The position numbers were made by a program, and so were the translations under genes. 64,000 bases of DNA from Pseudochrobactrum sp. sp1633 (GTDB taxonomy: Bacteria > Pseudomonadota > Alphaproteobacteria > Rhizobiales > Rhizobiaceae), in the NCBI RefSeq assembly GCF_030376605.1, contig NZ_JARRAE010000005.1:1-64000 (forward strand), in the 5' to 3' direction. This document shows positions 1-64,000 of this stretch, one piece after another (position 1 is the first letter of the stretch; each line of letters begins with the position of its first letter). Below the pieces are notes generated by a model, which was not told the origin of the DNA, did not search any database, and was given only the letters and a program-made list of their open reading frames with translations.

Positions 1-1
1 T

Positions 2-898
2 ATCTCCGGTTACGTTCGTTACGACGCTAAAGGCGGCGACGATGTATATTCCGGCCGTGATCGCGACACATGGGCGAAGAACGCACGTTTCACACTGCGT
101 ACACACACAGCTTCGGAAACCGAACTCGGTACTCTGAAGACCTTCACAGAAAACCGTTTTGAATTCGGCGACGGCGATTTCAAACAGGACAAACTGAAGT
201 ATGCTTACATCGAACTGGGCGGTCTGCGCATCGGTAAAGATGAATCAGCATTCCACACCTTCACAGGTTACCTCGGCGACGTGATCAACGATGACGTTGT
301 AAACCCAGGTGCATATGACACAACTCTGATCAGCTACACATTCACTGGCGGTAACGGCTTCTCGGCTATTATCTCTGCTGAACAGGGCGAACGCGTTGAT
401 GCATTCACAGACATCAATGGCAACGTTTATGACGGCGTTATCGATGACTACATGCCACACGTTGTTGGTGGTCTGAAGTTCGAACAGGCTTGGGGTTCGA
501 TCGCTGGTGTTGCAGCTTACGACTCTGAAATCGAAGAGTGGGCTGGTAAAGTTCGCCTCGATGTAAACGTAACTGATGCCTTCTCCGTATGGGTACAGGG
601 CGGTTACGCTTCTTATGAAGAAGCTGTTGGCATGTACGGTGCATGGGGCGGCGATTGGGCTGTCTGGGGTGGCGCGAAGTTCAAAGCAACTGACAAAGCG
701 ACCATCAACCTGCAGGCTGCTTACGAAGATTGGGGCAAAACCGCTGTTACAGCTAACGTAGCTTACCAGCTGGTTCCAGGCTTCACAATCACTCCAGAAG
801 TGTCCTACACTTCATGGAAGAGCGATCATCCAGCTCGTCTGGCCGGTGGCGAAAAAGACGCTTTCGGTGGTATGATCCGCTTCCAGCGTTCTTTCTAA
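2..898 (+). CDS. Outer-membrane porin, Omp2a/Omp2b type (5' end missing)
   Basis: This is the C-terminal part of a trimeric beta-barrel porin that lets small hydrophilic solutes cross the outer membrane. The frame is already open at the window edge, so the signal peptide and first strands lie outside. About 298 residues are visible. They show alternating amphipathic strands rich in Gly, Tyr, Trp and Asp, with the wording typical of alphaproteobacterial porins ([14 protein letters not shown] near the start and [18 protein letters not shown] after it). The protein ends in Phe (RFQRSF), the C-terminal aromatic residue expected of BAM-assembled barrels. A strong hairpin terminator follows within 40 bp. 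Brucella carries two such genes (omp2a and omp2b); which one this matches cannot be decided. Family assignment is secure. Confidence 0.92.
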
Positions 899-932
899 GT
901 TTTATACTTAGAACAGACCGTAAGGTTACAGA

Positions 933-966
933 AACCCGGCAGCTCACGCTGCCGGGTTTTCTGTTT
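933..966 (+). terminator. Rho-independent terminator of the porin gene
   Basis: An 11-bp perfect stem (933-943 with 948-958, AACCCGGCAGC) closes a 4-nt TCAC loop and is followed by a T-rich tail (TTTCTGTTTT). It lies 35 bp after the porin stop. Confidence 0.9.
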
Positions 967-1178
967 TGCGCTTATAACGGGCTTAAAATCGCAAAGTGCG
1001 GTTTTTCAATCGGGCTGTTATCCCCACGCTTTATAAAGCACGGCATTTTGCAGTCCGGTGCTATCTGCTATATTTCACAGCACACATATTCTCTGCCCTG
1101 CTTTAGAACAGGAAAAATCATAATCGGGAATGTGCAGTACAGGCAGCCCTGCCAGACAACGCTCAAAAGGAGAATTAT

Positions 1179-1952
1179 ATGGATTTTTTACTCTGGATCG
1201 CCCTGATCGGTGTAATCGTATTTCTCCTTGGTCTGTTTTACAGCAAGTTTAACTCTGCAAAAGCGAAGCAACCTGCTGCCCGCACAATCTCTCCGGCAAT
1301 TTCACCTGAAACGACAACTGGATCCCAAAACAAAGTTACTGAGCACAAAAGTTCCCCTGCTCCTGAACCTGCAAAAGCTGTTGAACTTGTAAAAACCACT
1401 CACACAGATATTCAGAAGCCAGTTCCGGCGAAAAACATCGTGCCTGCACAAAAAACCATACCGGATGCAGAACCAGTCGGCCCCGCACAGAGCAACATCA
1501 AAGCTGCATTTATGTCGAAACCGGCGCAGGAAATTGCTCCTGCTGTAAAAACTGCAGAGACAACAGATACGGATGCTGTTGCAGTACCAGCACCTGCAAA
1601 AGAACCCGAGCGCCTGAAGAAGCCCCGCAATGATCAGGCGGACGACCTGACAAAAATCTCTGGTATAGGCAAATCTATTCAGGCGAAGTTATATGATGCC
1701 GGCATTTTCCATTATGATCAGCTGGCCAATCTCAACACAGATCAAACGGTCTGGCTGAACCGTATCATTGGATTTGCAGGTCGCGCAGAGCGCGAAAACT
1801 GGGCAGGCCAAGCTAAGAAGCTTGCGAATAAGGTCAGCGCACCTGCTGCTGAAACCACAAAGCGCACAGCTAAAACCTCAGCAAAATCAGCGGTAAAAAC
1901 CAAGGCCAAAGCAAAGCCGGGCACAGCGAAGAAACCAACCGCAGCAGGTTAA
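1179..1952 (+). CDS. Membrane-anchored helix-hairpin-helix protein
   Basis: The 257-residue protein has one N-terminal membrane helix (about residues 3-23), a long Ala/Pro/Lys linker (about 30-150), a compact helix-hairpin-helix domain (about 153-215, with DDLTKISGIGKSIQAKLYDAG), and a Lys/Ala-rich basic tail. The domain resembles the predicted H3TH / 5'-nuclease-like module attached to NADH-quinone oxidoreductase subunit E and to small 'NuoE-like' proteins in rhizobia. Such domains bind DNA or protein; no nuclease active site can be seen. A good ribosome-binding site (AAAAGGAG, 1165-1172) precedes the ATG. The basic lysine-rich C-terminus could bind nucleic acid. The gene stands alone with its own terminator. 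The cellular role is unknown. Confidence 0.8.
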   Translation: MDFLLWIALIGVIVFLLGLFYSKFNSAKAKQPAARTISPAISPETTTGSQNKVTEHKSSPAPEPAKAVELVKTTHTDIQKPVPAKNIVPAQKTIPDAEPVGPAQSNIKAAFMSKPAQEIAPAVKTAETTDTDAVAVPAPAKEPERLKKPRNDQADDLTKISGIGKSIQAKLYDAGIFHYDQLANLNTDQTVWLNRIIGFAGRAERENWAGQAKKLANKVSAPAAETTKRTAKTSAKSAVKTKAKAKPGTAKKPTAAG

Positions 1953-2012
1953 TGCTGAAACATCTGCCTTAAAATCATTCACTATCGTTAAAAGCCACTT
2001 CACTTACAAATG

Positions 2013-2052
2013 AAAACACCCGCCTCATGATAATGAAGCGGGTGTTTTTAAT
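2013..2052 (+). terminator. Terminator between two convergent genes
   Basis: An 11-bp perfect stem (AAAACACCCGC at 2013-2023 with 2038-2048) is followed by T-rich sequence on the plus strand. Its A/T-flanked arms mean it could also serve the opposing gene that ends at 2156. Confidence 0.85.
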
Positions 2053-2155
2053 TATTGGAGTTTACACAGCGATAAATCGCTCTGGTTTCCTTAGTCTGTT
2101 ACAACAATTCGCATAGCTGAGTGTCACCACTTAAATATGCGACTGCTCAAGACCG

Positions 2156-2818
2156 TTAGGAATTACCCTTCAGGCGAGCATTGCAGAGGCTGTAATAACC
2201 GCCGCCCTTCTGGATCCAGCGCAGACCATTGAGCGAGTTAGCGCTTTTGTTGGCATAATACTGATCAAGACAGGTTTTCATGCGCTGCTTGCCTTCAGTC
2301 TCAGTGGCATATTTGCCGGAAACTGCGGACGGAAATTTAACGCCGCTTGGTGCAGCTACAGTCGGAGCAGCCGGTTCTTTTGTCGAAACGGATGTTACCA
2401 TTTCAGGGTCAGCACCCGGACCGCACTCGGCTTTACGGAATGCATTCCATTTCAGGCCTGTAGCAAGACCTGTTTCCTGCGCTGCTTTATACTTGGCCGA
2501 GCATTGCTGCATGGTCAGACCTTTAGCGGCATCTGCTGTATCAGCAGCAGGTGCTTGCTTTGCAGGTTTTGCTGCTGTCGCAGGCTTTGCCGGTGCAGCC
2601 GGTGCTGCGGCAGGAGCAGCAGAAGTATCTGTACCGCACTGCGCTTTACGGAAATCATTCCATTTCATGGTTCCGAGCGTGCCGGCATCTTTAGCAGCCT
2701 GATATTTCGTGCTGCATTCTGCCATAGTCAGCGCACTTGCCGGTGAAGACAGCACAAAGACGGCCATTCCTGCCAGCAATGCAGCGCCGCTGAGGCGGCT
2801 GAGAGTTTGAATTTTCAT
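2156..2818 (-). CDS. Secreted protein with repeated ~30-residue cysteine motif
   Basis: The 220-residue protein starts with a clear signal peptide (about 1-29, ending SSPASA). Two near-identical units follow. Each begins MxxCSxKYxAA, runs through a K-W-N-x-F-R-K motif, and ends in a second Cys; they lie around residues 32-62 and 101-132. An Ala/Pro/Lys-rich linker separates them. A third, degenerate unit (KTCLDQYYANK to LCNARLKG) closes the protein. The paired cysteines suggest one disulfide per unit in the periplasm. The layout recalls PsiF-type repeats, but I cannot assign the family with certainty. A ribosome-binding site (CAGGAGA) precedes the ATG. Function unknown. Confidence 0.8.
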   Translation of the reverse strand: MKIQTLSRLSGAALLAGMAVFVLSSPASALTMAECSTKYQAAKDAGTLGTMKWNDFRKAQCGTDTSAAPAAAPAAPAKPATAAKPAKQAPAADTADAAKGLTMQQCSAKYKAAQETGLATGLKWNAFRKAECGPGADPEMVTSVSTKEPAAPTVAAPSGVKFPSAVSGKYATETEGKQRMKTCLDQYYANKSANSLNGLRWIQKGGGYYSLCNARLKGNS

Positions 2819-3348
2819 CTCTGTTCTCCTGAGTAAGTTTTAAAACACTGTGCCTAAAGCGTTTTTCTGTCAATATCGTATAATATTCCGAACACAAATC
2901 CTTTTCACAAATTCTGAAAGGAGTTGACGCGCTGTGAGACAAGATTGCGATTTTTTATATTATAGATCCTAAACATAGCATTTTTATAATAATCCGGGAT
3001 GCAGATAATTGCTGAAGGCATACGCTCTGCAACAGTAAAACCGCGCTGAATGACAGTTTAAATTTTATTTATACAGCGTATCAGCCTCTTCATTGCAGAC
3101 TTCGCGGTGATATCAGTCTTGGGTATTCGCGCAATTTTTGAAATGCATGAACCGGCAATCTGCACATAAATCGCTACTGCCGCACGAAAAATAACAATTT
3201 TCTCACCGCTGATTTTACCCTGTTTTTCGGATAAATACAGAACTGACAGACATCAATGAAGGTTCTGTCACTTTTCAGTTTGCTTTTTAACAATATCCTG
3301 TCCGACGTTTAAAACCACGCCGCAGCAGTATGTTGCAGGGTCTTTTTC
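2819..3348. other. 530-bp AT-rich intergenic region
   Basis: No convincing gene is seen on either strand. It holds the divergent upstream regions of the cysteine-repeat gene and the YitT-like gene. The only structure noted is a 7-bp inverted repeat, TGACAGA/TCTGTCA (3244-3250 with 3264-3270), without a clear T-run. Confidence 0.6.
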
Positions 3349-3999
3349 ATGGCTGATGTCACGACTCCAGATGCAATTCCTGCCCTTTCTCCCGTTGTGA
3401 CGGCAGAAAGACACCGCTTTTATGAAGATGTGGTCGCGATGTTTATCGGTACCAGCTTTGTGAGTCTCGGACTGACGCTCTACGCGCAGGCCAAACTGAT
3501 GACCGGCAGCACTGCCGGTGTGGCACTGCTTTTGCACTATGCAACCAACTGGCAGTTTGCTCTTACATTTTTTCTGATTAATCTGCCGTTTTACTATCTG
3601 GCGATCAAACGGATGGGCTGGCGTTTCACCATCCGCACCTTTGTTGCCGTGGCGCTGATGTCAATCTTTACCCGCCTGTTCCCGATGTGGGTAGACTTCT
3701 CCAACCTGCAACCGGTTTTTGCTGCCTTTATGGGTGGCACGCTGATGGGTATGGGCGTGCTGGCGCTGTTCCGGCATCGTGCCGGTGTTGGCGGGATCAA
3801 TATTCTCGCGCTCTATTTACAGGATAATTATAATATCCGCGCCGGATGGTTTCAGCTTGGGCTTGATTTCGTCTTGATGGCTATCTCGCTGATTTACCTG
3901 TCCCCGCAACAGGTTGCCATTTCTCTGATCGGCGCTGTGGTCATGAATATTATTATTGCCATCAATCACAAGCCCGGCCGATATCTGGCCACGAGCTAA
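3349..3999 (+). CDS. YitT family integral membrane protein (DUF161)
   Basis: This 216-residue protein has five to six hydrophobic helices and the features of the YitT/DUF161 family. One is the glycine-rich first helix ending in STAGVALLLHY. Another is the central GGTLMGMGVLALFRHRAGVGGINILALYLQ segment, here split across about residues 125-156. Members are inner-membrane proteins of unknown transport activity. The Gram-negative form is the short, membrane-only version without the C-terminal DUF2179 domain. The ATG has only a weak purine stretch (GCAGGG) upstream. The gene converges on the small gene at 4036. The substrate is unknown. Confidence 0.85.
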   Translation: MADVTTPDAIPALSPVVTAERHRFYEDVVAMFIGTSFVSLGLTLYAQAKLMTGSTAGVALLLHYATNWQFALTFFLINLPFYYLAIKRMGWRFTIRTFVAVALMSIFTRLFPMWVDFSNLQPVFAAFMGGTLMGMGVLALFRHRAGVGGINILALYLQDNYNIRAGWFQLGLDFVLMAISLIYLSPQQVAISLIGAVVMNIIIAINHKPGRYLATS

Positions 4000-4035
4000 T
4001 AGTGCCCGTCTCCCGCAAGAAACCGGGTGGCGCGA

Positions 4036-4296
4036 TTAATGACGCGCCATCCATTCGCGTGCCTCACGCAAGGCACGTACCAGTTCCGACTTGCTCATCA
4101 TTTCTGATAATTGACTGCGCATCGGCAGAGCACGGTCATCACCACGAATAGCTGCAATATTGAACCATTTATAGGCTTCGATACGATCTGCTACACAATC
4201 ACGCCCTGCATAATACATCATGCCGGTTTCAAACAGCATTTCGGCCTGCATGGCATTGATACTATTTTCTGACTTCGCGCTGAAACGTGCAAACAT
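4036..4296 (-). CDS. Small Sel1-repeat-like protein
   Basis: The 86-residue protein has one Sel1-like helical repeat (LFETGMMYYAGRDC ... DRIEAYKWFNIAAIRGD, about residues 21-55), followed by a helical tail. The A-x-KWFNIAA signature is typical of Sel1/TPR-like repeats, which mediate protein contacts. It has no signal peptide, so it is probably cytoplasmic. It is shorter than usual multi-repeat Sel1 proteins but looks complete. Function unknown. Confidence 0.75.
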   Translation of the reverse strand: MFARFSAKSENSINAMQAEMLFETGMMYYAGRDCVADRIEAYKWFNIAAIRGDDRALPMRSQLSEMMSKSELVRALREAREWMARH

Positions 4297-4696
4297 TGTT
4301 GTTATCCTGTCCTGTTAAACTGCGGTCCGCTTAAAGCCGGAAAAGCCGTGCAGATCTCTGCTGTTGTTGGGATCAGAATGCCGCAAAGAGCTAAAATGGC
4401 AGTTAAATACCATCCTTAACGGCAGCTCAACAAAGTCCGAACAATCGGTAAATATCAGAATTCATTAAGAATAACTCTGCCGGTTTTGCGGGTTTTTGGC
4501 AAAAAACACGCGTTTTCACGCATGGCAAATTTAAACGCAATGCTAACCAAAGATCACATCTGACTATTTATAAGCACAGCATATTGATGCTGGTCACCCT
4601 CAAAATCAGCTCTTTTCAAGCGGCATTCTTTGGATTACGTTTACGTGAGCGTAAAACATATGCACTTCACATATTACGCATTTCTGGGAGGAACCG
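4297..4696. promoter_or_regulatory. 400-bp divergent intergenic region with ACGTTTACGT palindrome
   Basis: No gene is seen. Near the 3' end lie ACGTTTACGT (4637-4646) and the overlapping inverted repeat TTTACG-TGAG-CGTAAA (4640-4655), 41-60 bp before the start of the DUF2147 gene. The position suits an operator. The same 10-mer occurs at 11209-11218. Confidence 0.5.
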
Positions 4697-5041
4697 ATGA
4701 AGAAGACCCTGTTCGCAATTATGGCACTGACACTGTCCGCAGCCCCTGCTCTGACAGCCGAGCCGATTATCGGCACATGGAAGCGTACGTCAGGCACAAT
4801 CATTGAATATAAAAACTGCGGTGGCGATGATTATTGCGGCACAGTGCTCAACGGTGAGTTTAAAGGCAAATCCATCGGCAAGATGACCGGCAAAGACAGC
4901 AGCTACAAAGGCACGGTCAACAAGCTTGATGAAGGCAAGACCTATTCAGGAAAAGCCAGTGTCAGCGACAACACATTATCACTTGCCGGTTGCGTTGCGG
5001 GCGGCCTGATCTGCAAAACAGAAAAACTGACACGCCAATAA
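4697..5041 (+). CDS. DUF2147 family secreted protein
   Basis: The 114-residue protein has a signal peptide (about 1-20, cleavage after ALTA) and one small beta-rich domain. It starts EPIIGTWKR and carries a C-G-G-D-D-Y-C-G-T core with two cysteines, then GKTYSGKASV and a final cysteine-containing strand. This layout (GxWK, then C-G-x-V/L, then Y-x-G-K) is that of DUF2147, a periplasmic beta-barrel-like family of unknown function. A good ribosome-binding site (GGGAGGA) precedes the ATG. It is monocistronic, with an operator-like palindrome upstream and a strong hairpin downstream. Confidence 0.85.
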   Translation: MKKTLFAIMALTLSAAPALTAEPIIGTWKRTSGTIIEYKNCGGDDYCGTVLNGEFKGKSIGKMTGKDSSYKGTVNKLDEGKTYSGKASVSDNTLSLAGCVAGGLICKTEKLTRQ

Positions 5042-5060
5042 TATATCGGAAGACATCATG

Positions 5061-5099
5061 TGAAAGCGCTGCGTAACTGTGCGATACGCAGCGCTTTCA
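5061..5099. terminator. Bidirectional terminator hairpin
   Basis: A perfect 15-bp stem (TGAAAGCGCTGCGTA at 5061-5075 with 5085-5099) with a 9-nt loop sits between the convergent DUF2147 and glutathione transferase genes. Tails on either side are only moderately T-rich. Confidence 0.8.
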
Positions 5100-5108
5100 T
5101 TAAATTAT

Positions 5109-5828
5109 TCAGCGGGCTTTCTGGTTGAACAACACGCTCTGAGCGGCTTTATCCGTTGCCAGATTGCTCTTTTCACGCTCTGCTTTTCCCAATTCCATAC
5201 CGCGTTGTACAGCCGGACGGGCAGATACCGCTTCATACCAGCGTTTCAGATTCGGGAAATCTTCCAGCTTCTGGTCATAGTTTTTATAAGCACTGATCCA
5301 GCCCACACAGGCCATATCCGCAATAGAGTAATCACCGGCAATGTAATCACGGCCTTCGAGCTGACGGTTCAGCACACCATAAAGCCGGTTCACTTCATTG
5401 GTATAACGGTTGATGCCATATTCGATTTTTTCCGGTGCATAGACACGGAAATGACCCGCCTGACCGGACATTGGCCCCAGACCACCCATCTGCCACATCA
5501 GCCATTCATCAACGGCTACACGCTTACGCTCATCTGCCGGATAGTATTTGCCGAATTTGCGCCCCAGATATTGAAGGATAGCGCCCGATTCAAACACGGA
5601 GATCGGCTGTCCGTCCGGCCCTTCCGGATCAATAATCGCAGGCATGCGGTTATTCGGTGCGATTTTAAGGAATGACGGTTCGAACTGATCACCCTTGCCG
5701 ATATTGATATACTTCACTTCATAGGGAATGCCGAGTTCTTCAAGCATGATGCTGATCTTCCAGCCATTGGGTGTTGGCCAGTAATAAAGTTCAATCGGCT
5801 TGGTCTGGGTTTTAAGCTCGGCACTCAT
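5109..5828 (-). CDS. Glutathione S-transferase, YghU/YfcG (Nu) type
   Basis: The 239-residue protein has the thioredoxin-fold N-terminal domain (about 12-100) and the helical C-terminal domain of a glutathione transferase. The marks of the Nu-class disulfide-bond reductases YfcG and YghU are present: TPNGWK near residue 18 at the glutathione site, NNRMPAI with the cis-proline around 59-65, and the ESGAI loop. The family reduces small disulfides with glutathione in the cytoplasm. A perfect inverted repeat (TAGTC-AC-GACTA, 5895-5906) lies 67 bp upstream of the start, suggesting control by a dedicated regulator. Confidence 0.9.
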   Translation of the reverse strand: MSAELKTQTKPIELYYWPTPNGWKISIMLEELGIPYEVKYINIGKGDQFEPSFLKIAPNNRMPAIIDPEGPDGQPISVFESGAILQYLGRKFGKYYPADERKRVAVDEWLMWQMGGLGPMSGQAGHFRVYAPEKIEYGINRYTNEVNRLYGVLNRQLEGRDYIAGDYSIADMACVGWISAYKNYDQKLEDFPNLKRWYEAVSARPAVQRGMELGKAEREKSNLATDKAAQSVLFNQKAR

Positions 5829-5894
5829 AGGGATCAGCTCCTGATTTATGAAATCGGTAAGTGCAGTCGGTGTGACTGCGCGGAACCAATAATA

Positions 5895-5906
5895 TAGTCA
5901 CGACTA
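5895..5906. promoter_or_regulatory. Operator-like palindrome upstream of glutathione transferase
   Basis: TAGTC and GACTA form a perfect inverted repeat around a 2-nt AC spacer, 67 bp before the transferase start. Binding protein unknown. Confidence 0.4.
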
Positions 5907-6078
5907 CATATTAAGCAATCCATAAATCCAAATTTCGTTTCGTGTTCAAAAATATAAGCTTAACGCAATTTCAGAAGTTTGAACGCCTGATGAACGCCCG
6001 CCTCAGCAAGAGTTCAGGCCTCTGCGTCTAACTTGTGAAGCAACAGGTTATTCCAGACAACACATGCGGGGCACGGAA

Positions 6079-6294
6079 ATGTTGTATCACCGGTTTACCA
6101 TTATCAGCTTGTTTCTGCTTGGAGCCAGTCTTCTCAGCATCGCTTTGCTGGATGACGGCCATCTGAACCGCACTTCTCAACCATCATTATACGGGGAACA
6201 TCTAACGTCTCACGCCCTGCTGCAACCCGATACTTCCCGCCTCATTCAGGCCGCCTCAAAACAATCAGCGCCAAAAGGGGAGAATGTACGATGA
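6079..6294 (+). CDS. Small membrane-anchored protein, translationally coupled to the next gene
   Basis: The 71-residue product has one N-terminal hydrophobic segment (about 5-23: FTIISLFLLGASLLSIALL) and a polar tail, so it is either secreted or anchored. An in-frame ATG lies 15 bp further upstream at 6064; I prefer 6079, which has GGGG 8-12 bp ahead. Its TGA stop overlaps the ATG of the next small gene (ATGA), which supports both being real. No family recognised. Confidence 0.5.
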   Translation: MLYHRFTIISLFLLGASLLSIALLDDGHLNRTSQPSLYGEHLTSHALLQPDTSRLIQAASKQSAPKGENVR

Positions 6295-6467
6295 ACCCCG
6301 CCAGCAAATTAAACCACGTAAAGGATGCGCTGTTTCTGACAATGCGCATCGGCGTTTTCAGCTTGTTCTTTGTGGCTCCCATTGCAGGATTTGCCGGTAT
6401 TGCCGCCAATACCGGCGGAAAAGTCACCGCAACCGGACTTGTTCTTTTTGTTAGTCTCCAGAAATAA
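6291..6467 (+). CDS. Small two-helix membrane protein (58 residues)
   Basis: The ORF begins MNPASKLNHVKDALF and contains two hydrophobic stretches: about residues 20-38, then a glycine-rich turn, then about 45-57. It ends ...VSLQK. A strong ribosome-binding site (AAAGGGGAG) lies just inside the end of the preceding ORF, and the ATGA overlap implies coupled translation. The Gly/Ala-rich pattern is loosely like DUF1328 small membrane proteins, but this is not a firm match. It sits 85 bp before amn. Confidence 0.55.
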   Translation: MNPASKLNHVKDALFLTMRIGVFSLFFVAPIAGFAGIAANTGGKVTATGLVLFVSLQK

Positions 6468-6552
6468 ACACCGGTGATCCACACAGTGAAAGCAAGTTTA
6501 CGCCCTTAAAGCTTGCCATATAAACTGTAAGAATTCCGGCTTATAGTAACGC

Positions 6553-8079
6553 ATGAGCAAAAGAATCAATCCCCTTACCGGCAAGTCTGTTTCAGATGTT
6601 ATTTCTGCTGGCATTGCCACACCGGAGCCGATTGCTCCTCAATCATTTACTGATGCCCGCGCTGCGGTAGACGCATTGCGTGCACTCTATGATCGCAACA
6701 CTGCGTTCTTACGCGATGCATTCCATAAGGTTGCCAAGGGTGAGGTTGCACCGCAACGCTTCCGCGCTTTTTATCCGGAGCTGCGTTTTTCAACAGCCAG
6801 TTTTGCCCATGTGGATACGCGTCTTGCCTATGGCCATGTGAGCCTGCCCGGTGATTACGCAACCACGCTGACACGCCCTGATCTGTTCGACAGTTATCTG
6901 ATGGAACAAATCCGCCTGCTGATTAAAAACCACGGCGTTCCGGTGACTATTCAGGAATCCACAACACCAATCCCGCTGCATTTTGCCTTTCTGGAAGGCA
7001 CCTATGTTGAAGCATCGGTTTCAGATGCCTTCAAACTTCCGTTGCGCGATATGTTTGATGTACCGGATCTCGGCAATACGGATGACAGCATCGTTAATGG
7101 TGATTCCGAATTCCAGACCCTTGAGGTCATGCCGCTGGCGCCTTTTACCGGCCAGCGAGTTGATTATTCATTGCAGCGCCTGTCGCATTACACCGCTACC
7201 AGCCCGACACATTTTCAGAACTATGTGCTTTTTACCAACTATCAGTTCTATATGGATGAATTCTGCGCCTATGCCCGCAAACTGATGGCAGAAGGCGGCG
7301 GCGGTTTCACAAAATTTGTAGAGCCCGGCAATCTGATTACCTTTGCCGGAAACAGCACCCCGTCACAGGGAGCCGAGCCTGCCCGTTTACCGCAAATGCC
7401 TGCCTATCATCTGGCAAAACCGGATGGTTCCGGCATTACTATGGTCAATATCGGTGTCGGCCCATCCAATGCCAAAACCATTACCGACCATATTGCCGTG
7501 CTGCGCCCGCATGCATGGCTGATGCTCGGCCACTGCGCAGGCTTGCGCAACAGCCAGCAGCTTGGTGATTATGTGCTTGCCCATGCCTATGTGCGAGAAG
7601 ACCATGTTCTCGATGATGATCTGCCTATCTGGGTACCTATTCCGGCACTTGCCGAAATTCAGGTTGCTCTTGAAGATGCGGTCGAGGAAATCACGGGCCT
7701 TGAAGGCTACGAGCTGAAGCGTATCATGCGCACCGGTACTGTTGCCACGATCGACAACCGCAACTGGGAGTTACGCGACCAGCGCGGCCCCGTGCAAAGG
7801 CTGTCTCAATCCCGCGCTGTAGCGCTGGATATGGAATCGGCCACGATTGCTGCCAATGGTTTCCGCTTCCGCGTGCCTTACGGCACTTTGCTTTGCGTCT
7901 CAGACAAGCCATTGCATGGCGAGTTGAAATTGCCAGGCATGGCAACCGATTTCTACAAGAAGCAGGTTGCGCAGCATTTGCAGATCGGCATCCGCGCAAT
8001 GGAAAAAATTGCCGCCATGCCTGCAGACCGGTTGCACTCACGAAAACTGCGCAGCTTTTTTGAAACAGCTTTTCAGTAA
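6553..8079 (+). CDS. amn: AMP nucleosidase
   Basis: AMP nucleosidase hydrolyses AMP to adenine and ribose 5-phosphate, controlling the adenylate pool in the cytoplasm. The 508-residue length matches the bacterial enzyme (about 480-500). The N-terminal regulatory domain (to about 180) carries the STASFAHVDTRLAYG and TTPIPLHFAF segments. The C-terminal nucleoside-phosphorylase-like domain has the IGVGPSNAKTITDHIAVLRP, MLGHCAGLR and ALDMESATIAANGFRFRVPYG motifs; the last holds the Glu that binds the ribose. The gene is followed by a clear terminator and may share a transcript with the two small genes upstream. Confidence 0.96.
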   Translation: MSKRINPLTGKSVSDVISAGIATPEPIAPQSFTDARAAVDALRALYDRNTAFLRDAFHKVAKGEVAPQRFRAFYPELRFSTASFAHVDTRLAYGHVSLPGDYATTLTRPDLFDSYLMEQIRLLIKNHGVPVTIQESTTPIPLHFAFLEGTYVEASVSDAFKLPLRDMFDVPDLGNTDDSIVNGDSEFQTLEVMPLAPFTGQRVDYSLQRLSHYTATSPTHFQNYVLFTNYQFYMDEFCAYARKLMAEGGGGFTKFVEPGNLITFAGNSTPSQGAEPARLPQMPAYHLAKPDGSGITMVNIGVGPSNAKTITDHIAVLRPHAWLMLGHCAGLRNSQQLGDYVLAHAYVREDHVLDDDLPIWVPIPALAEIQVALEDAVEEITGLEGYELKRIMRTGTVATIDNRNWELRDQRGPVQRLSQSRAVALDMESATIAANGFRFRVPYGTLLCVSDKPLHGELKLPGMATDFYKKQVAQHLQIGIRAMEKIAAMPADRLHSRKLRSFFETAFQ

Positions 8080-8100
8080 AAGCCTGCCTGCGAACGAAGA

Positions 8101-8129
8101 AACAGAGCTTTAAAAAGCTCTGTTTTTTT
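8101..8129 (+). terminator. Rho-independent terminator of amn
   Basis: A 10-bp stem (AACAGAGCTT at 8101-8110 with 8115-8124) with a 4-nt loop is followed by a run of seven T (8123-8129), 22 bp after the amn stop. Confidence 0.92.
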
Positions 8130-8202
8130 ATGCAGCCTTGATAAAGCTGCTTTTTCCGGCCATCGTGCTGCACACTTTTGCTTCTCTTGCTCAACGGTCT
8201 CC

Positions 8203-9243
8203 ATGTCCAGCAAAACGCCATCACCTTCCGTCAAACGGCCTTCTCCTCTGCTCTTTGCCTTGCTGATTGTTTTAGTCCTGCTATCCGTTCCGCTGGTGCT
8301 GGGCTTTTTCGGTCGTGTTCATCCGGCACTAGACAGTTTTGCGCATTTTCGTGCGCATATTGCAGCGCTTATGGCTATCGGCGGAATTATTCTGCTTTTC
8401 ACCAGCCTGCGTCGTGAAGCGGCAATGGTAACGCTGCTCGGCCTCAGCGCCTTCTCAACCACTGTAAACTGGTCTGGTGAGGCAAAACCCGCAGTAGCGG
8501 AAACCGATGCGGTCACCTACCGGCTGATGCAGATTAATCTTTTACAGAATAACGCCGATCCTAAAGCCTTGCTGCAAGCCGTTGCGCGCAACAAGCCTGA
8601 TATCATTACCTATCAGGAAGGGTCTGAGCAGTGGCAGCCTTGGCTCAAGACATTGGAAGGCAGCTATCCTTACCGCCACCAATGCGGTTCTCTGCCGAAA
8701 AAATGGGGCGTTGGCATTCTGTCACGTCGTCCTTTCGCCGATTTTGGCACACCTGTCTGCACTGGTGACGGTGTTCTGGCGACAGCACTCGTTAACTTAA
8801 GCGGCACCAATGTGCTGGTTTCGTCGCTGCATCAGTCTTGGCCGTGGCCTTTTAAACAAGTGCAGCAATTTGAGATGCTGCGCCCTGCATTGGAGCCGAT
8901 GGCCAATCCTCATGGTATTCCGGTAATCATTGCCGGTGATTTCAATGCTGCGCCGTGGAGCACCAATCTGCGCCAGTACGAAATGCTCACCGAAACCAAG
9001 CGCATTGCCGGTGCAGGCCCAACATGGCTGACCACCCGCCTGCCGGACGCATTGCGCCCGTGGATCGGGTTGCCGATTGACCATATTCTCATCAATGAAA
9101 CAGTAACGATGCGCAGTATCCGCACCGGTGAACCTATCGGGTCGGATCATCAGCCTTTATTGCTGGAATTTTCAGTTCCGGCTTCTGCATCCGAGCCTGT
9201 GGAAGACAGCCCACAGCCTGCTCCGAACGCAGTCAGCATCTGA
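8203..9243 (+). CDS. Membrane-anchored endonuclease/exonuclease/phosphatase family protein
   Basis: The 346-residue protein has two or three N-terminal membrane helices (about 16-36, 48-65 and 70-85), then an EEP-fold domain facing the periplasm. Metal and catalytic motifs are visible: QINLLQNN, the QEGSEQW glutamate, GDFNAAPW (Asp246 and Asn248), DHILIN, and the terminal SDHQPLL (Asp-His about 315-316). The family includes nucleases and phospholipases; membrane-bound forms like this are common in alphaproteobacteria and their substrate is not known. It is flanked by terminators on both sides, so it is monocistronic. Confidence 0.88.
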   Translation: MSSKTPSPSVKRPSPLLFALLIVLVLLSVPLVLGFFGRVHPALDSFAHFRAHIAALMAIGGIILLFTSLRREAAMVTLLGLSAFSTTVNWSGEAKPAVAETDAVTYRLMQINLLQNNADPKALLQAVARNKPDIITYQEGSEQWQPWLKTLEGSYPYRHQCGSLPKKWGVGILSRRPFADFGTPVCTGDGVLATALVNLSGTNVLVSSLHQSWPWPFKQVQQFEMLRPALEPMANPHGIPVIIAGDFNAAPWSTNLRQYEMLTETKRIAGAGPTWLTTRLPDALRPWIGLPIDHILINETVTMRSIRTGEPIGSDHQPLLLEFSVPASASEPVEDSPQPAPNAVSI

Positions 9244-9258
9244 CACTGATTTCTTAAT

Positions 9259-9290
9259 AAAAAACGGCGCCCCGAAAGGCGCCGTTTTTT
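9259..9290. terminator. Bidirectional terminator
   Basis: A 13-bp perfect stem, A6 then CGGCGCC (9259-9271) pairing with GGCGCCG then T6 (9278-9290), sits between the convergent EEP and etfD genes. It gives a T-run on both strands. Confidence 0.95.
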
Positions 9291-9297
9291 ATTAATA

Positions 9298-10965
9298 TTA
9301 CATATTTGCGTAAACCGGTCCCTCTCCACCTTGCGGAGTGACCCAGTTGATATTCTGGTTCGGGTCTTTGATATCGCAGGTTTTGCAATGCACGCAGTTC
9401 TGCGCATTGATGACGTAAGTTTCCTTGCCGTCCTTCTCAACCCACTCATAAACACCCGCAGGGCAATAGCGTGTTGAAGGCCCGCCAAACACATCATGTT
9501 CAGATTTCAGCTGCAGTTCCAGATTTTTAACCTGCAAGTGAACCGGCTGATCTTCCTCATGATTGGTGCTCGACAGGAAGACCGATGACAAGCGATCAAA
9601 ACTCACCACACCATCCGGCTTCGGATAGCTGATTGGCTTATGTTTAGCTGCCGGTTCAAGCGAAGCCGCATCGGTTTTGCCATGTTTGAGCGTTCCGAAG
9701 AAGGAGAAACCGAACAACTGGTTTGTCCACATATCCAGACCACCCAGTGCCACACCAATAATGGTGCCGAATTTCGACCACAGCGGCTTCACATTGCGAA
9801 CGCGCTTCAGGTCTTTGCCGATAGCGCTGTCGCGCCATTCGTTTTCAATGCCAATCACTTCATCATTGGTACGACCGGCAGCAATCGCTTCCGCAACCTT
9901 ATCCGCAGCCAGAATGCCTGACAGCACCGCATTATGCGAGCCTTTGATACGCGGTACGTTAACGAAACCGGCTGCACAACCGATCAGAGCGCCGCCCGGG
10001 AAGGTCAGCTTCGGCACAGACTGCCAGCCACCTTCGGTAATCGCACGCGCACCATAAGAAATGCGCTTGGCACCTTCAAAGGTCGGTCGGATCGTCGGAT
10101 GTGTCTTGTAACGCTGGAACTCTTCAAACGGCGACAAATACGGATTCTTGTAGTTGAGATGCACCACAAATCCGACAGCCACCAGATTATCTTCCAGATG
10201 ATACAGGAATGAGCCGCCACCCGTTTTCAAATCCAGCGGCCAACCGAAAGAGTGCTGCACCAGACCCGGCTTGCTCTTCGACGGATCAATCTGCCAGAGT
10301 TCTTTCAGGCCGATACCAAATTTGGCCGGTTCACGGCCTTCATCCAGCTTGTATTTTGCAATGACCTGCTTGGAGAGCGAGCCGCGTGCACCTTCTGCAA
10401 ACAACACATATTTGCCATGCAGTTCCATGCCGCGGGTGTAATTCGGACCCGGCTCGCCATTGCGCTCAACGCCCATATCACCGGTCGCAACACCTGTAAC
10501 TGCACCAGCCTCATTATAAAGCACTTCCGCGGCAGCAAAGCCCGGATAGATTTCCACGCCGAGATTTTCCGCATGGGTCGCGAGCCAACGCGCCACATTG
10601 CCCAGCGACACAATATAGTTGCCGTGATTATTCATCAGCGGTGGCATTGCGAAGTTTGGCAGTCTTACAGAACCCGCAGGCCCCAGCACCAAAAACTGGT
10701 CATCTGTCACCTGTGTTTTGAAAGGATGATCGCTCTCTTCGCGCCAATTTGGCAGCAGCTTGTCGATACCAACAGGATCAACAACAGCGCCGGACAGAAT
10801 ATGCGCACCGACCTCACCGCCCTTTTCCAGAACGACGACAGAAAGCTCAGGATTAACCTGTTTCAAGCGGATCGCAGCAGCAAGACCGGCAGGACCGGCG
10901 CCGACGATCACAACGTCGAACTCCATACTTTCGCGTGGTTCAGGGAGTTCGTTTGCGTCGCTCAT
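9298..10965 (-). CDS. etfD: Electron transfer flavoprotein-ubiquinone oxidoreductase
   Basis: This inner-membrane-associated flavoprotein passes electrons from reduced ETF (from acyl-CoA and branched-chain dehydrogenases) to ubiquinone. At 555 residues it is full length. The FAD-binding motif DVVIVGAGPAGLAAA lies at about 18-32. The 4Fe-4S site near the C-terminus has Cys501, Cys524, Cys527 and Cys530 followed by DP, the typical C-x22-C-x2-C-x2-C pattern. The ribosome-binding site GGAGGAATAA precedes the ATG. The promoter region is shared divergently with the uracil-DNA glycosylase and contains an ACGTTTACGT palindrome. Confidence 0.97.
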   Translation of the reverse strand: MSDANELPEPRESMEFDVVIVGAGPAGLAAAIRLKQVNPELSVVVLEKGGEVGAHILSGAVVDPVGIDKLLPNWREESDHPFKTQVTDDQFLVLGPAGSVRLPNFAMPPLMNNHGNYIVSLGNVARWLATHAENLGVEIYPGFAAAEVLYNEAGAVTGVATGDMGVERNGEPGPNYTRGMELHGKYVLFAEGARGSLSKQVIAKYKLDEGREPAKFGIGLKELWQIDPSKSKPGLVQHSFGWPLDLKTGGGSFLYHLEDNLVAVGFVVHLNYKNPYLSPFEEFQRYKTHPTIRPTFEGAKRISYGARAITEGGWQSVPKLTFPGGALIGCAAGFVNVPRIKGSHNAVLSGILAADKVAEAIAAGRTNDEVIGIENEWRDSAIGKDLKRVRNVKPLWSKFGTIIGVALGGLDMWTNQLFGFSFFGTLKHGKTDAASLEPAAKHKPISYPKPDGVVSFDRLSSVFLSSTNHEEDQPVHLQVKNLELQLKSEHDVFGGPSTRYCPAGVYEWVEKDGKETYVINAQNCVHCKTCDIKDPNQNINWVTPQGGEGPVYANM

Positions 10966-11321
10966 TTATTCCTCCATAGCATCGGGCGTAGGATCGGGTT
11001 CCCGTTATTATAATCTGGAGCGTGTCACGTTTATTATATTCATCGCGCCCGCCCTGTTTTTAGTCCGTCACATTATCGTGGCCATCAATGGACTTTGAAA
11101 TGCTTTACTCACCCTGATACAGGGTTGTAACACAGTTCAAATGCGTCCTATTGTCCAAAATCGCCGCAGATCATGACGTTTGTTCACTAACAGATCACAA
11201 TAATATTGACGTTTACGTCAATGTAAATGGTTTTTATACAAGCGTTCCCGAAAGCCCTTGCCAAAGCCCTGACAATTTGCGACCTCAGAGCTGTAAACAA
11301 GCCTTAAACCGGAAAAATCGT
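10966..11321. promoter_or_regulatory. 356-bp divergent promoter region with TTGACGTTTACGTCAA
   Basis: No gene is seen. The region contains the perfect-armed inverted repeat TTGACG-TTTA-CGTCAA (11206-11221), overlapped by TTTACG-TCAA-TGTAAA (11212-11227), and a short palindrome CGTGTCACG (11021-11029) near etfD. The ACGT-TT-ACGT core resembles MerR-family LiuR-type boxes as I recall them, which control branched-chain amino acid and fatty acid catabolism. Use by etfD is inference, because the site lies about 240 bp from its start. Confidence 0.45.
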
Positions 11322-12215
11322 GTGTCAGACACTGCAATAACAGCCAATTGGGAAGATCTGATTCGCTTTTATGCGGAGGCCGGAGTTGATTGCGCGCTCA
11401 GTGATGAGCCTGTTGACCGGTTTACTGAGGCTGCAACACAACCAAATCGCACTGCTCTGCCTGACAACCGTGCGCGCAATAATACGCCGATACAGGCCGG
11501 TTCTGCGCAACCAGCACCGCGTAAAGAGAATACGCCGTCTGCTCTTCAGCCGCAAAAACAACAAGCTGCCAGCAATATTGCCGCGCAAGCCACTATTGCA
11601 CCGGAAGTCCTGCTGCAAGAAGCCCGTAAACTTGCGGCCAGCGCCACCGACCTGACTGCATTGCAGCAGGCTATGACAGGTTTTGATGGCTGCCGCCTGA
11701 AATTTACTGCCAAGAATATTTGCTTTGCTGACGGCTCTGCCGGTGCTGCTCTGATGGTTATCGGCGATGCCCCGGGGCGTGATGATGATCTGGAGGGCGT
11801 TCCTTTTTCAGGGCCTGCCGGACAAATGCTCAACCGCATTCTCGCAGCAATCAATCTCACGCGCGAACAGGCTTATCTTGCCAATACACTCCCTTGGCGG
11901 CCACCTGGCAATCGCCCTGCAACTCCGCTGGAGCTTGATTTATGCCGTCCGTTTCTTGACCGGCAGATTGAACTGGTTGCACCAAAAGTGATTGTAGCGC
12001 TGGGCGATCCTGCGGCAAAGGCACTGACCGGCTCCCGTGAGCCGATCTATAAGTTGCGTGGTAACTGGCACAGCCTCACCACAGCAAACGGGCAATCCGT
12101 TGCCATTATGCCAAGCTTGCATCCCGACTATTTGTTACGCACGCCTGCCCAAAAGCGCTTTGCGTGGGAGGACTGGCTGATGGTCAAAATGCGACTGGAA
12201 AATACAGCAGGCTGA
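11322..12215 (+). CDS. Uracil-DNA glycosylase, family 4-like
   Basis: It removes uracil from DNA in base excision repair. I take the GTG at 11322 (product VSDTAITANWEDLIRFYAEAG..., 297 residues) as the start, because the upstream in-frame sequence from 11151 looks like promoter and not protein. The N-terminal 100 residues are a low-complexity linker. The catalytic domain has GDAPGRDDD (motif 1, usually GEAPG), PFSGPAGQMLNRIL, the YLANTLPWRPPGNR segment, KVIVALGDPAA and the SLHPDYLL motif. The CxxC that begins the 4Fe-4S ligand set in classical family 4 enzymes is not seen; only single cysteines are present (GCRLKFTAKNICF). This variant is probably typical of rhizobial homologues, by my recollection. 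Confidence 0.85.
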   Translation: MSDTAITANWEDLIRFYAEAGVDCALSDEPVDRFTEAATQPNRTALPDNRARNNTPIQAGSAQPAPRKENTPSALQPQKQQAASNIAAQATIAPEVLLQEARKLAASATDLTALQQAMTGFDGCRLKFTAKNICFADGSAGAALMVIGDAPGRDDDLEGVPFSGPAGQMLNRILAAINLTREQAYLANTLPWRPPGNRPATPLELDLCRPFLDRQIELVAPKVIVALGDPAAKALTGSREPIYKLRGNWHSLTTANGQSVAIMPSLHPDYLLRTPAQKRFAWEDWLMVKMRLENTAG

Positions 12216-12268
12216 GCACCAGCCAGCCATGCTTAATTGCGACACGAACTATCCGCAAAGAAGAATTT

Positions 12269-12303
12269 CATCACAGGCAGAAAATGGCAGTATCCCTGTG
12301 ATG
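12269..12303 (+). terminator. Possible terminator after the uracil-DNA glycosylase gene
   Basis: A 9-bp stem (CATCACAGG at 12269-12277 with 12295-12303) with a 17-nt loop is followed by only a short T-rich stretch (GATTTT). Weak. Confidence 0.35.
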
Positions 12304-12381
12304 GATTTTGCAATAAAGCGTCGCTGATTAAACTCATCTTATGAATGAGAAGCCGTTTAAACTCTATATCCGGACAAGTCT

Positions 12382-13671
12382 ATGCCAGCTCAGTTGTTGC
12401 CGATTACAGCGCTTCTTTTCAGCACGCTGCTGATGCTTATGGCCGGTGGTCTGGCAGGGCTGTTACTGCCTATCCGTGCCGGTATGGAGGGATGGTCAAC
12501 AATCACAATCGGCTGGATGGGAACATTCTATTCCCTCGCCTTTACCATCGGTTGTCTGGTGGTGCCTATTTTTGTGCGCAATGTCGGTCACGTTCGGGTT
12601 TTTACCGTTCTGCTGACCATTCTCGGCATGTCGCTTTTGCTGCATTCCCTCATCATCGACCCGATTGCATGGATGGCATTTCGCGGTCTGGCAGGTTTCT
12701 CGCTGGCAGGCGGCTATATGGTGGTGGAAAGCTGGCTGAACGAACGCGTCAACAATGACAGTCGCGGCATGATTTTCTCCGTCTATATGATCACCACCAT
12801 GATCGGCACCATGTCTGGTCAGTATATTCTGCCGTTTGGTGATCCTTCCACGCAGACGCTGTTTATTATCTGCACCCTGATCTACAGTTTTGCTTTGATC
12901 CCGACCGCCCTGTCGCGCGCGGAATCCCCTAAGCCGCTGACACAGGTCTCGCTTGATATTAAAGGGCTTTACAGACGCTCGCCTGCTGCCGTTGTCGGTT
13001 CGCTTATCTCCGGCATTATTGCAGGCTCATGGAATATTCTTGCCCCGATTTACGGCCAAATGAACGGACTTCATAATTTAAGCATCGCAACCATGCTGGT
13101 AACAGCCATGATCGGCGGAGCGATTTTTCAATATCCGCTGGGGCGCGTCTCGGACTTTGTCGATCGTCGTTACATTATGGTGCTGAGCGGTATCATCGGC
13201 GTTATCCTGTCTCTGGTTTTAGCGCAATTTTCTCCGGCCGATGGTTTCAGCGGTTATATGGTCATTTTCCTTATGGGCGCAGTGCTGTTTCCGATTTACA
13301 GCCTCAATGTTGCTCATGCCAATGATTATGCGGAAGCCAATGAATTCGTTAAAATCTCCGGTGGCCTGCTGATCGTTTACGGCGTGGGCAATATGATCGG
13401 CCCGCAGATTGCAGCACGCATGATAGAGAGTTTCGGCAAATCCGGCATGCCACTCACATTAATCATCTGTTTTGCTGCCTACGGCCTGCACGCCCTGTGG
13501 CGCATCAGCCTGCGTGAACGCCCTGCCATCAGCGATCAGAAAACCGAGTTCAAATATCAGGCGACCAAGAACATCAACACACCTGAAAGTTATCAGATGG
13601 ATCCGCGCAGCGATGTACCGGAGGACGATACTCCTCCAGAAGATACGCCAACAGAAAACATGAAGGACTGA
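12382..13671 (+). CDS. MFS transporter, YcaD-like
   Basis: The 429-residue protein has twelve hydrophobic segments. The usual MFS loop-2 region is replaced by the variant seen in the YcaD group (IRAGMEGWSTITIGWMGTFYS, then VRNVGHVRVF). The motif GYMVVESWLNERV in helix 5 is typical of that group. The cytoplasmic tail (about 385-429) is acidic and Pro/Thr-rich. The substrate cannot be inferred. The stop codon lies only 5 bp from the stop of the oppositely oriented EamA transporter, with no terminator between them. Confidence 0.88.
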   Translation: MPAQLLPITALLFSTLLMLMAGGLAGLLLPIRAGMEGWSTITIGWMGTFYSLAFTIGCLVVPIFVRNVGHVRVFTVLLTILGMSLLLHSLIIDPIAWMAFRGLAGFSLAGGYMVVESWLNERVNNDSRGMIFSVYMITTMIGTMSGQYILPFGDPSTQTLFIICTLIYSFALIPTALSRAESPKPLTQVSLDIKGLYRRSPAAVVGSLISGIIAGSWNILAPIYGQMNGLHNLSIATMLVTAMIGGAIFQYPLGRVSDFVDRRYIMVLSGIIGVILSLVLAQFSPADGFSGYMVIFLMGAVLFPIYSLNVAHANDYAEANEFVKISGGLLIVYGVGNMIGPQIAARMIESFGKSGMPLTLIICFAAYGLHALWRISLRERPAISDQKTEFKYQATKNINTPESYQMDPRSDVPEDDTPPEDTPTENMKD

Positions 13672-13676
13672 GGTTC

Positions 13677-14633
13677 TCAGTGCCTTCTCAGTTTTCTGCC
13701 GGATAATTTATGCTCACGGAAAATAATAAAAATGCCCGCAGCAATCACAATGACGCTGCCGATCAGCATTTGCATTGTCGGCACATCGCCGAAAACCACG
13801 TAGCCGATACCAAGCCCCAGCAACATTGACGTATACTCAAACGGAGCAATGGTCGACATTTCCGCATGGCGGTAGCACTCGGTCAGAAAAATTTGCGCGA
13901 TACCACCGGCAAATCCGGCGGCAACCAAAAGTGCCAGCTGCCACATCTGCGGCACAACCCAGCCAAAGGGGATTGTAAACAGCGCAATAATCGTCGAGGT
14001 CAGAGAAAAATAGATCACAATTGTTGCTGTGCGCTCATGCTTGACCAACTTGCGCACCAACATCATCGCCACAGCCGATGACAGCGCAGCAATCAGCGCG
14101 AACACGGCCCCTACAGCTTCACCGTGACTAAAATTACCGCTGGAAAACAGGCTGAGTCGCGGCCAGACAATAATCACCACGCCGACAAAGCCGATCAGCA
14201 CCGCGCTCCAGCGATAGGCGCGCACCTGCTCTTTGAGGAACAAAGCACTCAGCACAACAATCATCAGCGGCGATGCATAGTTGATGGCGATACTTTCAGG
14301 CAAAGGCAGCAGCGTCAGCGCATAGAAGCCGCAGAGCATCGACATAACCCCGACCAGTCCGCGCCAGAAATGGCCGAAAATATCTGAGGTGACCATCGCG
14401 CCCTTCAATTGATGCGTATAGGCCAGATAGATAACAACCGGAAAAATCGCGAAGAAAGAACGGAAGAAAACCAGTTCTCCTGCCGGTATACCTTCAGCAG
14501 ATTTCAGCAGTGTCGACATCAGCACGAAAATGAAAACAGATGTCACTTTGCAGGCGATACCAAGCAACGGTCTTGGTTCAGCAGCAACGGCGGGTGTATC
14601 TGCCAAAGGCAGATGGCGCTCAGGGGCATTCAC
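13677..14633 (-). CDS. EamA/DMT family transporter
   Basis: The 318-residue inner-membrane protein has ten hydrophobic helices arranged as two EamA repeats (about 25-155 and 175-305). Typical segments are ELVFFRSFFAIFPVV in the first repeat, APFEYTSMLLGLGIGYVVFGDVPT in the second, and the final GSVIVIAAGIFII helix. The family exports metabolites such as amino acids; the substrate is unknown here. The N-terminal 25 residues and the Arg-rich C-terminus are cytoplasmic. Confidence 0.88.
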   Translation of the reverse strand: MNAPERHLPLADTPAVAAEPRPLLGIACKVTSVFIFVLMSTLLKSAEGIPAGELVFFRSFFAIFPVVIYLAYTHQLKGAMVTSDIFGHFWRGLVGVMSMLCGFYALTLLPLPESIAINYASPLMIVVLSALFLKEQVRAYRWSAVLIGFVGVVIIVWPRLSLFSSGNFSHGEAVGAVFALIAALSSAVAMMLVRKLVKHERTATIVIYFSLTSTIIALFTIPFGWVVPQMWQLALLVAAGFAGGIAQIFLTECYRHAEMSTIAPFEYTSMLLGLGIGYVVFGDVPTMQMLIGSVIVIAAGIFIIFREHKLSGRKLRRH

Positions 14634-14920
14634 AATGAAAATTCCTCAACTGCCGTCGAATACGATACGGCAGACTCCCTCTTATTTTATGCAATTAGCA
14701 TAGCTGGTTGCAGGTCGTTTTCCAGTCCTATTTCATAGATTTCCGCTAAATTTCAAAAACTTTACTGCACAGAAACCGCGCTATAATTGTGATGGCGAAA
14801 CGGACATTTCATATTATCATTTTAAGCGATCAGCGGAATTTATTGTCACAGACAGTTTCACCTGACCGCGAAATGTTTTAGCTTCATCTCCATATGTTTT
14901 CAGTCAGTTCAGGAGCAGTT

Positions 14921-17560
14921 ATGCGTACCGATACAGGTCATGTCTTTCGCCTCGAAGATTACCGTCCGTCAGACTATCTGATACGCAAAACAGAACTGGA
15001 TTTTCAGCTTGATCCGGAAAAGACAATAGTCACCGCCCGCCTCACAATAGAGCGGCGCGAAGGTGCTTCACCGTCGGTGCCATTGGTGCTGGATGGCGAT
15101 GAGCTGAAACTGGTGAGTCTCAACATCAACGGAGCAACTGTTACGGATTATGTGGCGACACCTGAGCTACTCACCATCCGTTCACTGCCGCAAGACACGG
15201 TCTTCGTGCTTGATATTGTTACGGAAGTTAACCCGACAACGAACCGGCAGCTGATGGGGCTGTACCGTTCAAGCAATATCTATACGACCCAATGTGAGGC
15301 CGAGGGTTTTCGCCGTATCACCTATTTTCTTGACCGGCCGGATGTTCTCTCCGTTTACACCGTCCGCCTTGAGGTCGACAAACTTTCTGCACCGATCCTG
15401 CTTTCCAACGGTAATCTTCAAGACAGCGGTGATCTTGAGAATGGCCGCCATTATGCTCTGTGGCATGACCCGCATCCCAAGCCATCTTATCTCTTTGCGC
15501 TGGTCGCCGGTGATCTCGGCTCGATCAGTGACCGGTTCACCACACGCTCGGGCAGAGAGGTCGCGCTGAATATCTATGTCGAACATGGCAATGAGGCTCG
15601 CGCAACCTATGCGATGGATGCACTGAAACGCTCGATGCTCTGGGATGAAGAGGTCTATGGCCGCGAATATGATCTCGACATATTCAACATCGTTGCCGTG
15701 TCAGACTTCAATATGGGGGCGATGGAAAATAAAGGCCTGAACATCTTTAATGATAAATATGTTCTTGCCGATCCGCAGACCGCTACCGATACGGATTATG
15801 CCGGTATTGAAGCGGTCATTGCCCATGAATATTTCCACAACTGGACCGGCAACCGCATTACCTGCCGCGATTGGTTTCAGCTTTGCCTGAAAGAAGGCCT
15901 GACCGTTTATCGTGACCATGAGTTTTCCAGCGACATGCGCTCCCGTGCCGTGCATCGCATTGATGAGGTGAAAATTCTTAAAGCACAGCAATTTCCGGAA
16001 GACGGCGGCCCGCTTGCGCATCCTGTACGCCCGAAAGAATATCGCGAGATCAATAATTTCTACACGGCAACAGTCTATGAAAAAGGCAGCGAAGTCATTC
16101 GTATGCTGCGCACGATTATCGGCGACGAGAAGTTCTACAAAGGGCTGGATCTCTATTTCACCCGCCATGACGGCGATGCTGCAACGATTGAAGATTTTCT
16201 CAAAGTGTTTGAAGACGTGACAGAGCAATCTCTGGCACAATTTGCATTGTGGTATGATCAGGCGGGCACGCCACGCATCACTGTCAGTTCTGACTATGAT
16301 GCAAAAAGCCGGAGCCTGCGGCTGACGCTGGAGCAGAAGCTGGAACCAACGCCCGGCCAAAGCCACAAGCAGCCAATGCATATTCCGCTCAAATTCGCAC
16401 TGATCGGTGCAGATGGTCAGGATATCATCATCAGCGCTCATGATGGCGCCGGATTACAAGGTGATGTGCTACACCTGCGCGAAGCTTCGCAAAGCTGGAC
16501 ATTCTACAATATTGACGAAAAGCCTGTTCTGTCTCTGCTACGGGATTTTTCTGCTCCGGTGTACCTTGATCAGAAACTGAGCCGCGAGGAGCAGTTGTTT
16601 CTTGCACGTCATGACAGTGATGCCTTTGGCCGCTGGCAGGCGATCCATCATCTGATGAGCACGGCCATCATGGCCAATGTTGAAAATCTGCGCAAACAAA
16701 CACAAACAAAGTTTGATCCGGCTCTCGCAGAACTGCTGGCCGAGGTTGTGCAGGATGAGACATTGGATCATGCCTTCCGTGCTTTGTGCCTCAGCCTGCC
16801 GGATGAAGCAGATATTGCGCGCGAACTCGGCGATGATATTGACCCTGACCTTATCCGCAGCAGCAGAGAAGCCTTGCTTGCGGCCATTGCGAAACACAAT
16901 GCGCCGCTTTTCGCAAAATCCTATGATGCCCAGCAGGATGATGGTGCTTTCTCACCCGATGCAGCAAGTGCCGGTAAGCGCGCACTGAAAGCTGTGCTCC
17001 TGACTTACCTCGCCGTTTCTGATGAAGCTCCGGCACAGGTCTACGCTCAGTTCAGCCAGGCCGATAATATGACGGACAAACTCGCAGCACTGACCTTGCT
17101 GGTGCACCGCTTCTATGGTCATGACAATGCGACGCAAGCTTTGGCACAGTTTGAAAAAGACTACGGCAATGTACCGCTGGCAATGGACAAGTGGTTTGGT
17201 GTGCAGGCACGCCGCCCTGCTCCGGACACACTGGAAGCTGTGCAAAAACTGATGCTGCATCCGCTCTTCTCGCTCGACAATCCGAACCGCTGCCGCGCCT
17301 TGCTCGGCACTTTTGCAGCAAGCAATCCAACGGGCTTCAACCGGCAGGATGGCCGTACCTATGCATTTTTCACCAGTCTGATCCTGCAGATTGACCGTGA
17401 AAACCCGCAACTGGCCGCGCGCCTGCTGACCAGCCTGCGTTCATGGAAAACACTGGAACCGGTGCGACGGGAGCATCTTAAAACGGCATTGGAGACAATC
17501 GCGCAGGCAGAGAACCTCTCCGCAGATGTGCGTGACATTACGGAACGCATGCTGGCCTGA
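14921..17560 (+). CDS. pepN: Aminopeptidase N (M1 family)
   Basis: This cytoplasmic zinc aminopeptidase completes peptide degradation. I choose the ATG at 14921, which follows CAGGAGCAGTT, over the one at 14894; the product is then 879 residues, as usual for the proteobacterial PepN. The exopeptidase motif GAMENKG precedes the zinc site HEYFH at 302-306, with the third ligand Glu325. The C-terminal half is the helical bowl domain of gammaproteobacterial-type PepN. It is monocistronic and followed by the pleC promoter region. Confidence 0.97.
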   Translation: MRTDTGHVFRLEDYRPSDYLIRKTELDFQLDPEKTIVTARLTIERREGASPSVPLVLDGDELKLVSLNINGATVTDYVATPELLTIRSLPQDTVFVLDIVTEVNPTTNRQLMGLYRSSNIYTTQCEAEGFRRITYFLDRPDVLSVYTVRLEVDKLSAPILLSNGNLQDSGDLENGRHYALWHDPHPKPSYLFALVAGDLGSISDRFTTRSGREVALNIYVEHGNEARATYAMDALKRSMLWDEEVYGREYDLDIFNIVAVSDFNMGAMENKGLNIFNDKYVLADPQTATDTDYAGIEAVIAHEYFHNWTGNRITCRDWFQLCLKEGLTVYRDHEFSSDMRSRAVHRIDEVKILKAQQFPEDGGPLAHPVRPKEYREINNFYTATVYEKGSEVIRMLRTIIGDEKFYKGLDLYFTRHDGDAATIEDFLKVFEDVTEQSLAQFALWYDQAGTPRITVSSDYDAKSRSLRLTLEQKLEPTPGQSHKQPMHIPLKFALIGADGQDIIISAHDGAGLQGDVLHLREASQSWTFYNIDEKPVLSLLRDFSAPVYLDQKLSREEQLFLARHDSDAFGRWQAIHHLMSTAIMANVENLRKQTQTKFDPALAELLAEVVQDETLDHAFRALCLSLPDEADIARELGDDIDPDLIRSSREALLAAIAKHNAPLFAKSYDAQQDDGAFSPDAASAGKRALKAVLLTYLAVSDEAPAQVYAQFSQADNMTDKLAALTLLVHRFYGHDNATQALAQFEKDYGNVPLAMDKWFGVQARRPAPDTLEAVQKLMLHPLFSLDNPNRCRALLGTFAASNPTGFNRQDGRTYAFFTSLILQIDRENPQLAARLLTSLRSWKTLEPVRREHLKTALETIAQAENLSADVRDITERMLA

Positions 17561-17623
17561 TAAATGAGCTCCGCTTGCATGCTCTAAAAAGAACATATTT
17601 TTCCCTGATAAATTAATCAGAGA

Positions 17624-17659
17624 CAGACATGATTTTGAATCAAATCAGAATCATGTCTG
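17624..17659. terminator. Hairpin after pepN, possible terminator
   Basis: The inverted repeat CAGACATGATT (17624-17634) pairs with 17649-17659 around a 14-nt loop. No clean T-run follows. The loop and right arm also contain the first GAATC pair of the cluster upstream of pleC, so a regulatory role is equally possible. Confidence 0.35.
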
Positions 17660-17803
17660 CCGATCTTAAATCTTATTCTTTTAAAAACTGATCGAATCAC
17701 CCTCGAATCGGAACAGGTTTTTTATTAATTATTAATGAAAAACACTGGACACAGCGAATCACATTTGATTCATTAGGGTTATTCGGATTTTTCATACCGA
17801 ATC
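17637..17803. promoter_or_regulatory. Cluster of seven GANTC sites upstream of pleC
   Basis: GAATC/GATTC begins at 17637, 17648, 17694, 17705, 17756, 17767 and 17799. Six of the seven form three pairs with exactly 11-bp spacing. GANTC is the CcrM methylation site in alphaproteobacteria, and cell-cycle promoters read its methylation through GcrA. An 11-bp direct repeat is also the period of OmpR-family operators. The cluster ends 35 bp before the kinase start. Confidence 0.6.
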
Positions 17804-17837
17804 ACTTCAAAGCAACCACTCAGATGAGGGCCACAGG

Positions 17838-20216
17838 ATGGCAAATACCGACGCGTACCGCGCGCCGAATGGTGCCCGTTACACCTCAGAAAGACGCCCG
17901 AAGCGCTTCAAGCTTTCCGGTTACGTCTATCTGTTGTCTGGTCCTGCCTATCGCAAGCTCCTGTCGCTTGAGCCGGTTCTGCGCCGCATTGTGCCGGTAC
18001 TGATCATCGCTTTCCTGATTATTCTGGCCGGTGCGCGCATGCTGTCGCTGCTCAGCCAGCGTGACGAGATTGAAGGTGATGCGCGTCATGAACTCGCTCT
18101 CACTGCTGCTCATGTGGCTGCAAAATTGCAAAGCCAGCTTGAAATCACACCTCTTGCCGATAGCAATGATGATTACAGTGCCGTTCAAAATCTGCTTGTG
18201 GATTTGCGTTCGCAAGGGCTGATCAGCGGCAATGTCGAGCTCGCAATTCTTGACGAAAGTTCAAAGATTATTGCGGCTCTGAGTTCACGCCAGTTGCTAG
18301 GCATTCAGGCCGAAACCTTGCTTTCCGAAGCACAGCCGCTGCTGATGTTTGGCGCGCGTGCCGGTGTATTGCCTGTCAAATACCGCAATGAGGCGGGCTT
18401 TGCCGCTTTGGAAAAAGTTGAACCGCAAAATATTCAGGCAGCCGCCGCCGGTGCTTTTTCCGTTCTGACATTCAACACTGAAAAAGCTATTTTTAAAGAT
18501 TGGCGTCAGGTCGTCTCGCTGAACATCACCCTGTTCGCCGCAACTGCCGGTGTGCTGCTGGCTATCCTCTACGCCTACTTCAGTCAGGCCGCCCGTGCAC
18601 GCGATGCGGACGACTTTTCCCACCAGATACAAAAGCGTATTGATCTGGCGCTTGCCCGTGGTCGTTGCGGCCTCTGGGATTGGGACATGGCGCGCGGACG
18701 TATGTACTGGTCGCGCTCGATGTATGAAATGCTCGGCTATGAATCCGTAGACAGCGTGTTGTCCTTTGGTGATGTGGCAGCGATTGTTAATCCGGTTGAC
18801 GGCGATCTTTATGAAATCGCAACGCAGGTTATGTCCGGCGAATTGCGTCAGGTCGATAAAGTGCTGCGTATGCGCCATGCAGACGGCTACTGGGTGTGGA
18901 TGCGGGTGCGCGCGGAAATTGCCAATGAAGGTGATGTGCATCTGGTCGGTATTGCATTTGACGTCAGCGAACAGCACCGCTTTGCACAGGCAACAGTGGA
19001 AGCCGACTTGCGTATCCGTGAAGCGATTGAAAGCATTTCCGAGGCTTTCGTTCTCTGGGATGCCGAGAGCCGTCTGGTGATGTCCAACGGCAAATATAAT
19101 GAATATGCAGGCCTGCCTGCCACAGCCCTGAAAGCCGGCGTAACCCGCGAAGATATTCAGCCGCTGCTACGCCCTGCCGCCTTTGAGCGCCGCATGGCCA
19201 ATGAAAACGACCGCAGTGGTGCGCAAACTTTTGAACGCCAGCTTGGTGACGGCCGCTGGTTGCAGGTCAACGAACGCCGCACACAGGACGGCGGTCTGGT
19301 TTCGGTTGGCACTGACATTACCCAGCTCAAGCTGCATCAGGAACGTCTGGTGGATAGCGAACGCCGTCTGATGGCGACCATTCAAGATCTGAGCCTTGCC
19401 CGTAAAGCGGAAAAAGACCGTGTGCGCGAGCTGTCAGAGCTGGCCTCCAAATATGCGACAGAAAAGGAACGTGCGGAAAGCGCGAACCGTGCCAAGTCAG
19501 AATTTCTTGCCAATATGTCCCATGAATTGCGCACACCGCTCAATGCGATTATCGGTTTCTCCGAAATGATCTCGGCAGGTACGTTTGGCCCGCTCGGCTC
19601 TGACCGTTACGCAGAATACATTCACGACATTCATACCAGCGGCAATTATCTGCTCAATGTTATCAATGACATTCTCGATATGTCGAAGATTGAGGCCGGT
19701 CATTTCTCACTGGATCGCGAAGAGATTGATCTTTATCCGTTGATTGAAGAAACCGTGCGCGTGGTTTCCCTGCAGGCTGAGCAGAAACATATTACGGTTG
19801 AAACCAGTATTGCCGATACGATAACCGCCAGCGCTGACCGCCGTGCGATCAAGCAGGTGCTGATCAATCTCCTGTCCAATGCGGTGAAGTTCACCGGTGA
19901 CGGTGGCCGCATTCTAGTACGCGCCCGCAAAACCAACGGTGCACTGATCCTCACCATTAAAGATACCGGCTGCGGTATTCCGCGCGATGCGCTCAAGAAG
20001 CTCGGCCATCCGTTTGAACAGGTGGAAAACCAGTTCACCAAGACCCATACGGGTTCAGGTCTCGGCCTTGCTATTTCCCGCTCATTGGCTGAGCTGCATA
20101 ATGGTGCCCTGCGCATCTGCTCAACCGAAGGTGTGGGCACAATTGTCTCTGTGCGCATTCCGGATCGCGTTGTGCCTGCCGGTACAAACCAGATCAGCAA
20201 TGATGTTGCAGCCTAA
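17838..20216 (+). CDS. pleC: PleC-like sensor histidine kinase
   Basis: The 792-residue inner-membrane kinase has two membrane helices (about 48-70 and 227-250) flanking a periplasmic loop. Two PAS domains follow (about 268-380 and 390-495), then a short coiled coil (about 500-550), HisKA with phospho-acceptor His562 in SHELRTPLNAIIGFSE, and an ATPase domain with N-box NLLSNAVKFT, DTGCGI and GSGLGLAIS. This HisKA wording is typical of the PleC/DivJ/PdhS group that acts on DivK. Its place next to glnE, near degP and ccm, matches the S. meliloti pleC locus as I recall it. PleC works mainly as a DivK phosphatase at the new pole. The ortholog name is likely but not proven. Confidence 0.8.
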   Translation: MANTDAYRAPNGARYTSERRPKRFKLSGYVYLLSGPAYRKLLSLEPVLRRIVPVLIIAFLIILAGARMLSLLSQRDEIEGDARHELALTAAHVAAKLQSQLEITPLADSNDDYSAVQNLLVDLRSQGLISGNVELAILDESSKIIAALSSRQLLGIQAETLLSEAQPLLMFGARAGVLPVKYRNEAGFAALEKVEPQNIQAAAAGAFSVLTFNTEKAIFKDWRQVVSLNITLFAATAGVLLAILYAYFSQAARARDADDFSHQIQKRIDLALARGRCGLWDWDMARGRMYWSRSMYEMLGYESVDSVLSFGDVAAIVNPVDGDLYEIATQVMSGELRQVDKVLRMRHADGYWVWMRVRAEIANEGDVHLVGIAFDVSEQHRFAQATVEADLRIREAIESISEAFVLWDAESRLVMSNGKYNEYAGLPATALKAGVTREDIQPLLRPAAFERRMANENDRSGAQTFERQLGDGRWLQVNERRTQDGGLVSVGTDITQLKLHQERLVDSERRLMATIQDLSLARKAEKDRVRELSELASKYATEKERAESANRAKSEFLANMSHELRTPLNAIIGFSEMISAGTFGPLGSDRYAEYIHDIHTSGNYLLNVINDILDMSKIEAGHFSLDREEIDLYPLIEETVRVVSLQAEQKHITVETSIADTITASADRRAIKQVLINLLSNAVKFTGDGGRILVRARKTNGALILTIKDTGCGIPRDALKKLGHPFEQVENQFTKTHTGSGLGLAISRSLAELHNGALRICSTEGVGTIVSVRIPDRVVPAGTNQISNDVAA

Positions 20217-20218
20217 GT

Positions 20219-23149
20219 TCACCCCTTTAATAGTTGTTTGAACGCCTTGGCGACAGCTTCTGTGGTCTGATCCAGCTGATGCTCGACATGGGCAATATCC
20301 GGCAATTCAGCAGCGCGGCACAGCAATTCCAGCAAGCCCGGCAGGTAATCCTCCCGCCCTGTATTATCATCCACGCACAGACGGATAATTTGCGTGAGAT
20401 TGCTATAGAAATGATGAGCCGTGGCCAGTTCTTCGGCCAGTGCAGGACTGGAAAAATCCGGTTTCAGATGACGCAGGTTTAGCTCTGTGGAAGTGTGACG
20501 GATATCTGTCGCCACCTGCCCTGTCAGCACGGCAAACTGGGCAATAAACTCCAGATCGATCAAACCGCCGGAACGCAGCTTCAAATCCCAGGCATCACGC
20601 GGCGGCTTTTCACTAGCAATCAGCGTGCGCATATCGGTCATTTCCTTCGCCGTTTTTTTCACCTCTGAAGGAATGGTGAGAATAGCGTCCACTTCTACAT
20701 CAATCTCATCACAGAATGAGTGGTCACCGGCAATCGCGCGGGCGCGGGTCAGCGCCATATGCTCCCATATCCAGGCATCATTGCGCTGATATTTACCGAA
20801 AGCTTCAATATGGGTTGCGACCGGCCCCTTATTGCCGCTTGGGCGCAGGCGCATATCCACTTCATAGAGCACACCCTCGGCCATAGGTGCGGACAGCGCC
20901 GCGATCAGACGCTGTGTCAGGCGGATATAATATTGCGATGCGGCAAGTTGCTTCTCGCCGTCCGAATAATCGGCATCTGCGTCGTGATCATAGAGCAGGA
21001 TAATATCGACATCGGAACCGGCAGTGAGTTCACGGCTACCCAGTTTACCCATGGCCAGAACTGCAATGCGACCACCGGCAATCCGGCCGTGGCGTATCGT
21101 GAACTCTTTCATCACCGCGCTCAATGCACGATCGATCATCAGTTCAGCAAGATCAGAAAAAGCCCTGCCCGCACGCACACCGTCAATCGCGCCGGTCAGC
21201 AAGCGGATACCAATCAGAAAACGCTGCTCGGCAGCAAAAATACGCAAACGGTCGAGTGTTTCTTCATATGGTTCATCATGGGTGAGGAATGTATCGAGCC
21301 GCTCTTCGAGATAGCTGCGCGTTGGCAATTCGGAGAAGATGCGCGGATCGAGCATACCGTCAAAAACATGCGGCTTACGGGTAATGATTTCAGCCAGACG
21401 CGGTGCCGCGCTCATCACCAAAACCAGCAGATTGAGCAGTGCCGGATTGGACTGCAACAGGCTGAAAAGCTGAATACCGGATGGCAGACCTTGCAAAAAG
21501 CCGTCAAAACGCAGCAGTGCATCATCTGCGCGCTCGGTTGCCGCAAAGGCATTCAGCAAAGCCGGTGTCAGTTCCGTTAAGCGTTCACGCGCTTCTGCCG
21601 TTTGCGTTGCGCGGTAACGGCCGAAATGCCATGTGCGGATGATACGACAAATATCGCTCGGGCGCTCAAAGCCAAGTTGCGAAAGGGTTTGTAGCGTATC
21701 AGGATCATCCGTCTCACCGGTAAAGACAAGATTGCCGCCACTGCTGCCAAGTTCCGGCGCCTGTTCAAACAATGCCGCATAGTGCTTTTCAACAGTACGC
21801 AACACAGCCAAAAATTCCGCTGTGAAACTTTCATTATCCGGATAGCCCATCATCGAAGCGATGCGGCTGAAACCCTCATCATCCTCCGGCAGAATATGCG
21901 TCTGTTCATCAGCAACCATTTGGATGCGGTGTTCAACATTGCGCAGAAACTGATAATTGCGGCTCAGCTGATCGCAGGCATTTTCACCCACCCAGCCACG
22001 CTCATAGAGCTTGGTCAGCATAACCAGTGTTTGTGAGCCACGCAATTCAGGAAAACGTCCGCCTGCAATCAGCTGCTGTGTCTGTACGAAAAACTCGATC
22101 TCACGGATGCCACCGCGCCCGAGTTTCACATTATGCCCACGCACTGCAATATCACCGTGGCCGCGATGGGCATGGATTTGACGTTTGATCGAGTGAATAT
22201 CGGCAATCGCCGCATAGTCGAGATATTTGCGCCAGACATAGGGCGCGAGTTCTTTGATGAACTGCTCTCCCGAAGCGATATCACCGGCGACTGGACGTGC
22301 TTTAATCATCGCCGCGCGTTCCCAGTTCTGGCCGCGCCCCTCGTAATAATGCAGTGCTGCGCTCACCGGAATAGCCAGCGGGGTTGCACCCGGATCAGGG
22401 CGCAGACGCAAGTCCACGCGGAAGACATAGCCGTCCGCCGTTCTGTCCTGCAAAATCTTGACCAGCCGCCGCGCCATGCGTGAGAACAGATCAACACATT
22501 CATAGGGATCGGTAATTGCCGGACGGGCGCTGTCGATAAAAATAATCAGATCAATATCGGAAGAGTAATTCAGCTCTCTTGCGCCGAACTTACCCATACC
22601 GAGCACAATCAGCCCGCTATCTTTTTCAGGATCGTTACGATCCGGCAAAGCCAATTTGCCTTTTGCATCGCTTTCAAGAAGCAGAAATTGTACGGCAGCG
22701 CGCAGGCTGGCCTCTGCAAGATCACTCAGCCGATTGGTAGTTTGCATCACATCGGCAAAGCCTGCCAGATCATCCAGTGCAATCAGCACATGAGCGGTTT
22801 TCTTGAGGCGGCGCAGTTCCGCCATCAACCGGTTTTCCGTCATTTCCGGGTCAGTACCCAGAGCAGAAATCTGCTCCAATGCCTTTGCCAGCAATGCATC
22901 GAGCGGTGCTGTAAACAGGCTTTCCAGAATTTCAGGACAGGTTTCTGTCACTTCCCTCAGGAAGGATGAGCAATCGAGTATGGCTGCTAAAAATCCGGTT
23001 TCATCTGCGGTTTCAAGATAGCGGCTCAGAGCGCTGCATCCGCGCTCTGCCGCCGCTCCTGTTAAATTTTGCAGGTAAATCTTTGCCTGTTGCGGGTTCG
23101 GAACTGTCAGAGATTTCAGCGAACTATCAAAAAACAAAACACCGGTCAT
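20219..23149 (-). CDS. glnE: Bifunctional glutamine synthetase adenylyltransferase/adenylyl-removing enzyme
   Basis: GlnE adenylylates glutamine synthetase when nitrogen is plentiful and removes the AMP when it is scarce, under PII control. Both nucleotidyltransferase halves are present: GKFGARELNYSSDIDLI in the first half (deadenylylase) and GKLGSRELTAGSDVDII in the second. Each shows the G-x-LGxRE...S-D-D/V-D signature. I prefer the ATG at 23149 (MTGVLFFDSS, 976 residues), which has GGGGTGG upstream; an in-frame ATG at 23173 is the alternative. The gene starts 6-30 bp after the upstream kinase, so it is in that operon, and it converges with pleC with only 2 bp between stops. Confidence 0.96.
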   Translation of the reverse strand: MTGVLFFDSSLKSLTVPNPQQAKIYLQNLTGAAAERGCSALSRYLETADETGFLAAILDCSSFLREVTETCPEILESLFTAPLDALLAKALEQISALGTDPEMTENRLMAELRRLKKTAHVLIALDDLAGFADVMQTTNRLSDLAEASLRAAVQFLLLESDAKGKLALPDRNDPEKDSGLIVLGMGKFGARELNYSSDIDLIIFIDSARPAITDPYECVDLFSRMARRLVKILQDRTADGYVFRVDLRLRPDPGATPLAIPVSAALHYYEGRGQNWERAAMIKARPVAGDIASGEQFIKELAPYVWRKYLDYAAIADIHSIKRQIHAHRGHGDIAVRGHNVKLGRGGIREIEFFVQTQQLIAGGRFPELRGSQTLVMLTKLYERGWVGENACDQLSRNYQFLRNVEHRIQMVADEQTHILPEDDEGFSRIASMMGYPDNESFTAEFLAVLRTVEKHYAALFEQAPELGSSGGNLVFTGETDDPDTLQTLSQLGFERPSDICRIIRTWHFGRYRATQTAEARERLTELTPALLNAFAATERADDALLRFDGFLQGLPSGIQLFSLLQSNPALLNLLVLVMSAAPRLAEIITRKPHVFDGMLDPRIFSELPTRSYLEERLDTFLTHDEPYEETLDRLRIFAAEQRFLIGIRLLTGAIDGVRAGRAFSDLAELMIDRALSAVMKEFTIRHGRIAGGRIAVLAMGKLGSRELTAGSDVDIILLYDHDADADYSDGEKQLAASQYYIRLTQRLIAALSAPMAEGVLYEVDMRLRPSGNKGPVATHIEAFGKYQRNDAWIWEHMALTRARAIAGDHSFCDEIDVEVDAILTIPSEVKKTAKEMTDMRTLIASEKPPRDAWDLKLRSGGLIDLEFIAQFAVLTGQVATDIRHTSTELNLRHLKPDFSSPALAEELATAHHFYSNLTQIIRLCVDDNTGREDYLPGLLELLCRAAELPDIAHVEHQLDQTTEAVAKAFKQLLKG

Positions 23150-23179
23150 GCTGCAATTCCACCCCAGATTCATACCTGA

Positions 23180-24598
23180 TTACTGTTTTGTCTCAGGCAG
23201 GGCAGGAAAAGCAAGAACAACCCGCAGTCCCGGTGAATTATCTTCCAGCATCAAACTGCCGCCATGCAGTTTCATCACTGCTTTTGCCAGACTGAGACCA
23301 AGGCCGGAACCGGGCTGCGTGCGGCTTTCCTCAAGGCGCACAAAACGTTCTGTCGCCTGTTCGCGCATCGCTTCGGGAATACCGGCGCCTTGATCAGCAA
23401 CACTGATCAGCACCTGATCGCCCTCTTGCTTCATCGCCACGGTTATCTTTGTCCGGTTTTCACCACCCTCATCCGCAATCGGTGAATATTTGATCGCATT
23501 ATCAATCAAATTGGAAATGGTCTGGCCAACCAGCTCACGATTGATCCGCAGGCTGATATCCTCACCGGCCTCAACCACAAGCTCCAGCCCCGCATCTTCC
23601 GCAACTGGTTCGTAAAGCTCAGCCACATCATGCAGGATCAGATTGACCGGCAGCACTGCCATATTCTCGGATGAGTAACCGGCCTCAAGGCGCGAAATCA
23701 TCAGGATTGCATTGAATGTACGGATCAGCTGATCAGACTCGACAATAATATCTTCCAGTGCCGTACGGTATTCTGTATTTTCCTTCTCGCCGGAAAGTGT
23801 GGCTTCCGCCTTATTGCGCAATCTTGTCAGCGGTGTTTTCAGGTCATGGGCGATATTATCGGACACATGCTTCAGCCCGTCATTCAACTCCTCAATCCGT
23901 CCCAGCATGGCGTTCAGATTGATTGAGAGCCTGTCGAACTCATCGCCTGATCCGCTAACCGGCAGACGTTCACCCAGATCACCGGCCATAATGCGTTGCG
24001 AGGAACTGGAAACCTGTTTGAGCCGTAACAGCGCCCTGCGCCCGACAAAATACCAGATCAAAAAAGCACCGATTGCCATGATACCAAGAGCCAGCACCAA
24101 AGCGCGGCGCATAATATCGCGGAACAGTTCCGGCTCACTCAGGTCGCGGCCGATCAGTACCCGCATGCCGTTTGGAATGGCAAAGACAATCGCAATCGCT
24201 TTGTGTTTTTCGGCATTGCCCTGTTCGCCATAGCGCATATAGGTGAACGGCCGGTCAGACATACCGCTGATATCCAGTACGCCCGGCTCAAGGCTCTCAA
24301 CATTACCGGCCAGAATACGACCCGCAGGATCCGATATCAGATAGAGAAACGCGCCGGGCTGACGCGAGCGCCGGTCAATAGAGCGCACCAGCAACGGAAT
24401 ACCGCCACGCTCATAGGACTGAGTGACACTTGTCACCTCATCCAGCAGTGCTTTTTGCGTCTGTGCAGTCAGAAAATTGACCGACAGATTTGTCATATAG
24501 AAGAACAGCGCCATCGCGCTCAGCAAAAACAGCAGCAGATATAATGCCGACAGCCGAACGGCGGTAGTACGCAGCAATGCGCTCAAACGGCTCATCAT
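23180..24598 (-). CDS. Two-component sensor histidine kinase (EnvZ/QseC-like architecture)
   Basis: The 472-residue kinase has membrane helices at about 13-35 and 165-187 around a periplasmic sensor, then a HAMP domain (about 187-240), HisKA with His251 in IAHDLKTPLTRLRN, and an ATPase domain with NLIDNAIKYS, DQGAGIP and GSGLGLSLA. It overlaps the response regulator gene upstream by 4 bp (ATGA). Its fixed place between degP and glnE is shared with rhizobia (the SMc02366/02367 pair in S. meliloti, from memory). The signal is unknown; proximity to degP suggests envelope stress, as inference. Confidence 0.93.
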   Translation of the reverse strand: MMSRLSALLRTTAVRLSALYLLLFLLSAMALFFYMTNLSVNFLTAQTQKALLDEVTSVTQSYERGGIPLLVRSIDRRSRQPGAFLYLISDPAGRILAGNVESLEPGVLDISGMSDRPFTYMRYGEQGNAEKHKAIAIVFAIPNGMRVLIGRDLSEPELFRDIMRRALVLALGIMAIGAFLIWYFVGRRALLRLKQVSSSSQRIMAGDLGERLPVSGSGDEFDRLSINLNAMLGRIEELNDGLKHVSDNIAHDLKTPLTRLRNKAEATLSGEKENTEYRTALEDIIVESDQLIRTFNAILMISRLEAGYSSENMAVLPVNLILHDVAELYEPVAEDAGLELVVEAGEDISLRINRELVGQTISNLIDNAIKYSPIADEGGENRTKITVAMKQEGDQVLISVADQGAGIPEAMREQATERFVRLEESRTQPGSGLGLSLAKAVMKLHGGSLMLEDNSPGLRVVLAFPALPETKQ

Positions 24599-25305
24599 TG
24601 GCTGTCTGCCGCTTTGGATTTGGTTGCCGGTGTGCCTGCTTTTAACATATAGCCAGCGCCACGCACTGTGTGCAGCAACGGCTCGTCAAAATCTTTTTCG
24701 ATTTTGGAGCGCAGACGCGAAATATGAACATCAATCACATTGGTCTGCGGGTCGAAATGATAATCCCAGACATTTTCCAAGAGCATGGTACGGGTTACCA
24801 CTTGCCCTGCATGGCGCATCAGATATTCCAGCAAACGGAATTCACGCGGCTGAAGATTGATATCGGTACCGGCACGGCGTGCTGTATGGGAAAGACGATC
24901 AAGTTCCAGATCGCTCACACGATAAACCGTATCCGCCTCTTTCGGGCTGACACGGCGCTGCAACACTTCAACACGCGCCAGCAGCTCTGAAAATGCATAA
25001 GGTTTAGTGAGATAATCATCGCCGCCTGCACGCAAGCCGGTAACGCGGTCATCCACCTGCCCCAAAGCAGAAAGAATAAGCGCCGGTGTAGTTTGTCCCT
25101 GTGCCCGCAATCCGGCAATAACGGAAAGCCCGTCACGCTTCGGCAGCATCCGGTCGATAATCAGAACATCATAGTGATTGTTTTCAGCAAGCGTATAGCC
25201 GGTCTCACCATCACCGGCGACATCTGCAACATGTCCGGCCTCAGCAAAGGCCTTTTCGAGATAACGTGCCGCTTCGCGGTCATCTTCAATAATCAAAATA
25301 CGCAT
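24595..25305 (-). CDS. OmpR/PhoB family response regulator
   Basis: The 236-residue regulator has a receiver domain with phospho-acceptor Asp51 (LIIDRMLP), the acidic pair at 8-9 and the conserved Lys in LTKPY. A winged-helix DNA-binding domain follows (about 130-225, with REFRLLEYLMRHAGQVVTR and the VDVHISRLRSKI recognition helix). It is translationally coupled to the cognate kinase. A hairpin terminator separates it from degP upstream, so the regulator-kinase-glnE unit probably has its own promoter or depends on read-through. Target genes are unknown. Confidence 0.94.
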   Translation of the reverse strand: MRILIIEDDREAARYLEKAFAEAGHVADVAGDGETGYTLAENNHYDVLIIDRMLPKRDGLSVIAGLRAQGQTTPALILSALGQVDDRVTGLRAGGDDYLTKPYAFSELLARVEVLQRRVSPKEADTVYRVSDLELDRLSHTARRAGTDINLQPREFRLLEYLMRHAGQVVTRTMLLENVWDYHFDPQTNVIDVHISRLRSKIEKDFDEPLLHTVRGAGYMLKAGTPATKSKAADSQ

Positions 25306-25335
25306 CAGCGACCCTCAAAGCAGAGTGTAAATTAT

Positions 25336-25370
25336 TGAAAAGGCGGCGCTGTTTAAGCACCGCCTTTTCA
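25336..25370 (-). terminator. Terminator of degP
   Basis: An 11-bp perfect stem (TGAAAAGGCGG at 25336-25346 with 25360-25370) follows the degP stop by about 23 bp on the minus strand. Only a modest T-rich tail follows in that direction. Confidence 0.65.
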
Positions 25371-25392
25371 TGTCTTAACGTATCAGAACAGA

Positions 25393-26925
25393 TCAGCCCT
25401 GATCAACAGGCAGAGCAACAAAGCGGTTTTGTCCATTGCTCTGAACTTGCAGCAACACTGCTTTTCTGCCGTTTGACACAGCTTCTTTGATAGCGGCATT
25501 AATATCGGATGCAGATTTCACATCTTTATTATTGACCGTCACAATCGTATCGCCTGCACGCACACCTTTATCAGCTGCATCGCTGTCAGGGTCCACATCG
25601 GTTACAACAACACCTTTACCGCTGTCATCCGGCGTAACTGTAAGGCCGTAATCATCAAGAGTTTCGCTATTATTTGATGAAGGTGCAGCACTCTTATCGC
25701 CTTGCTTCTGGTCATCAGGATATGGCTTAATGTCGATGCTGACAGTTTCAGCCTTGCCTTTGCGCCAGATCGTCAGGTTTGCTTTCTCACCCGGATTGAT
25801 TGCAGCAACCTTCTTTGCCAGATCACGCGGATCTTTCACTGTCTCATCATTCACGGCTGTAATCACATCACCGGCAACGATACCGGCTTTGGCAGCAGGA
25901 CCATCAGCTTGCGGTTCAGCAACGATTGCACCCTTGTCTTCAGCAAGACCGATCGAGTCCGCGATTTCCTTGGTGACCGGCTGAATTTGCACGCCGATCC
26001 AGCCGCGCTCAACAGAGCCCGTCTTGATCAGCTGATCTACAACTTTGCTGGCTGTGGAAGCTGGAATTGCAAAGGCAATACCAACACTACCGCCGGAAGG
26101 TGAGAAGATCGCGGTATTAATACCAACAACCTTACCGGTCAGATCAAAAGCAGGACCACCGGAGTTACCTTTGTTAACGGCCGCATCAATCTGGATAAAA
26201 TCGTCATAAGGACCTGCGCCGATATCACGACCACGGGCAGAAACAATACCAGCAGTTACAGTACCGCCGAGACCAAACGGATTACCGACAGCGACAACCC
26301 AGTCACCGACCTTGACTTTGCTCTCATCGTCGAAGGCGACATATGTGAACTTGCGCTTGTCGTCCACTTTCAGCACGGCAAGATCTGTACGGGCATCGGT
26401 ACCAATCAGCTTGGCATCAAGCTCTGTGCCGTCATCCATCACGACAGAGAATGAATCGCCGTCTGTTACAACGTGATTATTGGTGACCACATAGCCGTCT
26501 TCAGAGATGAAGAAGCCTGAGCCCTGTGCAAACGGGCGGGCGTGACCTCGGTCGCCACGCTTCTGGCGCTTATTAGGACGAGCCTGTTCGCCATCCGGGC
26601 CGGATGGATTGCCGAACTCCTTGAAGAAACGCTTCAGAGGATGGCCGTCCGGCAACTGGTCAAGGCCGTCACCGCCAAAAAACTGAGTACGGTCATTGCG
26701 CGCAGTCTGTACATCGCTTTTAACGCGCACACTCACCACGGCAGGGCGGACTTTTTCAACCAGTTCAGAAAAACCAGGCTGCGCCTGCGCAGCAACACTG
26801 ACAGGAGCGGCATGTGCAGTCGTGACAGACGCCAAAGGACCCGTGGCCAGAACAGTTCCTGCCAGAGCGCAAGACAAGAAAATGCGGGTAAGACGGCGCT
26901 GGGAAGATGACTTGATATCAGACAT
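25393..26925 (-). CDS. degP: Periplasmic serine protease/chaperone DegP (HtrA)
   Basis: DegP degrades or refolds misfolded periplasmic and outer-membrane proteins. I choose the ATG at 26925 (after AGGAGATATTTT) over 26982; the product is 510 residues. The signal peptide ends at about residue 39 (TTAHA). The protease domain has the triad His151 (NNHVV), Asp181 (TDLAV) and Ser255 (GNSGGP). Two PDZ domains follow (about 305-395 and 420-505). An Arg/Lys-rich insert (about 108-130) lies in the LA loop region. It lies downstream of the ccm operon and upstream of the two-component pair. The Brucella HtrA is very similar in length. Confidence 0.97.
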   Translation of the reverse strand: MSDIKSSSQRRLTRIFLSCALAGTVLATGPLASVTTAHAAPVSVAAQAQPGFSELVEKVRPAVVSVRVKSDVQTARNDRTQFFGGDGLDQLPDGHPLKRFFKEFGNPSGPDGEQARPNKRQKRGDRGHARPFAQGSGFFISEDGYVVTNNHVVTDGDSFSVVMDDGTELDAKLIGTDARTDLAVLKVDDKRKFTYVAFDDESKVKVGDWVVAVGNPFGLGGTVTAGIVSARGRDIGAGPYDDFIQIDAAVNKGNSGGPAFDLTGKVVGINTAIFSPSGGSVGIAFAIPASTASKVVDQLIKTGSVERGWIGVQIQPVTKEIADSIGLAEDKGAIVAEPQADGPAAKAGIVAGDVITAVNDETVKDPRDLAKKVAAINPGEKANLTIWRKGKAETVSIDIKPYPDDQKQGDKSAAPSSNNSETLDDYGLTVTPDDSGKGVVVTDVDPDSDAADKGVRAGDTIVTVNNKDVKSASDINAAIKEAVSNGRKAVLLQVQSNGQNRFVALPVDQG

Positions 26926-27052
26926 AAAATATCTCCTGAGAGGGCAGATAACCTGTAACAGATTACCAATTATTCCTGACAAGAGATAGCTTACCGAACA
27001 TTACCGGATAATTTCTGAAAGATGAATTTTTCGTAAGGTTCCTGAAAACCGG

Positions 27053-27562
27053 TTACTTCCCGTCCAGAAGCCTTTCCAGACGCTTTTTTTCTTCATCACT
27101 CAGCGGAACAACCGGCGACTGTGAGACGCCGCCCTTACGGCGTGAAATCCAGATAAAGCCAATACCTGCCACCAATATTAATACCGGAAAGCTCCACAGG
27201 ATGATTGTTCTTTTTTCAAAGCGCGGCTTCAGCAAAACAAATTCACCGTAGCGGCTGACCAGAAAGTCCAACACCTGATCATCCGTATCACCCTGAACAA
27301 GTCTTTCACGGACAAGGATGCGCAGATCACGGGCGAGATCAGCATCGGAATCATCGATCGACTGGTTCTGACACACCATGCAGCGCAATCCGGCAGACAA
27401 ATCGCGCGCACGCTTTTCCAGAACCGGATCGGACAGGACTTCATCCGGATTAACGGCCCATGCCTGTTTCACACTGACAGGAAACAGTGCTGACACGCTC
27501 AAAAATGCAGCGAAGAAAAAAATGTAAAATGACTGCCGGCTCAAAGTTTTCAAAACAATCAT
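27053..27562 (-). CDS. ccmH: Cytochrome c-type biogenesis protein CcmH
   Basis: CcmH (CycL) is a periplasm-facing thioredoxin-like protein that reduces apocytochrome c cysteines and works with CcmF in haem ligation. I use the ATG at 27562, which overlaps the ccmF stop (ATGA), giving 169 residues. It has a signal/anchor helix (about 10-30), the redox motif [10 protein letters not shown] with Cys61 and Cys64, and a C-terminal membrane helix (about 120-140) followed by a basic cytoplasmic tail. It is the last gene of ccmIEFH. Confidence 0.96.
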
Positions 27563-29550
27563 GTCGCTGCTCCGCTCGCTGCTTTGACGGTTTTTCTGGC
27601 TTTTGCCGGTGCCCCAACCCGCAGACGCCGATCCATGAGCGACAACATTCCGCCCAGTATCATTGCAACAGTACCAAGCCAGATCAGCGTTACAAATGGT
27701 TTCCACCAAATGCGCACAACCATACCGCCGCCCTCAAGCGCGTCGCCCAATGCGATATAATACTGATTGACGCCACGGGTCAGAATACCAGCCTCGGTTG
27801 TCGGCATATTCCGCGCCGGATAAAAACGCTTGGCAGCCATAACCGTGCCAACTGTATTGCCGTTGCTATCCAGCAGAGTGAACGAGCCCTGATCTTCTGT
27901 GAAGTTAGAGCCTGTAAACGGTGTTTGTCCGTCATAACGTAATTGATAGCCGGAGACAGGTACGATTTCCCCTGTCTTCATGGTGACGACTTGTTCAGTC
28001 CCGAAACTGGTAACAACAACGATACCAAGCAGGGTCATACCAAGTCCCAGATGCGCAAGAGCCGTACCGAAAACGGAACGCGGCAGCCCGAGCAAACGCG
28101 GGAATGCCCGTGAAAGCTCAACTTTGCCGAAACCTGCTTTGGTCACAACATCCATCAGGCTTCCGAGCACAACCCATATGGATAAACCGATGCCGAAAGC
28201 AGCCCATACAGCGCGGGGATCGATCAGTATTAAAACCAGACCCACGCCAACCAAAGACAGGCCGAACACCCACATCAGACGTTGTGCAACCGCATAAAGA
28301 TCACCGCGCTTCCACGCCAAAAGCGGCCCGAAAGGCACAGCAGCCAGCAGCGGAATCATCAATGGCCCGAATGTCATATTAAAGAATGGTGCCCCGACGG
28401 AGATCTTGGTTCCAGTAAGTGCTTCCAGCAAAAGCGGATAGAGTGTGCCGATCAAAACAGTCGCAGTGGCTGTGCTCAGGAACAAATTATTGAGCACCAG
28501 CGCACCCTCACGCGAAACAGGCTGAAACATAGTGCCGGTAGTTAATGTCTGAGCGCGCATTGCAAACAGCGTCAAAGAACCGCCGATGAAAAACACCAGA
28601 ATAGCAAGAATGAACAGGCCGCGTCCCGGATCTGTTGCAAAGCTGTGTACAGAGGTCAAAACACCCGAACGCACGAGGAATGCACCGAGCAATGACAAGG
28701 AGAAGGTGAGCAGTGCCAGCAAAATCGTCCAGATTTTCAAAGCGCCGCGTTTTTCCATCACAATTGCGGAATGCAGCAATGCAGTACCGATCAGCCAAGG
28801 CATAAAGGATGCATTTTCAACCGGATCCCAGAACCACCAGCCACCCCAGCCCAGCTCATAATAGGCCCAATAGGAGCCCATTGAGATACCGCCGGTCAGG
28901 AAAACCCATGCAGTCAGAGTCCAGGGGCGAACCCAGCGCGCCCATGCCGCATCAATGCGCCCGTCGATCAAAGCGGCGACGGCGAATGAAAAGCAGACCG
29001 AGAAACCAACATAGCCGAGGTAAAGCAGCGGCGGATGAATGGCGAGACCAATATCCTGCAGGATCGGATTAAGATCCTGCCCCTCAATCGGCGCCGGAAT
29101 AACACGGATAAACGGATTGGATGTCAGCAGAATAAAGCTAAGAAATGCTGTGGCAATCCATGCCTGCACAGCCAGAACATTGGCACGCAAAGTATTAGGA
29201 AGATTACCGCCAAACACCGCAACCAAAGCGCTGAAGAATGTCAAAATCAGCACCCAGAGCATCATGGAGCCTTCATGATTGCCCCATACGCCGGTGATTT
29301 TAAACAGCAATGGCTTCAACGAATGAGAGTTCTCAACCACGTTGAGTACGGAGAAATCCGAGGCCACATACGCCCGTACCAGCATCGCTGATGATAATAA
29401 AACAAGTGCGAACACTGCCGCAGCGCATGGCTCGGCAACACTCATCAACCTCATATCATTACGTTTTGCCCCGATAACCGGCAGGAAGGACTGCACCAAG
29501 GCAAGAGCCAGGGCCAGCACCAATGCAAAATGTCCGATTTCAACGCTCAT
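27559..29550 (-). CDS. ccmF: Haem lyase CcmF
   Basis: CcmF (CycK) is the integral membrane core of the system I haem ligase that attaches haem to apocytochrome c. The 663-residue length and about 14-15 membrane helices fit. The WWD-type motif is present ([25 protein letters not shown], here split across about residues 230-254) together with conserved histidines in periplasmic loops. It is coupled to ccmH by a 4-bp overlap and lies about 100 bp after ccmE. Confidence 0.97.
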
Positions 29551-29653
29551 CGTTTTTTATCCTGTCTGTTGAATATTGCGCAAAACTAAGAGCCCGCAAT
29601 ACCCAGACTTTGGAATGGGAAAGTTTAAACATGGCTGGCAGCTAAATGCCGGC

Positions 29654-30157
29654 TCAGTTGCCTTCCCAGACACCTTTTTCCTTCAGACTGTCAGCGACAT
29701 CTTTAGGCATATAATTTTCATCGTGCTTGGCCAAAACATTATCAGCAATAAAAACGCCGTCAGGTGTAAACCGTCCTTCCGCCACAACACCCTGCCCTTC
29801 GCGGAACAGGTCAGGCAAAATACCTTCAAAGGTTACAGTCACCTGTTTGAGCGTATCGGTAACATCAAAACGCACATGTTTGTCCGCGCCGCGCACCACA
29901 GATCCGGCCTCTACAAGACCACCAAGACGAAAACGCGCACCGGAAGCAATATCTTCGGCAGTCACATCATCCGGCGTGCGGAAATAACGGATATCTTGAC
30001 TGAAAGCGATCAACACCAGTCCGATAGCCAGCGCCAGAACCGCCATAGCACCTGAAATTAAAATCAGGCGTTTGCGCTTGCGGTTTCGCATGACCTGAGA
30101 AACCCGTGGTTTCGGGTCTTGCACAGATGGTGATGCAGATAGCTGACTATGGGTCAC
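29654..30157 (-). CDS. ccmE: Haem chaperone CcmE
   Basis: CcmE (CycJ) covalently binds haem in the periplasm and hands it to CcmF. The 167-residue protein has one N-terminal membrane anchor (about 30-52), an OB-fold beta-barrel, and the haem-binding histidine His145 with Tyr149 in [10 protein letters not shown]. The start is a GTG that overlaps the ccmI stop (GTGA). An internal ATG at 30091 exists, but the longer form fits the family's usual length of about 165. Confidence 0.97.
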
Positions 30158-31350
30158 TTCAGTACTCCTGTCGTGTCAATTCCCAACTGCGATGCAGCCT
30201 CTTTAAGCCGTTGCATATCCCCCTCCGGCAAGGCTTTCGCAGCATTACGCAGAGCCTCAGTCGCATTGTCCCGCTCGCCAAGAACAGCATAAGCACGCAG
30301 CAAACGCTCCCAGCCATCAACATCAGCCGGATTATCACGCAGCTTTTCAGCCAGACCGTCCACCATAGAGCGGATCATATCTTTACGACCCTGCTCATCC
30401 AGCGCCGCAGCAGCTTCAACATCTTCTGCCGTAGGACCACGTGGCTGCGGACCGTTATTACCAGCTGCCGGTGATGTATCTGTTTTACCGGATTTCAGAT
30501 TGGCAATTGTTTGTTCAATATCAGCGCGCCAAAGCGCGTTTTCAGGCGAGGTATTCAGAATGATCTGCAAGACGCCGATTGCATCGTCGCGCTTTCCGGC
30601 TTGCAGCAGAGCACGCGCCTTCATCAAAGGCGGACGCACATCTGTCGGCTCCAGCTTGCCTGCATCTTCAAACAGAGAAAGCGCTTCATCCGTTACACGA
30701 CCATTCGCCTTGATTGTCAGAGCTTCTCCTAGGCCGATCAGGCGATCGATATCTTTGCCCTGCAATTCCAGTGCCTTACGATAGGCATTAATGGAATCAT
30801 CCACGCGACCAATACGCAAATAAATCGGCGCAAGAATAGCCCAGCCACGACCATCTTCCGGTGAGCGGGCTAAATGCGCCTCTGCCTGTGCGATCAATTC
30901 TACCGCACTCTTATCCTGAATTGTATTGCCTTTACGCTCAGCCAATGGCTGCGAAGGCAAATCAGGCGTCCCGATTGCAGAATACAACCCCCAGCTGATG
31001 CCAGGGATAAACAGCAATACAAGAACAATAGTCCAGCGCATGTTTTTGCTAAACAGATATGTTTTTTCAGAAGTACCGGCAACCGCATCATCTCCGATCA
31101 GAGATGGACCACTCATGCGGCGATCATTTTGCAAAATGCGGCGTGATATTTCGAGACGCGCCTGCTCCGCTGACTGCTCGTCCAGCAAACCACGCGCCAG
31201 ATCAGAATCAACTTCTTTCAATTGCTGAATATAGACCGAGCGGTTCTCCTCGCCTTGCGCCGCGGACACGATGTCTTTGCGTGTCAGAGGCAGCATCACG
31301 ATAAGAATTGCAACGAAAGTTAAAAGTGCAGAAACAAGCCAAAAATCCAT
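30154..31350 (-). CDS. ccmI: Cytochrome c-type biogenesis protein CcmI
   Basis: CcmI (CycH) is an inner-membrane apocytochrome c chaperone. The 398-residue protein has two membrane helices near the N-terminus (about 2-22 and 108-127) flanking a leucine-zipper-like cytoplasmic loop. TPR repeats follow in the periplasm (for example [20 protein letters not shown] and [10 protein letters not shown]). It is the first gene of the ccmIEFH operon. The other maturation genes (ccmABCDG) are not in this window. Confidence 0.95.
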
Positions 31351-31484
31351 GATCGGAGACTTAATCTACCTGCACAATAAAACCAACTGCCTGTTGTATA
31401 ATTATAGGCATATAGGTCATTTGGCCGCAAAGCTTTCATGCGTCAGATTGACAACACAGAGCGGTTACGAACAACAGGCAGAGA

Positions 31485-31934
31485 TCAGGTCAGCGGTGTC
31501 CAGCTGCCATCATCATTCCGGCAGGCAGTACCACGCACCAGTTGCGGTGCGCCGTCAACAGTAAAACTATGATTATATTGGCGGCAGTTCTGCGAACCAA
31601 CCTGATAAGGCTGGGCAGCGGTCACCTCTCCGGAAGCTTTTCCCGAGCGGCCCTTCCATGTGACAGCCTCACCTTTAGGCGCATATTCCAACGCTTTATA
31701 TTCGGCTTCAACAGCAGCTCTGCGGTCAGCAGGTGCAAGCTGGGTAATCGCAGCACCTAAGATACCGTTGCCCATCGGCGCAAGCACAGCATTGCTCACA
31801 GAACTGCCGGTTAAAGCACTTCCGGATGATGTACCGGATACTTTGGAGCTATTGAGTGTAGAGCAGGCTGCAAGAGTAAACAGCGGCAGAATGAAAACAA
31901 ACTTACGCAATACACTTCCGGAAGACGACTTCAT
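31485..31934 (-). CDS. Outer-membrane lipoprotein with RT0821/Lpp0805-type surface antigen domain
   Basis: The 149-residue precursor has a lipoprotein signal peptide with lipobox LAAC at Cys24. It then has a Ser/Gly-rich stretch and a C-terminal domain (about 72-149) with ALEYAPKGEAVTWKG, the C-R-x-Y-x-x-S/T core around QNCRQYNHSF, and a final RNDDGSW. This domain is the one found in 17-kDa surface antigens of Rickettsia and in many small alphaproteobacterial lipoproteins. The start is the ATG at 31934; a TTG two codons earlier is also possible. It sits between the ccm and feu genes and seems monocistronic. Confidence 0.82.
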   Translation of the reverse strand: MKSSSGSVLRKFVFILPLFTLAACSTLNSSKVSGTSSGSALTGSSVSNAVLAPMGNGILGAAITQLAPADRRAAVEAEYKALEYAPKGEAVTWKGRSGKASGEVTAAQPYQVGSQNCRQYNHSFTVDGAPQLVRGTACRNDDGSWTPLT

Positions 31935-32103
31935 GAGCAATTTAACATCCTGTCAGCAACACTTTGGGTCGCATTATGACTGTTGTCTGCACACTCTGCA
32001 ATCATTCCATTGACATCTCAACACAAAACAAAAGCCTGAAATGACTATTTTCTGTTTTGAGCCGGATAAAGAGCCTTACGATAAAACACCATAAAAGCCA
32101 GAG

Positions 32104-33519
32104 TCAGCTTTCAACAAGCGGCAAAGTAATCTGCACTGCCAGCCCGCCAAGTGATGCTTTATTCAAACTCAGGTAACCGCCATATTCCCGCACAGTATCC
32201 TGCACTATGGCAAGACCCAGCCCCGTTCCCGGCTTACTCTCATCAATGCGCTTACCGCGCTTCAAAGCTTCAGCCATTTTATCCCCAGGCAGACCTGCAC
32301 CATCATCCTCAATCACTATTTCGAATGCAGCATTCAGTTCTTCAGAGGCCAGTGTTTTTTGCGGATGGCGTAATGTCAGATGGATTTTAGATCGCCCCCA
32401 TTTGGCAGCATTTTCCATAATATTGCCAATGATTTCCTCAAGATCCTCTTTCTCACCAGCAAAAATTGCATTCTGAAACTGATTGGAAAAAGTAATCTTC
32501 AAATGCGGGTTCAGCTTTGAAGTCACACGAATCATGCGCTCCAGAACAGGCGACACAGGCGCACGAAACACAACGCTGTCACGCTGAGCGGCAACCCGCG
32601 CCCGCTGCAAATAATGCTGAATTTGCACCTGCATAGCATCACTTTGTTCAACCACAAGCTTGCCTTGCCGCCCGCCAATATTCCGCCCTTCGTTCATCAA
32701 AACAGAAAGCGGCGTCTTCAAAGAATGTGCAAGATTGCCAACCTGCGTGCGTGAACGCTCAACGATACGGTGGTTATTTTCAATCAGGGCATTCATTTCC
32801 TGAGCGAGCGGGGCAATTTCCAAAGGCAAATCCGCATCAACGCGGTTGCTTCGCCCTTCACGGATATCGGCCAATGTGCGCCGCACATGATCCAGCGGCC
32901 GCAAACCGAACAAAATAATCGCCGCATTAATCAGAATACTGCCTAAACCAAACAACCCCAGATAAAGATACAGCCGGTTGCGGAAATCACTGACTTCTTC
33001 TTTCACCTCATTCAGGTTGCCCATCACCCGAAAGCGCGCGATTTTATCCGTACTGTCGAGCACCACTTCGGTTTCAACAACCGAAAGCTCCTCATCATGA
33101 CCAGAATCGACAACATAGCTACGCATAAAGGACTGATCGAAGGGTTCCTCAGCTACAGATTTAACCGGAATATCTTTTGTCCCCAACGAGACTGAGCCAA
33201 GATGGCCCTGCACACTTGGCGATACAGGATCAACGGACCAATACCAGCCGGAATCTGCACTTGCATAACGTATCTCGCCCAGTTCCGGCCGGCCATGCAA
33301 AACACCTTCCGGTGTCAGACTAACGGCACCGACCAAACTATAAAGATGTGCGGATAACAGGCGCTGGAAACTGCGTTCTGCAGCATCCTGATAAAGCGAC
33401 TGAATGAGCGTCGCCACGACAACAAGGGCAATAATCACCCAAAAAGTCGACAGCGTTACAACGCGTAACGCCAATGAGCGTAAACCGAGGGCAAAGACCT
33501 TCCCGGAGAACAGCCGCAT
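32104..33519 (-). CDS. feuQ: Sensor histidine kinase FeuQ
   Basis: The kinase (471 residues from the ATG at 33519, one base after the feuP stop) has two membrane helices (about 24-42 and 184-206) around a periplasmic sensor of about 140 residues. It then has a HAMP-like linker and a PhoQ-type phospho-acceptor motif LAHSLKTPLSV with His265. The ATPase domain follows with NIMENAAKWG, DDGAGLPG and GTGLGLAIV. This is the FeuQ kind known from rhizobia and Brucella. In S. meliloti, FeuPQ responds to low osmolarity and controls ndvA (cyclic glucan export). An upstream ATG at 33543 would overlap feuP. Confidence 0.9.
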   Translation of the reverse strand: MRLFSGKVFALGLRSLALRVVTLSTFWVIIALVVVATLIQSLYQDAAERSFQRLLSAHLYSLVGAVSLTPEGVLHGRPELGEIRYASADSGWYWSVDPVSPSVQGHLGSVSLGTKDIPVKSVAEEPFDQSFMRSYVVDSGHDEELSVVETEVVLDSTDKIARFRVMGNLNEVKEEVSDFRNRLYLYLGLFGLGSILINAAIILFGLRPLDHVRRTLADIREGRSNRVDADLPLEIAPLAQEMNALIENNHRIVERSRTQVGNLAHSLKTPLSVLMNEGRNIGGRQGKLVVEQSDAMQVQIQHYLQRARVAAQRDSVVFRAPVSPVLERMIRVTSKLNPHLKITFSNQFQNAIFAGEKEDLEEIIGNIMENAAKWGRSKIHLTLRHPQKTLASEELNAAFEIVIEDDGAGLPGDKMAEALKRGKRIDESKPGTGLGLAIVQDTVREYGGYLSLNKASLGGLAVQITLPLVES

Positions 33520-33520
33520 C

Positions 33521-34201
33521 TCAGTCTTTGCCACCGGCATCATTATCGGAGCGAATGCGATAGCCCATGCCCCGCACTGTCTCGATCATGTCGATGCCCA
33601 TTTTCTTACGCAAGCGGCCGACAAAAACCTCAATTGTATTGGAGTCACGATCAAAATCCTGATCGTAAAGATGTTCAACCAGCTCAGTGCGGGAAATAAC
33701 TTCATCCATATGATGCATGAGATATGAGAGCAGGCGAAACTCGTGTGAAGTCAGCTTGAGAGCCGTACCATCAACAGTTGCCTTTGAGGCTTTGGTATCA
33801 AGAACCAGTTTTCCGCTCGTAATTTCTGATGAAGCATGTCCTGCCGCACGACGGATCAGTGCCCGTAATCGCGCCAGCACCTCTTCAATATGAAAAGGTT
33901 TGGCCACATAATCATCTGCCCCTGCATCAATACCGGCAACTTTATCGCTCCAGCGATCACGGGCAGTGAGCATCAGCACAGGCATAACCCGTCCTTCACG
34001 CCGCCAGCGCTCTACAACGCTGATGCCATCCATTTGCGGCAGACCAATATCAAGGATAACGGCGTCATAAGGCTCGGTATCACCCAGAAAGTGCCCCTCT
34101 TCGCCATCAAAGGCACAGTCGACAACATAATCGGCATCACGCAGAGCCTCGGCCAGCTGACGATTCAGATCCTTATCATCTTCAACGATCAGAATTCTCA
34201 T
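33521..34201 (-). CDS. feuP: Response regulator FeuP
   Basis: The 226-residue OmpR-family regulator has phospho-acceptor Asp51 (AVILDIGLPQMDG), the Lys in VAKPFHIEE, and a winged-helix output domain with LKLTSHEFRLLSYLMHH and the recognition helix IEVFVGRLRKKMG. The PhoP-like wording and the adjacent FeuQ with HSLKTPL support FeuP. The ATG at 34201 has AAAAGG upstream. It lies in an operon with the small secreted protein upstream and feuQ downstream. Confidence 0.92.
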   Translation of the reverse strand: MRILIVEDDKDLNRQLAEALRDADYVVDCAFDGEEGHFLGDTEPYDAVILDIGLPQMDGISVVERWRREGRVMPVLMLTARDRWSDKVAGIDAGADDYVAKPFHIEEVLARLRALIRRAAGHASSEITSGKLVLDTKASKATVDGTALKLTSHEFRLLSYLMHHMDEVISRTELVEHLYDQDFDRDSNTIEVFVGRLRKKMGIDMIETVRGMGYRIRSDNDAGGKD

Positions 34202-34333
34202 CAGCAAACCTTTTCAATATTTCATCAAGCAGCACAAAACACTGCCTGCCTTGCGAGCAGGCAGCACTTTTTACAGCACATTGTAAAAATGAGCAAACGG
34301 AGGAATTACTAAGCGGAACAGACCGGCCAAGTT

Positions 34334-34687
34334 TTATTTAGCCGGTACAGCAACTTCCACGCGGCGCGGACGCTCTCCGTCCCGTCCCGGAACCAGCACA
34401 ACAACGATACAAACAGGCGTACCATTCTGCACTGCGGCTGTTGCTTTGGTCAGCGTTCCGCCTTGAGCCGCAGCAACCTGCTGTCCGATAGCAGCACAAT
34501 CACCGGCAATGCGAAGAACATGTTGCTTTGAAGATGCGGTCTGCGCAAGCTGCGAACCGGCGGGTACATGCCGTTGCAATCCTGCAGCGCCCGCAGATGG
34601 AACAATGCTTGTCAAAACTGCTCCGGTCATACCGGCAAGCAGAGTAAAAGCAGCGAAAAATGTGCGAACTGGTTTCTGTGTCATCAT
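34334..34687 (-). CDS. Small secreted protein in the feuN position
   Basis: The 117-residue precursor (ATG at 34687, or the adjacent one at 34684) has a signal peptide ending near SAGAAG, leaving a periplasmic protein of about 85 residues. The mature part holds two cysteines (GDCAAIGQQVAAAQGG and TPVCIVVVLVPG), likely a disulfide, and ends in a basic beta strand (RPRRVEVAVPAK). It lies 132 bp upstream of feuP on the same strand. In S. meliloti the gene just upstream of feuP encodes FeuN, a small periplasmic inhibitor of FeuQ. Position, size and export agree, but sequence identity with FeuN was not checked. Confidence refers to the gene; the FeuN role is inference. Confidence 0.75.
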   Translation of the reverse strand: MMTQKPVRTFFAAFTLLAGMTGAVLTSIVPSAGAAGLQRHVPAGSQLAQTASSKQHVLRIAGDCAAIGQQVAAAQGGTLTKATAAVQNGTPVCIVVVLVPGRDGERPRRVEVAVPAK

Positions 34688-34858
34688 AACGCTCACTTTA
34701 ACGCTTTTTACCTGAATGTTGAATGAACAATATTGTGTATCAGACAAACAGTATCCACCTAGATTTTTCTTTCGTTAACATTAGTTTTTGAAAAACGAAA
34801 GTCTTCTCATCTGCGGCAAAGCTGCAAAATCAGGAAAAACCTGTAAATATCAAGGCTA

Positions 34859-37800
34859 TCAATAACGGAATGACAGTGTGGCTGCAGCACCTGCACCATA
34901 AGCCTGACTGACTTGTGCGACTTCAATACGCAATAAGTCGCCGCTTGATACCTGTCCGGTATAAATGAAACGTGGCTGCATCACTTCCGATTTCAGCAAC
35001 AGCGTCTCATCATTCCAGAGCTGTATCTGATATTTTTCAGTGGCCTCTCCCAGCGGAATATCTTCCCCCATCCAGTTATCTGCATCGATACGCCCGCGTC
35101 TTACCCACTCAAACACGATCTCTGCATTATTCTGCCGTTGATAACGCAGATGTACCGGACTTAAAGGTTGCAGTGCTCTCACCCCGCCAACAGAAGATTG
35201 TGTGCTGAAATATGCATCTGAAAACTCCTGCCCTGCTGATCCTGCACGCCAGTTCAGTAGTAATTCGGCATCCGACTCTTGCAGACCGGCCGGCACAACC
35301 CTGTCATCCAGCAAAACAAATGCAGCGCCGGTTTGCTTTTCGAAACGTGCGGATTCTTCTGTACCGCACTGTCCGCGCAGCAGAGTTTTTAGCCTCCAGT
35401 GCCCAGCAGAAACTTCCTCTGCCTGCAAAAATTGCAGAATCTCCCAACTTCCCTGTGCATTTTGCACCAAAGCTGTATTCGCGGCATTCAGCACCTGCCG
35501 GAGTGTCTGAGTCTGCAGTTCACCATGATAGAGACGCACGTCGAAACTCTGCTGATGCATGAGACGACCACTGGCAGCCGCTTTGAGGCCGGTTGCCAAT
35601 TCTCCCATAACAGCGGCATGGGGTACCATCGTTCGCAACTGATAATCACTGTCCTCCGGCGAACTATAGAGCGCCACTTCACGCCAAGGCTTTGCATAAC
35701 AAGCAATACGAAACTGATTATTCTGGTTTTCAACACCGGGCCACATTGGCAAATCCAGCAAATGAAACACTGGCGGCCCCGCTACATTGCTACCATCTGA
35801 GCGGGGAAGCTCCGGCATACGCGTGCGATCAGGACGACGTAGAACCGGAGCCAGCGCCACGGCTTTAACACGACGGGCAACACCATCCTCAAGGCTGACA
35901 ATTGTATAATCCCGCGTGCCTGTCACTTGCGGAAGCCGCACTCTGTCCCCCACAGTTAAGTGCACCTGTGACCACGGCAAAGAAAATGAGACTGTGCGCC
36001 GTTCCGCCCGTTTTCGCTCTAACCAGCTCTCAGCCAGCCCTCGCGCCTGCCCGTTTTCCATCGCAGCAGGCAAAGACAGGCTCTCATGCCCTGCCCTTTG
36101 CCAACCGGATTTTTGTGCCAAAGCACTGCCTGACTGATAGTCCCGCAAGGCATCGCTAAAGTAGAGCTCCGCACTGGCAGGCAGTTCTTCCGCATCCTCC
36201 AGCGTGAGTACCGGCTGGTCTTCAGCTTTTTCCTGTACAGTTTCAGACAGGAGTATCGGGTTTTGCCGCTGCGACAGACTACGAAAAACCAACCTTTGCT
36301 GAGTAGCCTCCCGCTCTGTCACCTGTTCAAAGGCGGCAACACCGAAAACATCCATCAGCGGCTCAAGCAGCGCTCTGCCGCTGACCGGACTGTCAGCAAT
36401 ATAACCGGATAAATAACCTTCAACACCACGGCAATCGGCCAGTCCGGCAAGATCAAAATCTTTAAAAAGCGCCTCAAACAGTTCATCCAGCGCCACCCCG
36501 CTCAACCGCCCGTTCAGCCAATGACCGGTCGCCCAATTCGCAGCATCTCCCCAGATATCTGCTTTCAGCGGATATTCCGGAAATGGCCGCGTATCCCATG
36601 CCCAGACATAGATCTGCTCAGGATCAAGCATCTGCGCGCCATAAACAGGGGAAACGGGATTGTGGCTGCCGGTTTTGCGCCAATAGGAGAAATGCGCCCG
36701 CAAAAAACGATCCTGCGCAATATCGCAGCGTGATCCGTCTGAAAAATAAGGCGAAGCATTTTCAGACGATTTCGGATCGGGAAACACATTAGGTTGGTTG
36801 GAGCCTTTATCAACAGCCGCACAACCAAGTTCGGTCAGCCAAAAAGGCTTGGACATCGGCTGCCATGCGGTCGGCTCGGTCAGTTCAACACCACCAACGC
36901 GATTATAATGCCGGTTCTGCCACCATGAGCACAAGTCTTTATAACGATAGACCCAAGGCTTACCCGCCAGCCCGTCCGTTATGTCACTACGCTTGCGCTG
37001 CTGCCGGTCTTCCGCAGAAGCATAATACCAGTCATAGCCCTCCCCGCCGGCAATAGCGCTTTGCAAAGCAACTTCATCATATGCAGAGACAGGAAGAGCA
37101 GGATCAATGCTGCGCTCATCACCATCACGCCAATCGCTTAGCGGCATATAATTATCAATACCGACAGAGCTAACAGCCGGATGTGCCCAGAGCGGATCAA
37201 GATGAAAAAAGACATCGCCGCTGCCATCCTGCGGGTGATAGCCAAAATACTCTGACCAGTCTGCGCCATAAGTAATTTTGCACTGCGTGCCCAACAGGTT
37301 GCGTGCCTCAGTTGCCAGATCACAGAGGCAATTCACAAAAGGAAAGCCATTTTGCGCATTGCGGCTATGGGTCAGACCACGTAACTCAGAGCCGATTAAA
37401 AAGGCATCCACGCCACCGGCACTGCCTGCAAGTTCAAGATAATGCCGGATAAAGCGCTTATAGCCCCAAGTTCCGCTTATAAAACGGGAAAGCTGTATAT
37501 CAGCTTCCGGCGTTTTATCCTGATCCAATGGCAGAGCTATTCTGCCACGCCACGGATAAGGCGGTTGAAAACCATTACCATCTAAGGCAGGCAGGGTGTT
37601 GTTTGCCGGTATATCCATCATGATAAACGGATAAAGCGTCACTTGCAGACCACGCTGTTTAGCATCTCTGATTGCATCAATCACTGAGAAATCGCTCGGT
37701 GTACCACCATAGGCTTTCTCAAAGTTATTATCTGAAATCAGGTGCGCGTCCATACGACCCACAGTGCCAACACGCCACTCACGGCTGGGGTTGCGTGCCT

Positions 37801-38668
37801 GTACAGCAGTGACGCCGGGTACAATCCGGCACTCTCCTGCACGTAAATCCGTACCAAACCACGGCACAACCAGCGCCACAGTTTTCAGGTTCGGGCAAAG
37901 CGCCTGCAACTCATCCAGTGATGCACTCCAGTCGCTTTGCGCGCGCAGATTGTTCCGGTTCAGAGCCCGAGTTTCACCAGGCTGCGGCTCATCGCGGATC
38001 GCCTGCGGTGACAGGCCGAATTCCGTTGCACCGGGAATAAGCGCCACAGCGCGGATATCACGCGCAAGCCTGCCCACACTGCGCATGACTTCGAACTGCA
38101 ACAAGGGCAGCCGGTTACCATAGGCATCAACCGGCAACCGCTCGAGCACTACATAGGCTGTGCCGCGATAGGCGGGGGCTTTGCCCGCACCTTGCCGCGC
38201 CTCAATCAAAGGATCAGGCTGCTGTTCTTCCGTGCCTTTACAAACACGGATCGTGACTTGTGTCTGGTCAAGCTCCTTACCATCGGCCCAGATGCGGCGT
38301 ATGCCGGAGATTTCCCCTTGCGAAACAGCAAAGGCCGCATTCGCATAATAGCTGTAAGTGGTTGTTTTCGGCCCGCCTTTACTACCCTGACGGGTCGTGA
38401 TCTTTTCTTCTTCAAAGCGTGTTGCCCAGATCAGGGTGCCGCCCACACGCATCGTGCCGTAGATAGCAGGCAAGGCAGCCCCTTCCTCCGCCTGCATCGG
38501 CCGCGTGCCGGACAAACGCGGCCCTTCAATACGCCGCGTTGAGTTGATCAGCGCATTGTCGATCATATAACCGCCCATTGCACCGATTGCGCTGCCAATC
38601 GCCGTGCCGACAGGGCCGAACAGGCTGCCTATCATGCCGCCCGCTGCCTGAAGAACCATTGTCGCCAT
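34859..38668 (-). CDS. GTA tail tip protein ('megatron'), g15-like
   Basis: The 1269-residue protein is the last gene of the GTA structural cluster. It is the baseplate/tail tip protein that contacts the recipient envelope (lambda gpJ-like position). The N-terminal hydrophobic Gly-rich segment (about 8-40) precedes the baseplate domain. A TIM-barrel glycoside-hydrolase-like domain spans about 270-600 (VDAFLIGSELRGLTHSR, DYAAIADIH-type features absent, but ITYGADWSEYFGYHP present). Phage tail domains follow. Length and domain order match RcGTA g15 (rcc01698). It starts 37 bp after the g14 stop. No frameshift is seen. Confidence 0.93.
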   Translation of the reverse strand: MATMVLQAAGGMIGSLFGPVGTAIGSAIGAMGGYMIDNALINSTRRIEGPRLSGTRPMQAEEGAALPAIYGTMRVGGTLIWATRFEEEKITTRQGSKGGPKTTTYSYYANAAFAVSQGEISGIRRIWADGKELDQTQVTIRVCKGTEEQQPDPLIEARQGAGKAPAYRGTAYVVLERLPVDAYGNRLPLLQFEVMRSVGRLARDIRAVALIPGATEFGLSPQAIRDEPQPGETRALNRNNLRAQSDWSASLDELQALCPNLKTVALVVPWFGTDLRAGECRIVPGVTAVQARNPSREWRVGTVGRMDAHLISDNNFEKAYGGTPSDFSVIDAIRDAKQRGLQVTLYPFIMMDIPANNTLPALDGNGFQPPYPWRGRIALPLDQDKTPEADIQLSRFISGTWGYKRFIRHYLELAGSAGGVDAFLIGSELRGLTHSRNAQNGFPFVNCLCDLATEARNLLGTQCKITYGADWSEYFGYHPQDGSGDVFFHLDPLWAHPAVSSVGIDNYMPLSDWRDGDERSIDPALPVSAYDEVALQSAIAGGEGYDWYYASAEDRQQRKRSDITDGLAGKPWVYRYKDLCSWWQNRHYNRVGGVELTEPTAWQPMSKPFWLTELGCAAVDKGSNQPNVFPDPKSSENASPYFSDGSRCDIAQDRFLRAHFSYWRKTGSHNPVSPVYGAQMLDPEQIYVWAWDTRPFPEYPLKADIWGDAANWATGHWLNGRLSGVALDELFEALFKDFDLAGLADCRGVEGYLSGYIADSPVSGRALLEPLMDVFGVAAFEQVTEREATQQRLVFRSLSQRQNPILLSETVQEKAEDQPVLTLEDAEELPASAELYFSDALRDYQSGSALAQKSGWQRAGHESLSLPAAMENGQARGLAESWLERKRAERRTVSFSLPWSQVHLTVGDRVRLPQVTGTRDYTIVSLEDGVARRVKAVALAPVLRRPDRTRMPELPRSDGSNVAGPPVFHLLDLPMWPGVENQNNQFRIACYAKPWREVALYSSPEDSDYQLRTMVPHAAVMGELATGLKAAASGRLMHQQSFDVRLYHGELQTQTLRQVLNAANTALVQNAQGSWEILQFLQAEEVSAGHWRLKTLLRGQCGTEESARFEKQTGAAFVLLDDRVVPAGLQESDAELLLNWRAGSAGQEFSDAYFSTQSSVGGVRALQPLSPVHLRYQRQNNAEIVFEWVRRGRIDADNWMGEDIPLGEATEKYQIQLWNDETLLLKSEVMQPRFIYTGQVSSGDLLRIEVAQVSQAYGAGAAATLSFRY

Positions 38669-38705
38669 AATCTGGACTGCCTGTTTTCAAACCGAAAATT
38701 CAAGA

Positions 38706-39140
38706 TTATTCCGGAAATGCAAAAACCGCTGCAATCCGTTGCCGCCATTGCGGCACAAGGGCAGAACGCATGACGCTATTGCCTTCATAGGCATGAATAA
38801 AACGGTTTTCCTGCGCCATAATACCCAGATGCTTGGCTGCCACCCCATCCCGCCAGCGGAAGATCAGCATATCACCGGCCTGCACATCTGAAAGCAGTTT
38901 TAGCCGCATATGGCGCCTTGCAGCGTCGATCAGCGGTTCCCCCTTAGTCAGTTCCGCCCAGTCGCGTGAATACCTGCCGGAAGCCTCCGGTTCAGCGCCA
39001 TAAAGTTCACGCCAGATACCACGGATCAGTCCCAGACAATCACATCCCACCTGCAGGCGGCTTGCCCCATAACGATAGGGCGTGCCAAGCCACTGCTCAG
39101 CTATACCCAGCACTTTGACATTCACCGGTGACATCGTCAT
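38706..39140 (-). CDS. GTA NlpC/P60 peptidase, g14-like
   Basis: The 144-residue cell-wall peptidase is part of the GTA tail tip and is thought to open peptidoglycan during DNA delivery. The NlpC/P60 fold shows the N-terminal GTPYRYGA segment, catalytic Cys35 in GCDCLGL and His104 in KHLGIM. Its ATG overlaps the g13 stop (ATGA). RcGTA g14 has the same size and place. Confidence 0.93.
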   Translation of the reverse strand: MTMSPVNVKVLGIAEQWLGTPYRYGASRLQVGCDCLGLIRGIWRELYGAEPEASGRYSRDWAELTKGEPLIDAARRHMRLKLLSDVQAGDMLIFRWRDGVAAKHLGIMAQENRFIHAYEGNSVMRSALVPQWRQRIAAVFAFPE

Positions 39141-40027
39141 GGCACCAGTACCCCGCCGTCAAAATTATCTTGCCCGTCCGCATAGCGATAAGCAGCATCA
39201 TTGCCCGGAATATGCGGAAAACCGCGGAAATTCTCATGATTGCCAAAGCGGTCGCGGCATTGCTGAAAACTCTTGTCACACCCCGCCAGAACACTAAAAC
39301 GGTCACCCGCTTTAACGTCATAAACCGGTAGTTCCTGAAGCAGCAGGCTTGCGGCATCCGTTTGACGCAGATGCGAAACAATCGTGTTGGAACTGCCCTG
39401 ATTTTGACCACTCTGCCAGTGCAACGCACCGCGCTCAAACCAATGCGCGACAAAACCTGAAATGCCTGACACGATCATATCCGGCCCGTTGACGGCCACC
39501 ACCACACCTTCACCGTAATAGCGCGGATCAACCGGATTCATCGCGCAGCGCCGGTCTGCAAATTCCGCATCACAACAGCGTTTGGCACGGCGCCCGAAAA
39601 CACGGTCAAGCAAGGACGACACGCTTTTCAGTTCCGCCACAAATCTCAAACCGCTGCGGGTAATTTTACCGATCACCGCACTGCGCAGCAAAACTGCCTG
39701 CTCAGGCTGAACCCAGTTTACCAGATAGGTCTCGACTGTCGCGCCGTCATAAAGCCCGCGTTCGATATCCTCATCACTCAAAGCGTCGCTGGTCAGAGCC
39801 CCTTCAAGTTCCGCACTGTCATTGGCAAGCCCGAGCTGACTGCTCACCTCCGAGCCATTCATACCGCTTTGCGGAAAGCAGTTTATTCCATGCACTGATA
39901 ATGTTTTGTCATGATCACAAAAGCCAAAAACCTGATTGTCTTTTCGTCTTAAAATCCATGCAAAACAATGTGTTGTCACATCGCCTTGCAAATGAGATTC
40001 AAATGCCGGATCGAGTGTCAGCATCAC
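39137..40027 (-). CDS. GTA tail hub protein, g13-like (DUF2163)
   Basis: The 296-residue protein has a DUF2163 N-terminal part (LDPAFESHLQGDVTTHCFAWILRR) and the phage_BR0599-type C-terminal region. The cysteines RRAKRCCDAEFADRRC and the late GCDKSFQQCRDRFGN site are conserved in such tail hubs, and similar proteins bind an iron-sulfur cluster. It overlaps both neighbours by 4 bp (g12 and g14). It corresponds to RcGTA g13. Confidence 0.92.
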   Translation of the reverse strand: MMLTLDPAFESHLQGDVTTHCFAWILRRKDNQVFGFCDHDKTLSVHGINCFPQSGMNGSEVSSQLGLANDSAELEGALTSDALSDEDIERGLYDGATVETYLVNWVQPEQAVLLRSAVIGKITRSGLRFVAELKSVSSLLDRVFGRRAKRCCDAEFADRRCAMNPVDPRYYGEGVVVAVNGPDMIVSGISGFVAHWFERGALHWQSGQNQGSSNTIVSHLRQTDAASLLLQELPVYDVKAGDRFSVLAGCDKSFQQCRDRFGNHENFRGFPHIPGNDAAYRYADGQDNFDGGVLVP

Positions 40028-40659
40028 TTCACCTCAACGATCGGAATGGAAGGGATTTCTCCTGCTTTGAAGCTGGCAATGCTCGCGGTGAGCCTGTCTG
40101 TGTCAAAGCGTACCGGCACATCAAACAGGAAACCGGCCGTAATTTTAGCCTGTGGCGGCGGTGCATAATCCTGATGGATTTCCACTATACCAGTCAGCCA
40201 GTCCACGCTGAATGCTTTGCCATAGGCGAGTACTTCCCCCTCCACGGCAATGCGCACAGTATTAGCTACGGGTCTGGTGATTACCCGCTGATAATCTCCG
40301 TAATGTTTCACCAATTGATAATGTCGTGTGGTACCGTCACCATAGCCTAACAACTGGTCTGTTGCTTGCGGCGGCGCATCCTGCTGTGAAGAAAGATGAT
40401 CAAACGGATCGCGAAACCGGAAGCTGTATAGCGAGCCACGCCGTGCCTCGAAAAAGCGCAATACATCGCGCAAATCATTCAGCGAGCGCAGCCCTGTTCC
40501 GGCATCGTAGAAACGGCGCGACATCGACCATCGCGCATTACGCTTTTCATGACCGGAATTCAGACTCACAATCTCATTGCGCCATTCCGGCCCGCCTGTG
40601 GCACCGAAAGACACCCCAAGCGGAAAGGATACATCATGGAATGAAGATAAATCCTGCAT
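40024..40659 (-). CDS. GTA distal tail protein, g12-like (DUF2460)
   Basis: I use the ATG at 40659 (MQDLSSFHDVSFPLG, 211 residues), because the frame upstream of it overlaps the tape-measure gene and reads like a shadow. The protein shows the DUF2460 hallmarks FHDVSFPLGVSFGATGGPEW, RRFYDAGTGLRSLNDL and YSFRFRDPFDH. It corresponds to RcGTA g12, the distal tail protein that links tail tube to baseplate. It lies 10 bp after the tape-measure stop. Confidence 0.93.
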   Translation of the reverse strand: MQDLSSFHDVSFPLGVSFGATGGPEWRNEIVSLNSGHEKRNARWSMSRRFYDAGTGLRSLNDLRDVLRFFEARRGSLYSFRFRDPFDHLSSQQDAPPQATDQLLGYGDGTTRHYQLVKHYGDYQRVITRPVANTVRIAVEGEVLAYGKAFSVDWLTGIVEIHQDYAPPPQAKITAGFLFDVPVRFDTDRLTASIASFKAGEIPSIPIVEVK

Positions 40660-40669
40660 ATCGCCCCTT

Positions 40670-41239
40670 TCACATCTGTCTGGTGCCATGACGAACAGCA
40701 CGCGCCAGCATAGCGCTGACCTGTGCTTCCGAGCGGCTAAATGAGGCCGCATCCGGCGATGACATATAAAAATTGACCTGCATACTGCGCCCGCCACCAC
40801 CGCCAGTCGCCACGCCAAGACTGCCGTCAGAGCCCCGTGTCAACGGCAGAATGGCCTCAGCGCCCGCCTCGCCGGCCACGCCAAAGCCACTGCCCAGCCC
40901 AAAATAAGTCGGGCTGGAAACCACCCCGCCTTTTGCAAAAGGTGTAACACCACCCAGCCCTTTAAGCCCGCCCATCACGCCGGAGAACATGGACGAAAAC
41001 AGCCCCTGCAAAGGCTTCATCCCTGCATCAAGCGCCATTGATGCCATATTGCCAGCCAGCCCCCGCAGCACATCATCCAGCCCTTTGCCGGACGTAACTG
41101 CGCTTTTAAATGCACTGGTCAAACTCTGGCCGAATGAGCCTGATCGCTTTTGCAGATTATCAAGTGCGCGGTCAAAACCGCTGGTATCGGCCTCCACCGC
41201 AACCATAACTGTTTGTTGTTCTGTGCCTGTCTCAATCAT
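40670..41239 (-). CDS. GTA tape measure protein, g11-like
   Basis: The 189-residue protein sets tail length. It has an N-terminal helical part, a Gly/Ala/Met-rich hydrophobic centre (about 62-105) and the tail-tape motif FAKGGVVSSPTYF with GEAGAEAILPL typical of lambdoid tape measures. It is very short for a tape measure, consistent with the short tail of GTA particles. Its start overlaps the g10.1 gene by ATGA. Confidence 0.92.
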   Translation of the reverse strand: MIETGTEQQTVMVAVEADTSGFDRALDNLQKRSGSFGQSLTSAFKSAVTSGKGLDDVLRGLAGNMASMALDAGMKPLQGLFSSMFSGVMGGLKGLGGVTPFAKGGVVSSPTYFGLGSGFGVAGEAGAEAILPLTRGSDGSLGVATGGGGGRSMQVNFYMSSPDAASFSRSEAQVSAMLARAVRHGTRQM

Positions 41240-41424
41240 ATTTCACCATCAGGAAAAGCCCGCATCAGCGTAGTTAAAATATCGCGTGACGGTGCCTGCC
41301 TGCCGCCGCGCACAGATTGGTTAAGCGCCCTGATCTCGAGCATGCTTAATCGCCAGAAATCCTTTGACGACAGCCGTAACTGCCCCAACCCGAAATGCAT
41401 TAGCGCATCCCAGGGGAAAGACAT
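41236..41424 (-). CDS. GTA tail assembly chaperone, g10.1-like (DUF2376)
   Basis: The 62-residue protein (MSFPWDALMHFGLGQLRLSSKDFW) is the small DUF2376/phage_TAC-type gene found between g10 and g11 in GTA clusters. FPWDALM...LGQLRLSPxxFW is its hallmark. It probably acts with g10 as the tail tube chaperone pair (lambda gpG/gpGT-like position). Confidence 0.88.
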   Translation of the reverse strand: MSFPWDALMHFGLGQLRLSSKDFWRLSMLEIRALNQSVRGGRQAPSRDILTTLMRAFPDGEI

Positions 41425-41441
41425 TGATTCAACTACGGCTT

Positions 41442-41792
41442 CTAATTTTTTGATTGTTCAGGGTTTTCCGGCTTTTCAGCAGCTACGCCGAACGTAACTT
41501 CCAGCAATTGCGCCACAAGCAGCGCAAAGCCGACTGCGCCACCATCAATGCGCATATCCGCCACATCATCTTCGGCCACATCATGACCTCCACCGCGCAA
41601 ACCTGCAGTAACAATCCGGATCATATCCTCGGCCTTCAGCCTGCCCGTTGAAAAGCGTGCAATCAAAGCAGAGAGATCCTCGGTCTTATATGCGGCTTCG
41701 AGACCAGCCAGTGCGCCGAGTGTCAGGCACAAAACCCAATCCTTGTCATTCAATACGGCCGCAATTTCACCGCGTCTGGCATTGACCATCAT
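41442..41792 (-). CDS. GTA tail assembly chaperone, g10-like
   Basis: The 116-residue protein opens NARRGEI and LCLTLGALAGLEAAY, the signature of the GTA gp10 family (tail assembly chaperone, GTA_TIM-adjacent small protein). The start overlaps the g9 stop; a second ATG directly follows the first. The Glu/Asn-rich tail is probably flexible. Confidence 0.9.
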   Translation of the reverse strand: MMVNARRGEIAAVLNDKDWVLCLTLGALAGLEAAYKTEDLSALIARFSTGRLKAEDMIRIVTAGLRGGGHDVAEDDVADMRIDGGAVGFALLVAQLLEVTFGVAAEKPENPEQSKN

Positions 41793-42202
41793 GGCTGTGC
41801 TCCGAAACTGACAACACCTGCGGATTCCAGAGCGATTTCAAATGTCACCTCACCGTCATGTGCCCCGCCATATTCCAGTGCAGTGATCTGAAACGCACCG
41901 CTGATAGTGCCAAAATCCGGCACAACAATCTGCCAGTTCAGAATATCGCCGTTGAAAAATGCCGTGCGGATCAAGGCGTCCGATGTCGCATCTTTGAAAA
42001 TACCGGCACCGCTGACCGAAGCGCGCTGCACACCGCTGCCTGCCAGCAACTGACGCCAACGGCCGGAAGCATCAGCATCCGTCACATCAACCGTTTCTGC
42101 GTTGAAGGCAATGCGCTTGCTACGCAAGCCTGCGCAGGTCTGAAAAGCACCACCCGCAGCTGCAATTTTCAAAAGCAGGTCTTTCCCTCTCTGAGCGCTC
42201 AT
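41789..42202 (-). CDS. GTA major tail protein, g9-like
   Basis: The 137-residue protein has the TP901-1 type tail tube signature: RGKDLLLKIA near the start, LRSKRIAFNAETVDVTDADASGRWRQLLAG, and the central VSGAGIFKD. It forms the tail tube. Its ATG shares one base with the g8 stop (TAATG). Confidence 0.93.
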   Translation of the reverse strand: MSAQRGKDLLLKIAAAGGAFQTCAGLRSKRIAFNAETVDVTDADASGRWRQLLAGSGVQRASVSGAGIFKDATSDALIRTAFFNGDILNWQIVVPDFGTISGAFQITALEYGGAHDGEVTFEIALESAGVVSFGAQP

Positions 42203-42648
42203 TATGTTTCCTTTCCGATTTGTTCCGTCACGACGCGGTAACGCAACTGGCCGCTATAGCCGTCACGCAGTTCCTCATTACGGATCTGTGACGATTGCAG
42301 TGTCAGATTAACGAGAGAATATCCGCCGATATCCGGCCGTCGGCCGGAAACGCTGCCGCTTGCTCCAAGCGTTTCCATCAGCTCCTCCACCAGCATCATC
42401 AGTTCCAGCACCTGCCTGCGGCCAGTGGAACGAGCACGGATGTTCAGCACAATGCTGTGCTCCTCACCATTGGTGTTATCCGTATTCCACGCATAGACCT
42501 GACCTTGACCAAAACTGATATAAGGATAGGGCGCGGCAGGCGGCACATGATCGTAAATGCCCTGTCCGCGCAGCTTCTCCATCAATAAAGGCGCGGCTTG
42601 CAGCCACGCCAATATTGCCTTTTGCAAAGCCAGTGCCGCGCCGTTCAT
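42202..42648 (-). CDS. GTA tail terminator-like protein, g8-like (DUF3168)
   Basis: The 148-residue DUF3168 protein shows ALQKAILAWLQAAPLL, PYPYISFGQ, and RARSTGRRQVLELMMLVEELM. DUF3168 proteins join head-tail connector and tail tube. Its ATG overlaps the stop of the 51-codon gene upstream (ATGA). Confidence 0.91.
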   Translation of the reverse strand: MNGAALALQKAILAWLQAAPLLMEKLRGQGIYDHVPPAAPYPYISFGQGQVYAWNTDNTNGEEHSIVLNIRARSTGRRQVLELMMLVEELMETLGASGSVSGRRPDIGGYSLVNLTLQSSQIRNEELRDGYSGQLRYRVVTEQIGKET

Positions 42649-42800
42649 TCGCGGTGTTCCTGATCAGTTACTTTTGTCTCGCTGCTTTTCAAAAACAGGC
42701 CGTCGCGCTTTTTGGCGAGTGCTTGCTCACAGGCTTGCAAGCCAACCAGACGCAGACTGCGCAACAGAGTTTCAAATATAAAGCGTATGGAAAAATTCAT
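42645..42800 (-). CDS. Unrecognised 51-residue protein between GTA g7 and g8
   Basis: The ORF fills the gap between g7 and g8 exactly. Its ATG (42798-42800) overlaps the g7 stop in an ATGA, and its TGA overlaps the g8 ATG in another ATGA. AGGAAA lies 4 bp before the ATG. The product begins MNFSIRFIFETLLRSLRLVG, a hydrophobic and basic amphipathic helix, followed by QACEQALAKKRDGLF and a polar tail. It is too short for routine gene calls. No homologue is recognised. The tight coupling on both sides argues that it is translated. A role in the neck, or as a small assembly factor, is only inference. Confidence 0.7.
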   Translation of the reverse strand: MNFSIRFIFETLLRSLRLVGLQACEQALAKKRDGLFLKSSETKVTDQEHRE

Positions 42801-43132
42801 CGGATTTCCTCTCTAACTGAGCAGATGAGATAGCGTTGGCTTTCATCAGGATCGTGAAGCCCCAAAACCGTGAAAACCCGTCCCCCGCGCGTAAGACGCA
42901 TGGGGCTGGAAATATCGCTGCGATAGCGAATGGTAATAAGATGCGTGACATGAGGAATGTGCTGACCGGCAAAAACCTGACTGCCGCTTTGCTTTGGTTC
43001 AATGCGCCCCCAGAGCGTGGCGATCTCCGTCCATTGCTCCAGATACCCGCCGGTATCATTAAACACAGGTTGGTTTTCCTGCAGGCTTAGCAAGCTTCTG
43101 AATTGTCCCGCATCGATAAATTGCAGGTTCAT
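42797..43132 (-). CDS. GTA head-tail adaptor, g7-like
   Basis: The 111-residue protein is the phage head closure (SPP1 gp16-like) type. Motifs are DAGQFRSLLSLQENQP, WTEIATLWGRIEP and THLITIRYRSDISSPMRLTRGGRVF. It corresponds to RcGTA g7. It overlaps g6 by 4 bp and the small gene at 42645 by 4 bp. Confidence 0.92.
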   Translation of the reverse strand: MNLQFIDAGQFRSLLSLQENQPVFNDTGGYLEQWTEIATLWGRIEPKQSGSQVFAGQHIPHVTHLITIRYRSDISSPMRLTRGGRVFTVLGLHDPDESQRYLICSVREEIR

Positions 43133-43698
43133 AAGCGCCCCCGCCGCAACCAGGGGTAGAGCAGTTGCACAACTGTTTCCGGCAAAGTACCTTCAATGCC
43201 CTGCACATCAGAAATGTTGCGGTTGTCATAAAGATGTGCAGCCAGCACCAGACAGGCATGACGCAGAGGTTCCGGCAGCTTTTCCGGATCATCACTCAAG
43301 CCTGCTGTCAGCTCAATCACCAGCCCACGGGCAATGGTAATATGTTGCGGACGAGACAGATAAAGCCGCTGCGGACGGCTATCCGTATCTAGCCGCCAAT
43401 CATCTGAGCCAAACAGTACCGCAGTACCGTCAACACCAAAACCCTGCACTTTATCAATGGAAATGACCGGCGTTTTATAAAGGGCGACACGTCCCGATTG
43501 CGGCCAGTTATCAAGCTGTAAGTGCCAGCTTTGCGGCAGCATCACCAGATTGCAATACTGCTCTATGGTTTCACGCGCCACGCGGATGAGCCGCCCCAGC
43601 AGATCCTCTTCCTGATCTGCCGGCAGGCGTAAAAAATCGCGCAACATCACTGTCGTCACCGGCTCTTCAACCGGCGGCGCTATAAGTCGGAGAACCAT
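43129..43698 (-). CDS. GTA head-tail connector, g6-like
   Basis: The 189-residue protein is the HK97 gp6-type connector adaptor. It has PVTTVMLRDFLRLPADQEEDLLGRLIRVARETIEQY at the N-terminus (given here in family-typical form) and RHACLVLAAHLYDNR near the C-terminus. It ends VQLLYPWLRRGRL, typical of GTA g6. It lies about 100 bp after the capsid gene. Confidence 0.92.
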   Translation of the reverse strand: MVLRLIAPPVEEPVTTVMLRDFLRLPADQEEDLLGRLIRVARETIEQYCNLVMLPQSWHLQLDNWPQSGRVALYKTPVISIDKVQGFGVDGTAVLFGSDDWRLDTDSRPQRLYLSRPQHITIARGLVIELTAGLSDDPEKLPEPLRHACLVLAAHLYDNRNISDVQGIEGTLPETVVQLLYPWLRRGRL

Positions 43699-43801
43699 GC
43701 TATCTCCCCTAATTTATATGAAAATCAATGAGATAAAATCATTCTTTGTCAGAATGATTCATTCAGCCTGCCACAGACCGGACAGCCAGAATAAAAAGCG
43801 A

Positions 43802-45079
43802 CTAAACGGAGAATTTCAGCAGTTTGATCGCATCAAAATCCTGTACACCACCGCCCACGCGTTTCGTAGTATAGAACAGAACATAAGGCTTGGCAGAATA
43901 CGGGTCGCGCAATATGCGGATGCCGATACGATCCACAATCAGATAGCCACGGGCAAAATCACCGAAAGCAACCGGTGTGCTGTCAGTCGCAATATCCGGC
44001 ATGTCCTCAGCCTCAACCAGACCAAAGCCCATAAAGGATGCTTTCTGACCGAGCGATGCCGGTGGCTGCCAGAGATAGTTTCCGTTACTGTCTTTCAGCT
44101 TGCGCAGTGCTGATTGCGTTTTACGGTTCATCATCCAGTGAGCATTCTGGCGGTAACCGGATTTGAGCGCATAGACCAGATCAATCAACAGATCAGACGG
44201 GTTGCTGGCAGGCAGCGCGCCCGCCACGCCGGTCTTCAGGCAGCCCAGCTTACCCCAGGCCCAGCTTGCTTCATTCACCGTGTCATAGGCCAGAAAACCG
44301 TGCGGTTTATTCACGCCATCGCCCTTGATAAAGGCAGCACTTTCCTGCTCAGCAAAGGCACTTTCAACCTCGGCGGCAATCCACTGCTCCACATCCACCG
44401 CAGCATCATCCAGCAGGCTGGCTGTCGCCGCAGGCATGGCATAAATTTCCATAGTCGGAAATTGCAGCTCTGCCAGTTTGGCGGTGGTGGTTTGCGGGCG
44501 GGCGCCCTCCTCACCGACCCAGCCCGTTCCCGGACCGCTGATGGAAAACGGCTTCTTTAAAACAGCACCGGAGACCTGACGCACTGTTGCCAGCCCGCGT
44601 ACCGGTGACAAAGCTGCAAGCCGTGTACCAATTGCAGTTTCAAGCTCGGCGGGTACGAGATAGCCACCATCCGGCCCTGCACCATAAGAATGCGCTTTCT
44701 GCTCAAGCCCCCGCAAAGACTGCTCGTCACCACGGCGCGCATAACGGTCAAAAGCCTGTTTATGCTCCTGCGCAACAACGCCGGATAGCAGGTGGTTTTC
44801 CCCGCCCAGCGAAGGGCGTGCCTGTTTGAGCATATATTGGTCAAGGGCAGCCTTCTGCTCGTCCATTGCGCGGTTGAGGCGCTCGACCTTTTCAACCGTG
44901 AGAACATCGGTGCCAACATGCTTTTCAATCTGGGTCAGGCGCTCATCATTGGCTTCTTTAAAACCTTCAAAGGCCTGCATAAACTCGCCGAAAGCCTGTC
45001 CCACTTCCTGCTGGCTGTTCAGCGCTTTGATCTCCAGCGGCTGCGTGTTTCCCGCAGTTTTCATATGTTTGGTTGTCAT
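43802..45079 (-). CDS. GTA major capsid protein, g5-like
   Basis: This HK97-fold capsid protein builds the GTA head. I choose the ATG at 45079 (MTTKHMKTAG, 425 residues), which follows AGGGACAGGAA. The N-terminal 100 residues are a coiled-coil scaffolding (delta) domain rich in Glu/Lys. It is cleaved in HK97-like phages, and a protease (g4) is encoded next door. The capsid core shows YGAGPDGGYLVPAELE, the E-loop region, MMNRKTQSALRKLKDSNGNYLW and GFGLVEAEDMPDI, and it ends RIGIRILRDPYSAKPYVLFYTTKRVGG in its last third (split by residue order). Confidence 0.95.
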   Translation of the reverse strand: MTTKHMKTAGNTQPLEIKALNSQQEVGQAFGEFMQAFEGFKEANDERLTQIEKHVGTDVLTVEKVERLNRAMDEQKAALDQYMLKQARPSLGGENHLLSGVVAQEHKQAFDRYARRGDEQSLRGLEQKAHSYGAGPDGGYLVPAELETAIGTRLAALSPVRGLATVRQVSGAVLKKPFSISGPGTGWVGEEGARPQTTTAKLAELQFPTMEIYAMPAATASLLDDAAVDVEQWIAAEVESAFAEQESAAFIKGDGVNKPHGFLAYDTVNEASWAWGKLGCLKTGVAGALPASNPSDLLIDLVYALKSGYRQNAHWMMNRKTQSALRKLKDSNGNYLWQPPASLGQKASFMGFGLVEAEDMPDIATDSTPVAFGDFARGYLIVDRIGIRILRDPYSAKPYVLFYTTKRVGGGVQDFDAIKLLKFSV

Positions 45080-45136
45080 TTCCTGTCCCTTCGGGCTTGG
45101 TTTAAAAAGACGGTACAAACCGACCGGACGGAGATT

Positions 45137-45667
45137 TCAGAAAGAGGCTCTGGTTCTCAAGCAGGCCGCAGCCCGCCGGATAATATGTGCGGATATCACT
45201 GCATCCTGATTTTTATGCTGAACGGCGGTGACCCGCGCCTGCGGCAGCATCGGAAATGTCACCAGTGACACTTCCCATAAATCCGCCTCCAGAATATGCC
45301 TTTTGCCTGTTGCTGCAGATTTTTTGCTGCGCAGGGCGCGAAAGCCGATAGACAAGCCGTCAAGTGCGCCGCTCTCTATCAACCGCCACGCCTCCTCAGC
45401 CCGTGCCACGCCACAGGCCAGTTGCCCCTCAACATATAGCCCATGCTGATCTTCAGTGATCTTGGTCCAGATACCGATGGGGTTATCCGCCTGATGCTGC
45501 CAGAGCATGCGCACAGTGCTGCCGCGCCGTAATGAGGCGGCAAAGGCTCCGCGCTCAACAATATCCCCGCCAAGATCGGCAAGCGAAAACAGGCTGGCAT
45601 AACCGCTGAAGGTGAGTGCCTGCACATCACTGTTCACAACGCTCAAACGACCGCTTTTAATGTTCAT
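45137..45667 (-). CDS. GTA prohead protease, g4-like
   Basis: The 176-residue HK97-family protease (U35) matures the head by removing the capsid scaffold domain. Motifs are FSGYASLFSLADLGGDIVERGAF, the catalytic histidine in LWQHQADNPIG, and the serine in LDGLSIGFRAL. I prefer the ATG at 45667 because AAAGGA lies 9 bp upstream. The ATG at 45676 would abut that site. The ribosome-binding site is part of the tandem repeat at the end of the upstream gene. Confidence 0.92.
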   Translation of the reverse strand: MNIKSGRLSVVNSDVQALTFSGYASLFSLADLGGDIVERGAFAASLRRGSTVRMLWQHQADNPIGIWTKITEDQHGLYVEGQLACGVARAEEAWRLIESGALDGLSIGFRALRSKKSAATGKRHILEADLWEVSLVTFPMLPQARVTAVQHKNQDAVISAHIIRRAAACLRTRASF

Positions 45668-46073
45668 CGCTCTCATTCCTTTGCGGAAGTACGGGCCTTT
45701 GCGGAAATACGGGCCGTTGCGGGGGTACGAGGCTGTCCTGATTTTTCATCTTATCGGTAAAGCGTTTGAAAAATCCGAGCGCCGTCCATGCGGCAAAGCT
45801 TGCAGCGGCAGAGCCCATCAGCATCAGTTCCGCCTGTCCGAGGCTGCCGTTCAAAGTCAGGTGCTCAGCAATTTTAACACCTGCTGCGCCGCCAAAAATC
45901 ATACCGCAGATAAGTCCGACGACAAACCGGATTGCCGCCTCGCGCCGCCCTTTGGGCAACATATAAACCAGTGAAACGGCAGAGCCGCTCACAGCACCGG
46001 ATATTTTGGCGAGCCATATCCATTGCTCTTCCGTTAATGCACCCGATTGGCCAAACAAGTTCATGTGTTTCAT
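45657..46073 (-). CDS. GTA-associated small membrane protein, g3.5 position (DUF6107-like)
   Basis: The 138-residue protein lies between portal and protease genes and overlaps both. It has three hydrophobic segments (about 24-39, 49-72 and 86-103) and a Pro/Gln/Arg-rich tail of PQRPV[F/L] repeats (about 117-132). A membrane protein at this site in rhizobial GTA clusters corresponds to the position of RcGTA orfg3.5; the DUF6107 label is from memory. The function is unknown. Holin-like activity or a membrane link of head assembly are both possible but not supported by direct evidence. Confidence 0.8.
   Translation of the reverse strand: MKHMNLFGQSGALTEEQWIWLAKISGAVSGSAVSLVYMLPKGRREAAIRFVVGLICGMIFGGAAGVKIAEHLTLNGSLGQAELMLMGSAAASFAAWTALGFFKRFTDKMKNQDSLVPPQRPVFPQRPVLPQRNESDEH
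45678..45731. repeat. Three tandem 18-bp repeats
   Basis: Units lie at 45678-45695, 45696-45713 and 45714-45731. The first two differ at one base (CCTTTGCGGAAGTACGGG against A at the tenth to eleventh position). The third has several changes. On the minus strand they encode PQRPVF-like hexapeptides at the C-terminus of the g3.5-like protein. Confidence 0.9.
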
Positions 46074-47272
46074 CCCTCTTGTTCAAGAGAATAGCCAACT
46101 GCCTGTCGTTTCTCAGCATCACTCAAAAAATCTGCCGCACCAATACGCCGCCACAATGCCTCGCGCTCTTCGGAAAGTCCGTCGATGCGGTCATAATCAT
46201 GCACAAGCCGCAGCCCATGACCATAGAGCGGACACAGCCAGTTGCTCAGCGCCTGTGCTGTGCGCGTGAGCAGCGGTAAAATGGTCAGCCGGTAAAACGC
46301 GCGGTTTGCCTCGGCATAATTGGCGTAGGTATTATCCCCGGGAATGCCAAGCAACATGGAAGGCACACCAAAAGCCAGTGCAATCTCGCGGCTCGCTACA
46401 TGTTTGGCCTCGATAAAATCCATATCTTTGGGAGAAAGGCCCATCGCTTTCCAGTCCAGCCCGCCTTCAAGCAACATCGGCCTGCCCGCAGCGCCTGCAC
46501 CGGTATAGCCCTCTTCCAGCTCAACCTTCAGCCGGTCAAACTGTTCTTCACTTAAATTACCACCGTCTTTCGGCGCATAGACCAGCGCACCGGAAGGTCG
46601 GGCTGAATTATCCAGCAGTGCCTTGTTCCAAGCGCCCGTGGCATTGTGAATGTCCAGCGCCATCAGCGCCGCCTCAAGCGGCGGAAAACCATAATGATCA
46701 TCGAGAGGATGAAACAGGCGCAAATGCAGCGCCCTCCCCGACAGGGCTGGTCCGGCAGTCAAACTGATATGGCGGGTTGCACTGCCATTGCGATAGATCA
46801 GTGAATGCGGCCAGCCATTGCCATCACTCTCAACGCTTACGCGTTCAGGGCGCAGAAGATGTAATTCCCGCGCCTGCCCCTCATGATCCAGCCGTTCAAT
46901 ATAGGCGTTACCGGAGAGCAATAAATGACCGTAAAGCTGCTCGAAAAAACCAGCTCCGCAAGCCCCCTCATACGGGTTTTTCAGGAGATCCAGCAGCGGG
47001 TGCTCTGCAAGCTCGGTCTCACCCTGATACAGCAGCAACGGCACATTAGCGGCAGCATCGGTGATCATTTTCACACAACGATGCACCACCGGATTGCGCA
47101 TAAATCCTTGCTGCGACAGAGCGGTATAATGGCGTGTTGTCCAACGCGCCTGCGTTTCCATATGCAAAGCCACAAAGCCTTGCTGCATTTTCGCAGAAGG
47201 CGGCAATACAGCTTTTTGTTCCTGAGTTATGGCAGCACTTCGCCGCCACGGCCATGTCCAAGCCATGTTCAC
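46070..47272 (-). CDS. GTA portal protein, g3-like
   Basis: The 400-residue HK97-family portal forms the dodecameric ring through which DNA enters and leaves the head. Characteristic segments are YTALSQQGFMRNPVVHRCVKMITDAAANVP (about 48-77), SGNAYIERLDHEGQ, FDRLKVELEEGYTGAGAAGRPMLLEGGLDWKAMGLSPKDMDFIEAKHVASREIALAFGVP in the clip/stem region (read as successive motifs), and NYAEANRAFYRLTILPLL. It is coupled to the g3.5-like gene by ATGA and follows the terminase by 72 bp. Confidence 0.95.
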   Translation of the reverse strand: MNMAWTWPWRRSAAITQEQKAVLPPSAKMQQGFVALHMETQARWTTRHYTALSQQGFMRNPVVHRCVKMITDAAANVPLLLYQGETELAEHPLLDLLKNPYEGACGAGFFEQLYGHLLLSGNAYIERLDHEGQARELHLLRPERVSVESDGNGWPHSLIYRNGSATRHISLTAGPALSGRALHLRLFHPLDDHYGFPPLEAALMALDIHNATGAWNKALLDNSARPSGALVYAPKDGGNLSEEQFDRLKVELEEGYTGAGAAGRPMLLEGGLDWKAMGLSPKDMDFIEAKHVASREIALAFGVPSMLLGIPGDNTYANYAEANRAFYRLTILPLLTRTAQALSNWLCPLYGHGLRLVHDYDRIDGLSEEREALWRRIGAADFLSDAEKRQAVGYSLEQEG

Positions 47273-47344
47273 CTCATTCAGTTTAATCGGAAAATTTAAC
47301 GAGCACCGGTTTCTTATCCGGCCGCAATATCGTGCGAAGGCGCT

Positions 47345-48709
47345 TCACACCTTTGCCGGAAAGGCTCTAATCCTCGGCTTATGCGTTTCCTGCAACAAAA
47401 GCGCATGCAACGCCCAGACCAGTGCATCCATCCGGTCCGGAGAGCGCCCCGATGAAAGCCCGCTCACGGCAAAATCACACATTTCATCTTCCAGAGCAGA
47501 AAACCGGCCGGCATGGCGAATGCGCTTTTGCTCATAGAGTGCAGCCACAGGTTCAGCCCGCAAAAACTTGCCCCGTTGCGCCCGCACCGCTTTAACCGGT
47601 ACGTCTGAATCCTGCCCGTGGATGACAGCTGTCACCATATCGCCGCCCTGATTTACCTCTGCCACCACCTGATCGGCATCATAGCGATGATAAAGCCGTA
47701 CCACCTGTGCCGCCCATTGGTGTGGTTTGGCCGCTTGCATACTGGCATCTTCCAGCACCCAACCGCCGCCTCCAGCATCAAGCCCTGCCACGATGATCCC
47801 GCATGCATCCGAGTTCCTGGTTGATGTGGCAGGCGGGTCAACCGCAATGACAATGCGCTGCAACTCCGGCACTGCCGGATCATACAACATCTCCAGTTGC
47901 TCACGCGACCAGAGCGCATCCTCACGATCTGCAATCAGCACACCGTCCAGTTCCTGCCGCCCCAATGCCGTTCCTGCATAACGCTGCTGCATAGCCTGCA
48001 AAAATGCGGGTGCCAGATGCGCCGCATTCTCATCGGTGCGCATATGGGTCATTACCGTTGCCGGATCATCCATCACAGCGCGCAGCAATGGCTGCATTTT
48101 AGGTGTGGTGGTTATCACCTGCCGCGGATAGTCTCCCAAACGCAGACCAAATTGCAGCATATCCCATGTCTGCTGCGGGTTTTTCCATTTCGCAAGCTCA
48201 TCACACCATGCGGCGGAAAATTGCGGGCCGCGCAAACTATCCGGATCTTCTGATGAATAGAACGAGGCCACCGCCCCGCTTTCCCAGACCAGTCTGCGGC
48301 GTGTTGTTTCAAGTCGCGGGCGCTGTAAACGGGAAACAGACAGTATGCCCGACGGCCCCTCAACCATCACCTCACGCACATCAGCCAGCGTCTCTCCTAC
48401 CAGTGCAATCGAACCACATGATTTATCGCTGAAAGGTGCCAGCCCCTGCGCCATACCGCTGATCCACTCAGCGCCAGCACGGGTTTTTCCAGAACCACGA
48501 CCACCCATAATCAGCCAGTTACGCCAGTCTTTATTCTGAAAGGGTGGCAATTGTGCCAGCCGCCCCTGAAACAGCCATTCTCTGCTTGTTGCGATCATAA
48601 CCTCGTGTGCAACACCGGCATCCGCCAGATATTGTTGTAACGAGGCTTCAGTTGTGATGGCTGAGTTCTGCAATTCTGGCGCTGATGAGGCTAAGAGCTT
48701 CACGCACAT
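47345..48709 (-). CDS. GTA large terminase / DNA packaging protein, g2-like
   Basis: The 454-residue terminase packages random host DNA headful by headful. The ATPase shows Walker A GGRGSGKT (69-76), AGAEWISGMAQG and the region AAWCDELAKWKNPQQTWD. The nuclease half begins around IVIAVDPPATS and includes a later YDADQVVAEVNQGGDMV site. The chosen start overlaps g1 by 62 bp. A later ATG at 48598 would avoid this but would remove the usual N-terminal region before REWLFQGRLAQLPP. Confidence 0.94.
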   Translation of the reverse strand: MCVKLLASSAPELQNSAITTEASLQQYLADAGVAHEVMIATSREWLFQGRLAQLPPFQNKDWRNWLIMGGRGSGKTRAGAEWISGMAQGLAPFSDKSCGSIALVGETLADVREVMVEGPSGILSVSRLQRPRLETTRRRLVWESGAVASFYSSEDPDSLRGPQFSAAWCDELAKWKNPQQTWDMLQFGLRLGDYPRQVITTTPKMQPLLRAVMDDPATVMTHMRTDENAAHLAPAFLQAMQQRYAGTALGRQELDGVLIADREDALWSREQLEMLYDPAVPELQRIVIAVDPPATSTRNSDACGIIVAGLDAGGGGWVLEDASMQAAKPHQWAAQVVRLYHRYDADQVVAEVNQGGDMVTAVIHGQDSDVPVKAVRAQRGKFLRAEPVAALYEQKRIRHAGRFSALEDEMCDFAVSGLSSGRSPDRMDALVWALHALLLQETHKPRIRAFPAKV

Positions 48710-49103
48710 CCTCCGGCTTCACACCGCCATTATGATTTTGGTTTTCACTCTTATCGCTAAGTGCTTCCACCCGCGTTTCTCTGGAAAGCTCGCTGATGCT
48801 TTTCACCGCTTTAGCAAGAGCCGCCAAGGCTTCAACCGCGCTTTTTTCCGGCAGGCCTTCCGCTTTCGAAAAGTTCTGCAATTCCGCATTAATTTTAATC
48901 AGCAGATCTTCAATATCCAGAACCGGCATGGCAGAGGCTCCGGCATCCAGCCCCGCTTTTTTCAGGCGCTTTTGATAGGCCTCAGCCGTTAATCCCAGCA
49001 GGAATGCTATATCCTGCGCGGCAATCTGATAGCGGCGCTGTAAGCGATGCGCCGCCTGCAAGCGATCCGCAGAAGCGCTATGCGGCAGTTTCACGGTTTC
49101 CAT
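48648..49103 (-). CDS. GTA small terminase-like protein, g1-like
   Basis: The 151-residue first gene of the cluster carries an N-terminal helix-turn-helix (RRYQIAAQDIAFLLGLTAEAYQKRLKKAG, about residues 23-51 in two helices) and a helical oligomerisation part (about 65-105). This is the pattern of the GTA small terminase TerS, which in RcGTA lacks specific DNA recognition. A good ribosome-binding site (GGAGCCGGAA) precedes the ATG. Transcription of the whole cluster must begin in the 351-bp region upstream. Confidence 0.85.
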   Translation of the reverse strand: METVKLPHSASADRLQAAHRLQRRYQIAAQDIAFLLGLTAEAYQKRLKKAGLDAGASAMPVLDIEDLLIKINAELQNFSKAEGLPEKSAVEALAALAKAVKSISELSRETRVEALSDKSENQNHNGGVKPEDVREALSLISARIAELSHHN

Positions 49104-49454
49104 AGTTCCGGCTCCGTAATCTCAGCAAAATGCACGCAGCCGGTACAATATTCAGATAACAAAAAAGCGCAGCACAGAATGCCACGCCCTATCAAAACAA
49201 CACTTATATGTCTCAGCCACACTTCTCTGACTGTATCTGAAAGCTACTTCAGAACCGTCACGCCGTCAAGGATAAAATTCCTATTTTCTTGCTTTTGGAA
49301 CCAGTTTCGTCACATTCAATTTCAGCGAAACATTTATCATTCTGAAATAATTCGTTTATCCATTAAGCATAATTTTAAACCCTTCATTGTCACTTCTGCT
49401 TTATTGGCCATTCACAAGGATGTGGTAGAATGGGACAATACTGACCCTATCTGA
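49104..49454. promoter_or_regulatory. 351-bp divergent region between GTA cluster and penicillin-binding protein
   Basis: No gene is seen. It must hold the GTA cluster promoter (minus strand) and the promoter of the penicillin-binding protein (plus strand). In RcGTA the cluster is activated by GafA; no recognisable site for it can be named from sequence alone. Confidence 0.5.
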
Positions 49455-51656
49455 ATGAGCGAAACGGGTTATTTTCCGGCTATGAGCAAACAGGCTGACA
49501 ACGATACCCAGAAAAAGAAAACGCGCCGCCTGACCCGCAGCCCGTTTCTGATGTCTGTTGATGCCTGGCTGGACAGCAGCCTTTATAATCTGCGCTCACG
49601 CCTTGCCGGTTTCTGGGAAGGCGCAACAATATTTTCCCGCAAGTTTCGCGTACGCGGCTGGAAACGTCTGTTTGTTGAAATAGCAGATGAAGGCTTTACC
49701 CTCGGCGTATTGGGCAGTGTGCTTCTGCTCGCCTTAGCCATGCCTGCTTTTGAAGAAACCAAGAAAGACTGGCGGGCACAGGATGACTATGCCGTCACAT
49801 TTCTTGACCGCTACGGCAATGAGATCGGTCAGCGCGGTATCATGCACCGCGATGCGGTGCCGATTGCCGAGCTGCCGGATCATGTGATTAAAGCTGTGCT
49901 TGCCACCGAAGATCGCCGTTTCTTTGAACATATAGGCATTGATTTCTGGGGTCTGAGCCGTGCACTGACGCAGAATATGCGTGCTAACGGTGTTGTTCAG
50001 GGCGGCTCTACCTTGTCGCAGCAGCTGGCGAAAAATCTGTTTCTGTCGAATGAAAGAACGCTGAAGCGCAAAATTAATGAAGCATTCCTCGCCTTGTGGC
50101 TGGAAGCCAATTTAAGCAAAACTGAAATCCTACAGCTTTATCTGGATCGTGCTTATATGGGCGGCGGTACATTCGGTATTGCGGCAGCGTCCGAGTTTTA
50201 TTTCGGCAAAAATGTCAAAGATGTCTCTCTGGCAGAGGCCGCTATGCTTGCAGGCCTGTTCAAGGCACCGGCCAAATATGCCCCGCATGTCAACCTGCCC
50301 GCGGCCCGTGCACGCGCCAATGTTGTATTGTCCAATCTGGCAGATGCAGGCTTTATGAGCGAAGGCCAACTGGCTTTTGCCAGACGTAATCCAGCCAGTG
50401 TTGTTGACCGTGCCAAGGGCGATAATCCGGATTATTTTCTCGACTGGGCATTTGATGAAGTCAAGAAAATCACCCGTACCATCCCGCAGCATAATCTGAT
50501 TGTGCGCACCACGCTTGACCGCAACCTGCAAAAAGCTGCGGAAGAAGCGATTGAGTTTCATCTGCGCCAATATGGTGCCGAATATAAAGTGACGGAGGCA
50601 GCAACGGTTGTCATCGCAGATGACGGTTCGGTCAGAGCGATTGTCGGCGGGCGTGATTATGGTGAAAGCCAGTTCAACCGTGCCACCAAGGCATTGCGGC
50701 AGGCAGGCTCATCATTCAAGCCCTATGTCTATGCTGTTGCTATGGAAAAGGGGCTGACGCCAAACACGGTTATCTCCGATGCGCCGATAGCATGGGGCAA
50801 CTGGATGCCACGTAATTACGGCCGCTCCTTTGCCGGTCGCGTTGATCTGGCAACCGCACTGGTCAAATCCTACAACACGGTGCCGGTGCGCCTTGCCAAG
50901 GATTACCTGACAACCAAACCGATTGTGGCACTGACCAAGGCGATGGGCATTGAATCGGAAATATCCGATCATAAAACAATGGTGCTCGGCACATCCGGCA
51001 TGACTGTTATGGATCAGGCAACCGGCTTTAGTGTTTTTGCCAATGGCGGTTTTGCAGGTATGCGTCACGGCATTGTGCAAATCTCTGATCCGGCCGGGAA
51101 AACTCTGTGGGAATTCAAACGCGATACACCTGAGCCGCATCGCGTCCTTTCCGAAAAAGCTGCCTCTGAAATGAACTCTATGCTGGTTCAGGTTCCTGAG
51201 CGTGGCACAGCACGACGTGCAGCCCTGCCGATGACACGCGTTGCCGGCAAAACCGGCACCACCCAGAGTTATCGCGATGCATGGTTTGTCGGCTATACCG
51301 GCAATTATACTGCTGCGGTCTGGTTTGGTAATGACAGCTATGCACCGATGAACAATCTGACCGGCGGGATTATACCGGCCATGACATGGCAGATGATGAT
51401 GATGCAGGCGCATCAGAATATTGATCTGAAACCTATCCCGGGCATCAGCAATCCGTTTCCCAAACAGGCACCTGCAACGGATTCCAAACTTGTGGCACAA
51501 GGCAAGTCCGGCACGGATGAAAAAGCACCGGTTAGCACGCCGGATTATCCCCGTGTGCTTTCCTCGGAAACCACCCGTTTCATGCGCAGTCTGAATGAAA
51601 AGTTTCGCGCTTATGAAACACCGCAGCTGATACGCACGACCATATCTTCGCTCTGA
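49455..51656 (+). CDS. Class A penicillin-binding protein (PBP1A-like)
   Basis: The 733-residue bifunctional enzyme polymerises glycan strands and cross-links peptides in the periplasm. A basic cytoplasmic N-terminus (about 1-75) precedes one membrane helix (about 84-102). The GT51 domain has the catalytic Glu in ATEDRRFFEHIGIDFWG, GGSTLSQQLAKN, and KTEILQLYLDRAYMGGG. The transpeptidase has S419-x-x-K422 (SSFK), a later SYN-like motif in VKSYNTVP, and KTGTTQ. An internal ATG at 49482 is an alternative start. Brucella and rhizobia encode several such PBPs; the exact paralogue is not assigned. Confidence 0.95.
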   Translation: MSETGYFPAMSKQADNDTQKKKTRRLTRSPFLMSVDAWLDSSLYNLRSRLAGFWEGATIFSRKFRVRGWKRLFVEIADEGFTLGVLGSVLLLALAMPAFEETKKDWRAQDDYAVTFLDRYGNEIGQRGIMHRDAVPIAELPDHVIKAVLATEDRRFFEHIGIDFWGLSRALTQNMRANGVVQGGSTLSQQLAKNLFLSNERTLKRKINEAFLALWLEANLSKTEILQLYLDRAYMGGGTFGIAAASEFYFGKNVKDVSLAEAAMLAGLFKAPAKYAPHVNLPAARARANVVLSNLADAGFMSEGQLAFARRNPASVVDRAKGDNPDYFLDWAFDEVKKITRTIPQHNLIVRTTLDRNLQKAAEEAIEFHLRQYGAEYKVTEAATVVIADDGSVRAIVGGRDYGESQFNRATKALRQAGSSFKPYVYAVAMEKGLTPNTVISDAPIAWGNWMPRNYGRSFAGRVDLATALVKSYNTVPVRLAKDYLTTKPIVALTKAMGIESEISDHKTMVLGTSGMTVMDQATGFSVFANGGFAGMRHGIVQISDPAGKTLWEFKRDTPEPHRVLSEKAASEMNSMLVQVPERGTARRAALPMTRVAGKTGTTQSYRDAWFVGYTGNYTAAVWFGNDSYAPMNNLTGGIIPAMTWQMMMMQAHQNIDLKPIPGISNPFPKQAPATDSKLVAQGKSGTDEKAPVSTPDYPRVLSSETTRFMRSLNEKFRAYETPQLIRTTISSL

Positions 51657-51738
51657 TTTCAATCATGATGGAATTTAAAGTATCCGGGAAACTCATACTG
51701 ACAGGCAATTTTAACCTGACATGTTTTATGGTTCACCC

Positions 51739-52344
51739 ATGACCTGTTTAAGAACCATATTGCTGGCCGGCTTAACCTGTCTGATTGTGCTTACAGGCGG
51801 AACAGTCAGTGCGCTTTATGCTTTGAACAATTTTGATGGCTTTAATCAGCTGACAATCGGCCAGTGGCATGCCTCCCCGTCTTATGGCAGCGCAGAGGCC
51901 GACCCTTATGCCCGTGCACAGCGCAGCCGTGCTGCATTGTTGCCGCTCGGCAGCGCTGAAGGTCAGCGTTTTGTCCTCAGACATGATGCAACGGGGACAA
52001 AGCTTGATCCGCGCTGCGATTATATCCTGCAAGGCAAGGCGCCCGCCTCCCGATTCTGGACATTATACGGCAGTGACTTGCAGGATCGCCCGCTTGCCCC
52101 AAAAGACGGACTGCCGCAGGAACTGCATAGCCAGATGATCTGGTATCAAAATGATTCCGGCTTCCTCATCAATGTCTCCGCTTCCGCCCAGCCCGCTAAC
52201 TGGCTGGCCATCAATGCAGCCGGCCCCTATCAGCTGGTTATGACCCTGTATGATACAGATCTGGGAACCTCTATCGGCTTTGAAAACCCGCAAATGCCGG
52301 AAGTGCATTTTATTAAAGGCAGCTGCAAAGGAGGCAGGCAATGA
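51739..52344 (+). CDS. DUF1214 domain protein
   Basis: The 201-residue protein (ATG at 51739; an ATG at 51721 is the alternative) has an N-terminal membrane anchor or signal (about 5-25) and a DUF1214 beta-sandwich outside. The latter shows RFWTLYGSDLQ, QMIWYQNDSGFLINVS and PYQLVMTLYDTDL. DUF1214 usually occurs with DUF1254, and the next gene supplies that partner. The two overlap by ATGA. The function of the pair is unknown; they are conserved among Brucella relatives. Confidence 0.86.
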   Translation: MTCLRTILLAGLTCLIVLTGGTVSALYALNNFDGFNQLTIGQWHASPSYGSAEADPYARAQRSRAALLPLGSAEGQRFVLRHDATGTKLDPRCDYILQGKAPASRFWTLYGSDLQDRPLAPKDGLPQELHSQMIWYQNDSGFLINVSASAQPANWLAINAAGPYQLVMTLYDTDLGTSIGFENPQMPEVHFIKGSCKGGRQ

Positions 52345-52889
52345 GACACTCCTTTTTGCAGCTCCTTTATGCGCTGCTTCTTGGCCTCGTCGGCGCAGCA
52401 ATCGTGCATATTGCGATTATTCTGCTCGTACCGGGTTATGCCTCTGAAACATTATGGAAGCGTGTGGAAGAGCTGGGACCGGCAGGCGCGTTTCACAAGC
52501 TGGAAGGTGCCGATTGGGCAAAGCGTAACGATCCGCTGATGCGCAGTGCGGTCTGCCGTTTTGACCTGACTGACGGCCCTGTTCATATCAGTGCAATCGG
52601 CAAAGTGCCGTTCTGGTCGCTGGCGATCTATAATCATCAGGGCGATATTACATTCAGCCTGAATGATCAGGTATCTCCGGCAACTGATTTGCTGATCGTA
52701 TCGCCCTTACAGAAAATCCTTCTTGAGCAGACAATTCCGCAGCAGCTGGAACAATCTGTCCTTATCAATCAGGCCATCAATGAAGGTATGGCCGTGCTGC
52801 GCGTTTTTGAACCGGATGCGACATGGCGTGATGAGGTTGCTGAATTTATGAAATCAGCTGAATGCATGAATGTTTCAATAGAAAATTAG
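52341..52889 (+). CDS. DUF1254 domain protein, partner of the DUF1214 protein
   Basis: The 182-residue protein has an N-terminal membrane helix (about 8-30) and a periplasmic domain with DPLMRSAVCRFDLTDGPVHI and WSLAIYNHQGDITFSLND, wording of the short DUF1254 type. It is translationally coupled to the DUF1214 gene upstream, so the two probably act as one envelope complex. No catalytic residues can be named. Confidence 0.85.
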   Translation: MRHSFLQLLYALLLGLVGAAIVHIAIILLVPGYASETLWKRVEELGPAGAFHKLEGADWAKRNDPLMRSAVCRFDLTDGPVHISAIGKVPFWSLAIYNHQGDITFSLNDQVSPATDLLIVSPLQKILLEQTIPQQLEQSVLINQAINEGMAVLRVFEPDATWRDEVAEFMKSAECMNVSIEN

Positions 52890-53096
52890 AGCCTTTGCAA
52901 CAAAGCAGGAAGCAGCTCTGCCTTGTTAATAAAGGCATTAATATTTCACTTATAAGCTTTAAAAATCGGCTTATCCGGCCGATGGTTAATTGATTGCTAA
53001 GTGTTCTCCCTTAAATTGAAACAAGTTCGCCCTGTGCAGATAAAGGGCGCTGTTGTTTTGTTGTCTGTGTTGTGTAGGCGTAAGGGGTAAATACGC

Positions 53097-54161
53097 GTGA
53101 CCACTGATCAGTTCCGCGCTTTGGAAAACCTATCCGGAAGTGGTCATTCCGTTCACCACAAGACCGATGATTTGCTTGCCGCCGCAGTAGCAGGTTTTAC
53201 ATCGCTCACGCGCCCCGGACGATACGAAAGTCAGCAGTTTGAAGATCTGGCACTGCCGCTTCTTGAAACAGCAACGCCACGTGCACGCAGACAAGTCTCC
53301 GCCATTCTCGCCCAGCATGATGTTGCCCCGCGCAGGCTGGTTCTGGCGCTCGCCAATGATAATATTGAAGTTGCAGCACCGCTCCTGCTGCGCTCCCCTG
53401 TTCTGACAACGTCGGACCTCACCGAGATTACCGGCAAACACGGCCTTTCCCATGCGCGTATCATTGCACGCCGCCAGCCGGTTGATCCGTTGCTGGTGCC
53501 TATGCTTGAAAGCTTTGAAGATGCGGTTATCAGCCAATCGTTGATTGCCGAGCCAATTCTTGCCGCACCGCAGGCAATTGAAGACGCTAACGAACCAGAC
53601 ATCCAAAACATGCATTACGCATCATCTGCGCCCGTGCATAAGCCGGTTCCCGTCAAAGAAGTGCGCAACGCTCCTCATCAGACGCAAACACTCAAAGCAC
53701 ATGATCTCAGCACATTGCAGATCACGTCGCATTTGCGTCCGGCTCTGGCAGAATATCTGATTGATATGGCACTGCTGATTGACAACAACATGTTCCGCAC
53801 CGCTCTGGCTGATGCGCTTGATGTCACTTATGCCCGCGCCAGTACAATTATCGGCACATGGCCTAATTCTCAGCTGCCACTGGCACTCAAAGCCATCGGC
53901 CTCACTGCGCAGGATACATATCTGATCCTGACAGCTGTGCTCGGCACCATTCATGGTGAGCGTGAACAATTGCGCGAGTTCGTTCATATCTACCGCTCAA
54001 TCAGCACAGAACAGGCTTCCGCTGCCGTACGCCGCTGGAAGGCCGATGATATGAATGAAAAACTGCGCGACAAACTGCGTAATCTGGCAGAGAACGCCGG
54101 CGAGAACTTCACCAATGCCGCCAATAACGACAGCGGCGCACTGCACAAACAAGCACAATAA
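53097..54161 (+). CDS. DUF2336 domain-containing protein
   Basis: The 354-residue protein starts at a GTG preceded by AAGGGG. It is all-helical with HEAT-like pairs (PLLETATPRARRQVSAILAQ, APLLLRSPVLTTSDL, GLSHARIIARRQPVDPLL), typical of DUF2336, a family of alphaproteobacterial cytoplasmic proteins of unknown role. A Pro-rich linker (about 165-200) leads to a C-terminal helical domain (about 210-350). It is the first of a group that includes the DUF1491 gene on the opposite strand. Confidence 0.88.
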   Translation: MTTDQFRALENLSGSGHSVHHKTDDLLAAAVAGFTSLTRPGRYESQQFEDLALPLLETATPRARRQVSAILAQHDVAPRRLVLALANDNIEVAAPLLLRSPVLTTSDLTEITGKHGLSHARIIARRQPVDPLLVPMLESFEDAVISQSLIAEPILAAPQAIEDANEPDIQNMHYASSAPVHKPVPVKEVRNAPHQTQTLKAHDLSTLQITSHLRPALAEYLIDMALLIDNNMFRTALADALDVTYARASTIIGTWPNSQLPLALKAIGLTAQDTYLILTAVLGTIHGEREQLREFVHIYRSISTEQASAAVRRWKADDMNEKLRDKLRNLAENAGENFTNAANNDSGALHKQAQ

Positions 54162-54201
54162 AAATCTAGTTGGAAAAATCTGGTCAGAAAAATCCGGCCG
54201 G

Positions 54202-54543
54202 TTATATCTGGCCGGTTAGCAATTCACCGGCATCAGGATAATCCTCTATCTCCACGAGCCAGAGATCCGGATCAAAGCGCAATTCTTTTTCCAGCTGCTC
54301 ATTGATAAGCTGCTCATCTTCGCTTTGCTTATACAGAATGAAGCGGCGCTCATCCGCCCGCTCCGGATCATATTCACTCTGCGGCGCAGGCATATACAGA
54401 TCAAACTGCCCGTCGCGATTGCGGATTTTGATAAAAATTGCACCGGCTTCCGTAGCGCCGCGTCTGACGAGATAGGCAAAGCCGTCAGCTGTCCGGATAC
54501 GGCGCATCAATGCGGAAACCCAAAACTCGCTAGTCAAACGCAT
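54202..54543 (-). CDS. DUF1491 family protein
   Basis: The 113-residue protein opens MRLTSEFWVSALMRR and contains GATEAGAIFIKIRNRDG and DPDLWLVEIED, the hallmarks of DUF1491. The fold is thought to be a small alpha/beta domain; its role is unknown. It lies 31 bp downstream of the peptidoglycan-binding gene on the same strand and probably ends that operon. Confidence 0.9.
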   Translation of the reverse strand: MRLTSEFWVSALMRRIRTADGFAYLVRRGATEAGAIFIKIRNRDGQFDLYMPAPQSEYDPERADERRFILYKQSEDEQLINEQLEKELRFDPDLWLVEIEDYPDAGELLTGQI

Positions 54544-54574
54544 GAGCGGGAATACCTGTTACTCAAGCACACAA

Positions 54575-55546
54575 TCAACTGATCAGGCCGATTTCGCGCA
54601 TTTTACCGATCAGCTCAGAATCGGGCTTACCACTGACATTGAGACGGAACAGCTTCTGAAACTCGCGGATTGCATCTTCCGTTGATTTACCCGGAACACC
54701 GTCCACAACAACCATATCATTGCCAAAGGCTTTCAGTCCGGCCTGAATGCGCACCAGTTCTTCAGCGCTGACATTTGGCCCCGCCCGTCCTGATGCCGGT
54801 TGTGCAGCAGCCGTTTTATCTTCTGTTCTGACCATTATAGGCGCAGGTCTTTTTTCAGCCACAGGCACAGATCGCGCAGAACTGCTTTCAGGTTTCATCT
54901 CCGGCTTGCTTTCAGGCACAGCAACAGCAATGGCTTCAGCAATTGTCAGGCTTTTCTCGGCGGGCTTTGCCTCGGCAGTCAGTGACGGCTGCAACTTTGC
55001 CTGCACACTCTGCCACTGCTCAAGCGCATTACGGGTCTGCGGGCCGGTCAGCCCGTCCACAGCCCCGCTATAGAAGCCAAGCTGCTTCAGATTATATTGC
55101 AGGATCGCAACCTGCTTGTCGCCATTCAGCGCCAAAGCCGGAAGATCACCGCCATCAACAGTGGTGTCGGGCAATGTTGCAACTGTTTGCTGCGGCGTAT
55201 GATTGCCGCTTTGTGTATTGACAGCTTCACGCACAGGCGCGGTTTGCGACGACTGGACAACCGCACTGCCTGTCAGCCTGCGTTGCGCCTCATCATCTTT
55301 AACAACAGCACGGAAAACCTGCTCTGGACGGGTTTTAAAAAACACACCATCATGCGCCTGCGGCTGATACCAGATTGCATTGCTGGCAACAAAACCCAGT
55401 GTTACGAGAAAAGCGGTTGAACCGCCTGCTACCACCGGATTGCGCGCAACAATATCTCCGGCCGCCAGCGCCATGCGTGACACGCCGGTCAGGCATGCAT
55501 CAAAAAATCGTCTGCCAAAGCTACGCCGTTTTGCGTTTTTGCGCAT
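54575..55546 (-). CDS. Peptidoglycan-binding domain protein
   Basis: From the ATG at 55546 (preceded by AAGGGGAC) the product is 323 residues. A basic cytoplasmic start is followed by one membrane helix (about 40-58), then two PG_binding_1 domains: NLKQLGFYSGAVDGLTGPQTRNALEQWQ and the C-terminal FGNDMVVVDGVPGKSTEDAIREFQKLF. A Pro/Ala/Ser-rich linker joins them. It is anchored in the inner membrane and should bind the cell wall. The start lies 26 bp inside the end of the upstream kinase gene, so the two are coupled. Confidence 0.88.
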   Translation of the reverse strand: MRKNAKRRSFGRRFFDACLTGVSRMALAAGDIVARNPVVAGGSTAFLVTLGFVASNAIWYQPQAHDGVFFKTRPEQVFRAVVKDDEAQRRLTGSAVVQSSQTAPVREAVNTQSGNHTPQQTVATLPDTTVDGGDLPALALNGDKQVAILQYNLKQLGFYSGAVDGLTGPQTRNALEQWQSVQAKLQPSLTAEAKPAEKSLTIAEAIAVAVPESKPEMKPESSSARSVPVAEKRPAPIMVRTEDKTAAAQPASGRAGPNVSAEELVRIQAGLKAFGNDMVVVDGVPGKSTEDAIREFQKLFRLNVSGKPDSELIGKMREIGLIS

Positions 55547-57572
55547 GGAAGTCCCCTTGCGTTTCGTACCGCTGCGGCTCTGTCTTTCCGTCATAACTAC
55601 TTTCTGCCCGACCCTTTTCTACCAAACTATCTTCTGTCTGGTCGGCCTGAATATTGATAATTGCTGTTTTTACCTGTTCAAGAGCGCTGCGAACATCGGT
55701 TGAAGAACGCCCCGCCTGCATTATAGAGGCTGATGATGCAGAATTTGCGGCCTGCATTGCAACAGGTCCGGCGTTATCCACAACCTGATGCTGCATTTGG
55801 GGCAGTCTTACAGAAACTGTTGTACCCTGCCCTTTACGGCTGCGGATATCCATCTCGCCCTGATGCAGGCTCACCAGTCCTTTGACCAGATAAAGACCAA
55901 GGCCTGAACCCTCCTGCATACGGGTCTGTGCATTATCAATCTGCGTGAAAGGCTGGCACAGGCGCTCAATCTCATGAGCATCCAGACCGACGCCGGTATC
56001 AGAAACAGAGATAACCAGATTCTGCACCGCGCCCGCATAGCCGAGCGTTGTCCCTTCAGGCATAACATCAATCGTTACACAGCCGCCACGATCTGTAAAT
56101 TTGATCGCGTTGGACACCAGATTAATCAGAATTTGCCGGATTGCACGGCGATCACCGATCATATCCGTAACCGCAGGATGAATACGGTCGCACAGAATAA
56201 CGCCTTTTTTCTCAGCCAGCGGCATGAGCATGGCATTACACATTGTTATGCTGTCACGCACACAGAAGCGCTCTTGCACAACCGGATACTGACCGGACTC
56301 CAGCCGAGAAGCTTCAAGAATACCATTAACAACCTCCAGCAAATGATTGCCGGACTTGCGGATCAGATCAATATATTCGCGCTGTTTATCGCTCTGCAAC
56401 GGCCCTGCCACATCATGCAGCAGCAGATCTGAAAAGCCGATAATTGAGTTCAGCGGTGTGCGCAGTTCATGGCTGACAGTGCCGAGCAAACGTCCGCGTG
56501 AGGTTTCAAGATTTTCAATGGTCGCGCTCTGGCGGCTAAACTTTTGCTGTACTTCCTCAGCCTGCGCCAGATTGCGCGCAACAATCAGGAAGCCTTCTGC
56601 ATCAACAGCGCTTTTAATCTGGCCTTCAATTTCAAAAGCGCTGAAATAAACTTTTGCCTGCCCGTTTTTATCTGCCACGCGGCTATCCACACAACGCAGA
56701 CGGATTTCCGTTTTACCACTGAGCTTCATCAAAGAATTTTTATTCTTGAGACCATTCAGAAAGGCAAGATACTGCACGCGATCAGCCACATGCACACGAT
56801 CGAGCAGCAATGTGCCATTGAGCACAGCGCGATCTACGCCAAACTGTTCAACGCAGCGTTCTGACAGAGAACGGATTTGTCCTTCACTATCCAGACGAAT
56901 AACCAAAGCATCCAGCGCCGCTTCCAGATCGCTGTCAGCGCTATCAGATGCGCCAGAATTTTGTTGTTTGGCAGCGGCAGGCAGCGACATACGCAAGACG
57001 CGCAGCAAAACAGTCCCGACATAGGTAAACAGGAATGTCGTTGAAACAGCGGCAGGCAGTGCCACTTGTGTGTTGATACCTTTTGTCAGCGAAACCGTAA
57101 TCAGCACCATTGAAATGGCCACTCCGGCAAAGACTGCCGCACGGTGGCGGGCGACAAGCCATATCTCCAGAGGCAGTGCCAGAACCATCGCCCAAACCAG
57201 ACCATTATCCGCACCGGCAAATAATGCTGTAAAGGCCAGAACCGCACTATAGAATGAGAGGGCTACAATACCGGTCAGGCTGTTACGGATATGAGAGGCC
57301 TGCGCCGCGAGCAACAGCACCGATATTCCGGCAAAAGACAATCCTGTGAACAGCATACCATGAAGGGATGCTGCCGGCAGAATGCTGTAGAACGCCATTG
57401 CAAGGAACAAAGGAAACAGCAGCAATGCAGAACGCAGATCAGATGCAGAGAAATGCTCAGCTGAACATGTTTTATCGGCGCTACTGTCCTGCGCAAACAG
57501 GGCATGATTCACAACGGTATGCTGTATACCGTTTTTAATCATATTCATTGTTCTCGCATAAATGCCGTACAC
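55521..57572 (-). CDS. DivJ-like sensor histidine kinase
   Basis: The 683-residue kinase has about six N-terminal membrane helices (about 48-200), a PAS domain (about 220-340), and HisKA with His368 in SHELRTPLNSIIGFSD. The ATPase domain follows with NLVSNAIKFT, DTGVGLD and GSGLGLYLV. A helical tail of about 110 residues follows the kinase core. A multi-helix membrane domain, PAS and the PleC/DivJ-type HisKA match the DivJ arrangement, the DivK kinase that opposes PleC. No periplasmic sensor is seen. The DivJ name is inference from architecture. Confidence 0.85.
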   Translation of the reverse strand: MYGIYARTMNMIKNGIQHTVVNHALFAQDSSADKTCSAEHFSASDLRSALLLFPLFLAMAFYSILPAASLHGMLFTGLSFAGISVLLLAAQASHIRNSLTGIVALSFYSAVLAFTALFAGADNGLVWAMVLALPLEIWLVARHRAAVFAGVAISMVLITVSLTKGINTQVALPAAVSTTFLFTYVGTVLLRVLRMSLPAAAKQQNSGASDSADSDLEAALDALVIRLDSEGQIRSLSERCVEQFGVDRAVLNGTLLLDRVHVADRVQYLAFLNGLKNKNSLMKLSGKTEIRLRCVDSRVADKNGQAKVYFSAFEIEGQIKSAVDAEGFLIVARNLAQAEEVQQKFSRQSATIENLETSRGRLLGTVSHELRTPLNSIIGFSDLLLHDVAGPLQSDKQREYIDLIRKSGNHLLEVVNGILEASRLESGQYPVVQERFCVRDSITMCNAMLMPLAEKKGVILCDRIHPAVTDMIGDRRAIRQILINLVSNAIKFTDRGGCVTIDVMPEGTTLGYAGAVQNLVISVSDTGVGLDAHEIERLCQPFTQIDNAQTRMQEGSGLGLYLVKGLVSLHQGEMDIRSRKGQGTTVSVRLPQMQHQVVDNAGPVAMQAANSASSASIMQAGRSSTDVRSALEQVKTAIINIQADQTEDSLVEKGRAESSYDGKTEPQRYETQGDFHAQKRKTA

Positions 57573-57976
57573 GCAGCGTACTCACTCTGACACAATCTCA
57601 TTTTAAACTGTCACATTCTGAAACAGAACGAACAGTCACCTGACACCGACAGAATGGACGCCCAGACTTTAAGGAATAGATAAAACGGCGGTGAAGGATG
57701 CCCGTGAAAGTCGTTTTTCAGCGAAAAGCAGGCAGCTTTTTCCTCTATGGTAAACGGAATATTTCCAGCTGAGGCACACGGCAAGACAATCTTAAAAGTA
57801 TTTTATCAGAATCTTCAGAAATATGTCTCATGCTTTCAATAACGCGCCGCAAGGTTTTAAATCTTGCGCGAGCAGCATGAAAAATCCGGCGATAAATATA
57901 TGAATAATTTGACCTTTATATATTTTTCACGATCGGCGGCCGGACAGAACAGCGCAAATGAGCAGGAAAACAGACC
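57573..57976. promoter_or_regulatory. 404-bp divergent intergenic region
   Basis: No gene is recognised. The region separates the DivJ-like kinase and the DUF5330 gene and must hold both promoters. The inverted repeat CGCAAG...CTTGCG lies in its 3' half, without a T-run. Several AT-rich -10-like hexamers occur near 57890-57925, but none can be assigned. Confidence 0.5.
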
Positions 57977-58384
57977 ATGAGATTTCTGCTAAAATGCATT
58001 TTCTGGCTGGGCGGTGTGTTTCTGCTGATGCCGGGGATAATCGGAAAACAGACTGACACGGCTCCACCAGCCGCGCAGCAGCAAGCTGTAAAACATACGC
58101 CCGCCAATCCGCAAACGGGCAACACCTCCCCGTCACCTGATCCGGTAGAGCAATGGTTGCAGGCTGGCAAAACCTTGCAGGAGATCAGCACATTCTGTGA
58201 GCGTAACCCTGCACTTTGCATTGCAGGAAAAGCCACTGCCGCCAAAGCCGGAGAGCAGGCTTTAGTTCGCGCCAAAGGGGCTTTTGATGCGATGACTGGT
58301 TCGGCAGATGTGAAACCGGAAAACCCTGCGCAGACAGAGCCTTTGGCTGTGAAAATTCCTGTTCCGCTACCGCGTCCCAGATAG
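57977..58384 (+). CDS. DUF5330 family protein
   Basis: The 135-residue protein has an N-terminal signal/anchor helix (about 3-22) and a Pro/Ala/Gln linker. The conserved DUF5330 segment has EISTFCERNPALCIAGKATAAKA and two cysteines that probably form a disulfide. A Pro-rich tail ends KIPVPLPRPR. It is a small periplasmic protein common in rhizobia and Brucella, role unknown. The ribosome-binding site is weak (CAGGAAAA). Confidence 0.86.
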   Translation: MRFLLKCIFWLGGVFLLMPGIIGKQTDTAPPAAQQQAVKHTPANPQTGNTSPSPDPVEQWLQAGKTLQEISTFCERNPALCIAGKATAAKAGEQALVRAKGAFDAMTGSADVKPENPAQTEPLAVKIPVPLPRPR

Positions 58385-58529
58385 GTTCAGCAACATCGCG
58401 CTACAGCAAACTTTCCAATTGATATAAAAATGGTCTATAAGCCGCACCAAGTGTTTATTTACCAGCATGCCGGTATCGAAAAAGGCTCCCACTTTTCCGC
58501 GGCATGCCCCAGTTAATGCGGAGAGACCT

Positions 58530-58961
58530 ATGACAAATTCAAAGATCAGCACAATTGCGTCGGACTTTGAGTTTCTTGACGACTGGGAAGACCGCTACCG
58601 CTATGTGATTGAGTTGGGGCGTGATCTCCAACCATATCCTGAAGAGGCTCGTGACGCGGATCATAAAGTTCCGGGTTGCGTCAGTCAGGTCTGGCTGAAA
58701 ACGCTGAAGGGTCAGGGCGACGATCCGGTCATAGAGTTTTTAGGCGATTCCGATGCCCATATTGTCCGTGGTCTGGTTGCGATTTTGCTCGCGCTTTATT
58801 CCGGCGAAACCGCATCTTCCATCTTGAAGATTGACGCGGAAGCCGTGCTTAAAAGCCTTGGTCTGGATGAACATCTCACACCGCAACGCTCCAACGGCTT
58901 GCGTTCGATGGTTCAGCGTGTGCGCCATGATGCACAGGCTGCGCTAAAAAACGCAGCCTGA
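58530..58961 (+). CDS. sufE: SufE family sulfur acceptor protein
   Basis: SufE accepts sulfane sulfur from the cysteine desulfurase SufS and passes it to the SufBCD scaffold for Fe-S cluster assembly. I choose the ATG at 58530 (after GGAGAG), giving 143 residues, the usual length. The start EFLDDWEDRYRYVIELGRDL and the catalytic Cys50 in KVPGCVSQVW are clear, followed by a SufE-typical HIVRGLVAILLALYSGE. The suf operon itself is not in the window, so the gene stands alone. Confidence 0.95.
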   Translation: MTNSKISTIASDFEFLDDWEDRYRYVIELGRDLQPYPEEARDADHKVPGCVSQVWLKTLKGQGDDPVIEFLGDSDAHIVRGLVAILLALYSGETASSILKIDAEAVLKSLGLDEHLTPQRSNGLRSMVQRVRHDAQAALKNAA

Positions 58962-59005
58962 TATTCAGTCATTTTCGCGTTTAACACGGATATCTGACAG
59001 CTAAA

Positions 59006-59827
59006 TCAGAGGGGTGGCCGGTAATCCGGTGCGCCCCAATAAAGCCGATTGGGCGCACTATCCTTATCAGGTTTGCGCCCTCCCGTATAATGTCGGTGTA
59101 AGATACTAAGCGCTGCTTTAAGCAGCATTTTGGCAGAGCGTGCAGGCCATGATCTTTCACGCTCCACCAATTCCAAGCCTTTGAGAAAACAACATATATC
59201 CAAAAGCACGCCGGATAATTCCGGCCCGACAGCCTTCAGCGCCTTCTCAACCCTGTCACGGCAATCCAGAGCGTGGTCACTCAGCTCAGCCGCCGCTCCG
59301 CGCTCTCCCCGAAAACGCTTTGCTACATTGGCTTCCCAATTGGCTGTAATACGGGGCAACATATTACCGCGCGTAAAATCTGCTCTTAACCGCTCCCCCG
59401 CCTGAAATTCCTCATCAGTCAAAAAACGCCGACCCGTCTGTTTGTTGATGCGATAAAGCATGGCGAGCGACGATTCAGCACTATTGACCATAACAAGTTG
59501 AGGTTGCGTATCCTCGCTGGCAGGTCTCTGTTCGATATTGTGCAAGGGCTGCTCAGGTACATCCGTATTCTTAAGAGCCTGCAACAATTGTCGCCCGCTG
59601 GCACTGATCTTCACCTTGCCCGCCTCCGGCAGAATATATCCGGCACGGAGCAGCTTCGGCATAATTTGTCCGTCCACCGCAATTGTGCCGCCTGCTTCAC
59701 TGGTCAGAAAGATATGATCGTTCTCTGAATCACTTTCCGGACTGGCAGGTGCTTTGATTAAAAACTTCAGAAGATGCAGAACCGGACGCCTGTCCGTCAG
59801 GGACAATATATTTTCAGTTCTGATCAT
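59006..59827 (-). CDS. DUF6456 domain protein
   Basis: The ATG at 59827 overlaps the stop of the DnaA-like gene upstream (ATGA) and has GGGGGGAG 9 bp ahead, giving 273 residues. The C-terminal region shows DEEFQAGERLRADFTRGNMLPRITANWEANV, DCRDRVEKALKAVGPELSGVLLDICCFLKGL, and RSAKMLLKAALSILHRHY, the hallmarks of DUF6456. These suggest a helical domain related to phage antirepressor or HTH proteins. It is coupled to the DnaA-domain-like gene, so the pair may act together at DNA. Confidence 0.86.
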   Translation of the reverse strand: MIRTENILSLTDRRPVLHLLKFLIKAPASPESDSENDHIFLTSEAGGTIAVDGQIMPKLLRAGYILPEAGKVKISASGRQLLQALKNTDVPEQPLHNIEQRPASEDTQPQLVMVNSAESSLAMLYRINKQTGRRFLTDEEFQAGERLRADFTRGNMLPRITANWEANVAKRFRGERGAAAELSDHALDCRDRVEKALKAVGPELSGVLLDICCFLKGLELVERERSWPARSAKMLLKAALSILHRHYTGGRKPDKDSAPNRLYWGAPDYRPPL

Positions 59828-60375
59828 TGCTCTGCACTCCCCCCGCAAGGATAAAGCGCTCGGATGAAATATTCAAAAGAGCTGACACTGCGATCAAATT
59901 TTTCATTCTCCCGCATATCTTCAATCAGATGGCAGGCATGTTTAACCGTAGTTCGCTCACGACAAAATGCATAAGCAACCTCAGCCATAGACAGTCCAAA
60001 CATAGTGTGGGCGATATACATGCCAAATTGCCGGATTCTCGCGACATGGCTGTTACCACGCTGCCCACTGCGCAATTCCTGCAAAGACACATGAAAGAAT
60101 ACAGACAGCAAAGCCATTAGTGCGCTGCATATATTCCATGCACGCAGCTGACGCTCCCTGCTGCTTAACTTGCGCATCGAGCTCTTGCTCTGATGCATCA
60201 ACTCCGCAAGATACAGTACATCATTCGTCATTCGTTTTTTTCTGACAGAGTCTTTGGTGTTATTCGCCCCTTGCCTGTCAGCCATAAAAAACGGGCGCGA
60301 TGACGCCGGCAAATTATGTAAACTTATGAGCGCTTCTGTGTGACCAGATAAAAAATCAGGAAAATTATTCAACAT
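59824..60375 (-). CDS. DnaA domain IV-like DNA-binding protein
   Basis: The 183-residue protein has a C-terminal domain (about 95-160) that matches the DnaA DNA-binding domain IV: FHVSLQELRSGQRGNSHVARIRQFGMYIAHTMFGLSMAEVAYAF in its helices, followed by RERTTVKHACHLIED (140-154), the DnaA GRDHTTVxHAxxxIE signature. There is no AAA+ domain. A GGAGG site precedes the ATG at 60375, which supports the long form. Such stand-alone domain IV proteins occur in rhizobia; some may bind DnaA-like boxes or act as regulators. It is the first gene of a two-gene unit. Confidence 0.88.
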   Translation of the reverse strand: MLNNFPDFLSGHTEALISLHNLPASSRPFFMADRQGANNTKDSVRKKRMTNDVLYLAELMHQSKSSMRKLSSRERQLRAWNICSALMALLSVFFHVSLQELRSGQRGNSHVARIRQFGMYIAHTMFGLSMAEVAYAFCRERTTVKHACHLIEDMRENEKFDRSVSSFEYFIRALYPCGGSAEQ

Positions 60376-60502
60376 ACGTCCTCCGCAGACGTCATATTGA
60401 TAATATAAAATTATTATACGGGGATAAACTTCACCGTAAAAAGGATAAATATAAAATTTACTTCAAACAAACAATATTAATATAGATAAAATTAATAGCT
60501 TT

Positions 60503-60582
60503 AAAACATTCATTACAAACATTTTATCAAAAAATCAAACATATCTACAAAATAAACATTTAAACTAAAAAACAAACATATC
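60503..60582. repeat. Array of five AAACAT boxes in an AT-rich divergent promoter
   Basis: Copies of (C/T/A)AAACAT(A/T)T have their central C at 60507, 60520, 60540, 60557 and 60577. Two copies are identical (CAAACATATC at 60536-60545 and 60573-60582). Spacings of 20, 17 and 20 bp between the last four fit about two helical turns. The whole 286-bp gap (60376-60661) is extremely AT-rich. Confidence 0.6.
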
Positions 60583-60661
60583 AATATCATAAAACTCTAC
60601 TTATCCCCCCGCAATCGTTACAACAATATAATCCCCCGTTGAGTAACGAAGGGGGACATTC

Positions 60662-60988
60662 ATGTCAGAGGCACTCAAGCAGGAAAAACAGGATTTTCTG
60701 GAAAAACGTAAAGAAGATACACTTCAAGCAACACAGTCCGTTGCGCTTCAATTGAGTTGCGGAATTGATTTACAACAGATTTTAAATGCCCCTCTTGAAC
60801 AGAAAACACGTATAGCGGACAAATTAAACCGCCTGCTCAAAAGAGAAAGATTAAAAGGCCTCAACAAGCACTGGAGCTATGACATCAACCGTCATATCGC
60901 GCTGAAACAAGTGCAAAACCGTTTAATAAAATTAATAAAAGAACAGACGATCTCAACAGAACTGAAAGTGCTTAATGCACCCGCCTGA
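60662..60988 (+). CDS. Small helical protein of unknown function
   Basis: The 108-residue protein is highly charged and mostly helical, with Lys/Glu-rich stretches (EALKQEKQDFLEKRKED, NRLLKRERLKGLNK) and no signal peptide or known domain. A strong ribosome-binding site (GGGGGACATTC) precedes the ATG. It is transcribed divergently from the DnaA domain IV-like gene and sits beside mucR. Function is not known; the coiled-coil look suggests a protein-binding role. Confidence 0.7.
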   Translation: MSEALKQEKQDFLEKRKEDTLQATQSVALQLSCGIDLQQILNAPLEQKTRIADKLNRLLKRERLKGLNKHWSYDINRHIALKQVQNRLIKLIKEQTISTELKVLNAPA

Positions 60989-61132
60989 GCACCGCGCTCA
61001 CTATATTTTTGAGTGATTAAGGTGTCAGCGCCCATCCTTAACGGATTAAATATCACGCTTTGACTTGCGTTTTTGAACAGAGCGTTTTGTGCCCAGCTCA
61101 CAACTTCTTCTATGCATGTTCCGCAATATAAA

Positions 61133-61161
61133 AAGCGACGGCAGTTTAAATGCCGTCGCTT
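61133..61161 (-). terminator. Rho-independent terminator of mucR
   Basis: An 11-bp stem (AAGCGACGGCA at 61133-61143 with 61151-61161), loop of 7 nt, gives a run of T on the minus strand (CTTTTTATA), about 40 bp after the mucR stop. Confidence 0.85.
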
Positions 61162-61201
61162 AATTTCTTTTCGTGATCTCAGATACTACAAAGTTTCCGG
61201 A

Positions 61202-61630
61202 TCAGGCAGCTTTACGCTTACGGCCAAGACCCATTTTCTTCGCGAGCTGCGAACGGGCCGCAGCATAATTAGGAGCAACCATCGGATAGTTTGGATCGAG
61301 ATCCCACTTCTCACGATATTGTTCCGGCGTCAGATTGTAATGTGTCATCAGGTGACGCTTGAGCGACTTGAACTTTTTGCCGTCTTCAAGGCAAATAATA
61401 TAGTCGTCATGAACTGATTTCTTAGGGCTAATTGCTGGTTTCGGCTTTTCAACAACTGCAACAACTTCTTCACGAACACCTGAACGGGAAAATGCTGCAT
61501 GAACATCAGCTATCAACGCCGGAACTTCACCAGCCCGAATGGAATTATTACTGACATAAGCGGCGACAACATCAGCTGTAAGACTGAGCAGCAGTTCGTC
61601 AGCAGAAACCACAGTCTCTGGATGTTCCAT
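61202..61630 (-). CDS. mucR: MucR/Ros family zinc-finger transcriptional regulator
   Basis: MucR is a global, H-NS-like repressor of virulence, cell-cycle and surface polysaccharide genes. It binds AT-rich DNA in Brucella, Sinorhizobium and Caulobacter. The 142-residue length is that of Brucella MucR. The N-terminal oligomerisation region (about 10-50) precedes the prokaryotic zinc finger with Cys80, Asp83, His93 and His97 ([18 protein letters not shown]). A basic tail follows ([10 protein letters not shown]). A clear AAAGGA site precedes the ATG. The 692-bp AT-rich upstream gap is a likely place for autoregulation. Confidence 0.96.
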
Positions 61631-62322
61631 TATACTTCCTTTACCTATAAATATTGCTGATTGGATTACCCTTACGAATAAATAAGAAGTCTATCCACAC
61701 GCCAATCAACCAGTTTAACCTTAGCTTGCCACCCGCGATCATCTTCTCATATCTGTAAAATTTGTAAAATGTCAATTTATTTCACATTCACATCAAGTGA
61801 TATTGATATTTTGACTGAATATTAAAATTTCAACACTCAACGCACGAGAATTAATATCTATGAGTCTGGCAAAAACAGAAATCTATTTCTCTCTGCTCTT
61901 CAACTGAACGTAAATTCGATATTATTATACACTTAAACTATGTGACAATTCGTTCCGAATTATACCCTCAGCAAACAAGCTCACAAAAAAATGCGAAGTT
62001 TTGCGTATTGAAACCGTTTACAGTAAAACTCAACAAACACAGCGATATAAAACAATGTCGCGGATATTTGCTACTCTATCAAAAAGCCCTGTATTTCTAT
62101 ATTAAGTCATTTTTCTGACAATTCATTCAACGGAATATTTTATACCACGTTTTTTTCAAAAAATCATGCCCCTGCAAGATTATCCAATGGTGTATCAGAC
62201 AAATAGCTGATCATGTTCACTTAAGGCTTATAATAATAGAAAGCTGTATATTCACCTTTTAAAAACCGCTTAATATCCCCATATATTGTAAAAATCGCTA
62301 TTCAAACCTCCGGAGAAATTAC
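61631..62322. promoter_or_regulatory. 692-bp AT-rich non-coding region between mucR and msrB
   Basis: No gene or clear RNA can be supported on either strand. It holds the promoters of mucR and msrB. The region is conspicuously AT-rich with many T-A steps, the kind of DNA MucR binds. One near-match to a DnaA box, CTATCCACA (61691-61699), is present but isolated. Confidence 0.6.
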
Positions 62323-62742
62323 TTGTCCGACAAAAACGCACCCCATCGCCCTCTGAAAGTGATTAAGTCTGACGCTGAATGGCGCGAACAGTTAACGCCA
62401 GAGCAATATAAAATCACGCGCCAGCACGGAACAGAACGGGCTTTTTCCAGCCCCGACTTTGATATCAGCAAGCTAGGCACCTATCATTGTATTTGCTGCG
62501 ACCGCCTGCTTTATAATTCAGAAGATAAATTCAACTCAGGCACAGGCTGGCCGAGCTTTACCCGTCCTGCCGAGGCAGACGCTGTTAATGCTTTTGAAGA
62601 TGTATCCTACGGTATGCGGCGCACGGAAATCCGTTGTGCGGATTGCGATGCCCATCTTGGCCATGTTTTTCCAGACGGCCCTGCTCCGACAGGCTTGCGC
62701 TACTGCATGAATGGTACTGCATTGTACTTTACTGCGGCCTGA
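62323..62742 (+). CDS. msrB: Peptide-methionine (R)-S-oxide reductase
   Basis: MsrB repairs R-methionine sulfoxide in proteins. The 139-residue protein starts at a TTG preceded by CCGGAGAAA; no ATG fits upstream. Zinc ligands Cys56, Cys59, Cys105 and Cys108 are present, as is NSGTGWPSF and the catalytic cysteine Cys128 in RYCMNGTAL. The residues after the cysteine are slightly unusual (INSASL is more common), but the form is known among alphaproteobacteria. It is followed closely by the oligopeptidase gene. Confidence 0.95.
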
Positions 62743-62804
62743 CGCTTCAACACACCGGCCTTTTTACTATTCGCTTATTTTGACAAGATTATACCGGAAA
62801 CAGC

Positions 62805-64000
62805 ATGAACACACATTCCTTCATCAGCCACGCCGCCCCCGTGACAGAGAAAGAGCCATTCAGCGACACACGCCACGGCATCACGCGCGATGACGCGTAT
62901 CATTGGCTGCGCGCGGCAAACTGGCAGGATGTTCTGCGGGATCCGTCATTGCTCGACATCAAAATCCGTAATCATCTTGAGGCTGAAAACAACTATCAGT
63001 CGGCTCTGATGACAGACACGAAAGAGCTGCAACAGCATCTGTTCGCGGAAATGAAAGGCCGGATTAAAGAAGACGACTCCAGTGTTCCGGCCAAAGACGG
63101 CGCTTATGCCTATGGTATTTCCTATGTAACGGGCGGGCAGCATCCGCAATATTTCAGAATACCGCGCGATGGCGGCGAACGAACCATTTTGATTGATGGC
63201 GACAAAGAAGCTGCCGCCCTGTCTTATTTCAGTCTTGGCGGCTTAGATTATTCACCGGATCATCAGTCTCTCGCTTGGTCTGCGGATACCAAGGGCTCTG
63301 AATTTTACGACATTAAAATCCGCGATCTCACAACGCTGGAAGATAAGACGGACCTGCTCACAGCAACGGCTGGCGGAACGGTATGGGATGCGCAGAGTAA
63401 AGGCGTATTCTATGTGCAGATGGATGATAATCACCGCCCTGCGAAACTGTTTTACCACAGCACCGGCACAAGCCAGGATCAGGACGCACTGATCTATGAA
63501 GAGAAAGATGCCGGTTTCTTCATGAATGTTTCGGGCAGTTCTCTGCACGACTATGTATTCATCAATATTCAGGATCACGAAACATCGGAAGTCTGGCTGA
63601 TACCGGCCAATGATCCGCAGGCAAAACCACAGCTCGTGGCCGCGCGCGAAACCGGTATTGAATATAATCTGAGTGAAGGCGGCGATGTCTTTTATATTCT
63701 GACCAATATTGACGGTGCTAAAGATTTCAAGATCATGTCAGCTCCGGTCAGCGCTCCGCAAAAGCAGAACTGGACAGAGGTTGTCGCTGAAAAATCCGGC
63801 ACCATTATCCTTGATATAGCCGCCTATAAAAACCATCTGGTTTGGCTGGAGCGTAATAACGGTCTGCCACGCATTGTCATCCGCGAGCGTGACAGTGGTA
63901 GAGAACATGCCATTGCCTTTGACGAAGAGGCCTATTCTTTAGGTCTTCAGGGCAGCGCTGAATATGATACGGATGTCATCCGCTTTTCCTACTCATCAAT
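62805..64000 (+). CDS. ptrB: Oligopeptidase B (S9 family), 3' end beyond the window
   Basis: The frame is open to the window edge, giving about 398 residues. The N-terminus (MNTHSFISHAAPVTEKEP) leads into ITRDDAYHWLRAANWQDVLRD, the prolyl oligopeptidase start, then the propeller domain with AEMKGRIKEDDSSVPAKDGAYAYG and repeated blades such as FSLGGLDYSPDHQSLAWS and VWDAQSKGVFYVQ. The catalytic Ser-Asp-His domain lies outside. Oligopeptidase B cleaves after basic residues in short peptides; the choice of B over another S9 enzyme rests on the N-terminal wording. Confidence 0.88.
   Translation, partial: MNTHSFISHAAPVTEKEPFSDTRHGITRDDAYHWLRAANWQDVLRDPSLLDIKIRNHLEAENNYQSALMTDTKELQQHLFAEMKGRIKEDDSSVPAKDGAYAYGISYVTGGQHPQYFRIPRDGGERTILIDGDKEAAALSYFSLGGLDYSPDHQSLAWSADTKGSEFYDIKIRDLTTLEDKTDLLTATAGGTVWDAQSKGVFYVQMDDNHRPAKLFYHSTGTSQDQDALIYEEKDAGFFMNVSGSSLHDYVFINIQDHETSEVWLIPANDPQAKPQLVAARETGIEYNLSEGGDVFYILTNIDGAKDFKIMSAPVSAPQKQNWTEVVAEKSGTIILDIAAYKNHLVWLERNNGLPRIVIRERDSGREHAIAFDEEAYSLGLQGSAEYDTDVIRFSYSS

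Follow-up and report, generated by a model that had tools for sequence, protein, structure and literature searches.

Gene order and the GANTC cluster at the pleC locus

The window (the whole 64,000-nucleotide stretch of Pseudochrobactrum sp. sp1633 DNA analyzed here) carries a gene for a PleC-type histidine kinase (hereafter, pleC), with pepN as its upstream neighbor in the same direction and glnE as its convergent downstream neighbor, a gene order that we take to be the same as in S. meliloti. The features of this region are as follows (positions are those of the window).

14894–17560, plus strand: pepN, aminopeptidase N (TIGR02414, 1239 bits vs. a cut-off of 718; M1 peptidase Pfam domains)
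17637–17652: GANTC pair 1 (GAATC at 17637 and GAATC at 17648), in Pseudochrobactrum-like genomes only
17694–17709: GANTC pair 2 (GAATC at 17694 and GAATC at 17705), in Pseudochrobactrum-like genomes only
17721–17735, plus strand: CtrA-like box TTTA-N7-TTAA (7/8 motif bases), ending 10 bp before TGGACA
17746–17751, plus strand: predicted −35 element TGGACA (92–100% conserved per column in 106 non-redundant rows)
17756–17760: core GANTC site 1, GAATC (TGATTCG on the other strand), at a predicted position of about −25
17767–17771: core GANTC site 2, GATTC, at a predicted position of about −15, abutting or overlapping the −10 element
17769–17774, plus strand: probable weak −10 element TTCATT, placed by its distance from the −35 element (17-bp spacer)
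17780–17784: remnant of core GANTC site 3, TATTC (GATTC in most relatives), near the predicted +1
17781–17802, plus strand: inverted repeat ATTCGG-N10-CCGAAT, near the predicted transcript start
17799–17803: lone GANTC site, GAATC, in the 3′ arm of the inverted repeat
17838–20216, plus strand: pleC, PleC-type histidine kinase of 792 aa (two PAS, HisKA, and HATPase_c domains)
20219–23173, minus strand: glnE (PRK14108, 1542 bits vs. a cut-off of 724)

Among the matches listed for the kinase (25 of 82), no NCBIfam model scored above its own cut-off. The protein has 80 close relatives with 55–95% identity over most of its length (the best 80 of 433) and is 93–95% identical to its closest Pseudochrobactrum relatives. 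It was matched in all 121 genomes of the family (weakly in G006 and G081) and in all 111 genomes of the order, 19 of them only at E-values of 5e-75 to 5e-54. The kinase is reported to be essential in S. meliloti (PMC4254191). The 80 pleC loci compared below, the best 80 of 433 with record titles, come from Pseudochrobactrum, Paenochrobactrum, Brucella/Ochrobactrum, Falsochrobactrum, Phyllobacterium, Mesorhizobium, Aminobacter, and others. Six sequences are called Pseudochrobactrum-like: the window and L001–L005, with L002 and L005 assigned by similarity and not by title. The record of L005 (JAHREI010000009.1) is titled Bacillus subtilis and bears a Pseudochrobactrum-like pleC locus, and must be mislabelled or contaminated.

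Seven GANTC sites (starting at 17637, 17648, 17694, 17705, 17756, 17767, and 17799) all lie inside the 277-bp intergenic gap between pepN and pleC. An earlier note on this sequence had located all seven correctly; it had also reported GAATCA at the first member of each pair and at the lone site, as the sequence reads, and three pairs with a spacing of 11 bp, which is the sole spacing of ≤50 bp that is repeated and occurs three times. The pair consensus that it proposed, GAATCA-N5-GAATC, describes two of the three pairs; in the third, the second member is GATTC. Its background rate of one GANTC per 256 bp understated the case: the window has about one per 970 bp (66 sites in total vs. 222.5 expected from dinucleotide shuffles), which makes the cluster stand out even more than the note had supposed. 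No other 167-bp stretch of the window contains more than three sites.

In 20,000 draws from a first-order Markov model of this AT-rich intergenic gap itself, at least seven sites appeared 0.19% of the time, and three 11-bp pairs never did. When seven sites are placed randomly in 167 bp, the probability of three pairs at exactly 11 bp is ~0.0009, and that of three pairs at any one spacing ≤22 bp is ~0.017. Among the 80 pleC genes, GANTC occurs once per 68 bp in the 330 bp upstream, compared to once per 1078 bp inside pleC and once per 1192 bp at −2000 to −500. The next densest stretch of the window (35274–35513, four GANTC in 240 bp) falls within a long ORF (34859–38668, minus strand).

A GANTC pair inside the predicted core promoter

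Judged by sequence, TGGACA is a good candidate −35 element and TTCATT a poor −10 element, the counterpart of which reads TCAAAT in many loci of other families. We infer that sites 1 and 2 lie at about −25 and −15, with a third site near +1. All 80 related pleC loci have two GANTC sites exactly 11 bp apart as the counterpart of 17756/17767, the first of them 73–155 bp before the start codon. Conservation of the pairs in relatives, which the earlier note had put forward as a check, was borne out for the core pair (80/80 loci, with a spacing of mostly 10 bp in other families); pairs 1 and 2 were restricted to Pseudochrobactrum-like genomes.

In a comparison of 106 rows with <85% identity, anchored on the pair, TGGACA stands four bases ahead of site 1 and is followed by GAATC, TGATTC, and TT; the anchored columns are invariant by construction, and TGGACA lies outside the anchor. 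When 190 loci (including near-duplicates) were anchored on −35-like matches, with the best match chosen in the five loci that have several, both GANTC sites were exactly placed in 160 loci, one in 23, and neither in two, and five loci had no match. Anchoring on the CT[GA]GACA nearest the gene, which makes no choice by GANTC, gave both sites in 155 of the 190 loci, one in 21, none in two, and no match in 12. In shuffled upstream regions, a GANTC site behind a −35-like match was found in 0 of 950. GANTC sites are therefore kept in orthologues within what is predicted from sequence to be the core promoter.

Conservation of the array across families

A PleC tree (FastTree) was built for 132 genomes, comprising 106 of the family and 26 from 13 other families of the order, the latter being the best-matching loci among 107 other-family genomes. 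At least one GANTC is kept at the pleC promoter in 130 of the 132 genomes. The promoter could be anchored in 128, using a score that itself counts GANTC (the two −35-based anchorings of the 190 loci serve as checks). None of these 128 is without a GANTC in the spacer of the −35/−10 region, at least two of the three sites being present in 126 and all three in 92. Among the four unanchored promoters, one has site 2 behind GTGGACA and one has sites 2 and 3 with no recognizable −35 element. The remaining two, L290 and L292 (G183 and G218, of one genus), have no array within 1500 bp upstream of the pleC-like match. A joint loss of the array and GcrA found no support: GcrA is present in 15/15 genomes tested, including both array-less ones.

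Two or three sites stand behind the −35 element in 24 of the 26 other-family loci, across 13 families. Seventeen of the 26 have three sites in the usual places, two have site 1 displaced, five have only site 2 and the third site, and two have none. Their usual form is CTGGACA-N4-GATTC-N5-GATTCAAAT-N6-GATTCGG, in which sites 1 and 2 are 10 bp apart, not 11, and sites 1 and 3 are 25 bp apart. The 10-bp spacing is seen in 14 of the 19 other-family loci with both sites. In the whole set, the spacing between sites 1 and 2 ranges from 9 to 14 bp (11 in 81/109 promoters, 10 in 20/109), and that between sites 1 and 3 is 25 bp in 79 of the 101 promoters having both. A spacing of exactly 11 bp as a functional rule was rejected on the ground that other families mostly have 10 bp. 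The motif TGGACA-N4-GAATC-N5-TGATTC occurs once each in 12 of 13 sampled family genomes (seven of the 13 from one genus) and in none of 284 genomes of other families, which indicates from sequence that the array is older than its 11-bp form and that this form is particular to the family. Joint loss of sites 1 and 2 was never seen (0/128), which is not significant, as independent loss predicts about 0.7 cases. Beyond the order, one (L301) of the six class-level loci examined, out of 29, has CTGGACA and a GANTC near the site-2 distance.

Signs of selection on the GANTC sites

Site 1 is present in 118 of the 128 anchored promoters; GA and TC are kept in all of these, and the base between them varies (82 A, 28 T, 5 G, and 3 C). 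On the tree, a minimum of 18 changes is required when GAATC, GATTC, other N, and lost are scored as separate states, compared to six when only presence and loss are scored. Site 2 is always GATTC where present (119/119), and site 3 is present in 109/128 promoters. The extended GcrA motif YGAKTCK, taken as quoted in PMC8725594, which cites the original, is matched on one strand by 91 of the 118 copies of site 1 (70 minus, 21 plus), 77/109 copies of site 3, and 27/119 copies of site 2. GAATC copies of site 1 read YGAKTCK on the minus strand in 70 of 82 cases and GATTC copies on the plus strand in 18 of 28, the flanks thus mostly turning with the core.

Identity to the window was compared between three kinds of positions, listed here for Pseudochrobactrum, Brucella/Ochrobactrum, Phyllobacterium, and the Mesorhizobium group. 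Fourfold sites of pleC give 0.61, 0.45, 0.44, and 0.42; the 42-nt promoter gives 1.00, 0.81, 0.70, and 0.71; and 18 core columns, which were picked for being conserved, give 1.00, 1.00, 0.97, and 0.99. Because the central base of site 1 drifts with GA and TC kept, and because the core promoter is far more conserved than the fourfold sites of pleC, GANTC itself, and not one fixed sequence, seems to be under selection. For site 2, a fixed sequence explains the data equally well, since it matches YGAKTCK in only 27/119 cases and is always GATTC.

CtrA-like box and inverted repeat flanking the core promoter

The CtrA box motif is TTAA-N7-TTAA, and the element at 17721–17735 fits it by sequence, which makes it a predicted CtrA-binding site. 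At least seven of the eight motif bases were found ≤60 bp upstream of the −35 element in 71 of 139 non-redundant relatives, compared to 5.1% of shuffles, and in 29 of those relatives the box has one shared offset, one base from that of the window. CtrA binding at pleC was detected by ChIP-seq in S. meliloti, where pleC expression was reported not to change significantly upon CtrA depletion (PMC4433202), and a CtrA motif lies upstream of the S. meliloti pleC transcription start site (PMC3616915). CtrA is also described as binding upstream of pleC in B. abortus (PMC2877005). The same kind of box is present here as in those CtrA-bound promoters; unlike what is described there, the GANTC array here is a separate element.

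The inverted repeat at 17781–17802 reads GATTCGG/CCGRATC in most relatives. Its seven core pairs are formed in 91.3% of cells, compared to 88.4% when shuffled and at most 51.9% when slid. Cells with a double change number 19 vs. 5.3 in shuffles (0/500 reach 19), and pairs with a double change number 4 vs. 2.8 (126/500 reach 4). By stem length alone, the repeat is no different from shuffles, and RNAalifold predicts no common leader structure in the aligned relatives. Non-Watson-Crick combinations over nine pairs comprise 127 G-U vs. 53 A-C; a hand count over the seven core pairs gives about 103 G-U, 63 of them from one column, vs. 17 A-C. This excess of G-U leans towards an RNA hairpin on the transcript strand; the sequence may form either a leader hairpin or a DNA dyad.

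Genus-specific GANTC pairs upstream

Among the loci examined, counterparts of pairs 1 and 2 were found only in L001–L005 and L082, which is of the same genus; a second 11-bp pair also occurs, at different places, in a few other loci. In the six Pseudochrobactrum-like sequences, the 20-bp block around pair 1 (17636–17655) is invariant in 6/6, compared to 9/36 and 9/31 invariant columns in the flanking stretches, and 24 of the 25 columns at 17687–17711 are invariant around pair 2. The upstream pairs are thus, as far as sequence conservation can tell, not noise within the genus, and both may be extra genus-specific sites. An origin of pair 1 from a dispersed repeat was rejected, its sequence occurring in one place only in the genome.

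Pair 1 lies in a 15-nt inverted repeat (17624–17659) that looks perfect in the window only. Minimum-energy folds predict a hairpin with the loop ATCAAA, centered on pair 1, in all six sequences, and the predicted hairpins of the other five are shorter and bulged, with different 5′ arms; none of the five has an ungapped inverted repeat of at least 8 nt at pair 1. From the sequence, a hairpin behind pepN and an extra genus-specific site are equally open as explanations of pair 1. Another GANTC couple, GAGTC and GATTC 39 bp apart, lies upstream of the core promoter in relatives (L011–L034): it was not seen in L001–L005 and is present in most Brucella/Ochrobactrum, in Falsochrobactrum, and in several Phyllobacterium, at about −213 and −174 from pleC in Ochrobactrum and −183 and −144 in Phyllobacterium.

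CcrM and GcrA in this genome and in published systems

The genome encodes GcrA (PF07750, 206.6 bits over the whole model; N-terminus MNWTDERVELLKKLW), together with a second, divergent GcrA-domain protein (74.8 bits; C2:132412–132915, L193); PF07750 also matches two of the 14 controls, including an archaeon. A CcrM of 383 aa, a methyltransferase with a RAMA domain (PF18755) and a DPPY motif, is encoded on the same contig. Both proteins that a GcrA/CcrM-controlled promoter would need are therefore encoded.

In Caulobacter, pleC is listed among 80 loci at which efficient binding of GcrA depends on CcrM (PMC3667746), and GANTC between the −10 and −35 elements is reported to mark promoters activated at 40–60 min (PMC4287350). 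GcrA is described as binding sigma2 and speeding open-complex formation at methylated promoters (PMC7403470). The placement of GANTC at pleC here is like that in this 40–60 min class (PMC4287350) and in Caulobacter GcrA/CcrM promoters such as ftsZ (PMC3708114). In contrast, 11 of 96 Caulobacter cell-cycle transcription start sites with an upstream GANTC are reported to have more than one (PMC4287350), whereas the predicted core promoter of Rhizobiales pleC keeps two or three GANTC sites in phase in several families of the order; GcrA binding at pleC has been observed in Caulobacter and is predicted here from sequence.

Alphaproteobacterial cell-cycle genes, pleC among them, were reported to have on average 0.4 to 1.5 GANTC per 500-bp promoter region, with the statement that methylation control cannot be derived from GANTC counts (PMC2877005). 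The text of that survey, unlike the present analysis, does not give the position, phasing, or conservation of single sites, and a count for pleC may stand in its supplement. Cell-cycle-regulated promoters of Ensifer are reported to show no GANTC enrichment (PMC8725594). In Agrobacterium, the gcrA promoter has six GANTC in 250 bp and is described as less active when methylated, even in E. coli, which, as the authors note, is without the alphaproteobacterial regulators (PMC11514494). Like the pleC array, the gcrA and repABC promoters of Agrobacterium have several intergenic GANTC sites in a CcrM-encoding member of the Rhizobiales, and single sites matter for their activity; unlike it, they belong to other genes, and no phased core-promoter array is described for them in the text of that study (PMC11514494). 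The gcrA upstream region of the Pseudochrobactrum genome also differs from its Agrobacterium counterpart, having no GANTC in 430 nt (L192, ending 30 nt into gcrA).

The main texts of this Agrobacterium CcrM paper (PMC11514494) and of the B. abortus GcrA ChIP-seq paper do not mention pleC. Among the matches listed from open-licence literature, no title or abstract opening refers to a GANTC array at Rhizobiales pleC. Since GcrA/CcrM promoters and the GcrA-bound pleC of Caulobacter are already known, the array would be a further example of a known promoter type, with an unusually rigid multi-site layout in Rhizobiales pleC.

Interpretation of the pleC promoter

We consider it probable, from the sequence evidence, that GcrA reads the pleC core promoter, which lies behind a CtrA-like box, through its methylation by CcrM. 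The stretch 17721–17803 would be a core promoter built on methylatable GANTC sites, in which RNA polymerase would use the −35 element TGGACA and a poor −10 element, and two GANTC sites about one helical turn apart would lie at roughly −25 and −15 with a third near +1; in the window, the third would have been lost, with the lone site at 17799 remaining as its former partner arm. CcrM would methylate these sites, and GcrA, by contacting sigma70 domain 2 and preferring YGATTCG-like methylated sites, would open the weak promoter. The output of pleC would then depend on how far the sites are methylated, as determined by the passing replication fork, and the CtrA-like box directly upstream would provide a second cell-cycle input. 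The sequence shows the sites, their conservation, the signs of selection on GANTC, and the presence of both genes; that the sites are methylated and bound by GcrA is inferred, as are the position of the transcription start site and the direction and timing of any effect. Control by CcrM and GcrA was one of two explanations offered by the earlier note; it draws support from the conservation of the core pair inside the −35/−10 region, the free central base of site 1, the orientation changes from lineage to lineage, the fit of most copies of sites 1 and 3 to YGAKTCK, and the presence of gcrA and ccrM, and it sits less well with site 2, which is mostly outside YGAKTCK and has an invariant central base. 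The two loci without an array, L290 and L292, also count against it, because they lack the sites although both genomes keep GcrA. The reported rewiring of GcrA regulons (PMC7987155), the missing GANTC enrichment in Ensifer (PMC8725594), the verdict on GANTC counts in PMC2877005, and the silence on pleC in the main texts of the Agrobacterium and B. abortus papers weigh in the same direction. Its strength is independent of the pair 1 hairpin, since it rests on the core pair.

An effect of CcrM methylation directly on RNA polymerase (e.g., on DNA opening or sigma contacts at −10), possibly repressive and with GcrA not being the reader, would suit the position of site 2 against the probable −10 element and the lowered activity of the methylated Agrobacterium gcrA promoter even in E. 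coli (PMC11514494). We regard it as unlikely, because the flanks of site 1 mostly follow YGAKTCK on the strand that the core faces, and because pleC of Caulobacter is reported as a CcrM-dependent GcrA-bound locus (PMC3667746). It is quite unlikely that methylation is irrelevant and that GATTC merely happens to occur in a block conserved as an ordinary core promoter or as some other protein's operator: TGGACA, the T ahead of site 2, and the TT after it are conserved as well as the GANTC letters, and the invariant site 2 fits such a view, but the center of site 1 runs through all four bases with GA and TC kept, its orientation flips, mostly along with the flanks, and GANTC is avoided across the window at large.

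Some of the sites might owe their presence to RNA hairpins, one following pepN (pair 1) and one in the 5′ leader (the lone site and site 3). This idea has in its favor the 15-nt inverted repeat and the loop predicted in all six sequences at pair 1, and the conserved arms with some compensatory changes at site 3 and the lone site. We find it very improbable, given that an ungapped repeat is missing from the other five sequences, that the 20-bp block with the 3′ arm shows no variation although the 5′ arm does, a difference that calls for more than a hairpin, that 17756/17767 and pair 2 lie outside any such hairpin, and that RNAalifold finds no common leader structure. Operators of OmpR-family response regulators consist of fixed half-sites in direct repeat at a fixed spacing, usually upstream of the −35 element. 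The second explanation of the earlier note, that the pairs are such direct-repeat operators, finds no support at the core pair and is, in our view, scarcely credible. The 11-bp spacing speaks for it, as does the binding of CtrA, itself of the OmpR family, upstream of pleC in S. meliloti (PMC4433202) and B. abortus (PMC2877005), but the core pair is located in the spacer of the predicted promoter, the orientation and central base of site 1 vary, the spacing runs from 9 to 14 bp, GAATC/GATTC at 11 bp becomes mostly GATTC/GATTC at 10 bp between families, and either member can be lost alone. The CtrA-like box is a separate element. This argument covers the core pair; pairs 1 and 2 are true GAATC direct repeats.

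The surprise is how deeply the array is conserved, given that GcrA regulons have been described as heavily rewired from one close relative to the next (PMC7987155). It is also surprising in view of the reported essentiality of CcrM in Rhizobiales, to which the explanation via ftsZ and mipZ in Caulobacter was judged inapplicable, as those promoters rarely hold GANTC there (PMC3708114). A GANTC array kept in place in one promoter, in the family and 13 further families sampled, is a testable candidate for a conserved target. More speculatively, and with considerable doubt on our part, the pleC promoter might be an ancestral CcrM/GcrA target across much of the order, the counterpart of Caulobacter ftsZ, at which methylation at about −25, −15, and +1 would license PleC synthesis once per cycle, and failure of PleC would be part of the reason why CcrM and GcrA are essential. 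On that view, the helical-turn distance between two of the sites could let a GcrA dimer sit on a single DNA face. If control of pleC by methylation is true, a loop would be closed from replication through methylation, PleC, and DivK to CtrA. The steps from PleC, a DivK phosphatase, through DivK to CtrA are established for Caulobacter.

Occurrence of the layout elsewhere in the genome

In the Pseudochrobactrum genome, GAATCANNNNNGATTC occurs once, GAATCN6GATTC in two places, GAATCANNNNNGAATC in three places (two of them inside the window), and TRGACANNNNGANTC in two places, namely pleC and one other. A regulon sharing the exact 11-bp inverted pair was rejected on these counts of one to three places. 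The second place with TGGACA-N4-GAATC is C34:108971–108985 on the minus strand (L195, about 1481–1515), where three GANTC sites fall within 24 bp. The nearest ORFs (≥120 aa) presumably encode a small YbaN-like and an RlpA-like protein, and by its sequence the place is possibly another promoter of the pleC type.
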